Shown here: one piece after another, positions 1-36,049 of the stretch
Position numbering within the stretch: position 1 is the first letter of the stretch
Layout of the letters: every line of letters starts with the position of its first letter
Assembly: GCA_001791795.1 (NCBI GenBank)
Contig: MGFH01000061.1
Coordinates: 1 to 36,049 of the forward strand
DNA from: Candidatus Wallbacteria bacterium GWC2_49_35
Lineage (GTDB): Bacteria; Muiribacteriota; UBA9980
Direction of reading: 5' to 3'
Length of the DNA stretch: 36,049 nt
Notes under the pieces: generated by a model
The model's database searches: none
Told to the model about the DNA's origin: nothing
The model's input: the letters and a program-made list of their open reading frames with translations, nothing else
Translations under genes and position numbers: made by a program

Positions 1-1
1 A

Positions 2-1726
2 CCGATGGTCGGCGACGAAGAGCAAAAATGGTTTTACGCTATAGAGGGCAACCGCGTGCTGGTTTATGATGAAGTTCCGCCCGACGCGGTGCTTTATTCA
101 GACCGCGTATTTTTCACGACCACGGGCGGCAAGATAAGCGAATTCAATAAGCGCGCCGAGGAATACGGTCTCACCGAACATCCTAAAAATTCCATCGCGA
201 TGGAATTCAAGAATCCCGAAGAGATCGCAGTTTACGTCAAGGACAATAATTTTTTTGCATCCGACAAATCCGGCAATCTTCCGGCGACCGGCTTCAGATA
301 CGGCACGACCCAGCCGGACATCGCCTTTTACGTCGAAACGTATAAAGCTTTTTACAAAGAATCCGACAACCCTTCGAGCTCGAATAAGCTCGAACGCGTT
401 CTCGGCGAAACGGTCGACTCGTCGGCGCTCGGCGGAAACCCGGCTACGCCCGAGGGGCGCTTCGGCTGGATAGGACCGATATGGTTCTCCGATCTTCAGA
501 AACACGGCTGGAAGTTCGACAAGAAGGCCTCGGAGATCGTCGAGGATTCCTCCGGAAGTACGCTCATCAATCCCGTCGTCGAAAACGGCATTATCGTCAA
601 CAAGGATAAATGCGTCACCATGTTCACTTTCACCGGTCCGCTCGACGCCATCGAAAAGGCAGTGGCCGAAAAAACCGGCGACCCCGAAGCCATGCGCTAC
701 AGCCTTCACTTCGCTTCTCTCGCGCAGATGTATATACCGGTTTCCGCAAGCGATAATTTCCGTTTCTTAGAGCATCAGTTCAACGATGAGGCGCTCGGAT
801 TCAAAGAGGAGAAAATGCTCAGGATCTGCACTGCGGTTCTCGACAGTTCGGGCAACCTCAGAATGCCATGGCTCAGCCGTGCGATCGACGAAAAGAAGGT
901 CCTCGGCGATTTCCAGGCTAAATACGGCGTCGATAAATTGTCGAAGGCCGGCCTGTGCGACGAGATGATGGTAGTCGTTCCTTACGACGACAGGCTTCCG
1001 GGCGCGGTCCTTTCGGTCACCAACACCGAAACCAACATTACCACCGCCTTCACCATACCCAATTACGACTGTCTCACAAAAGAAAATACCGACGCGGGCT
1101 CCGAGGTATATTTCCCGTTCGCCGAGCAGGCCGAAGTATGGCATTTTAAATACGACGGCGATACGGAAGCCATGAAATGGCTCAAGTTGAAAGACCCCAA
1201 ACGCTACGACGAATTTATCAAAGCGCTCACCATAAACGAAGACGTGCGGCTTATCTTCGACATGATAGGCTACGACAACGTCAACAAATATTTCGAAACG
1301 CTCGACTCCGACAAGAAAAAGATCGGCCAGTACGGTATTTCGACGGAAATGGCCGGCGGCGAGAAGGGGCTTGAAAGCCTCTACTACCGCACCTGGCAGA
1401 TCGACGACCCGACGGGCACCGAATCCCTGATGTACGAAGACAAAACCCAAAACCTGTTCGTATACCCTGATTACGTTTTCAGAAACCCTGAACAGGGAAA
1501 GGTTTACAAGGTCAGTTTTATCGTCGAGGACTTCTCGCCCTTCTTCAACAGAAAGGGCAGCGCCGTCGTTCCGCAGCCCGATCCGCGGAGCGGAAACATC
1601 CGCCAGATAATACTCGAATTCGACGTGAAGGGACGCGCCGTGCAGTCGCAGAGCATGGGCGGCACCACGACGACGACCAATACGATACTCGATAAAGGCA
1701 ACGGCGGAAACACCGAAAACAAATAA
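2..1726 (+). CDS. Unrecognised protein, probably 5'-truncated by the window edge
   Basis: I do not recognise this protein. The frame is open from the first bases of the window, and the first ATG (position 5) has no visible ribosome-binding site and no signal peptide after it, so the true start is probably upstream. The visible 573 residues are soluble in character, rich in Asp, Glu and aromatic residues, with no transmembrane segment and no motif I can assign. The last 25 or so residues form a Gly/Thr/Asn-rich tail of low complexity, as seen at the end of some exported or structural proteins. The stop lies 29 bases before the oxidoreductase gene on the same strand, so the two may be cotranscribed. 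That proximity alone does not make it an oxidoreductase subunit. Certain as a coding region; function unknown. Confidence 0.8.
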   Translation, partial: PMVGDEEQKWFYAIEGNRVLVYDEVPPDAVLYSDRVFFTTTGGKISEFNKRAEEYGLTEHPKNSIAMEFKNPEEIAVYVKDNNFFASDKSGNLPATGFRYGTTQPDIAFYVETYKAFYKESDNPSSSNKLERVLGETVDSSALGGNPATPEGRFGWIGPIWFSDLQKHGWKFDKKASEIVEDSSGSTLINPVVENGIIVNKDKCVTMFTFTGPLDAIEKAVAEKTGDPEAMRYSLHFASLAQMYIPVSASDNFRFLEHQFNDEALGFKEEKMLRICTAVLDSSGNLRMPWLSRAIDEKKVLGDFQAKYGVDKLSKAGLCDEMMVVVPYDDRLPGAVLSVTNTETNITTAFTIPNYDCLTKENTDAGSEVYFPFAEQAEVWHFKYDGDTEAMKWLKLKDPKRYDEFIKALTINEDVRLIFDMIGYDNVNKYFETLDSDKKKIGQYGISTEMAGGEKGLESLYYRTWQIDDPTGTESLMYEDKTQNLFVYPDYVFRNPEQGKVYKVSFIVEDFSPFFNRKGSAVVPQPDPRSGNIRQIILEFDVKGRAVQSQSMGGTTTTTNTILDKGNGGNTENK

Positions 1727-1755
1727 CGAACAATTAAATAAAATAAAAGTGAATA

Positions 1756-3600
1756 ATGATTTACGCGTATAACGGGCGGATAATGCAGATCGATCTCACG
1801 ATGCAGTCCTGCCGCGAGATTTTGATAGATCCCGCGGACGTGCGGACGCATCTTCTCGGCTCGGGCTACGCCGCCGCCTATTTCCTGAAGAATTTGAACT
1901 ATGGCGCCGATCCGCTTTCCCCCGCGGCGCCGCTTTTCATACTGGCGGGGCTCGTCACGGGCACGCCTTTCCTGACCGCCTGCAAGATGTCGGTCTGCGG
2001 CCGTTCGCCGCTGACGGGCATCTGGAACGAATCCACCGTAGGCGGTCATTTCGCGCATATGCTCAAGTGCTCTGGTTATGACGGAATTATCCTTACCGGC
2101 AGGTCTAAATCGCCGATCTACCTTCTTATAGACGAAGGCAAGGTCGATTTCAGGGACGCTTCTCATCTGTGGGGGCGCGACACGTTTTACTCTGATTCTC
2201 AGATCCGCTCGGAAACCAACGATCTGGCTAAGGTAATGTGTATCGGGCCTGCCGGCGAAAAGCAGGTGAAGATCGCCTCGATAATATGCGAGGGCAAAAA
2301 CGCGCGCACCGCGGGGCGGGGCGGAATGGGCGCTGTTTTTGGTTCGAAAAATCTTAAGGCCGTGGCCGTTTTCGGCAGCAAAAAAATGCAGGTAGCCGAT
2401 TACGGCGCGCTTATAGAAGAACTTAAAAAGACCACGCTTTCGGTCAAGGAAAAATCCAGCCAGTTTCACGAATTCGGAACGGCGGGCGGTCTGAAAAACT
2501 CCGAACTGCTCGGCAACCTTCCCGTTAAAAACTGGGCCGAAGGCAATTTCAGCGAATACGCCGGGGACGTCAGCGGGCAGAACCTGGTCAGGTTGACATC
2601 CGCGAAGCACTACTACTGCTATTCCTGTCCCATCGGCTGCGCCAAGATCATGGACTTTTCACACCCCGCATACGGCGCGATACAATCGCACATGCCCGAA
2701 TATGAGGGCGCCGCCGGCTTTTCGTCGCTCATACTCAACCGCGATCCGTACCTGGTGTGCGCGGCCTGCGAATACTGCGACAGGGCGGGTATCGACACTA
2801 TTTCCGCGTCGTCCGCGGTCGCCTTCGCCATGGAATGCTACGAACACGGCCTCGTCTCGCGCGAAGACGCCGGCGGTCTGGAACTTAAATGGGGTTCGGC
2901 GGATGCCGTGATGGGGCTTCTCGAACAAATGGCCGCCCGCAGGGAGCTCGGGGGGCTCCTCGGAGAAGGCACTCGCGCGGCCGCGGCCGTTATAGGCGGC
3001 CTGGCGCCGGAGTTCGCCGTCCACGTAAAGGGGCTCGAGGTCGCCATGCACGATCCGCGAGCGTTTTACGCCATGGCGGCCAATTATATGACCGCCAACC
3101 GCGGCGCATGTCACCTGGAGTCGCTGGCCTACACGCTCGGATACGGCAGGCGTTACGAAGGTCTCGGCCTGCCGGAGCAGTTCGTGAACGATTCGGCTTC
3201 GGCCGCGCTGGCGTGCGTTATCACTCAGAATTTCTTCGGGCTTTTCAACCCGCTGGGGATCTGCAAGTTCGTCGCCCGCGCGGCGTTTTCGATAAACGAG
3301 ATCGCGCGCTGGCTGGAGATAACGGCCGGCCTATCATATACGCCGGCGGAACTTCTGCGCGCCGGCGAGAGGATATTCAACGAAAAACGAGTAATAAACG
3401 TCAAACTCGGAATATCACGAAAAGACGATATTCTTCCGCCGCGGCTGATTTCCAAAAAACGCGGCTCGGGGCGCGCCGCGGACAATCTCGCCGACGTAGG
3501 CCTTATACTCAGCGAGTATTACTCGCTGCGCGGCTGGGACGAGTTCGGCGTGCCGACCGATCGCAAACTCGACGAGCTCGGGATCGACTTCAGACCGTAG
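1756..3600 (+). CDS. aor: Aldehyde:ferredoxin oxidoreductase (tungsten/molybdopterin enzyme)
   Basis: Members of this family oxidise aldehydes to carboxylic acids and pass electrons to ferredoxin, using a bis-pterin tungsten (or molybdenum) centre and one [4Fe-4S] cluster in the cytoplasm. At 614 residues it has the usual family length. The N-terminal domain shows the family pattern, with a Gly-rich stretch around TAGRGGMGAVFGSKNLKAVA. The cluster ligands are visible as CYSCPIGC (Cys288, Cys291, Cys295) plus a distal Cys503 in NPLGICKF. The first three fall at the same numbers as in the Pyrococcus furiosus enzyme. The ATG at 1756 is preceded by only a weak AGTG ribosome-binding site. No ferredoxin, NAD-linked partner subunit or cofactor-insertion gene is adjacent. 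Substrate cannot be told from sequence. It ends 3 bases before the convergent small transporter subunit gene. Confidence 0.95.
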   Translation: MIYAYNGRIMQIDLTMQSCREILIDPADVRTHLLGSGYAAAYFLKNLNYGADPLSPAAPLFILAGLVTGTPFLTACKMSVCGRSPLTGIWNESTVGGHFAHMLKCSGYDGIILTGRSKSPIYLLIDEGKVDFRDASHLWGRDTFYSDSQIRSETNDLAKVMCIGPAGEKQVKIASIICEGKNARTAGRGGMGAVFGSKNLKAVAVFGSKKMQVADYGALIEELKKTTLSVKEKSSQFHEFGTAGGLKNSELLGNLPVKNWAEGNFSEYAGDVSGQNLVRLTSAKHYYCYSCPIGCAKIMDFSHPAYGAIQSHMPEYEGAAGFSSLILNRDPYLVCAACEYCDRAGIDTISASSAVAFAMECYEHGLVSREDAGGLELKWGSADAVMGLLEQMAARRELGGLLGEGTRAAAAVIGGLAPEFAVHVKGLEVAMHDPRAFYAMAANYMTANRGACHLESLAYTLGYGRRYEGLGLPEQFVNDSASAALACVITQNFFGLFNPLGICKFVARAAFSINEIARWLEITAGLSYTPAELLRAGERIFNEKRVINVKLGISRKDDILPPRLISKKRGSGRAADNLADVGLILSEYYSLRGWDEFGVPTDRKLDELGIDFRP

Positions 3601-3603
3601 CCA

Positions 3604-3711
3604 TTACGATTTTTTGCCGTCCGATTGCAGCGTTTTATAAAAGCAATAAACCGTAAGCGATATTATGAGCGTCCAGGACGACGCGAAAAAGATCCATCCG
3701 GAAATAAGCAT
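3604..3711 (-). CDS. MetS-like small subunit of an NSS transporter (35 aa)
   Basis: This 35-residue protein starts at an ATG (3709-3711) that overlaps the symporter stop codon by one base (TAATG). It consists of one hydrophobic helix (ISGWIFFASSWTLIISLTVY) followed by a short basic tail. Size, single transmembrane span, serine/tryptophan-rich helix and position directly after an NSS-family symporter match the small-subunit family typified by MetS of the Corynebacterium glutamicum MetPS methionine/alanine importer. The overlapping stop and start imply translational coupling to the large subunit. It likely sits in the inner membrane bound to the symporter and may be needed for transport activity, as in MetPS. 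Assignment rests on context and composition because the protein is too short for strong similarity. Confidence 0.75.
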   Translation of the reverse strand: MLISGWIFFASSWTLIISLTVYCFYKTLQSDGKKS

Positions 3712-5675
3712 TACGCATGCACCTGTCCTTTCAAGTCCCACGCTTTTTTGATCATAAAGCAGAAAAATATGGTGATGGCCGCCATTAAAATTCTTGCGCC
3801 CCAGAGCACGGCTATATTCGCTTCCGGGACACCTTTCATAGTAAGCATGCCAATTCCATCCTGGTATCCCCAGACGAGCACCAGCGCTAAGATGAAAGCG
3901 GGCGTCACGTATTTGATTATATAATAAAATACTTTGGGTATTTTTATGGCGTGGCCGTGGTGCATTTCTTCCCATGCGTTGTCCATGCCGAATATCCAGC
4001 AGAAATAAACGAGTTCGACGAAACCGAAAATAGCCAGGCCGAAAGTGCCGGCCCAGAAGTCCATTTCGTCGAGAAATCCGCGGTCGAAAAAGAAAATAAC
4101 GGGCATGGCAGCCGCGAACATAATTCCGGCAACTAAAGAAACCGCTTTAGCGTGGGTATAGTCAAGCTCGTCCTTTAAAAATACGATAGCCGGATACGAG
4201 AGCGCGACCGACGAGGTTATGCCGGCGAAGAATAAAAGGCCGAACCACATGGCGCCCAGAACATTGCCGAGCGGTATCTGCTGGAATATAACCGGCATAG
4301 AACTGAAGCCGAGGTTGAACGCTCCGCTTTTGGCGATCTCGGCCGTTTCAGCCGCGCCGAAGAACATTACCGAAGCGGGGATCGCGATCGTGCCGCCGAG
4401 TATTATCTCGCAGAACTCGTTGGTAGCGGCCGTGGTAAGCCCCGTCAGCACTATGTCTTCCGAGTCTTTAACGAAGCTCGCGTAAGTCTGGATCGCGCCG
4501 GTGCATATGCTCAGCGTAAAAAATATCTGCCCGGCCGCCGCGAGCCATACGTTAGCGTTGGTGAGCATGCTCAGATCCGGGTTCCATATAAAGCCGAGAC
4601 CTTCCAGCGCGCTTGCCTTGAGCGGCGTGAGCGTGAGCACTCTTATGGCGAGTATTATCGCGAAAATGACCAGCGTCGGCATCGCGATCTTCGCGAGCGC
4701 CTCGATACCGCTTTCGACGCCCTTGAAAAGCACGAGCACGTTGATAAGGAATGTGATCAGAAAGAAGATCATAGCTGTTTTATAGCCGTTGAAGTAATTG
4801 TTGTCCCAGTTAAGATTTACTTTAATGGAATCCGCCCTGACGGCCGATTTAAATTTGATTCTGACGCTGTCAGGCTTGGCGGCCAGCGTGTCTCCTGCGC
4901 CCGGATGAATGGATTCGATCTGCGCCGGCATGACGGCCGTTTTAGAAGGCATGACCATATCGGCTGCCGCCGCGTGATATATGGCGAATTCACTGGAACC
5001 GATGACTGGTTTATCGAATTCATCCCTGAATTCGAAACCCATGCGGTAAATTCCGTCGCCGTAATATTTGTCGAAAGCTATGCTGATCTCGTTTGTCGCC
5101 TGCGCGGAAGCGTCGCTTCCGGCCGCGGCGGGAACCGTGAGAGTGCTGTTCTTTTTAGTTTTGCCGGTGTAGCCTTCAAGAAAGGTTTCCATGGCCTGGC
5201 GTTCGTGAATGCCGCTGTATTTGCCGCTGACCGAAAAACAGCCGTAGGCGAGGGTCCATGATTCAATGTAGTTGTAATATATGACTATTAAAAGAGGGAG
5301 GACTATGCCGAGTGCGCCTAGATATTTAGAGACCGGATTTTTCCATATTCTGTTGAATATCGCCGGCAGCGTGCCGTGGCCGTGCCTGCCGCCGAAGCGC
5401 CCAAGCGCCCATTCGATCCACATGAGGGGAATTCCGAGAAAAATAAAGGCTATAAAATAAGGTATCATGAAGGCGCCGCCGCCGTTTGCCGCCGCTTTGC
5501 ATGGAAAGCGCAGGAAATTGCCCAGGCCGACGGCGTTGCCCGCCATGGCCAGTATCAGCCCCAGTTTCGAGCCCCACGCCTCGCGCGGCTCGTGGTGCGT
5601 TATCTCGGGACCGAAAGAATCGTTCTCGTCTTCGGCGGATACAGGTTTTAAGATGTCGTTATTTTCGTCGGACAT
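3711..5675 (-). CDS. Sodium:neurotransmitter-symporter (NSS/SNF) family transporter with large extracytoplasmic insertion
   Basis: This inner-membrane transporter couples Na+ influx to uptake of an amino acid or related solute. TM1 carries the signature GNAVGLGNFLRFP (residues 46-58), whose unwound centre forms the Na+ and substrate sites, followed by the ANGGGAF...PY motif of TM2. At 654 residues it is longer than typical bacterial members (about 450-510). The extra length is mostly a loop of about 145 residues between TM3 and TM4 (roughly 150-294), predicted to lie outside the membrane. Its second half (GAGDTLAAKPDSVRIKFKSA) resembles an Ig-like Big_5/SbsA-type fold by pattern. The start has a GGAGG ribosome-binding site and a good promoter upstream. 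The small MetS-like subunit overlaps its stop. Substrate unknown; amino acid uptake is likely. Confidence 0.93.
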   Translation of the reverse strand: MSDENNDILKPVSAEDENDSFGPEITHHEPREAWGSKLGLILAMAGNAVGLGNFLRFPCKAAANGGGAFMIPYFIAFIFLGIPLMWIEWALGRFGGRHGHGTLPAIFNRIWKNPVSKYLGALGIVLPLLIVIYYNYIESWTLAYGCFSVSGKYSGIHERQAMETFLEGYTGKTKKNSTLTVPAAAGSDASAQATNEISIAFDKYYGDGIYRMGFEFRDEFDKPVIGSSEFAIYHAAAADMVMPSKTAVMPAQIESIHPGAGDTLAAKPDSVRIKFKSAVRADSIKVNLNWDNNYFNGYKTAMIFFLITFLINVLVLFKGVESGIEALAKIAMPTLVIFAIILAIRVLTLTPLKASALEGLGFIWNPDLSMLTNANVWLAAAGQIFFTLSICTGAIQTYASFVKDSEDIVLTGLTTAATNEFCEIILGGTIAIPASVMFFGAAETAEIAKSGAFNLGFSSMPVIFQQIPLGNVLGAMWFGLLFFAGITSSVALSYPAIVFLKDELDYTHAKAVSLVAGIMFAAAMPVIFFFDRGFLDEMDFWAGTFGLAIFGFVELVYFCWIFGMDNAWEEMHHGHAIKIPKVFYYIIKYVTPAFILALVLVWGYQDGIGMLTMKGVPEANIAVLWGARILMAAITIFFCFMIKKAWDLKGQVHA

Positions 5676-5741
5676 TAAAAAGAACCTCCGTTTAAATTTA
5701 TATTTAAGAGACTTTAAAGCGAACTTAAATTAAACGAGGTC

Positions 5742-5770
5742 ATTATACAAAATTTTATTTTTGAAATCAA
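5742..5770 (-). promoter_or_regulatory. Sigma70-type promoter for the NSS symporter gene
   Basis: On the minus strand TTGATT (5770-5765) and TATAAT (5747-5742) are separated by exactly 17 bases. Transcription would start near 5735 and give a leader of about 60 bases that includes the GGAGG ribosome-binding site. Seen by consensus match only. Confidence 0.7.
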
Positions 5771-5793
5771 GGAATAATTTTAAGTACCATAAA

Positions 5794-5821
5794 ATTATGA
5801 ATTATGAGTTATGAATTACAC
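5794..5821. repeat. Heptanucleotide-periodic tract (ATTATGA family)
   Basis: Four consecutive seven-base units read ATTATGA, ATTATGA, GTTATGA, ATTACAC. The tract lies between the symporter promoter and the stop of the prepilin-like gene. Two further tracts with seven-base periodicity but other units occur at about 8.3 and 8.5 kb. They resemble the short tandemly repeated heptamers known from cyanobacterial genomes. Confidence 0.6.
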
Positions 5822-5831
5822 CATCGTGCGT

Positions 5832-6617
5832 TTATAAACCGACGGCTTCTATTGAGGTTTTGATCGATTGCTTGAATTCGGCCTTTTTAAAATCGTCGTC
5901 TTTGGGCTTCACTCTTACGAAAAAATTTATTACCGAGCCGATCTTGCGCGGCGGGGTGTAAATTTCAGAAAGCACGTCATTGTGGCTTATGTGAATGAAA
6001 TCCACGTCGGTAAGGATGAGCCTTCCCGGCGCGGCTATTATGGACTCGTCGTCCTCGGGCGCCGGCGTTCCGCTCGTCAGCTGCCTTATGTAATATAACT
6101 TTCCGTTCTCGAGGTTCAATTTGACCTGGATCTGATAGCCGGGAGACGAAGTTCCAGACGAGGTTTTTTTGCTCAGCTTGCTGACCGTAAAGCTGATAAC
6201 CGTTTGCGAGGCGGTCGTGGATTTGGCGACCTTAAGGCTTACCGGGGCGTTGACGTTGGAAAAGGGGTCGGGGAAATTTTCACTCGCCGGGCAGGAGTAG
6301 GTTATGAATTTTTGGGTTGTAGTCAGTTCGTTGGAAGGATTTGAAACCGTGTAATCCACTGAGACCAGGTCCGCGGCCTTGTGCAGGTCTTCGCGGAGCA
6401 TCTTGAAGAACAGCTGCGACTCCCTGAGTCGCTCGGAATGCCACATTGACGAGCCTACGTTTTTGGTGCCCGAAGATATCATCTGTGAAACCAGGGTGAA
6501 CGCGAGCCCTATCACCGCGACGCTTATGAGGATCTCCATCAGCGACATCGCTTTCCGATTAGTTTTATTAATGTAATGCTTTAATATGCCGTAGCCGGAG
6601 ACGCTTTTGAATTTCAT
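5832..6617 (-). CDS. Type IV prepilin-like protein (pseudopilin)
   Basis: The N-terminus carries a prepilin-type cleavage/methylation motif, RKA|MSLMEILISVAVIGLAF, after a basic leader of about 22 residues. The hydrophobic helix then runs into a polar region, the normal layout for minor pilins or type II secretion pseudopilins of the PulJ/GspJ kind. The residue before the cleavage point is Ala rather than the usual Gly; Glu at +5 is present. The protein has 261 residues, within the range for GspJ-like pseudopilins. The start is set by an AGAGGTG ribosome-binding site. It follows a TPR protein by about 10 bases, so the two are probably one operon. No assembly ATPase or prepilin peptidase is in this window. 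Confidence 0.88.
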   Translation of the reverse strand: MKFKSVSGYGILKHYINKTNRKAMSLMEILISVAVIGLAFTLVSQMISSGTKNVGSSMWHSERLRESQLFFKMLREDLHKAADLVSVDYTVSNPSNELTTTQKFITYSCPASENFPDPFSNVNAPVSLKVAKSTTASQTVISFTVSKLSKKTSSGTSSPGYQIQVKLNLENGKLYYIRQLTSGTPAPEDDESIIAAPGRLILTDVDFIHISHNDVLSEIYTPPRKIGSVINFFVRVKPKDDDFKKAEFKQSIKTSIEAVGL

Positions 6618-6627
6618 ACAACACCTC

Positions 6628-8283
6628 TTAAGTTATTACCGGTTCGTTCAGGTTAAGGATCTTATCAGCGGATACTTTGTAATCCTGAAAGGTTCCGAGA
6701 TAAAGCCTTTTATTCTTCTCTATTTCGAGCATCGTGAAATTACGGTTGGTAACGGTTATGCCGCGGGCGACCTCGAGCATTCTTATCGCTTCTTTAGGCA
6801 TTTTCATATAGTCGTATATCAGCGCGAGATAATAAGCGGCTCGCTGGTTGTTGGGCGTCATTCTTATTACGGCCTCGAACGAAAGGCGGGCCTGGTCGTA
6901 AACCTTCTGCTTATAATAGCAGAGGCCGAGCGTGTGGTAGGCCGATACGTTGGATTTGTCGAGAGATATCGATTTGGCAAGGTTGGTGACCGCCCTGTCG
7001 TAATTGGCTTTATTGTAGTTTATCATGCCTTTTTCATAATAATATTTGGAATCGTACATCCTGAAGGTGAAGAACCTGGTTATGATCCCGTCGAAGGCGT
7101 AATCGACGATCGGATATGAGCGGTAAGCCATGTTGACGAGTATGGCGGCCTGGATAAGGGTGGTCAGCATCAGCAATTTGTAAAGCCTGAAGAGCAGTTC
7201 GTAATAGTAGTTCCTTGTCTGCGGCTTGAATTCCGCCACAAGGTCAGCTTTCGCTCTCAGCGTCTTGAAGGTCAGGTAACTGTGCATGTATTCCTGCCTG
7301 TCGTAATAAATTTTGGCGAGAAGGAAAGATGTTTCGTCGGCGAGACCGGACATCTCGAGGTTTAACTTCAGTATCGACTCGGCGTCATCGTGCCGGCCCT
7401 TAAAAAGATAATATTTGGCGATGGAAACCATGTGCTTCGAGAAGTTTCTTTCGTCGAGCGAATAGCGCCTCAGCTTGTAATTTTTATCTTCTTTTTCCAG
7501 CCCGCCCAGAATAACCTCGCACGTGGGATCGTTTGGAGCGGCGGAGGATTTACCGGTAAAGGCGTTCGCCATGCCCTGAATCTTGATGAACAGCTCGACC
7601 GTTCGGATCTTTTCCTCGAAGTAGGGATTGTTCGGGTCTTTCTGCTTGCATTCGCGAAGGAACGCGAGGGCGGCGGTAAAATTTTTCTTGTTGATCATAT
7701 CGATGGCCTGCATCGATACGTGCTTCAACCGTTCGACATCCCATTTTTCTATCGTTTTGAGATCCAGGGAGGGATTGTGATAAACTTCGCGCTTGTGTTC
7801 GAGAAGTTTGAGCTGCTGTTCGCATATCTCGATCTTATCTTTCGCCTGGGCGTTTTCAGAATCGATAAAAGATACTTTTAAGAATATTTTTTTGCAGTCT
7901 TCGAATTTCTTTTCTAAAAAAAACTGATTGCCTTTGTCAGTGAGCTCTTTAATATATTCTTTTTTTCTTTTATCGAATGTCTCCTTCACTTTTTTATAGT
8001 TAGGATTAGCCTCCATGGCGCGTTCATAGGAACTCGCCTCCTCGAAGCTTTTGGAGGCCAGCTCTATTTTATTGACTTTAAGGTATTGCTCGCACTTGTT
8101 GAGCGCTATGTTCTGGAGGTTTATTTCGCGCGCGGATATCTGGGCGAAGGCGCCGGCGGGGAAACAAGCGAAAAAAAACGCGGTCGAAGCGCAGGCAAAA
8201 ACGGCGAAAACCAGAAGCCGCAAAAGGTTTCGCGCCGATGGCGTTATGGATAATTTTCCAGGTGCCTGTTTATTAGTGCTCAT
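6628..8283 (-). CDS. Exported TPR-repeat protein
   Basis: The protein has 551 residues from the ATG at 8283. A basic N-terminus and a hydrophobic run (LLRLLVFAVFACASTAFFFA) ending near AGAFAQ look like a signal peptide. Helical repeats fill the mature part. The C-terminal third has at least three clear TPR units (for example AVTNLAKSISLDKSNVSAYH followed by GLCYYKQKVYDQARLSFEAV). A second hydrophobic stretch in the middle (LLMLTTLIQAAILVNMAY) may be a membrane segment. It probably serves as a scaffold in the envelope together with the downstream pseudopilin. A strong promoter ends only 6 bases before the ATG and no ribosome-binding site is present, so the mRNA is probably leaderless. An in-frame TTG at 8289 is less likely because it abuts the -10 box. 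Confidence 0.88.
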   Translation of the reverse strand: MSTNKQAPGKLSITPSARNLLRLLVFAVFACASTAFFFACFPAGAFAQISAREINLQNIALNKCEQYLKVNKIELASKSFEEASSYERAMEANPNYKKVKETFDKRKKEYIKELTDKGNQFFLEKKFEDCKKIFLKVSFIDSENAQAKDKIEICEQQLKLLEHKREVYHNPSLDLKTIEKWDVERLKHVSMQAIDMINKKNFTAALAFLRECKQKDPNNPYFEEKIRTVELFIKIQGMANAFTGKSSAAPNDPTCEVILGGLEKEDKNYKLRRYSLDERNFSKHMVSIAKYYLFKGRHDDAESILKLNLEMSGLADETSFLLAKIYYDRQEYMHSYLTFKTLRAKADLVAEFKPQTRNYYYELLFRLYKLLMLTTLIQAAILVNMAYRSYPIVDYAFDGIITRFFTFRMYDSKYYYEKGMINYNKANYDRAVTNLAKSISLDKSNVSAYHTLGLCYYKQKVYDQARLSFEAVIRMTPNNQRAAYYLALIYDYMKMPKEAIRMLEVARGITVTNRNFTMLEIEKNKRLYLGTFQDYKVSADKILNLNEPVIT

Positions 8284-8289
8284 AATCAA

Positions 8290-8319
8290 ATTATATCATT
8301 TTAGTTAAAGTCGTGTCAA
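8290..8319 (-). promoter_or_regulatory. Near-consensus promoter abutting the TPR gene start
   Basis: TTGACA (8319-8314) and TATAAT (8295-8290) are both perfect consensus, with an 18-base spacer. Only six bases (TTGATT) separate the -10 box from the ATG at 8283, so transcription should begin at or next to the start codon. Confidence 0.75.
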
Positions 8320-8321
8320 CC

Positions 8322-8363
8322 GTTACAGAGAACAGATAATAGATAATAGAGAACAGTTATGGA
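8322..8363. repeat. Heptanucleotide-periodic tract (AGAACAG/ATAATAG units)
   Basis: Seven-base units read GTTACAG, AGAACAG, ATAATAG, ATAATAG, AGAACAG, TTATGGA. The tract lies just upstream of the TPR gene promoter. The remainder of the 8364-8440 gap is AT-rich with nothing recognisable. Confidence 0.6.
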
Positions 8364-8443
8364 TTTTCGGATAATTTTAATTAAAACTTAAAATTGAAAT
8401 CTTTCTTATTTTAATCAACAGGAAGTACTTCATATTAATTATG

Positions 8444-8465
8444 AGTATGGAAGATACTTCATACT
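8444..8465. other. Small hairpin downstream of the cytochrome gene
   Basis: The arms AGTAT and GAAG pair with CTTC and ATACT around an ATA loop, with one bulged G. It lies 6 bases beyond the cytochrome stop codon on the minus strand and could be a weak transcription end. There is no clear T-run after it. Confidence 0.35.
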
Positions 8466-8489
8466 ATGCACTATTCACTGTTCACTTGC
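8463..8489. repeat. Heptanucleotide-periodic tract overlapping the cytochrome 3' end
   Basis: Units read ACTATGC, ACTATTC, ACTGTTC, then a six-base ACTTGC. On the minus strand this encodes the last residues (QVNSE) and the stop codon of the multihaem cytochrome, so the gene now ends inside the repeat. Confidence 0.55.
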
Positions 8490-9637
8490 ACTATAAAAAA
8501 GTGGTCGTGTACCGATTCTGACTTATGGCAGGCGGTGCAGGAGGATTCTGCGCTGTTATCGTCGAGCCTCATTTTTTTATTTATGAATTCGCATTTTGAA
8601 ACCGTTAGTTCGGCCTCTCGCGACCCGGAAACGTATTGCAGGAACGGCGGCAGCGAAGCGTGACAGCTCATGCAGTATTCATTTACGCTGAAAAAGCCCG
8701 GGCCTTCGTCTTTAACGGCCGCGCCGCGAGGGGAGGCGAACTCGCGGGATTTTTCTTCGGCTTTGGGCGCCGCGCCCCTGAAATCGAGGCAGTCTTCGCA
8801 ACTGAAGCCCTCTCTTGCAAGGAACATGAACTTCCAGTATTCGAACTGCCGCTTTCTGTCGTCGAGCGAGCTGTCCGCGGCGTAATCGAAGCGGTTGCCG
8901 CGGTTGTATTTGATCTGACCGGGTTTGGGAACCATGTTGAAGAAATGAGCCTGTATATCTTTTCCGGGTTTATAACCGAGCGCGAATTTGTATTCGCCGC
9001 TTTTGTCGTATCCGTTGGTGTGGCAAGACATGCATATCATGTCGCGTTGATCGGGATCGAGTTTTTTGGGGTTGGTTACGTATCGCGTGTCGCTGTATTC
9101 GATGTGGGCGCTCGCCGGGCCGTGGCACGCCTCGCACGCCACGCCGGCTTCGGCGTAATAAATGCCGCGGTCGTCCTTGCCGTCCGTGGTTTTTTGAGCG
9201 GCGCCTGTGGTATGGCAGCCGATGCATTCTCGTTCGTAATCGGAACGTTTGTAATTTTTGTCGTAATAGTCTGAAAACCCTCCGGAAACGATCGAATAAA
9301 GAAAAGGCGAGACGCGTTTGTTCGATAATAGATACCTTCGCGTCCAGTGGGTTCCTATCGCGAATTCCGCTTCGGCGCTCTCGCCGATCGAAATATGTTT
9401 CGCCGCCATGGCGGCTTTTTCAGGCAGCAGGAAAATTTCGGAGCTCTGTATGAGGGCTTTCGCGTGGAGGGTGTTTTTCCAGCGGGCGTAAATTGATTCG
9501 TGGCAGCGGGCGCATTCTTTCGAACCCGCGTACCTGATTTCGGATACGCCTGTGAAAGTTTTTGAAGCGTAATACAAGGCGGCCGCGGCTATGACCAGCG
9601 CCGCGAAGGCCGTATAAAGGTTACTTCGCGTGTTCAT
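8471..9637 (-). CDS. Multihaem c-type cytochrome
   Basis: This 388-residue protein has an N-terminal membrane anchor or signal segment (residues about 7-24) and six canonical CxxCH haem c motifs: CARCH (from Cys42), CIGCH, CEACH, CMSCH, CMSCH and CTACH. A seventh site reads CEDCL, with Leu where the axial His should be. The spacing and the GVACEACHGPASAH segment resemble cytochrome c554-type and related multihaem families. It would carry electrons across the periplasm; donor and acceptor are unknown. Its start overlaps the end of the upstream HEAT-repeat gene by 17 bases, indicating translational coupling. The extreme C-terminus lies in a heptanucleotide repeat tract. Confidence 0.92.
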   Translation of the reverse strand: MNTRSNLYTAFAALVIAAAALYYASKTFTGVSEIRYAGSKECARCHESIYARWKNTLHAKALIQSSEIFLLPEKAAMAAKHISIGESAEAEFAIGTHWTRRYLLSNKRVSPFLYSIVSGGFSDYYDKNYKRSDYERECIGCHTTGAAQKTTDGKDDRGIYYAEAGVACEACHGPASAHIEYSDTRYVTNPKKLDPDQRDMICMSCHTNGYDKSGEYKFALGYKPGKDIQAHFFNMVPKPGQIKYNRGNRFDYAADSSLDDRKRQFEYWKFMFLAREGFSCEDCLDFRGAAPKAEEKSREFASPRGAAVKDEGPGFFSVNEYCMSCHASLPPFLQYVSGSREAELTVSKCEFINKKMRLDDNSAESSCTACHKSESVHDHFFIVQVNSE

Positions 9638-10982
9638 CGGGCCTGCCGTGGTCTTTTTTCACGCTGACCTTTTTGACCGTTTTCTTAGCGCGGTCTCCGC
9701 CCTGGTAAGATGTTTCGGAAATTTTCATATCTTCGCCGCGCTCGAGCCAGAATGAAACTATCTTGCCGTCGGCGCGGAGCTTTTCACGATTCGGGTTCTT
9801 CGCGCCGATTATTTCCCGGGATATGGCGAGCAGTTTGTCGCGGTCGATGCTGTCGAGCGCGTGTTCAGATGCGCGGCAGACCTCCGGATTTTTATCTGCG
9901 CGCAGTGAAAAAAGTTTTTCGATCATGGGCCTGGATATTTCGTAGAGATTGGTCAGCGCTCCGCAGGCGCAGGCCCGTACGAACCATTTGGGATCGGCGA
10001 GGGCCTCCAGTATGAGCGACGGCGCCTGTTCGCATTTTAGGCTGCCGGCGATCCTCACGCACCAGTAACGGGCGTCGTCGCTTGCGTCTTTATTCTCGTA
10101 TAGTGAAGCAAGTTCGCCGAAGACGGGCTCGCCAATGTTAAGCAGTGCGTCCGCGGCGGTTTTTCTGATCGTCCACGAGCCGGAGTCGAGAAGTTTTATC
10201 AGAGATGAGGACGCCTTCCTGCTGCCTATTTCTCCCAGGGCCACTATTGCCGTTTCCGCCCTATCCTCCTCGGCGGTTTCGAGGATATCGAGCAGCGGCT
10301 CGATCGCGCGCTCGTCTTTTATCATTCCGAGCAGTTTGGCGCACCAGTAAAATTTGTCGGAGTCTTTCGAGTCGAGGAATTTCATAAGATCGCCCGTGAC
10401 CGCGTGGCCGAGTTTAAGCAGCGCGTCGGCGCAGGCCTTGCGCACATTCCATACTTTGTCTGAAAGCCCGCATATGAGCAACTCTTTGAATTCGGCGTCG
10501 ATATCTTCGTGAGGTATCGCGCCGGCGATGCATATTTTATCTTCTGGTTTCGCGTTCGCGAATAATTTTTTGATTATCGGCACGACCTGCGGGTCTTTTA
10601 TCTCGCACAGCGTTTTTATCGCCCAGTAGCGGACATTGGTGTCTTCGGACATGAGGGAACTTCTCAGGGCGTGTGTGACGTCCACGACCGCGCGCGCCAT
10701 TTTCTTTAATATATCGCTCGACTGTTTTCTGACTATCCACTCGTCGTGGCCGAGGGCGCCGATAAGGCAGGCGACGGAGGTGCCTTCGAGCTTCGCCAGG
10801 CTTTGCGAGGCATGGAAGCGGACGTCCGGATCGCGATCGGACAGCATCGATACGAGAAGGAAGGCTGAGGCGCGGTTATTGAACCGCGCGAGAGATTTGC
10901 ACGCCAGCGCGCGCACCGACCTGTTTTTGCTCTTGAGGTCTTTTCTTATGTCGTCCATTATTTCTTTTTCGTTTGCGCTCAT
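9621..10982 (-). CDS. HEAT-repeat (PBS lyase-type) protein
   Basis: Start chosen at the ATG at 10982, which follows a GGGAGG ribosome-binding site; the frame stays open far upstream but overlaps the preceding gene there. The 453 residues are almost entirely HEAT-like helical repeats of about 30 residues (for example LACKSLARFNNRASAFLLVS, AIEPLLDILETAEEDRAETA). The C-terminal 50 residues are basic and polar (KKTVKKVSVKKDHG). There is no signal peptide, so it is probably cytoplasmic. Such proteins act as protein-binding scaffolds, and some relatives serve in cofactor lyases or maturation. Its place between a metallohydrolase and a cytochrome, with overlap to the latter, suggests coordinated expression but not a defined role. 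Confidence 0.88.
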   Translation of the reverse strand: MSANEKEIMDDIRKDLKSKNRSVRALACKSLARFNNRASAFLLVSMLSDRDPDVRFHASQSLAKLEGTSVACLIGALGHDEWIVRKQSSDILKKMARAVVDVTHALRSSLMSEDTNVRYWAIKTLCEIKDPQVVPIIKKLFANAKPEDKICIAGAIPHEDIDAEFKELLICGLSDKVWNVRKACADALLKLGHAVTGDLMKFLDSKDSDKFYWCAKLLGMIKDERAIEPLLDILETAEEDRAETAIVALGEIGSRKASSSLIKLLDSGSWTIRKTAADALLNIGEPVFGELASLYENKDASDDARYWCVRIAGSLKCEQAPSLILEALADPKWFVRACACGALTNLYEISRPMIEKLFSLRADKNPEVCRASEHALDSIDRDKLLAISREIIGAKNPNREKLRADGKIVSFWLERGEDMKISETSYQGGDRAKKTVKKVSVKKDHGRPDEHAK

Positions 10983-11014
10983 ATTGCCTCCCTTTGTTAA
11001 AAATAAACCGCCGC

Positions 11015-11809
11015 CTAATTCGCGCAGATGCACTCTCCCGGTCTGTCGTGCCAGGTGAGTAAAAGACGCGGATTGTGAGATTCGCGCATAAATGCGTTGC
11101 GCGCGGTTTCTTCGACGGTTTCGTGAGTGTTGTTCTCCCGGCTCAGGTGCGCCAGGTAAATATGAGAAAGCCCATCCCAGTTGAGCGACAAAAGCGCGGC
11201 GGCGGAGTCCCTGTTCGAAAGGTGCCCTTTTTTGCCCATGATCCTTTTTTTCAGGTACCACGGATATATTCCGTTGATAAGCATATCGTCGTCGTAGTTA
11301 GATTCGAATATTAGAATGTTCGATCCGCTTAAATGGTCGAACACGGACTTGTTGACGTAACCGAGATCGGTGGCCAGAGATATTTTCGCGTCATCCGAAA
11401 CGGCAGATACGCCGAAAGGCTCGTTGGCGTCGTGATCGGTCATGAAAGTGTTTATCAGGCAGCCGTTGATGACGGTTCGCGAGTACTGCGGAATTATCTT
11501 TATTTCGCAGTTGGCGCGGATGGCGTCGCCGTCTCTGAGCCCGGCGAGCGTGCCCCCGGTGAGGTATAATTTTTTATGGTATTTTTTCTGGAAAACGTTC
11601 AAGCCGCTTATGTGGTCGGAGTGTTCGTGGGTTATGAACACGGCGTCGATAGTTTCGGGCGCGACGCCTATCGATCTGAGCCCGGTTTCTATGCGCCGGT
11701 TGGATATGCCGGTATCTATGAGAATACGCGTCCCGCCGGTTTCAACGTAAACGCAGTTTCCGGACGAGCCTGAGGCCAGGACCGAAACTTTATATTTGGC
11801 ATTAGTCAA
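11015..11809 (-). CDS. MBL-fold metallohydrolase (YycJ/WalJ-like)
   Basis: The protein has the metallo-beta-lactamase fold signature THEHSDH, which supplies the zinc or iron ligands, and an N-terminal SVLASGSSGNCVYVE motif typical of the YycJ/WalJ family of putative nucleases or hydrolases. I place the start at the TTG at 11809 (264 residues): an AAGGTGA ribosome-binding site lies five bases upstream, and a consensus promoter (TTGAAA, 17 bases, TAAAAT) overlaps the region of the earlier ATG codons at 11860 and 11848, which would not be transcribed. A GTG at 11818 is the alternative. No signal peptide, so cytoplasmic. First gene of the run leading to the HEAT protein and cytochrome, 32 bases before the HEAT start. 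Confidence 0.88.
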   Translation of the reverse strand: MTNAKYKVSVLASGSSGNCVYVETGGTRILIDTGISNRRIETGLRSIGVAPETIDAVFITHEHSDHISGLNVFQKKYHKKLYLTGGTLAGLRDGDAIRANCEIKIIPQYSRTVINGCLINTFMTDHDANEPFGVSAVSDDAKISLATDLGYVNKSVFDHLSGSNILIFESNYDDDMLINGIYPWYLKKRIMGKKGHLSNRDSAAALLSLNWDGLSHIYLAHLSRENNTHETVEETARNAFMRESHNPRLLLTWHDRPGECICAN

Positions 11810-11837
11810 TACGTTCACCTTCCATTCGTTATAATTA

Positions 11838-11866
11838 AATTTTACCATTTTAACGCTCATTTTTCA
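11838..11866 (-). promoter_or_regulatory. Promoter for the MBL-HEAT-cytochrome run
   Basis: Minus-strand TTGAAA (11866-11861) and TAAAAT (11843-11838) are 17 bases apart. The predicted transcript begins near 11831, which argues for the TTG start at 11809. Confidence 0.65.
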
Positions 11867-11896
11867 AGGGGTTGCCAAAAAGTTACGTAACTTTTA

Positions 11897-11925
11897 TTGA
11901 ACTTTACACTTAATTGTGATATAAT
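11897..11925 (+). promoter_or_regulatory. Promoter for the tandem pseudopilin genes
   Basis: TTGAAC (11897-11902), a 17-base spacer, then a perfect TATAAT (11920-11925). A GAGGAGA ribosome-binding site lies just downstream before the ATG at 11948. It is divergent from the promoter at 11838-11866, with about 30 bases between the two -35 boxes. Confidence 0.75.
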
Positions 11926-11947
11926 TTACTATGAGGAGAAATCGTTC

Positions 11948-12508
11948 ATGATCAACAAAACAAAAAAACATTACCGCTCCGGCGGTTTTACGCTTATAGA
12001 AATACTGACCACTATCGTTATAATCGGCGTCCTGGCGACGGCGGCTGTTCCGATCGGGCAGCTCATGATCATCAGGCAGCAGGAAAAAATCCTTAAAGAG
12101 GTGCTCGCCGAAACGCGCAGGGCGCTCGATCAATTCTACGAGCATTACAGGTCGTTTCCGGCGTCGTTCATGGAACTGCGCGGTCTCGCGCCGCCCAATT
12201 TCACTATAGCGTATCTGCGTGACGCGCCGCCGATAAATCCTTTCACCGGAGACCAGTACGACTGGACGGTGGTCGTTTCCGGCGTTACCGAATATAACGA
12301 TTTCGGCTGTTACGAAACGGACTGTCTTTCATTGATAGACCACAACCGCAAAGTGTTTCAGAACGAGGCGGACACGAACCCCGGAAACCCTCTGGCCGGA
12401 AAAGCCAAGTGTTGCGACGCATGCACGGGCTACTGGGGTATATGGGATATCAGGTATCCCCGCGACGACCGTCTTGCCATAAATGAAACTCTTTACAAAG
12501 ACTGGTGA
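11948..12508 (+). CDS. Pseudopilin, type II secretion/type IV pilus-like (GspG family)
   Basis: A textbook prepilin N-terminus is present: short basic leader, then GG|FTLIEILTTIVIIGVLAT with Gly at -1, Phe at +1 and Glu at +5, followed by a long amphipathic helix. The 186-residue size suits a major-pseudopilin-like protein. The globular part includes PPINPFTG near the region where GspG proteins bear a short beta hairpin, and four Cys in a CETDC ... CCDAC arrangement that could form disulfides or bind metal. The ATG at 11948 follows GAGGAGA; the in-frame TTG at 11897 lies inside the promoter. It is followed five bases later by a paralogue. Pseudopilins insert in the inner membrane and polymerise after cleavage. 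Confidence 0.93.
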   Translation: MINKTKKHYRSGGFTLIEILTTIVIIGVLATAAVPIGQLMIIRQQEKILKEVLAETRRALDQFYEHYRSFPASFMELRGLAPPNFTIAYLRDAPPINPFTGDQYDWTVVVSGVTEYNDFGCYETDCLSLIDHNRKVFQNEADTNPGNPLAGKAKCCDACTGYWGIWDIRYPRDDRLAINETLYKDW

Positions 12509-12513
12509 TTTGA

Positions 12514-13095
12514 TTGCTTAATAAGATGTTCCGCGGAAATTGCCGCGGTAAAACACTAAACAGACGCGCGCTTTCTCTCATCGAGCTGCTGACCACCATA
12601 GTCATTATGGGCGTTTTAACGACGGCAGCCATCCCCCTCGGTGAGGTCGTTTTCATACGCGACAAAGAGCTCGAGCTGAAAGACACGCTCATTGTCACGC
12701 GAGGCGCTATCGATAAATTTTATGCGTCCGTTGGGCGCTATCCGTATACCTTCAATGAGCTTCGCTGGGTGGAAGGCCAGAAGCTCATCGACACCAAAGA
12801 CCGCGAAGATTACTGGCTCGTCGGAATGCCTTTTTTAAGAAAAAGTCCGCCGATAAATCCTTTTGCGAGCTCGAACCAGGCGTGGATAGTCATTCTGACT
12901 AATTCGCAGTACGGCCTCGAATCGATGCCGCTCGAAGAGTTCCTCACGACCCGCGAGATCGATCTAATCAATCCCGATAATCTGCAGCGCAAAGAAATTT
13001 ACGACATACAATACCCGCCCCAGGGGCATAATGCCTTTAAATACCAGATCACTATATACACCAGCCTCGAGGGGCACGCTTACTCGTCATGGTAA
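12514..13095 (+). CDS. Pseudopilin, paralogue of the preceding gene
   Basis: The N-terminus has a prepilin motif RRA|LSLIELLTTIVIMGVLTT with Ala at -1 and Glu at +5. Its middle repeats features of the upstream gene, including LRKSPPINPFASSNQAW, so the two are tandem duplicates that have diverged. I use the TTG at 12514 because a GGTGA sequence overlapping the previous stop codon is suitably placed; an ATG at 12526 lacks a ribosome-binding site. The protein has 193 residues and lacks the four cysteines of its neighbour. It probably acts in the same pilus-like fibre or secretion machine, with translation coupled to the first gene. Confidence 0.9.
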   Translation: MLNKMFRGNCRGKTLNRRALSLIELLTTIVIMGVLTTAAIPLGEVVFIRDKELELKDTLIVTRGAIDKFYASVGRYPYTFNELRWVEGQKLIDTKDREDYWLVGMPFLRKSPPINPFASSNQAWIVILTNSQYGLESMPLEEFLTTREIDLINPDNLQRKEIYDIQYPPQGHNAFKYQITIYTSLEGHAYSSW

Positions 13096-13135
13096 GATAT
13101 TTCCACCATTTTATTACAATAAGGCGGTTTTTCAG

Positions 13136-15025
13136 ATGAGAGTTATCAGATCCTTAACGCTCTTTTTAATTTTCGCGTTCCTGTCATTCGTTTTTTTATT
13201 TGATTCGGGAGTCCGCGTCGTTTTGGCGCAGGAACCCGGAGCCGGAAAAGCGGGCGCTAAACAGGCCGGAAAAAAAGATAAAAAAGTCCAGGCGAAACCC
13301 GCTGACGCGGATATAAAGGCGGCGAAGAAAAAAACGCCTTCCGGCGTTAAGGAAGGCGCAGCTGCATCAAAATCGCTGGCCGCCGGTGTCAGAAAATATA
13401 TCCTCACTCAGCATGCCGCCCGAATGGGCGAGGAAACATACTCTTACTCCATCGGCGAAGATAAAAAGATCCGGGCCACGGCTGAAATTAAAATACAGTC
13501 GGTCGCGAGCGTCGATATGCTTCAGAAATATACGCTGGAGCCCGGCGGAACGCTTGCCTCTTATTCGCTCGAGGCGCAGATGATGGGAGAAAAGCAGAAA
13601 CTGGACTGCGTATACGCAGACGACGAGATCCGGGCTAAAGTATACCAGAACGGTACCGTCGAAAACATTTCGATCAGAACCCATGGTCCGCTTTACCTGC
13701 TGGACAATACCAATGCCAATAACTACCAGCATATAATCGACGCTTATTCGCATAAAAACGGCGGGGCGCAGCCTTTCAAAGTACTCGTTGCGCAGAAACT
13801 GACTGTCATGGATATCGAAGTCGAGAACCGGGGATTCGTAAAAGGCTTTATGGCGGGCAAAAACGCCGAGTATACCGAATACAGGGCCGTTGAAAAAAGT
13901 GCGGGTCTTGAAATTTTCATATACGCGGACAAGGGCGGCGCAGTGGCCGCGGTTATGGTTCCCGCGCAAAAATTCACTATCGCGGCCGAAGGCTTCGAGT
14001 TGGACAAGACCGCCGGGCCGCCGGAAACGCGCGAGTACGTGGCGGGCCCTTATAAAGTGAAGGAGAGCGGCGTTTATTTTAAAAATAAAAGCGGCCTGAA
14101 ACTTTATTCGAAGTTAACTATTCCCGCGGTTCCTTCCGGCGCCGCAGGCGAAGCGTCGCCGATGCGGGCGGCACTTATAATCGCAGGTTCCGGGCCTACC
14201 GACCGCGACGGAAATTCAACGCTGCTTAACGGGTCCATCAATAATCTTAGAGACATAGCCGAGCATCTCGCGGCGCACGGCATCGTCTCGCTCAGATACG
14301 ATAAAAGAAATATCGGTTCCTCCGATTCTACCGGTGATTCGCCTTTTTCAGAATACGTTTCAGACGCGGTTTCCGCGCTCGATTTTATGTGCTCGAAAGA
14401 AGGCCTCGACACTGCCGGCGTTTATCTTATCGGCCACTCCGAGGGCGCGCTGATCGCTATGAGCGCCGCTGCGGCCTCGAAGAAGGTGAAGGGCGTTATA
14501 CTGATGGCGGCGCCGTTCACTCCGTTCGACCAACTCATTATGGAGCAGGTTAAATATAACCTCGAATACAGCGTTTCGATCTCGGCCTCGGATAAGCACG
14601 AATTCATCAAGCAGCTCGCCGACGCCATGAAGCAGCTAAAAAAGGGCCAGACGCCGAAAATAAAAGAGGCGGCAAGCGTTCCGAGCATGGATGTAATAAT
14701 CAAAAGCCTTACCGGCCAGCCTAAATTCGTCGGCGAATACCTCAATATCGTGCCGGCTAAACTCGCGGCGTCCCTCAAAGTTCCGGTGCTTTTGATCGGG
14801 GCCGGTCTTGACGCGCAGGTGCCTGTTTCCGATTTCACTCAGTATTGCGAATTTTTCAAAAAAAACAAGATCGGATTTCATAAGCTTATGGTAGAAGGCG
14901 TCAATCACGTATTCAAGCCGGCGGGCGCAAAGAACGACCCGGGCTCTTATACTTCGGACGCTAAAGTCGCTTCGGTGGCACTTAACGCCATCAGCTCCTT
15001 TATTATGGGGCGCCTCGGCCGTTAG
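13136..15025 (+). CDS. Secreted alpha/beta hydrolase (serine esterase/peptidase-like)
   Basis: A signal peptide (RSLTLFLIFAFLSFVFLF, cleavage near VLAQ) is followed by a Lys/Ala-rich linker of about 50 residues and then a beta-rich domain of about 200 residues. The C-terminal alpha/beta-hydrolase domain carries an oxyanion-region IIAGSGPTDRDGNS, a nucleophile elbow GHSEG (Ser435), Asp559 (GAGLDAQVP) and His591 (VNHVF), so the triad is complete. The start at 13136 follows an AAGGCGG ribosome-binding site; the longer frame from 13031 overlaps the previous gene and would bury the signal peptide. At 629 residues it resembles YqkD-like or DUF3887-linked hydrolases with an added N-terminal domain. 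It should hydrolyse an ester or amide in the periplasm; substrate unknown. Confidence 0.9.
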   Translation: MRVIRSLTLFLIFAFLSFVFLFDSGVRVVLAQEPGAGKAGAKQAGKKDKKVQAKPADADIKAAKKKTPSGVKEGAAASKSLAAGVRKYILTQHAARMGEETYSYSIGEDKKIRATAEIKIQSVASVDMLQKYTLEPGGTLASYSLEAQMMGEKQKLDCVYADDEIRAKVYQNGTVENISIRTHGPLYLLDNTNANNYQHIIDAYSHKNGGAQPFKVLVAQKLTVMDIEVENRGFVKGFMAGKNAEYTEYRAVEKSAGLEIFIYADKGGAVAAVMVPAQKFTIAAEGFELDKTAGPPETREYVAGPYKVKESGVYFKNKSGLKLYSKLTIPAVPSGAAGEASPMRAALIIAGSGPTDRDGNSTLLNGSINNLRDIAEHLAAHGIVSLRYDKRNIGSSDSTGDSPFSEYVSDAVSALDFMCSKEGLDTAGVYLIGHSEGALIAMSAAAASKKVKGVILMAAPFTPFDQLIMEQVKYNLEYSVSISASDKHEFIKQLADAMKQLKKGQTPKIKEAASVPSMDVIIKSLTGQPKFVGEYLNIVPAKLAASLKVPVLLIGAGLDAQVPVSDFTQYCEFFKKNKIGFHKLMVEGVNHVFKPAGAKNDPGSYTSDAKVASVALNAISSFIMGRLGR

Positions 15026-15033
15026 GCCGGAGG
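15013..15033. other. Hairpin overlapping the hydrolase stop
   Basis: CCTCGGCC pairs with GGCCgGAGG around GTTA, with one bulge. There is no T-run after it, so it is at best a weak terminator. Confidence 0.3.
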
Positions 15034-15063
15034 CCTGTGTCCCGCGTAAAAAGCATATGTGAG

Positions 15064-15093
15064 TTGACATTAGAACTTTTTATGTAATTTAAT
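15064..15093 (+). promoter_or_regulatory. Possible promoter for the TPR/beta-domain gene
   Basis: TTGACA (15064-15069) is perfect; the best -10 is TTTAAT (15088-15093) at an 18-base spacing. The remaining bases to the ATG at 15155 are GC-rich and hold nothing else recognisable. Confidence 0.45.
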
Positions 15094-15154
15094 CATCAAT
15101 ACAATCCCGGACGCCGACCCGGTCGCGCGCCGGACGGAACGGCGGTTATCGATA

Positions 15155-16381
15155 ATGAGAAAACCCTATACAGATAAAACATATTACAAATCGTTAATAT
15201 TTTTTCTTGCTGCGCTGGTCAGTGCCTGCGTCCTGCCGGACATAATCTGCGGGTGCCGATTATGCTCCGCGGTTGAAAGGATTTCTGACGATGTTTCGGA
15301 TTCTTCCGACCTTATCGACGCGCAGAATTTCGGCAGCCTGAACCTCGAAACCGGAGAAGTGACCGTGACGCCCGGCGCGCCTAAACCGCCCGCCGCAGGC
15401 AACGAAAAGCCCGCGCAGTCCGCGGAGCCGACACTTGCGCCTGTCCCGCAGCCGGCGCGCGTCACGGCCGAAGTATCCTCGATATCGCCGCAGCCCGCGC
15501 CTAAAACCGAAGAGATCGACCTCATTTCGCAGCTCGTTCCCGAAGAGACATACGAAATCATAGGTTCATCGGCGGCGGCGAGCCCGGTCGCAGAAGAGCA
15601 TTTCAAGGTAGGAACCGATCTGTTTAACCAGAAAGAATATATACTCGCTAAAGCCCATTTTGAAAAAGCCATTAAACTCGAGGCTAATAACGACGTTTAT
15701 CTGCTCGCGCTCGAAATGGTCGTAAACACCATGCGCGCCCAGGGCATTACGGAGCCCGCTCAGAAGCCCGAGGCGGTCGTCGACGTCAAGGTGCCCGAAA
15801 ATCAGCAGGTTACGACTTCGGCGTCTTCCGCGCCGGCGAACGGCGAAGGGCACGAGACGCAGCAGCAGCAGACGCCGCCCGATAAAAGCTCCACGCAGGC
15901 CGTCGCGATCGTCGATAAAAAACACGCTGCGCCGCCCGCCCGGCCGGTCGTTAAAACTCAGGTGCTTACATGCTCTTTTGAGCAACGCCTGCCCGTCGGA
16001 AATATCATATTCAACACGGGTGTGAATACCGATATCAAAAGATCCGATATCGACGGCTACTATGTGCTGTTCGATAACGAAAAGGAATCGCTCGCGCTCG
16101 CCGCTTTCAGGCTCGATCACGAGCCGAAAAAAGCGATGCTGATCGTCACGCAGAAACTGTTCGCGGACGACAATAATTTCGTTTTCCCGCTGACGATCAA
16201 AGTCAATAATTTCGAGACGCTGAACGGCGCGTTCCGGCTCGCCACCGAATTCAGGCCCTATCAGTTCGATATCACCGGGCGCCTGCACCGAGGGTTCAAC
16301 CAGGTGTTATTCCAGTGCGCGCCTTTTAATACCGCCAATTTCGCTTTGCTCAGGGTTGAAATATTTATTCAAAATTATTAA
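15155..16381 (+). CDS. Envelope protein with Pro/Ala-rich linker, TPR pair and C-terminal beta domain
   Basis: I do not recognise a named family. Residues about 12-32 form a hydrophobic segment; LVSAC within it fits a lipobox, so this may be a lipoprotein, otherwise a signal anchor. A Pro/Ala/Glu-rich region follows, then a TPR-like helix pair (EEHFKVGTDLFNQKEYILAK ... FEKAIKLEANND), a second disordered linker with a Gln run, and a C-terminal domain of about 140 residues with alternating beta strands. The 408-residue protein stops directly before the ribosome-binding site of the HD-GYP regulator gene, so the two are probably cotranscribed. This makes a signalling link to the envelope possible but unproven. 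Only a weak ribosome-binding site precedes the ATG. Confidence 0.82.
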   Translation: MRKPYTDKTYYKSLIFFLAALVSACVLPDIICGCRLCSAVERISDDVSDSSDLIDAQNFGSLNLETGEVTVTPGAPKPPAAGNEKPAQSAEPTLAPVPQPARVTAEVSSISPQPAPKTEEIDLISQLVPEETYEIIGSSAAASPVAEEHFKVGTDLFNQKEYILAKAHFEKAIKLEANNDVYLLALEMVVNTMRAQGITEPAQKPEAVVDVKVPENQQVTTSASSAPANGEGHETQQQQTPPDKSSTQAVAIVDKKHAAPPARPVVKTQVLTCSFEQRLPVGNIIFNTGVNTDIKRSDIDGYYVLFDNEKESLALAAFRLDHEPKKAMLIVTQKLFADDNNFVFPLTIKVNNFETLNGAFRLATEFRPYQFDITGRLHRGFNQVLFQCAPFNTANFALLRVEIFIQNY

Positions 16382-16393
16382 ATGGAGGCCGAC

Positions 16394-17464
16394 ATGACTC
16401 AATCGCCCGCCGGCTCGGCTAAAAAGAAACTGCTGATCGTCGACGACGAAAAATACATAACCCAGCTTTTAACGGAATTGCTGGAGAACGATTATTCGGT
16501 TGAAACCGCCAACGACGGTATACAGGCTTTCAATAAGCTGAAAAATGATTCGTTCGATCTGATGCTCACCGATATCAGCATGCCCAACCTCGACGGCATA
16601 GAGCTGCTAAGGCTCGCCCGCGCCCAGCTTCCCGACATGAGCGTGATCATGATGTCCGGGCTCGCCACTACCGAAAACGTTATCGACGCGCTCAACCTAG
16701 GCGCCCGCCATTTCATCAGAAAGCCTTTCAAGATCAACGACGTCAGCGAGATCATCAAGCAGAAGATGAGCGAGGGCCAGTCGAGCGAGTCCGCATCCGA
16801 GATCGACGTCGTTATGACCGATATCAATTATCTCATACTGTCGAATAATTACGGCAAGATGACCGACGTCAAAAAGATACTGCCGGCCTGCACCCAGGCT
16901 TATTACGATATTTTAAAGGATGCGCGCGTCGTGAAAAGCCTTATGAAAATTAAACAGTTCGACGACGCCATATACCGCCACTCGCTCGATGTCGGAATAA
17001 TCGCGTCCATAATATGCGCTTTCAAGCACGTAAAGACGGCGCTTCTTAACGCTATCACGCTCGGCGGCTTCCTGCACGATATCGGAAAGATCAACGTCGA
17101 TTACAATATATTGAATAAATCCGAAAAACTGACCACCGAAGAGTTCGACCAGATCAAACTCCACACCTTCTTCGGCCATAACATCCTGCTCGAAGAAGGA
17201 TTCGCCGAAGAGGTCGCCGAAATAGCGTTCAAACATCACGAAAAACTCGATGGCAGCGGCTATCCGCGCGGATATACCGAATACGGCATCGACACGGCGT
17301 CGCAGTTCATCGCTGTGTGCGATATCTACTCCGCACTCACCGAAAAAAGACCCTACCGCAAAAAACTCACGCCACAGGAAGCGCTTGAATTAATGCACAA
17401 AGACTTCGTCGCCAAGATCAACTTCGACGTGGTCAAACTGCTCAGATTGTTTATCGAAGGATAA
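16394..17464 (+). CDS. Response regulator with HD-GYP domain (putative c-di-GMP phosphodiesterase)
   Basis: An N-terminal receiver domain has the acidic pair Asp17/Asp18, phospho-acceptor Asp60 (LTDISMPNLDG) and Lys110 (RKPF). A C-terminal HD-GYP domain carries the metal-binding HDIGK (His228, Asp229), the paired HHEK (281-282) and the GYP motif (289-291) in HHEKLDGSGYPRG. All signature residues needed for cyclic-di-GMP hydrolysis are present. The start at 16394 is preceded by a GGAGG ribosome-binding site; the ATG at 16382 lies inside that site. Length 356 residues, normal for the REC/HD-GYP (RpfG-like) class. A partner histidine kinase is not in view. It would act in the cytoplasm to lower c-di-GMP when phosphorylated. 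Confidence 0.93.
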   Translation: MTQSPAGSAKKKLLIVDDEKYITQLLTELLENDYSVETANDGIQAFNKLKNDSFDLMLTDISMPNLDGIELLRLARAQLPDMSVIMMSGLATTENVIDALNLGARHFIRKPFKINDVSEIIKQKMSEGQSSESASEIDVVMTDINYLILSNNYGKMTDVKKILPACTQAYYDILKDARVVKSLMKIKQFDDAIYRHSLDVGIIASIICAFKHVKTALLNAITLGGFLHDIGKINVDYNILNKSEKLTTEEFDQIKLHTFFGHNILLEEGFAEEVAEIAFKHHEKLDGSGYPRGYTEYGIDTASQFIAVCDIYSALTEKRPYRKKLTPQEALELMHKDFVAKINFDVVKLLRLFIEG

Positions 17465-17490
17465 ACTTTAAGAGGCAATATTTTTTTGAT

Positions 17491-17528
17491 AAGGGGAGGC
17501 CAGGGAATCGCATTCCCTGCCTCCCCTT
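17491..17528. terminator. Strong hairpin after the HD-GYP gene
   Basis: AAGGGGAGGC then AGGGAA pair with TTCCCT then GCCTCCCCTT around TCGCA, with a single bulged C: a 16-bp stem. It starts 27 bases after the stop codon. A T-run lies before, not after, the stem, so it is not a standard intrinsic terminator. Confidence 0.5.
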
Positions 17529-17612
17529 AAAAACCCCTCCCACCCGCAATCAGCCTGGCGCTTTATTATCATTGCCTGCCATTTTTTCTTTTTTGCCTTT
17601 AATTTTATTTTT

Positions 17613-17657
17613 AAAACCGCGCAGCGTCATACTTCGTATGACTGGCTGCGCGGTTTT
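17613..17657. terminator. Long bidirectional hairpin
   Basis: AAAACCGCGCAG pairs with CTGCGCGGTTTT; inside it GTCATAC pairs with GTATGAC around TTC. The A/T ends of the stem give a short T-run on both strands, as in a bidirectional terminator. Confidence 0.55.
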
Positions 17658-17664
17658 GTTGCAT

Positions 17665-17699
17665 CGCGGAAAAAGTCTGTTTCACAGCCTTTTTCCGCG
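17665..17699. other. Perfect 11-bp inverted repeat
   Basis: CGCGGAAAAAG and CTTTTTCCGCG enclose 13 bases in which CTG and CAG can also pair. It lies 7 bases after the previous hairpin. Confidence 0.5.
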
Positions 17700-17888
17700 G
17701 GCGGAGGCCTTGGCGCGGTCTTGGTATTTGTTAGTGTTTGCCTGTAACTTTTTTCAGGGATGCTTATCGTACATATAAGCACGAAAAAATCAAGAAAAAA
17801 ATATTGCTGTAAATTATAGAAAAGAGGCAGGAACAAACTTTTTGGCAATAAACGGTAATGAAATTAGACCGTGGCAGCCCATTTCGCC

Positions 17889-17908
17889 TGCGCGAAAAAG
17901 TTCGCGCA
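17889..17908. other. 8-bp inverted repeat
   Basis: TGCGCGAA and TTCGCGCA flank a four-base AAAG loop. It lies immediately before another hairpin. Confidence 0.45.
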
Positions 17909-17915
17909 ATGCAAC

Positions 17916-17944
17916 AAATCATCGCGGCGCAGCCGCGATGATTT
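17916..17944. other. Perfect 13-bp hairpin with three-base loop
   Basis: AAATCATCGCGGC pairs perfectly with GCCGCGATGATTT around GCA. Confidence 0.55.
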
Positions 17945-17971
17945 AACATCAGGGAGAGATTGGGGTGAAAT

Positions 17972-18010
17972 GAGGGGAAAGAGAGGGCCCTCGGCCCTTT
18001 CTTTCCCCTC
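17972..18010. terminator. Hairpin downstream of rubrerythrin
   Basis: GAGGGGAAAG pairs with CTTTCCCCTC and the inner AGAGGGCC with GGCCCTTT (one G-T wobble) around CTC, an 18-bp stem. It ends 42 bases beyond the rubrerythrin stop on the minus strand and is the likely transcript end there, though a long T-run is lacking. Confidence 0.5.
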
Positions 18011-18052
18011 ATCAAAATTCCCGTAATATCATTTTTTTTGGAAATTAAGAAA

Positions 18053-18556
18053 TTAGAATTTTTTGAATTTATCTTTGCCTGCACCGCAGATGGGGCATTT
18101 ATCGGGTGCGTGGTTTTCGGTGGTGCATCCGCAGATCTCGCATACGTGTACCGATTCGAGTTCGATATCTTTGCCGGCGTCGACGACTTTTTTAGTTTCG
18201 AGGTAGGCTTTCTGGTGCATTTTTTCGGCTTCGAGCGCGTAGTGTATCGTGCGCATGGCGCCTTTTTCGTGCTGGAGTTCGGCGGTAGCGTTGTATGCCG
18301 GGTACATCTCGTCGATCTCGAATGTTTCGCCGTCGAAAGCGGCCTTCAGGTTCTCGCCTGTAGCCTTGATCTCGCCTAATTCTTTAAGATGATTTGTGGC
18401 GTGGACTTTTTCAGCATACGCTATCGCCTCGAACAATTTAGCGACGAGCGGCTTGCCTTCTTTTCTGGCTTTATCGGCGAAAGCCAGATATTTCATATGC
18501 GCCTGCGATTCGCCCGCGAACGCGTCTTTAAGGAATTTTTCGGTCATCGGTCTCAT
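18053..18556 (-). CDS. rbr: Rubrerythrin
   Basis: Rubrerythrin reduces hydrogen peroxide to water in the cytoplasm of anaerobes, taking electrons from rubredoxin or NAD(P)H-linked partners. The N-terminal ferritin-like four-helix domain shows the two Glu-containing helices with AFAGESQAHMKYLAFADKA and ALEAEKMHQKAY, supplying the di-iron ligands. The C-terminal rubredoxin-like knuckles are CEICG and CPICG, which bind one iron. The 167 residues match the short classical form. The start has a GGAGG ribosome-binding site, and a TTGACA promoter lies upstream, so the gene appears to be expressed alone. It supports an anaerobic or microaerobic lifestyle with some oxygen exposure. Confidence 0.97.
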   Translation of the reverse strand: MRPMTEKFLKDAFAGESQAHMKYLAFADKARKEGKPLVAKLFEAIAYAEKVHATNHLKELGEIKATGENLKAAFDGETFEIDEMYPAYNATAELQHEKGAMRTIHYALEAEKMHQKAYLETKKVVDAGKDIELESVHVCEICGCTTENHAPDKCPICGAGKDKFKKF

Positions 18557-18591
18557 AAACAGCCTCCGTTTACATTTGGATTAATGTGTTT

Positions 18592-18620
18592 ATATTAACA
18601 AATACTGAATAAAATGTCAA
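18592..18620 (-). promoter_or_regulatory. Promoter for rubrerythrin
   Basis: Minus-strand TTGACA (18620-18615), 17-base spacer, TAATAT (18597-18592). The leader of about 30 bases contains the ribosome-binding site. A dedicated regulator site such as a PerR box was not evident. Confidence 0.55.
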
Positions 18621-18648
18621 TAGCGAAAGATAACTATTTTGGTCAAAA

Positions 18649-20517
18649 TTAATGGGCGACGATGCCGTCGATCACTTCGAGCACGGTAGCGACCCTGCCG
18701 AACGGCGCGGATATCTGAACGCCCTGCACCATATCCTTGAGCGCGGCGAGCGCCTCGCGGGCGATCTTGATGCCCTCTTCGCGCTGCTTTTCGGCCGAAT
18801 CGCAGGTGCGCATGCGTTTCATCAGGTGTTCCGGTATGGACATGCCGGGCACTTCGTTGTTCATGAATTCTGCGTTTTTAAGCGACGCCAGCGGCCAGAT
18901 TCCGGCGATTATGGGGACCCTGACGTGTTCGATGCGCTTGAGAAAATTCTCGAGAAGCGCTATATCGAAAACCGGCTGGGTGATGGCGAATTCCGCGCCG
19001 GCCTCGACCTTGTATTCGAACCTTTTGATCTCGAGGTTCAAATCGATCGCGCCCGGATTTGCGCCGACGCCGATGAAAAACCCGGTCGGCTTTCCGATGG
19101 GGTTACCGCCCAGGTCGCAGCCGCTGTTGAGGCGGTGGACCATATTGGTAAGTCCGATGGAATCGACGTCGAATACGGCCGTTGCATCGGGGTAGTCGCC
19201 GAGTTTGGGCGGGTCGCCAGTTATCAGCAGAACGTTTTTGAGTCCCGACGCGTAGGCGCCGAGCAGGTCGGACTGCATTCCGAGGAGATTGCGGTCGCGG
19301 CAGCAGTAATGCAGTATGGTTTCGATGCCGGCGCCGCGCTCGAAAATGCCGGCGAGCGCCTGCGGGCTCATGCGCGCTGTGGCGCGCGGGCCGTCAGGGA
19401 TATTTATGGCGTCGATATTATTTTCTTTGGCGAATTTGGCCGATTCGAGAGCGCGCGTGGCGTCGCATCCCTTCGGCGGCGATATCTCGACGGTAACGAC
19501 GAATTTTTTCGCGCAGACGCTCGCGGCGAATTTTGATTTCTTTTCTTTGGCGATGGGTTCAGCCTGCGGCAGAGGTTTTTTAGGAGCGTCCTTAACCATG
19601 ACGCTTATCTTGCGTTCGCCGGTGGTGAACATTCTGGCGGCGGAGGCCATGGCCTTGATGTGAGCGGGCGTAGTTCCGCAGCAGCCGCCGATGATCCTGA
19701 CGCCGTGCTGGATAAAGCGTTTGGTATATTCGGCGAAATATTCGGGCGACGAAAGATACATCGTCCTTCCATCGACCGACGTGGGAAGTCCCGCGGTCGG
19801 GCGCACCATCAGTTTTTTCTTGGTGAATTCCGACATAAGTTCGATCGTGTCGAGCATTATTTTCGGTCCCACGCCGCAGTTAAGTCCTATGACGTCGGCG
19901 CCCCACGAGTCGAGGTTCTGCGTGAAAACTTCGGGCGTGGTTCCGTATGTGGCGTTTCCGTCGTTTCCGATCTTGATCTGGGCGAGAATTGGAAGATTGC
20001 ACAGCGATTTGACCGCCCTTATGGCCTGATGCATTTCATTGATGTCGGAAAAGGTTTCCAGGACGAAAAGATCGACGCCGCCGGCGAGAAGCGCCTCGGC
20101 CTGTTCTCTGAAAAACTCGCATGCCTCGTCGACCGATGTTTTGCCCCACGGTTCGATCTTGATACCGAGCGGCCCGATCGAACCGGCCACGTATACGGTG
20201 TGCTGCGCGGCTTTCGCGACCTGGACGGCGAGTTTGGCGCCCTGGTAGTTGATCGCCTCTAGCTGTTCGGCGAATCCGTGCGGTGCGAGTTTACAGCGGT
20301 TGGCGCCGAAGGTGTTGGTTTCGATCACCTGCGCGCCTGCGCCGACGTATTCGGCGTGTATGTCGCTGATGACGTTCGGCGCGGAAAGGTTCATCTCGTC
20401 GAAGCAGCGGTTGATGTAAATGCCCTTCGAGTAAAGCATCGTGCCCATCGCGCCGTCGAAGATCATGATCCTGTCTTCATTGAGTATATTCATAAAATCT
20501 GGTTTTTCAAAGCTCAT
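18649..20517 (-). CDS. Bifunctional homocysteine S-methyltransferase / 5,10-methylenetetrahydrofolate reductase (YitJ-like)
   Basis: The N-terminal half (about 1-300) is a homocysteine methyltransferase barrel, with DGAMGTMLY at the start and zinc ligands Cys214 (GLNCGVGP) and Cys279/Cys280 (GGCCGTTP). The C-terminal half (about 330-622) is a MetF-type flavoprotein with VTVEISPPKG, the folate-binding LLITGDPPK and ITQPVFD. The same order is found in Bacillus subtilis YitJ. The reductase makes methyl-tetrahydrofolate, and the other domain methylates homocysteine to methionine or handles a related methyl transfer. The start overlaps the end of the upstream MFS gene by four bases (ATGA), so translation is coupled. 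The transcript leader begins at the MFS gene and is too short for an S-box or cobalamin riboswitch. Confidence 0.95.
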   Translation of the reverse strand: MSFEKPDFMNILNEDRIMIFDGAMGTMLYSKGIYINRCFDEMNLSAPNVISDIHAEYVGAGAQVIETNTFGANRCKLAPHGFAEQLEAINYQGAKLAVQVAKAAQHTVYVAGSIGPLGIKIEPWGKTSVDEACEFFREQAEALLAGGVDLFVLETFSDINEMHQAIRAVKSLCNLPILAQIKIGNDGNATYGTTPEVFTQNLDSWGADVIGLNCGVGPKIMLDTIELMSEFTKKKLMVRPTAGLPTSVDGRTMYLSSPEYFAEYTKRFIQHGVRIIGGCCGTTPAHIKAMASAARMFTTGERKISVMVKDAPKKPLPQAEPIAKEKKSKFAASVCAKKFVVTVEISPPKGCDATRALESAKFAKENNIDAINIPDGPRATARMSPQALAGIFERGAGIETILHYCCRDRNLLGMQSDLLGAYASGLKNVLLITGDPPKLGDYPDATAVFDVDSIGLTNMVHRLNSGCDLGGNPIGKPTGFFIGVGANPGAIDLNLEIKRFEYKVEAGAEFAITQPVFDIALLENFLKRIEHVRVPIIAGIWPLASLKNAEFMNNEVPGMSIPEHLMKRMRTCDSAEKQREEGIKIAREALAALKDMVQGVQISAPFGRVATVLEVIDGIVAH

Positions 20518-21707
20518 TCAGCGGTAGCCTCCATTAAATTTATTAAGTTATGATCGCCGCTCTTTTTAAGCCGCTCGAAGAGGGCCAGCGGGTATATAAG
20601 GAACATCAGGCAGGCGGATATGAAAAAAGCCGAGTACGGGTCGCCCGACTCGCGCACGGCCGCTGCCGATATATAGGAGCCGGATACGACGGATAGCACC
20701 GTGAAAAGGTTGACGAACGATGACGCGCCGCCTATTTTTTCGTACTTGAAGGTTCGAGGGATTATATTGAGCCAGTAGTAAATGAAGCACGCGTCGCCGA
20801 TCGAATGCAACAGCTGGTTGAAAAGCGCGCCGGGAAGGCCGGCCGCGTAGATCATCGCAAGCTGCGAACCGCCGCTGAAGGCGACGGCGATCATAAGGGC
20901 GGTGCGCGGTTCGAGTTTAATGCGTTCCCTGAAGATGCCGAGCGAGAAGATGATCGCGCTCATTACAAGGCCGACCTCGAGGTAGACCCATGAAACGTCG
21001 TTAAGGCCGAGGCCGGCGCTGCGCGTGAAAAATACGGTGAAATATGTTAATTCGGCGCCCCAGTGATAGGTGAATAAAAACAGGTTCGCGGCGATGAGAA
21101 GCGAATCGAATGAAAAAATATCATTTTTATAATCGGAAAGTTTGATTCGGGCAGAGCGCGTGTCGGTGAGGAAGAACGAGAAAAATATAAGCGGCAGCGA
21201 CATCGCGAACAGCGTTTTGAAAAGAAATCCGAAATCGCCCGAGCCGCTGAGAAACGCGCCGAGTTTTCCACCAACGGCGTAGGCCATGGTGGCGGTTATC
21301 GCAAAAAACGAGAAGAAGAAGCGGCTTTTTATTACCTGTGATTCCTTGTAGTATATGACGTTGGTGGAATTATCTATCATGGTGGCCGATACGCCCCACA
21401 GGATAAAAAGCATTATAAAATGAGCGTATGTGGATGAAAAATTGAGCAGAAGCAGAAAGAGCGAGTATATGAATGTGGCCGCGATCACCTGCTGCCTGGC
21501 GGATATTTTATCGTTGACGAACCCGGAAGGCAGGTATGTGAGTATGGCCATGAACGACTGCAAAGCGAAAAGCACGCCAATATTGGCGTCTCCAAAACCG
21601 TTTGACGCGAAATACAGCGGAATATAGGCGTAAAAAGACACCGATATTAAAAGATAATAAAATTTAAAAAAAGAAATCGTTAAAATTCCGGCAAGGTTTT
21701 TATCCAT
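20514..21707 (-). CDS. Major facilitator superfamily transporter
   Basis: This 397-residue membrane protein has about twelve hydrophobic helices and the usual two-half MFS layout (a cytoplasmic loop near residues 185-200). The short motif between helices 2 and 3 reads GFVNDKISARQQVIAATF, matching the MFS motif A region in place and charge pattern. I see no feature that sets the substrate. It overlaps the homocysteine methyltransferase/MetF gene by four bases; coupling to a methionine or folate substrate is possible but is inference. A promoter sits so close to the ATG that the transcript has a leader of only about six bases and no ribosome-binding site. Confidence 0.88.
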   Translation of the reverse strand: MDKNLAGILTISFFKFYYLLISVSFYAYIPLYFASNGFGDANIGVLFALQSFMAILTYLPSGFVNDKISARQQVIAATFIYSLFLLLLNFSSTYAHFIMLFILWGVSATMIDNSTNVIYYKESQVIKSRFFFSFFAITATMAYAVGGKLGAFLSGSGDFGFLFKTLFAMSLPLIFFSFFLTDTRSARIKLSDYKNDIFSFDSLLIAANLFLFTYHWGAELTYFTVFFTRSAGLGLNDVSWVYLEVGLVMSAIIFSLGIFRERIKLEPRTALMIAVAFSGGSQLAMIYAAGLPGALFNQLLHSIGDACFIYYWLNIIPRTFKYEKIGGASSFVNLFTVLSVVSGSYISAAAVRESGDPYSAFFISACLMFLIYPLALFERLKKSGDHNLINLMEATAE

Positions 21708-21720
21708 AATTTAATGCAAT

Positions 21721-21748
21721 ATTATATCATAAAAATAAATAAAATCAA
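21721..21748 (-). promoter_or_regulatory. Promoter for the MFS-methyltransferase operon
   Basis: Minus-strand TTGATT (21748-21743), 16-base spacer, perfect TATAAT (21726-21721). Thirteen bases separate the -10 box from the ATG at 21707, and none of them resemble a ribosome-binding site. Confidence 0.65.
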
Positions 21749-21770
21749 CACTTTTTATAGTTCAAACAGG

Positions 21771-21795
21771 AAAAATCCGGCATGAAACAGCCGGA
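21771..21795 (-). terminator. Intrinsic terminator after the MATE gene
   Basis: On the minus strand TCCGGC pairs with GCCGGA around an eight-base loop, followed by TTTTT. It begins about 30 bases after the MATE stop codon. Confidence 0.65.
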
Positions 21796-21824
21796 CGGCG
21801 TGAAGGAGTCAAACGCAACCCCGC

Positions 21825-23093
21825 TCAGATAAGTTTTTTTATCCACACTCCGCGCCTGAAGCGAAGGTAAAAAAATACGCTCTTGATCGTTTCGCCGATA
21901 TTGGCGCCGATGATGACGCCGTAAAGGCCGAAGCCGTATTTAATGCCGAGAAGATAGGCCAGGGGAATGCCTGCGAGCCACATGGACGAGCCGGAAATAT
22001 AGACTATCGCGCGCGAGTCGCCGCCCGTTCTTAAAATATTGGGTATGCAGATGTTAAAGACGAATAATGCCTGGAAGGCGCATATGATCAAGATCGAACC
22101 GGCGGCAAGGCTGCAGGTTTCGGCGCTGAAATTGAAGATAGCCGGAATTTTATGCGCGAACAGCGCGGTCAGAATAGAAATGAACAGTGCCAGAATGAAA
22201 CTTACGCTTAAGATCCGCGCCGCCAGGCGTTTCGCTCCGTCGAAATCGCCGCGCCCGAGACTCTGGCCGACGAGGGAACTCGCCGCCATGGCGATACCGA
22301 CGACAGGCATGAGCGCGACGCCCTGCATCATTTTGATCACTTCGTTGGCGCCGGCGGAGGCGGTGCCGAGTTTTAAAATCATCAGCGTCGAGGCCACCGC
22401 GGCGAGTTGCCAGACGAGCATATCGAGCGTTACCGGCCAGCCGAGCCTGAAAATTTCGCCCGACATTTTTTTGTCGAAACTGAAGCTGTCCCTGATAGAA
22501 AGCGTAGTTCTGGCCTTCCGGCGCTCGAAAAGATACGCCATTATGAATAATTCACTGAGGCGCGCCGTCAGCGCGGCGAAACCGGCGCCGGCCACGCCCA
22601 GTTTCATGCCGAAGATGAAAATGAAAGCGAGCGCGGTGTTTATAACTATGGCCGCAAGCGAGGCGTACATCGGCGTTTTATTGTCGGCGAACGCCCTGAA
22701 TACGGCCGTCATCATAAAGGTGAGAGTGATCGACACTATGCTGAAAGATGTAATTTTCAGATAGACGGTTCCGGCCGCCGCGATCTCGGCGTTTGCGCCC
22801 AGCAGCGCGAGAAGTTCGCCCGGATAGATATAAAACACGGCGTTGAAAAATATCGCCGAAACGAATCCGGCTGTCATAGCGCTGCCGAAGATCGGCCGCA
22901 GGCGTTCGAAACGCCCTGCGCCGACGCACTGCGACGCGAGCGCGTTAACGCCCGCGCTTATGGACGAAAAAAGCATGAGCAGAAAAAAAACAAGTTGTTC
23001 GGCGACGCCTACTCCGGCGATGGCGGACTCACCAAGTTGTCCGACCATTACCTTGTCGACGACGCCGATCAGCATCTTTAAAAGCATCTGCAC
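21825..23093 (-). CDS. MATE family efflux transporter, start codon unusual
   Basis: MATE proteins export drugs or cationic metabolites in exchange for Na+ or H+. The 422 residues shown contain about twelve membrane helices and family sequence such as VGQLGESAIAGVGVAEQLVF near the N-terminus. The only ordinary start codon is the GTG at 23093, which would cut into the first helix. The same frame continues upstream, open to the stop of the preceding gene (23169), and reads RISRLTKIILVTSFPAVVQM, just what a MATE first helix should look like. No ATG, GTG or TTG exists there; an ATT at 23153 is the most plausible non-standard start. The upstream secreted zincin gene is probably cotranscribed. A T-run terminator follows the stop. 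Confidence 0.88.
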   Translation of the reverse strand: MQMLLKMLIGVVDKVMVGQLGESAIAGVGVAEQLVFFLLMLFSSISAGVNALASQCVGAGRFERLRPIFGSAMTAGFVSAIFFNAVFYIYPGELLALLGANAEIAAAGTVYLKITSFSIVSITLTFMMTAVFRAFADNKTPMYASLAAIVINTALAFIFIFGMKLGVAGAGFAALTARLSELFIMAYLFERRKARTTLSIRDSFSFDKKMSGEIFRLGWPVTLDMLVWQLAAVASTLMILKLGTASAGANEVIKMMQGVALMPVVGIAMAASSLVGQSLGRGDFDGAKRLAARILSVSFILALFISILTALFAHKIPAIFNFSAETCSLAAGSILIICAFQALFVFNICIPNILRTGGDSRAIVYISGSSMWLAGIPLAYLLGIKYGFGLYGVIIGANIGETIKSVFFYLRFRRGVWIKKLI

Positions 23094-23168
23094 TACAGCG
23101 GGAAAGCTTGTAACCAGTATTATTTTTGTAAGGCGGCTTATTCTGAAATGAATGTCAGGATCCGTTCT

Positions 23169-24260
23169 TTAATACTCTACTCCGGCCATGACGTACTGCT
23201 TGACGAATTCGTAGCGGTCCGGATGGGTGCGTTTCATCGAAGCGCCGTTCATATAGTAAGCGCGTACCGATTCAGCGAAATCTTCCATGGAATTACTGTT
23301 GCCGTATGATGAAACCGATGATGAAACCTGATTGCCGCTGCCGGAGTAACCGTTACGGCCGCCCCAGAACTGCGACTGCCATTTCGAGAACACGCCGCTC
23401 TGGGCGAAGTGGAAGCAGTGCGCCATTTCATGGACCAGAACGAATGTCATAGAACTCGTGCCGTGATTGGTCAGATATACGCGCGGCGCGCCGCTTGAAA
23501 CGTAACCGCCGACGTTGGCGCCGAGGCTGGTCGAGGCGATTCTCTGGATCATTTTCGTATTTGCGGTGAACGACGGCGGCAGCTTGGTAAGGAGTTCATA
23601 TGTTTGTTTGAGCTGACTTAAACTCCACTGCGAAGAGCCGTTTTCCACTGTAATATTGAATTTTTCTTTGAGGGCTTTTATGAGCGACTGAGCGTTCGAA
23701 GTGTCGACTCCGGCGGCTTCGCCCGCGGGGCGTTCGGTAGCAGCGCCCTGGTCGTTATTGGCCGGGGGCGTCTGGTTGGATCCGTTAGTGTTTGAATTAT
23801 CGTTCGAATTGGAATTTGAAGTTTCATTATTGGATGAACTATTGGAGGCGCCGTCGTCGGCGTTATTGGAAGTGTTCTGATTGCAGCCGTTATTGTCGGA
23901 AACGCCGGTCGTGTTTCCGGTGCAGCCTTTGAATGCGTCGACGAACTGCTTTATGATCTGTTTGAACATCGAAAAAAGGTCCTGGAAAAAGGATTTTAAT
24001 TTAGAGAAAAAACCGGAGCAGGAACTTTTAATCTGATTGCACGATTGAGAAATACTTTCAGCCGCGCTTTTGATTGAGGAACCGATCTTGCCGGCCGCGT
24101 CGGTGCAGCCTGAAGAGGAAGCCGCGCCTCCGGTCGTTATCTGGTTCGAATTAAGGTCTTTCTGGAGGACGTTTATCGATTCGGAGCGGGCGTCGCCTGC
24201 AAATAAAAATACCACAACGAATAAAAGCGTCAAAATTAAAGGTAAGTGATTTCTCTTCAT
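23169..24260 (-). CDS. Secreted zincin metallopeptidase with Asn/Ser-rich linker
   Basis: A signal peptide (NHLPLILTLLFVVVFLFAGD) is followed by a Cys-containing segment, an amphipathic stretch, and a low-complexity linker of about 50 residues rich in Asn, Ser and Asp. The C-terminal catalytic domain shows VLVHEMAHCFHF (His277, Glu278, His281), the HExxH zinc motif, and a downstream SMEDFAESVRAYY whose Glu is a plausible third ligand (gluzincin pattern). The start at 24260 follows AAAGGGG; the GTG at 24278 overlaps that site. At 363 residues it does not match a named family I can recall. It is transcribed away from a second zincin gene across a shared upstream region, and a TATAAT box lies in its leader region. 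Confidence 0.85.
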   Translation of the reverse strand: MKRNHLPLILTLLFVVVFLFAGDARSESINVLQKDLNSNQITTGGAASSSGCTDAAGKIGSSIKSAAESISQSCNQIKSSCSGFFSKLKSFFQDLFSMFKQIIKQFVDAFKGCTGNTTGVSDNNGCNQNTSNNADDGASNSSSNNETSNSNSNDNSNTNGSNQTPPANNDQGAATERPAGEAAGVDTSNAQSLIKALKEKFNITVENGSSQWSLSQLKQTYELLTKLPPSFTANTKMIQRIASTSLGANVGGYVSSGAPRVYLTNHGTSSMTFVLVHEMAHCFHFAQSGVFSKWQSQFWGGRNGYSGSGNQVSSSVSSYGNSNSMEDFAESVRAYYMNGASMKRTHPDRYEFVKQYVMAGVEY

Positions 24261-24384
24261 AATATGTACCCCTTTCACAATAAATTAAAATTCTTAACCT
24301 ATTATACTACAAAAATTTTAAAAAGTTCATTAAAAATTCGATAATAATAAATTTCATTTTTAAAAACATTTTTGACTTCAAACC

Positions 24385-24413
24385 TTGAATAAAATCAATA
24401 TTTGTAATATAAT
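24385..24413 (+). promoter_or_regulatory. Promoter for the second zincin and lipoprotein genes
   Basis: TTGAAT (24385-24390), 17-base spacer, TATAAT (24408-24413). The 241-base region between the two divergent zincin genes is very AT-rich; on the other strand a TATAAT for the leftward gene occurs near 24303 without a convincing -35. Confidence 0.6.
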
Positions 24414-24501
24414 ATATATAATATTTTTTCGTTGATAATTTTCGGCATTTTTTAATACACGATGTTTAGTTAATTTCTTTAAATAAAAGCGAGGTATGAC
24501 T

Positions 24502-25899
24502 ATGAACGCGAATAAAAATCTTATAATGTTTATGGCGTTATTGCTGTTGTGTGCTTTTACCGCGGTTTTTCCAGGCGCGGCGGCCTTTGCCGGCGACTCT
24601 CTTAATGAAAGCGAAATGGTGATATTGAGGCCCCATAAGACCGGGCCGACCGACTCGCTTGTATACATGAAAGATTCTTCAGGTTCCGATATTAATAAAA
24701 TATTGCGTGACAACCCTGAATTTATAAAACAGGTAAGGCTTTATCAATCCATCCAGAAAGAAAAATTCGCTGAAGGTCTGAAAAAGAATTTCAGATTAAG
24801 CGACGCCCAATTGAATAAAATACTTGCCGGTTACAAGCCCGATCCGGTTTACATGGTTTTGAACGAGGGAATGGTAACTAGCGTCAGTTTTGCCAACAGC
24901 AAACCTTTCGGCGTTCTTGAGATCGGCGCGGACGGAAAAACTTCGCTCAGCGTTAAAGCAGCGCCGCTGGTTACCCTTTCGGCCGATACCATAAACGAGT
25001 TAAAAACCGGCGACCGCTGGGGTTACGAAACGGTGTGTCATGAGATCGGCCACGTGATAATGTATCCCACGCACGGAATGCTCGCCTATCCTCACGACCT
25101 CACGGAAAATTTGATCGAGAAGATAAAAAAAGAAGGCCACTGGAAGAATAAGGTCACTACTCCTACTTTCGCCATGCTCGAAGGCTGGGCTGAGTTCAAC
25201 GGCGCTTTTTTTACGGGGCGTCCGATAGGCGATTACACCAGGATCGACGGGCGAGCGAAAACCGAAGACGAAATGATCCGCACCGAGGGCCTCGTGGCTA
25301 AAATAATGCTCGATATCAGCATGAACGCCGAGATCAATGCGGACAAAGACAAAGGCTACGAAAAGATCATGGACACCATGCGCGCCCATAAGTGCAGAAC
25401 TCTTAATTCCTTTCTGGTCGATTATGTCAAAGACTATCCCGCCGACAGGGCGGTCGTTGAAAAAATCGTGAAGAATAATACCGGCGGCACCGTTACTATT
25501 GATTATGACTATGGCTTCAAAGACTGGTGGGCCGATAAATCCCAGGATCTGAAAAAGACCTTCGCCGTCGTTAAAGACTGGTTCACGGGCCTGTTCAAGA
25601 AAAAAGATAAGACCGCCGCCGCCTCGTCCATGGCCGGCGCCGCGACGATAGTTCCCGCGCCGATCAGAAGCCGTACTCTTGTCCGCGATGAAAAAGCTCC
25701 CGCTTTCGGAAACGGCGGCGGCGCGCTCAAACTTTCCGGTGAAACCAGGGAGGGCGAATCGGCTTCGCAAACGTCTGAATTCAATAAAAAATGGAAATCG
25801 CTCTATGAAGAATATAAAAAGGCGCTGGCTGAAAATAACGACTCAAAGGCGTCTGAAATACTCGAAGAAATTAAAGCGCTGAACGGGAAAATAAAATAA
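24502..25899 (+). CDS. Secreted zincin metallopeptidase with C-terminal coiled coil
   Basis: A signal peptide (LIMFMALLLLCAFTAVFPGA, cleavage near AFAG) precedes the catalytic domain with VCHEIGHVIMYPTHG (His180, Glu181, His184) and a later MLEGWAEFNGAFF, where Glu would be the third zinc ligand. The C-terminal part has a basic linker and a helical, coiled-coil-like end. The start at 24502 is better spaced from the GAGG site than the ATG at 24496. The 465-residue protein is not closely similar to the divergent neighbour beyond the HExxH core. Its stop abuts the ATG of the first giant lipoprotein, so they are likely one transcript, and the protease may process or anchor surface lipoproteins; this is inference. 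Confidence 0.86.
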   Translation: MNANKNLIMFMALLLLCAFTAVFPGAAAFAGDSLNESEMVILRPHKTGPTDSLVYMKDSSGSDINKILRDNPEFIKQVRLYQSIQKEKFAEGLKKNFRLSDAQLNKILAGYKPDPVYMVLNEGMVTSVSFANSKPFGVLEIGADGKTSLSVKAAPLVTLSADTINELKTGDRWGYETVCHEIGHVIMYPTHGMLAYPHDLTENLIEKIKKEGHWKNKVTTPTFAMLEGWAEFNGAFFTGRPIGDYTRIDGRAKTEDEMIRTEGLVAKIMLDISMNAEINADKDKGYEKIMDTMRAHKCRTLNSFLVDYVKDYPADRAVVEKIVKNNTGGTVTIDYDYGFKDWWADKSQDLKKTFAVVKDWFTGLFKKKDKTAAASSMAGAATIVPAPIRSRTLVRDEKAPAFGNGGGALKLSGETREGESASQTSEFNKKWKSLYEEYKKALAENNDSKASEILEEIKALNGKIK

Positions 25900-28800
25900 A
25901 TGCTTAAATTCTACAGAATAAATTGTCTGCTGTGCGCGCTCGTAACGGCGGCCCTGCTGACCGCTTTCGCCGCCGGATGCGGCGGCGGAGGAGGGGGCGG
26001 AAGCGTCGCGAGCACGCCCGCGCAGCCCGAACCCCATACAATATCCAAAGCCGTCGAGATCACCGGCAGCGCGGGACCGGCCTCACAATCGCCGCCCGGC
26101 GCGGGCGCGTCATATCAGATAAACTTTTTAAACGACTATACCATAACCGCTTCCGATATTAACGGGACCGCCATCGCCGGCGCCAGCGGATCGTTTACCG
26201 GTGCCACTTCTTTCCGTGTCAGGGTGCCGGTCGACAATGTTTCAAAAATATTGATGCTGACGGTCAAGCACCGCAGCGGAAGCGCCATATATAAAAAGAT
26301 CATCGGTAAAATGCCCGTCGAAGCCGATATTGCGGAAGAAAACGGAATCATCGCGGTCACTAACGCGCAGATAAACGAAGACAGTACCGTAAAAGCTCTG
26401 GTAGCGCTCAGCGACCGTTCCAAACTTCCAGACGCCGTCATCAACGCTGCCGGTGACGGCAAGACCGGCTTCGAAACCGATCTCGACCGCGGGCTCAACG
26501 ACGACGACGGTTCGCAATATATAAACCAGCTGAGGACCGTTTTCAATACGATAGTCAAAGTGATCAATTCCTCCAACGTCAGGATGCACAGCGTCAAAAA
26601 TTATTTTTTAACCGACCTGAACGCGCTTTTAAATTCGTTCGTAGAGGTCGCGCTGATTTATCAGACCGACGATACCGTAAAACAGCTTCTGAGCGCGGCC
26701 CCGTCGGTCAGCATAAAAGGCGTTACGGTTAACTCTGCCTCGCGCCCCGCCGATATCGATACGGTGATATCCGCCATCGTTGAGAGCGTAAGCATGGTCG
26801 CCGCCCCGCCGGTCATATTACCGGCCTCGGGGCTTTTTAAGAGCGCACAGAGCGTCTCGATGACCTGCGCGACCGCGGACGCTTCGATAAGATACACGCT
26901 CGACGGCACCGAACCTTCTCAGGCCGGCGGCGTCTTATACGGCTCGCCCTTCAGCGTTTCAACGCCGCTCACCATTAAGGCGGCAGCTTTCAAAAACGGC
27001 ATGAGAGACTCTAAAACCGCGAGCGTGATCTACACTTTCGATATTCCCGTAAAACCTTCTCCGCCGCTTGTTTTGAACGTTTTCGCCGCGGGCGCATCGG
27101 CTTTCGAACTTAAAAATATTTATGACAACGGCCAGCCTCTCTCACAGACCATTAACGTCCTTAATCCCTATTTCGAAATAGTGTTCAGGCGCTCTGATGC
27201 GCAGCCGTTTTCGCTCGATCAGAATCCGGCATCTCTTAAAATAAGGCTCAGGGCGACCAAGACCGTCAATACCGTTCCGATAGTGAAGACCTTTGTCTAC
27301 GGCTTTGATCGGCTTACCGATGAAACGGCCTGGGATGAGGAATTCGCCCCGCCGGCGATAGGCGCCGACAGGCTCTCGTTCAACGTCAGGGCCGGTCAGG
27401 CGCATTTCACGGAAGACAGCGCCTATAATATCCAGCTGCTGGGTCTGGAAGGCGTTTCATATACCGCTGAGGGCGCGCCGCGGGTACAGTACAATCTGCC
27501 GGCCGGCGTTGCGGGCGTTTTAAATATCAAGTCCGGCTCCGCCACCAAAGTCGCCCCGCCGATAATATCACCTGCGGGCGGTCTGCACATTTCTTCGCGC
27601 GTTGTTTCGATCACCTGTCCCACTTCCGGCGCGCTCGTTTACTATACCGATGACGGCTCGGTCCCTACCGCCAACAGCAAGCCCTATTCGGGCGCGTTCC
27701 TCATCGAGCGCACTCTAACCGTGAACGCCATTGCGGTTAAAACGGGCATGGAGGCGTCTGAAATTTCCACCGCGGTTTTCACCATAAAAACCGCCGCGCC
27801 GGTTTTCTATCCCGCCGGAGGCACTTACGATTCCGCCAGGCAGGTCGTCATCTCATGCGCGACCAGCGGCGCGCGCATTTATTACACCGAAGACGGCAGC
27901 GCGCCGACGGAATCGAGCGCTCAATACGTTTCGCCGTTAAGCGTTACGGCGAGCCGCACCATAAAGGCGATCGCCGTTAAGAACGGCGCCGCTCGGTCCG
28001 ATGCGGCCGTCGCCGAATATAACATATCCGTTACCGCGAAAGTCGCCCAGCCGACGTTTTACCCTGCGCCAGGCTCCTACGCGGGCGTTCAGAACGTCAT
28101 TATTTCATGCGCCACTCCGGGCGCGACTATCAAATATACGACCGATTCATCCGACCCGCTCTTGAGCGCATCCGCTTCCGTTTATTCGGCGCCGGTGCCG
28201 GTCAGCTCGACTACCACAATAAAAGCGGCGGCCGTTAAGACGGAAAACGAAAATTCGAATATAACTACCGGGCTATATATAATTAAAACGGCCGCGCCGG
28301 CGTTCGATCCGCCTGCGGGAAGCTATTCGAGCACCCAGCAGGTGGTAATTTCAACTCTGACTCAGGCGGCTTCTATTTATTATACTACCGACGGCACCGA
28401 GCCGTCCGTGGCGAGCAACCTTTACAACGGGCCGGTCACGGTCTCCGAGTCGCTGACCATCAGGGCCGTAGCGGTAAAAACGGGACTCGCCAATTCGGAC
28501 GTGGCCCCCGCCGCGTATATCATAAGCCAGATCCCCAGGGTCGCTTCGGTCGTTTTCAACCCGACCGACGGCAGTTTTATCGGCGCTGGAAACGTTACGC
28601 TCAGCTGCCCGACGGCGGGCGCCGCCATCCGGTATACTATCGACGGCACCAATCCTTCCGCTTCAGCCGGAACGCTATATTCGACGCCTTTCCAGCTCAG
28701 TTCCTCCGTTACGGTTAAAGCGATGGCGTATAAGGCCGGAATGTCCGACTCTGATATAGTTTCGGCGGCGTACAGATACGTGCCGAAGGTCGTCAACGTC

Positions 28801-29094
28801 CGCTTCGACGTGCCCACAAAAATACTTTCGTGGGACGCGGTTTCGGTTCCGGGCGCCGCGGCCGTCAAATATTACGTCAACGGCACGGCGGGCGCTTTCG
28901 GCCAGACGAAAGACATCACCGATACGGCCGGAACGACCGAAACCAGCCTGAATGCGACTGGACTCATTCCGCCCGAATATGCTGGCATTCCCATCAATGT
29001 GTCCATCGACGTGACCTCCGCGGCCGTAAAACCTGGCGGGGGAGAGGTTCGCGGAGTAAAATCCGACGTTTGCAATTTTACAGTCACAAGATAA
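25900..29094 (+). CDS. Large lipoprotein with chitobiase-C-terminal/Fn3_assoc-like repeats
   Basis: A lipobox ends at Cys27 (TAFAAGC), followed by a Gly run as tether, so the protein is likely surface or outer-membrane anchored. Residues about 45-300 form an N-terminal module shared with the next gene. One 80-residue repeat (303-385), an inserted beta-rich domain (about 386-552), five more repeats (553-962) and a C-terminal Fn3-like domain (963-1064) follow. The repeats carry the pattern IYYTTDGTEPS ... YNGPVTVSESLTIRAVAVK, typical of the CHB_HEX_C_1/Fn3_assoc families, which occur in surface and carbohydrate-active proteins. No enzyme domain is visible. The gene starts on the base after the zincin stop codon. 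Confidence 0.9.
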   Translation: MLKFYRINCLLCALVTAALLTAFAAGCGGGGGGGSVASTPAQPEPHTISKAVEITGSAGPASQSPPGAGASYQINFLNDYTITASDINGTAIAGASGSFTGATSFRVRVPVDNVSKILMLTVKHRSGSAIYKKIIGKMPVEADIAEENGIIAVTNAQINEDSTVKALVALSDRSKLPDAVINAAGDGKTGFETDLDRGLNDDDGSQYINQLRTVFNTIVKVINSSNVRMHSVKNYFLTDLNALLNSFVEVALIYQTDDTVKQLLSAAPSVSIKGVTVNSASRPADIDTVISAIVESVSMVAAPPVILPASGLFKSAQSVSMTCATADASIRYTLDGTEPSQAGGVLYGSPFSVSTPLTIKAAAFKNGMRDSKTASVIYTFDIPVKPSPPLVLNVFAAGASAFELKNIYDNGQPLSQTINVLNPYFEIVFRRSDAQPFSLDQNPASLKIRLRATKTVNTVPIVKTFVYGFDRLTDETAWDEEFAPPAIGADRLSFNVRAGQAHFTEDSAYNIQLLGLEGVSYTAEGAPRVQYNLPAGVAGVLNIKSGSATKVAPPIISPAGGLHISSRVVSITCPTSGALVYYTDDGSVPTANSKPYSGAFLIERTLTVNAIAVKTGMEASEISTAVFTIKTAAPVFYPAGGTYDSARQVVISCATSGARIYYTEDGSAPTESSAQYVSPLSVTASRTIKAIAVKNGAARSDAAVAEYNISVTAKVAQPTFYPAPGSYAGVQNVIISCATPGATIKYTTDSSDPLLSASASVYSAPVPVSSTTTIKAAAVKTENENSNITTGLYIIKTAAPAFDPPAGSYSSTQQVVISTLTQAASIYYTTDGTEPSVASNLYNGPVTVSESLTIRAVAVKTGLANSDVAPAAYIISQIPRVASVVFNPTDGSFIGAGNVTLSCPTAGAAIRYTIDGTNPSASAGTLYSTPFQLSSSVTVKAMAYKAGMSDSDIVSAAYRYVPKVVNVRFDVPTKILSWDAVSVPGAAAVKYYVNGTAGAFGQTKDITDTAGTTETSLNATGLIPPEYAGIPINVSIDVTSAAVKPGGGEVRGVKSDVCNFTVTR
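27556..28785 (+). repeat. Five tandem protein repeats in the first giant lipoprotein
   Basis: Coding repeats of about 80 codons each, recognisable by the IYYTxDGS/PT core and the TIKAIAVK strand. They have diverged at DNA level more than those of the downstream gene. Confidence 0.8.
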
Positions 29095-29190
29095 TTTTTT
29101 GGTAAGATTTCAAAAAAATCAATAATACACCAGTATCCGGCCGGCAAGTCCGGAACAATGAATCGCCTTTGAAACTGCGTGGAGGAAACG

Positions 29191-32100
29191 ATGTTTAAGA
29201 TATTTAAGACGCTTGAATTCTCTTTTAATAAACCCGGCATGAAGATAATCGTAACCTCGGCGGTCCTGTTCGGCGCTGTATACGCCGTCATGATCGCCGG
29301 CTGCGGCGGCGGAGGCGGCGGAACGGTCCCCGCGACCAATTCCTACGTTTCTAAATCCATCGAAATAAGCGGCACTATCGACGGTTCCGCAGTTTCGGTC
29401 CCCGTCTCCGGCGCTAAACTCGCCGCACCGATTAATTTCGCATCCGAATGCGAGCTGAAGGCCTTCGACGTCTCCGGTACGCCGATCTATGGAGCCACAG
29501 GCTATTTCATGGGAAACTCGTTCGAACTTTCGGTCCCGCTGAACGAAGAATACGGCAGATACCTTATGATCGTCGCGCGCCTTAAGACCGGCCATGAAAT
29601 ATACAAGCGCATTTTAGGCAGGATACCGCGCTATGACGACGCGCCGGCTTCGACGATCAGCGTTTCAAGCCTCAGGCTCAATGAGGAAACAACCGCTAAA
29701 ACTCTGGTACTGCTCGAAGACAGAACTAAAATGCCGGCGACCGAAATATACGGCTCGAGCGTCAAAACGCAGTTCGAAATAGATGCCGAGGCCGTAATAA
29801 ACGATCCTGATTCGACGAAGGTTATCGCGCCGCTTAAAACGGCCATAGCGACGATTATCAAGGTCATGAAAGTCGATAATCCGTCCGTGAATGCCGCTAA
29901 AACTACTTACCTGGCGGGGGTTTCCGCCCTGCTGAATTCGTTCGTGACCGTCGCGAAAGCGCGCGAGTCCGATTCAAATATCGCAGGCGCCCTTGCGGAA
30001 ACGCCGCTGATAGTACTCAACGGCCAGAGCATATCGTCTTCGTCTTCGGCGTCCGACATTTCATCCGTCGTCAGCGGCATACAGAATACAGTCAAACCGC
30101 TCGAAGTTGAAAGCCCTGTGTTTACGCCGGCCAGCGGAGTTTTCGAAAGGCCTCAGAGCGTAACCATTTCCTGCGCCACGCCGGGCGCAGTTATAAAATA
30201 CGCGCTGTACGGCAATACTCCCACCGAGGCTTACGGCATGATATACAGCGGACCGATAGAAGTTAAAGAATCCATGTCAATAAAGGCCATAGCGGTTAAA
30301 ATCGGGCTTAAAACCTCCGCCGCGGCGGAAGCCGCCTATACGCTGCTCAACACTTCCATATCGCCCCTCTCCTTAGAATCTATCAGCATCGGAAATCAGA
30401 ACGGGTCCGTCGATTTCATATATAAAAGCGGGCAGACGGCCGTGAAAAGTTTCGAAATAGACCGTCCTTACTTTGAGGTCGGTTTTAAAAGGGCGGATGG
30501 AATTGATTTCACGCTCAACCAGACGCAGTTTTTAAGACTGAAGATCACACTCGTCAGAACCTCGGGCGGATCGTCGAACAGTTACAAGTACGTTTACGGC
30601 ATGGCTCCCGGCTCGGGCGAACTCGATTTCAGCGAGGATTTCAGCGCGCCCGTTATATCCGGACGGCATATCAAATTTAATTACAAGACCAACGCGCAGA
30701 GGCCGGCAGTGGACGCTTCCTATGATTTAAGGCTTGACGAAGTTCAAAACGTTTCATATACCAATTCCGGAGGACTTCTTTATAACTATACCCTGCCGCT
30801 AAGCATTGCCGGCGGCTATAAAATTTATACCGCGGCCCAGACGACCGTCGCGGGGCCTGTATTTTCCCCCGCGGCCGGAAACTACGACGGCGAAATATAT
30901 GTGAGTATGTCCTGCGCGACCGCCGGCGCATCCATACGATACACACTCGATTCAAGCACGCCCACGCCGGCTTCAGGCACGATATTCAACAATATCCCCA
31001 TTCTCGTTTCATCTTCGACCGTCGTGAAAGCCGTGGCTTTTAAAGACGGCATGCAGCCTTCGGCGGTCCTGGAGGCCGCCTATATCATAAATAAAGCCGC
31101 CGCGCCTTTATTCGACCCGCCGCCGGGTGTATACGCTGGGCCCAGGCAGATCACGCTTACCACTAAAACTCCCGGCGCTTCGATCTATTTCACCGACGAC
31201 GCGAGCGCGAATCCGTCGCGGTCAAGCGCTCTTTATTCAGGGCCTTTCACCATTTATTCATCGAAGGTGATTAAAGCCGTGGCCGTTAAAGACGGCATGC
31301 AGGACTCGAATATCGTTTCAGCCGAATATATCATCAACAGAGCGGAGCCCCCTCAGTTCAATCCGCCCGCCGGAACATACGCCGGCGCGCAGAATATTGT
31401 CTTATTTTCCGGGACGCCGGGCGCGCTCATACGCTACACGCTTGACGGAAGCGTTCCGAACCAGTCCAGCGCGCTCTACGGCGGCCCCATTTCGCTCGCG
31501 AATTATGGCACCGCCGAGATAAAGGCCGCGGCTTCAAAAACCGACATGGCCGATTCCGCAGTGGTAAGCGCCGTATACGTGATACTCGAAAAGGCCGCCC
31601 GGCCGCAATTCAGTCCAGCCGCGGGAGTTTATGACGCGGCCCGCGACGTGGCCATTACCTCGGCCACTCCCGCCGCCGTGATTTATTATACTCTGGACGG
31701 ATCAGCGCCGAACCGCTCCAGCGCGATATATTCCGCGCCCGTCAGGATAGCGGCGAGCCTGAAACTTAGCGCCATAGCCGTTAAAAGCGGCATGGCCGAT
31801 TCGGATGCCGAAAGCGGCGCCTATACGATAAATATTCCGGCGGTCGCTAAACCAATAATTTATCCGTCGTCCGGCACGTACGGCTCCGTCCAGAGCGCCG
31901 TCATTTCATGCGCCACTTCCGGCGCATCTATACGTTACACCCTCGACGAGACCGTGCCGACCTCTTCTTCCACCCTGTATTCCGGCACTATCGAGGTAAG
32001 CCAGACGACTTATATCAAGGCGATAGCGTTTAAGGCCGGAATGCTCGATTCTCAGCCTGCCGAGTCCTACATAGTTCTTGATATGCCCAGACCTAAAGTC

Positions 32101-35100
32101 GCCAATCCGCAGTTCAACCCGGCCGGCGGCATATATGTCGGAGCGCAGCCGGTTTCGATTACTTCGGCTACCGCCGGCTCCGAAATTTATTACACGCTCG
32201 ACGGATCTCGCCCGACTTCTTCCAAAACGCGTTACACCGCGCCGTTTACCGTCGGCGCTAACTCCACCGTTAAAGCCATAGCCATAAAACAGCCCGACTT
32301 GAGCGATTCCGACGTGATCACCGCCGAATATTTCATACGCATTCCCAAGCCTTCGTTCAGCGTCGCCGGCGGAACCTATAATGAAGAAAAGTCAGTCAGC
32401 ATAACCTCCGGCGTCACCGGCGCCGTAATATACTACACCACCGACGGTTCCGAACCGCGGGCCGAATATCAATATCTGTACGGCGGCCCTATCAACGTTT
32501 TGCGCTCTATGACAATCAAGGCCATGGCGGTTAAAGCCGGCATGCTTTATTCCGAGGCGGCAATCGCCCAGTACGTCATCAAAGTGAAAACTCCTGAATT
32601 CAATCCGCCGCCGGGAAATTACACGGATACCCAATCGGTTGCGATCACATGCCAGACGCCTAATTCCGCTATATACTACACGCTCAACGGAACGGCCCCC
32701 ACTCCGTCTTCGACTTTATACACTAATCCATTGACGGTTTCAGTCAATACGACCATCAAGGCCGTCGCCGTAAAAAGCGGTCTTGTCAATTCCGATATCG
32801 CCGCCGCCGTTTATGTGGTTCAGCCCAGGGCGGCGAAGCCGCAGATGACGCCTCCGGGCGGAGTCTATAATTCCGCGCGCAGCGTCACTATTAACTCCGC
32901 TACGGCCGGCGCGGTTATTAAATATACCACCGACGGCTCCACGCCGTCCGCCTCGAGCGCTACTTATTCCGGCGCGATTACGGTTTCGGCGACCTCGGTC
33001 GTTAAAGCCATAGCTATCAAATCGGGCATGCTCGATTCCCTTGTCGCCAGCGAATCCTATACGATCGACGCCGCGCTTCAGATGGCCGAAACTCCCGCGT
33101 TCAATCCTCCGGGCGGCGCTTATAACGCGTCGCAAAACGTTACGATAACTTCCGCCACTGCCGGCGCCGCCATTCATTATACGCTCGACGGCAGTTATCC
33201 TACGACATCTAGTCCCGCCTATATAACGCCTGTGACCATCGACGCTTCGAAAACGATTAAAGCCATAGCCGTTAAGAGCGGTATGGCTCATTCGGCGGTA
33301 GCGTCCGCGACTTACGTCATTAAAGCCGCGGCGCCCGTGTTCAGTCCCGCTGCCGGCACATATACCGCAACGCAAAATATTACGATAACTTCCGCCACTG
33401 CCGGCGCCGTTATAAAGTACACTTCAGACGGCAGCGCGCCGTCGCAGTCTGCAGGCACGGTTTACTCCGCGCCCGTGGTTGTCGTTCAAAATACCATTCT
33501 GCGCGCGATTGCGCTTAAAACGGGCATGGCCGATTCCGATATTTCACAGGCCGCCTACGGCATCCGCGTGGCCGCGCCCGTTATGAGCCTTGATTCCGGC
33601 ACTTACGAAGGCGATAAACTCGTTACAATTACTTGCGCCACTGCCGGCGCGGCGATACGCTACACCACCGACGGCAGCGCGCCCTCGACGACCGAGGGAA
33701 CGCTGTACAGCGGGGCAGTCGCGGTTTCGACGAGTATGACGCTTAAAGCCATAGCCTATAAGAGCAATATGCTCGACTCTGAAATTACCGCGAAAACCTA
33801 TACCATAAAGACCGCGGCGCCCGTGTTCAGCCCGGCGCCGGGCGCTTACGCCGGGTCTGTAACTATCTCGATAGCCTGCGCCACCGGGGGCGCCGTCATC
33901 TATTACACTACTGACGGCTCCACGCCGACTACCGCGAGCGCGCAGTACGGCGCTCCGTTCGCGATAGAAACGTCACAGACCATTAAAGCGTTCGCGCAAA
34001 AGGCCGGTCTCGGCGAATCGACCGTCGTTTCGGCGGCTTACGTTATATCCGTTCCCGCGCCGACATTCAGCCCGGCGCCGGGCACTTATCAGACCGCCCA
34101 GAACGTCACGATTTCGTGCGCCATGAGCGGCGCCGTTATCCGCTACACTACCGACGGTTCCACGCCGACGGCCGCGAGCACCCAATACAGCTCGCCGATC
34201 TCCGTTACGGCGACCACTACCGTCAAAGCCATAGGCATCAAGGCCGGCGCCCAGAACTCGAACGTAGCTACCGCGGTCTATACCATCGGCGTTCCCGTCG
34301 CGCCGCCTTCGTTCAATCCGCCTGCCGGCGCCTATACCGGCGTGCAGTCGGTCGCGATCACCTGCGCTACGGCCGGCGCTACCATATACTATACCACCAA
34401 CGGGACCGAACCGACCACGGCGGGCATGCAGTATTCCGCGCCGATAACGGTTTCAGCGAATATGACGATCAAGACCATGGCTGCTAAGGCCGGCATGATC
34501 GACTCCCCCGTCGCCAGCGCAGCTTACACCATAACCATACCGCCGGTGGCGACCCCGACGTTCAATCCCGCCGCCGGAACATATTCGAGCGCGCAGTCGG
34601 TCACGATTTCCTGCGCTACGGCCGGCGCGTCGATATATTACACGATGGACGGATCCGTTCCAACAACCGCGAGTACGCTGTACGCTTCGCCCGTCAACGT
34701 TTCGGCGAGCGTTACAATAAAAGCTATCGCCGCTAAATCGGGTATGACCGATTCCGCCGTCGCTACCGCCGCGTATATTATCAACGCAGCGCCAGTCGAG
34801 GCGCCTGTTTTCAATCCGCCCGGCGGCAATTACTCCACTATCCAGAACGTCACTATCACAAGCGCCACGAGCGGGGCGGTTATCCACTATACCGTCGATA
34901 ACTTCACTCCGACCGCGGCCAGCCCGACTTATTCATCGCCGATCCCGGTTGCGGCGACGCTCACATTGAAAGCGATAGCCAGCAAGGGCGGCGTGGATTC
35001 GCCCGTTATGACCGCCGAGTACGTTATTTCAGGCAACACATTTACTCTTACGACAACTGCTTTTGCGAACGGCGGCGTGATACCGGTCAAATATACGGGC

Positions 35101-35532
35101 AATGGAAGCAATGTATCGCCGGCGTTCAGCTGGACAGGCGTTCCGGCGGGCACTAAGAGCCTTGCGCTCGTCTGCTCCGACGACGTCAACGGGACGCCGG
35201 AAAACCCTCAGGACGATTACATTCACTGGGTAATTTACAATATCTCTCCCACGGCGACCGGGCTTTCTGAAAATATCGCTAAAACAGCCAGCGTAAGCGC
35301 CGGCATATTGCCTTCCGGCACGGCCGCGCAGGGCAAAAATAGCGCGGCCACCATCGGCTATATCGGTCCGAATCCGCCGGCCGGACCCGCGCATACCTAT
35401 AATTTCGGTGTCCTCGCTCTCGATCTGGACCCGACGCTCACGCCCGGCATGGAGCTGATGATGTTCGTAATGTCCATTAACGGCAAGATGATATCACAGA
35501 CGATTTACAGCGGCACTTATCAGGCGCCTTAA
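29191..35532 (+). CDS. Giant lipoprotein: 18 chitobiase-C-terminal/Fn3_assoc-like repeats and a C-terminal PEBP domain
   Basis: The start at 29191 follows a GGAGG site; the GTG at 29179 overlaps it. A lipobox ends at Cys38 (VMIAGC), then Gly-rich. The N-terminal module (about 45-300) and the inserted beta domain (about 389-555) match the paralogue just upstream. I count one repeat before the insertion (309-388) and 17 after it (556-1947), each 78-86 residues, with the core IYYTTDGSTPTTAS ... TIKAIAVKSGMxDS. Residues 1951-2113 are a YbhB/YbcL-type phosphatidylethanolamine-binding-protein domain: NVSPAFSWTGVPAGTKSLAL, DDYIHWVIYNI and GPNPPAGPAHTYNFGVLALD with the expected His residues. The 2113-residue protein would extend far from the membrane and display the PEBP domain at its tip. 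Ligand unknown. Confidence 0.92.
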   Translation: MFKIFKTLEFSFNKPGMKIIVTSAVLFGAVYAVMIAGCGGGGGGTVPATNSYVSKSIEISGTIDGSAVSVPVSGAKLAAPINFASECELKAFDVSGTPIYGATGYFMGNSFELSVPLNEEYGRYLMIVARLKTGHEIYKRILGRIPRYDDAPASTISVSSLRLNEETTAKTLVLLEDRTKMPATEIYGSSVKTQFEIDAEAVINDPDSTKVIAPLKTAIATIIKVMKVDNPSVNAAKTTYLAGVSALLNSFVTVAKARESDSNIAGALAETPLIVLNGQSISSSSSASDISSVVSGIQNTVKPLEVESPVFTPASGVFERPQSVTISCATPGAVIKYALYGNTPTEAYGMIYSGPIEVKESMSIKAIAVKIGLKTSAAAEAAYTLLNTSISPLSLESISIGNQNGSVDFIYKSGQTAVKSFEIDRPYFEVGFKRADGIDFTLNQTQFLRLKITLVRTSGGSSNSYKYVYGMAPGSGELDFSEDFSAPVISGRHIKFNYKTNAQRPAVDASYDLRLDEVQNVSYTNSGGLLYNYTLPLSIAGGYKIYTAAQTTVAGPVFSPAAGNYDGEIYVSMSCATAGASIRYTLDSSTPTPASGTIFNNIPILVSSSTVVKAVAFKDGMQPSAVLEAAYIINKAAAPLFDPPPGVYAGPRQITLTTKTPGASIYFTDDASANPSRSSALYSGPFTIYSSKVIKAVAVKDGMQDSNIVSAEYIINRAEPPQFNPPAGTYAGAQNIVLFSGTPGALIRYTLDGSVPNQSSALYGGPISLANYGTAEIKAAASKTDMADSAVVSAVYVILEKAARPQFSPAAGVYDAARDVAITSATPAAVIYYTLDGSAPNRSSAIYSAPVRIAASLKLSAIAVKSGMADSDAESGAYTINIPAVAKPIIYPSSGTYGSVQSAVISCATSGASIRYTLDETVPTSSSTLYSGTIEVSQTTYIKAIAFKAGMLDSQPAESYIVLDMPRPKVANPQFNPAGGIYVGAQPVSITSATAGSEIYYTLDGSRPTSSKTRYTAPFTVGANSTVKAIAIKQPDLSDSDVITAEYFIRIPKPSFSVAGGTYNEEKSVSITSGVTGAVIYYTTDGSEPRAEYQYLYGGPINVLRSMTIKAMAVKAGMLYSEAAIAQYVIKVKTPEFNPPPGNYTDTQSVAITCQTPNSAIYYTLNGTAPTPSSTLYTNPLTVSVNTTIKAVAVKSGLVNSDIAAAVYVVQPRAAKPQMTPPGGVYNSARSVTINSATAGAVIKYTTDGSTPSASSATYSGAITVSATSVVKAIAIKSGMLDSLVASESYTIDAALQMAETPAFNPPGGAYNASQNVTITSATAGAAIHYTLDGSYPTTSSPAYITPVTIDASKTIKAIAVKSGMAHSAVASATYVIKAAAPVFSPAAGTYTATQNITITSATAGAVIKYTSDGSAPSQSAGTVYSAPVVVVQNTILRAIALKTGMADSDISQAAYGIRVAAPVMSLDSGTYEGDKLVTITCATAGAAIRYTTDGSAPSTTEGTLYSGAVAVSTSMTLKAIAYKSNMLDSEITAKTYTIKTAAPVFSPAPGAYAGSVTISIACATGGAVIYYTTDGSTPTTASAQYGAPFAIETSQTIKAFAQKAGLGESTVVSAAYVISVPAPTFSPAPGTYQTAQNVTISCAMSGAVIRYTTDGSTPTAASTQYSSPISVTATTTVKAIGIKAGAQNSNVATAVYTIGVPVAPPSFNPPAGAYTGVQSVAITCATAGATIYYTTNGTEPTTAGMQYSAPITVSANMTIKTMAAKAGMIDSPVASAAYTITIPPVATPTFNPAAGTYSSAQSVTISCATAGASIYYTMDGSVPTTASTLYASPVNVSASVTIKAIAAKSGMTDSAVATAAYIINAAPVEAPVFNPPGGNYSTIQNVTITSATSGAVIHYTVDNFTPTAASPTYSSPIPVAATLTLKAIASKGGVDSPVMTAEYVISGNTFTLTTTAFANGGVIPVKYTGNGSNVSPAFSWTGVPAGTKSLALVCSDDVNGTPENPQDDYIHWVIYNISPTATGLSENIAKTASVSAGILPSGTAAQGKNSAATIGYIGPNPPAGPAHTYNFGVLALDLDPTLTPGMELMMFVMSINGKMISQTIYSGTYQAP
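30856..35031 (+). repeat. Seventeen tandem protein repeats in the second giant lipoprotein
   Basis: Repeats of about 234-258 bp. Units near the 3' half are more alike. For example 33131-33169 and 33371-33409 agree at 37 of 39 bases, 240 bp apart, suggesting recent intragenic duplication. Confidence 0.85.
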
Positions 35533-35550
35533 AACTTTTCGGTTTGAACG

Positions 35551-35593
35551 TTTATTTAAGCGCCTGATTTTTTAGGTCAGGCGCTTAAATAAA
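35551..35593. terminator. 17-bp perfect hairpin after the giant lipoprotein gene
   Basis: The arm TTTATTTAAGCGCCTGA pairs perfectly with TCAGGCGCTTAAATAAA around a nine-base loop. It lies 18 bases after the stop. The AT-rich outer stem gives T-rich ends in both directions. Confidence 0.6.
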
Positions 35594-35630
35594 AAATTTA
35601 TATTTTAATTATTTTTCCGATAATAACTTC

Positions 35631-36049
35631 ATGTCATATTCTTATTACTACCGGAAAAATAATGCACCGGGCGCGCGCAATTTAATATTGATATTATGGC
35701 TTTTCGCGGCTTTTATTACCATTAACGCCGGCTGCCCCGAAAAACATGTCAATAGATATTCCCCGATAATTCCCGGCTCGATATCCGGCACCGTCAGGAC
35801 ATTCGACGGGCAGTCCGTCGCCGGCGCCGTCGTTTTCGTCACTACCGACGATCTGCTCAAAAATGGCGTCACACTCAAAAAACTCGACTCGGCCGGCGGA
35901 TTTTCATTCGCCGGAATTGACCCCGGCTGGTACTATATTTCAGCTTATAAAGACATGAGATCCGACGGTACCTACACCATCGGCGAAGACTACCTCGGCG
36001 GTAAACTCGTCGACCAGTGGGACCTGGACAACAGTTACCACATCGAGGT
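35631..36049 (+). CDS. Lipoprotein with carboxypeptidase-regulatory-like domain, runs off the window
   Basis: The frame from the ATG at 35631 is open to the end of the window (139 codons seen). A basic start is followed by a hydrophobic segment (LILILWLFAAFITIN) and a lipobox-like NAGC, so this is probably another lipoprotein. The mature part begins with GSISGTVRTFDGQSVAGAVV ... SAGGFSFAGIDPGWYYISAY, the pattern of carboxypeptidase-regulatory-like/Cna-B-like beta sandwich domains that often extend surface proteins. The ribosome-binding site is weak. It lies 98 bases beyond the giant lipoprotein gene and past a hairpin, so it may be a separate transcript. The C-terminal domains are not visible. 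Confidence 0.82.
   Translation, partial: MSYSYYYRKNNAPGARNLILILWLFAAFITINAGCPEKHVNRYSPIIPGSISGTVRTFDGQSVAGAVVFVTTDDLLKNGVTLKKLDSAGGFSFAGIDPGWYYISAYKDMRSDGTYTIGEDYLGGKLVDQWDLDNSYHIE

Follow-up and report, generated by a model that had tools for sequence, protein, structure and literature searches.

Polymorphic toxins consist of a conserved N-terminal part and a variable C-terminal domain, and it is the 3′ end of the gene that is replaced. An exchange of distal domains is also seen in surface proteins, and CshA/B NR2 domain shuffling provides an example in which one tip fold is distributed over many stalks across bacteria (PMC10952558). Fibrillar adhesins, surveyed by Monzon et al. (PMC8286594, PMC9210967), are long secreted proteins that combine an anchor, repeated stalk domains that vary in number, and a distal domain.

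There is no settled view of what bacterial PEBPs do in nature, and members of the YbhB/YbcL family (PF01161, TIGR00481) are usually short, stand-alone proteins. Five residues are conserved in PEBPs, namely D71, D73, H87, H118, and R119 in FT numbering (Tsoy and Mushegian, PMC8793217). The same authors described C-terminal PEBP domains in carbohydrate-related actinobacterial proteins with FN3 regions and called such fusions infrequent, so that a fused PEBP is not new as such. In their multidomain examples (e.g., WP_014179790.1), the FN3 region and C-terminal PEBP are accompanied by a glucose/sorbosone dehydrogenase domain and a pectate-lyase-like module, in place of the lipid anchor and 18 CHB_HEX repeats found in the protein considered here.

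This article describes a stretch of 36,049 nucleotides from Candidatus Wallbacteria bacterium GWC2_49_35 (the window), in which a PEBP domain ends a long repeat lipoprotein whose orthologs end differently. The explanation preferred here, and in our judgment a probable one even in its full form of replacement plus binding, is that of a fibrillar-adhesin-like lipoprotein with exchangeable distal tips, the PEBP domain being one of these. The original prediction, made from the letters of the window, recognized the unusual fusion but did not see that the PEBP tip is derived, having replaced a different one.

Architecture and Probable Surface Display of the Stalk Lipoprotein

The gene occupies a 2117-codon open reading frame on the forward strand (29179–35532) that reads from a GTG at 29179; its probable start is an ATG at 29191 that follows GGAGG, giving a stalk lipoprotein gene at 29191–35532. 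The lipobox MIAGC was read directly, and it is kept in the orthologs L118 (VISGC) and L119 (LIIAGC). All domains that follow are encoded on the forward strand. The N-terminal domain (29326–30081) has no Pfam family and is common to many stalk proteins of the genus, its matches being restricted to the four genomes of the genus, with several per genome. Next come a first CHB_HEX_C_1/Fn3_assoc repeat that stands apart from the array (30115–30363; residues 313–395) and the stalk proper, 17 tandem repeats of 80–85 residues each (30856–35037; residues 560–1953), bringing the total to 18. The PEBP tip (35038–35529) completes the protein, and the description of a repeat lipoprotein that carries a PEBP was therefore accurate with respect to both lipobox and repeats. 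An NCBIfam match to DUF499_antiphage was set aside, as it covers an Fn3_assoc-like stretch only and lies far below its own cutoff. The assembly is a 253-contig draft, about 77% complete, and the PEBP domain ends 0.5 kb before the end of its contig.

An outer membrane is likely, since the genome encodes an Omp85/BamA homolog; no match to LolA was found in this genome (about 77% complete). Seventeen tandem repeats of Ig size would add up to a rod measuring several tens of nanometres, more than a typical periplasm spans; with Omp85 also encoded, anchoring in the outer membrane with the tip facing outwards is the likeliest arrangement, with export to the cell surface presumed. The overall plan resembles that of the fibrillar adhesins, and the long repeated stalk by which these are recognized is present. 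The window protein differs in that its predicted anchor is an N-terminal lipid, which leaves the tip at the C-terminus, and in that its adhesive role is putative. The main texts of the two fibrillar adhesin surveys (PMC8286594, PMC9210967), in the parts searched, make no mention of CHB_HEX or PEBP.

The PEBP Domain and Its Pocket

PF01161 matches residues 1968–2114 (nt 35080–35520) with 107 bits against a cutoff of 24, covering model positions 2–135 of 135 with an E value of 7.6e-29 in the full protein and 1.2e-30 for the domain alone. TIGR00481, the NCBIfam model of the YbhB/YbcL family, is likewise passed (86.5 against 57.75), and phmmer matches the solved PEBPs 3n08, 1fjj, 1fux, and 4beg. 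An AlphaFold model is of low confidence (pLDDT 59, pTM 0.64), and its top Foldseek matches are all PEBPs (3n08, E 1e-10). Some 165 C-terminal residues thus fit the Pfam and NCBIfam profiles and the solved structures, which bears out the prediction of a complete-looking PEBP at the C-terminus.

The pocket residues are conserved in part. The alignment places D71, H87, H118, and the Tyr that follows residue 119 as in the YbhB/YbcL family, with which the tip shares sequence and fold. Unlike members of that family, it lies within a 2117-codon lipoprotein, a five-residue insertion splits its DPDxP motif (D-DVNGT-PENP) such that a Glu aligns with D73, and Thr stands at R119, so that the D73–R119 salt-bridge shoulder is missing. 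This shoulder is conserved in most PEBP members and is not demanded by the profile; since it is likewise absent from other divergent members of PF01161, membership by profile stands, and its alteration makes a canonical PEBP function of the window tip less sure.

Stalk-borne PEBPs are uncommon, as had been claimed. In a survey of 382 bacterial genomes, 111 had a PEBP match, and among the PEBPs listed none outside this phylum lay in an open frame of more than 641 aa. Those in longer frames, again among the PEBPs listed, are the window protein, a 714-aa lipoprotein of genome G002 that combines CHB_HEX and PEBP independently, a 2580-aa family present in G000, G001, G002, and G003, and 4150-aa proteins of G012 and G022 that carry Big_5/TIG/fn3. 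No free PEBP was found in the four genomes of the genus (three of them 93–96% complete, the window genome 77%); a 149-aa gene of G003 is a remnant in which only the latter half of a PEBP is left. When plasmid records were searched with the protein, 332 were matched, and in none did a single place span 80% of the query, which is consistent with ordinary PEBPs. GTDB contigs scanned with the one PEBP sequence gave a single match, which came from the repeat and was rejected as false.

Position 119 holds R in none of the eight large fused PEBPs of the phylum, as against R or H in 44 of the 47 shorter PEBPs, a contrast that is descriptive, its Fisher p-value carrying no meaning, because the eight represent only about three independent lineages and the comparison set was mostly drawn from the best-scoring matches. 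The D/H/H set is retained in five of the eight, namely the window PEBP and the four members of the 2580-aa family, which also keep the Tyr. In the 714-aa protein of G002, the closest PEBP relative, both pocket histidines have gone (Q replaces H87 and R replaces H118), and in the 4150-aa proteins the pocket residues have gone entirely. Pocket binding is consequently not a conserved property of these tips, given the loss of both histidines in the 714-aa protein. A genus in which PEBPs are found only in large, mostly exported-looking proteins, with pockets intact or ruined, constitutes a natural series on the role of the pocket.

Replacement of the Cap at an Orthologous Locus

Genomes G002 and G003 carry the same gene cluster as the window: a zincin, an opposite-strand zincin, a lipoprotein of 1064–1066 aa, and a long lipoprotein. 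The stalk ortholog of G002 is cut by a contig end, and the stalk gene pair of G001 lies on a short contig. The window protein aligns with its G003 ortholog (2068 aa) over 1961 columns at 67% identity and with that of G001 (1974 aa) over 1867 columns at 70%. The stalks are colinear repeat by repeat. Compared in blocks of 80 residues, they are 58–82% identical until the last repeats are reached, and the final block is 47% identical to G003. Past this point, the C-terminal residues of the G003 and G001 orthologs, about 105 in number, have no match in the window protein, and PF01161 has no match at the two orthologous stalk loci. The cap formed by these residues is homologous to the end of the neighboring 1064-aa paralog, window copy included (25900–29094, forward strand), itself a lipoprotein with six repeats. 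A profile of the cap found only weak Ig/Fn3 matches among PDB sequences (best E 0.009), and structure prediction without an alignment reached a pLDDT of 38.

The two edges of the exchanged segment can be placed. On the left, the resemblance to the orthologs declines within the last repeat. The last repeat of the window stalk is 55% identical to the last repeat of G003 as opposed to 42% for that of the 714-aa protein of G002, for which reason its inclusion in the incoming segment was rejected and the left joint set at the end of the last repeat, about nt 35037. On the right, a hairpin resembling an intrinsic terminator (35551–35593, forward strand; −26.3 kcal/mol, z −6.9) lies between the PEBP stop codon and the joint; its core (35558–35586) occurs once in the genome, and no comparable hairpin was seen by eye in the 49-bp spacer of G001. 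DNA homology with the G001 locus restarts 56 bp past the PEBP stop, just beyond the hairpin, and runs from 35588 to 36038 on the forward strand (70% over 455 alignment columns, E 3e-57). This stretch leads into a downstream lipoprotein gene (35631–36047, forward strand; cut by the contig end), with a CarboxypepD_reg-like domain below the Pfam cutoff, whose ortholog in G001 comes after the cap-ended stalk gene (68% identity). As the orthologs end in the cap and homology restarts right after the hairpin, the PEBP domain and its terminator have replaced the cap in place. The presence of the cap in two orthologs and in the neighboring paralog suggests that it is the ancestral state and that the swap ran from cap to PEBP. 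The PEBP tip on this stalk is seen in one genome of the four in the genus.

Repeat genes are liable to misassembly, and in a draft of many contigs, near a contig end, a chimera of repeat genes might be suspected. Such a chimera would need two seamless joints within 550 bp, one in frame between repeat and tip and one after the terminator, with orthologous sequence on both flanks, and the 714-aa lipoprotein of G002 joins the same two domain types independently; an assembly artifact is accordingly extremely improbable. Under the preferred explanation, an outer-membrane-anchored rod of CHB_HEX/Fn3_assoc repeats would carry one exchangeable domain at its distal end, and the ancestral cap would have given way to a PEBP domain with its own transcription terminator, probably because the numerous genes with CHB_HEX repeats in this genome recombined with one another.

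Other Tips and a Second Exchange

A second locus shows the same pattern. The proteins L121 of G003 and L122 of G001 are 82% identical over their first 1021 residues and then diverge, with PD40 propellers in the tail of one and FGE-sulfatase and LRR_5 in that of the other; the 283-aa genes upstream of the two look orthologous by eye. L129 and L150, being non-orthologous proteins that share their N-termini, were not counted as an exchange. Most other orthologous stalk groups retain their tails, indicating that tip exchange is occasional. Domains that follow CHB_HEX repeats in the genus comprise FGE-sulfatase, PD40, Kelch, an L-type lectin-like domain (cutoffs met by two of three lectin models and narrowly missed by the third), LRR_5, and PT-HINT.

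These findings suggest that stalk proteins of the genus can change the part that they display. In CshA/B NR2 shuffling, one tip fold is spread over many stalks, whereas here one orthologous stalk locus bears two tips in species of a single genus and one of the two joints is fixed at the DNA level (cf. PMC10952558). The conserved N-terminal part, variable C-terminal domain, and exchange at the 3′ end of the gene also recall polymorphic toxins; as a difference, the stretch downstream of the stalk gene showed neither a toxin domain nor an immunity gene nor an orphan tip that had been displaced. With one joint resolved at base level and a second locus alike, modular retargeting on an orthologous stalk becomes testable between sister species. 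A wider proposal, which we advance tentatively and hold somewhat doubtful, is a genus-wide surface stalk system in which the CHB_HEX repeats would serve as a shared recombination track along which distal domain and terminator are swapped, PEBP being one binding tip. If this were true, species of the genus would alter what a stalk displays and a PEBP would have been converted into a displayed binding tip.

Function of the PEBP Tip

The retention of the D/H/H/Y pocket makes a ligand-binding role possible, and the exchange of tips points to a role in recognition. Most likely, then, the PEBP tip would be a binding module that uses this pocket or the surrounding surface to bind a small anionic or sugar-like extracellular ligand. 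An extracellular role in either ligand binding or protease inhibition had originally been predicted, and it is the former that remains plausible.

Known PEBP inhibitors target serine proteases. The suggestion that the tip controls two zincins encoded nearby drew on a real observation: two HExxH proteins that match no Pfam family lie at 23169–24278 on the reverse strand (HEMAH...SMEDFAES) and at 24496–25899 on the forward strand (HEIGH...EGWAE), the latter adjoining the stalk genes, and G002 and G003 have both at the corresponding position. The G003 stalk in this conserved cluster is free of PEBP, so that a conserved genetic link between PEBP and zincins is lacking, and around the genus's other PEBP genes the stretches read contain no HExxH protein in frame. 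On these grounds the inhibitor idea is not borne out by co-occurrence and may be regarded as very improbable.

The main rival to small-ligand binding, which the retained pocket favors, is that the PEBP fold serves as an inert structural end-piece, for which any compact beta domain would do, its pocket drifting without function. The domain did take the place of another small and probably beta-rich cap, and the ruined pockets of its relatives, together with the absence of R119 from all eight large fused PEBPs of the phylum, are what drift would produce. Yet drift would not favor the retention of D/H/H/Y in the window and in every copy of the 2580-aa family, and several other tips of the genus come from families with binding or catalytic members, which renders an inert end-piece unlikely, if worth serious consideration. 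Rather less credible is a surface-displayed enzyme that acts on small sugar-like metabolites, in line with the family-wide proposal of Tsoy and Mushegian (PMC8793217). The intact D71, H87, and H118, the actinobacterial fusions to carbohydrate-related proteins, and the naming of CHB_HEX domains after carbohydrate-active enzymes would agree with catalysis; the altered D73–R119 shoulder and the nearest homolog devoid of both histidines argue against it, and that work itself presents PEBP catalysis as a proposal.

Origin of the PEBP Tip

In a phylogenetic tree, the PEBPs from this genus group together in a single, genus-specific clade (97/92) that is spread over unrelated large proteins, within which the window PEBP groups with the 714-aa protein of G002 (96/68) beside the 2580-aa family. 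A search of the window genome found no donor gene for the tip. The PEBP part (0.65) matches the stalk (0.66) in GC3, and this agreement, along with the single clade, makes it likely that the tip came from within the genus. In G002, the 714-aa gene adjoins a gene with a 2615-codon frame, and in G000 none of the genes that G002 has there was seen at that place.

PEBP Domains in Other Protein Families

A PEBP domain is also found internally in a family of ~2580-aa proteins of the genus, in which it lies roughly 350–380 residues ahead of the C-terminus; members are located at L023:3709-11448, L024:7611-15410, L026:2594-10348, and L025:1074-3680. These proteins appear to be secreted, and the remainder of their length is nearly devoid of annotation, with only weak TPR matches. 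At L026, a 149-aa remnant (1669-2118), in which an N-terminal stretch is fused to the latter half of a PEBP domain, occupies the place of the 714-aa gene of genome G002.

In a separate family of the phylum, the 4150-aa Big_5/TIG/fn3 lipoproteins (L027:3340-15786 and L028:7038-19475), the protein closes with a PEBP domain from which all five conserved charged residues are gone. Outside the phylum, PEBP domains close frames of 589–641 aa (L077:953-2875 and L078:936-2702) that are free of other Pfam domains; here the pocket is replaced, the key columns reading HAYKTY.

Other Stalk Proteins, and Genes in the Window

The genus encodes a second orthologous pair of stalk proteins (L121:2064-8369 and L122:4366-10008), which share 82% identity over 1021 residues before their distal halves differ. 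Another stalk protein (L163:7398-14372 and L123:3-6826) terminates in a PT-HINT/Hint domain, and its copy in G002 is apparently split into two ORFs.

In the window, two HExxH...E proteins are encoded at 23169-24278 and 24496-25899, both without a Pfam match, and relatives of the second are present in most of the phylum. Methylenetetrahydrofolate reductase and homocysteine S-methyltransferase are combined in one fused protein (18649-20517), and HEAT-repeat and TPR proteins adjoin a cytochrome c554/MtrC-like protein (8471-9637).
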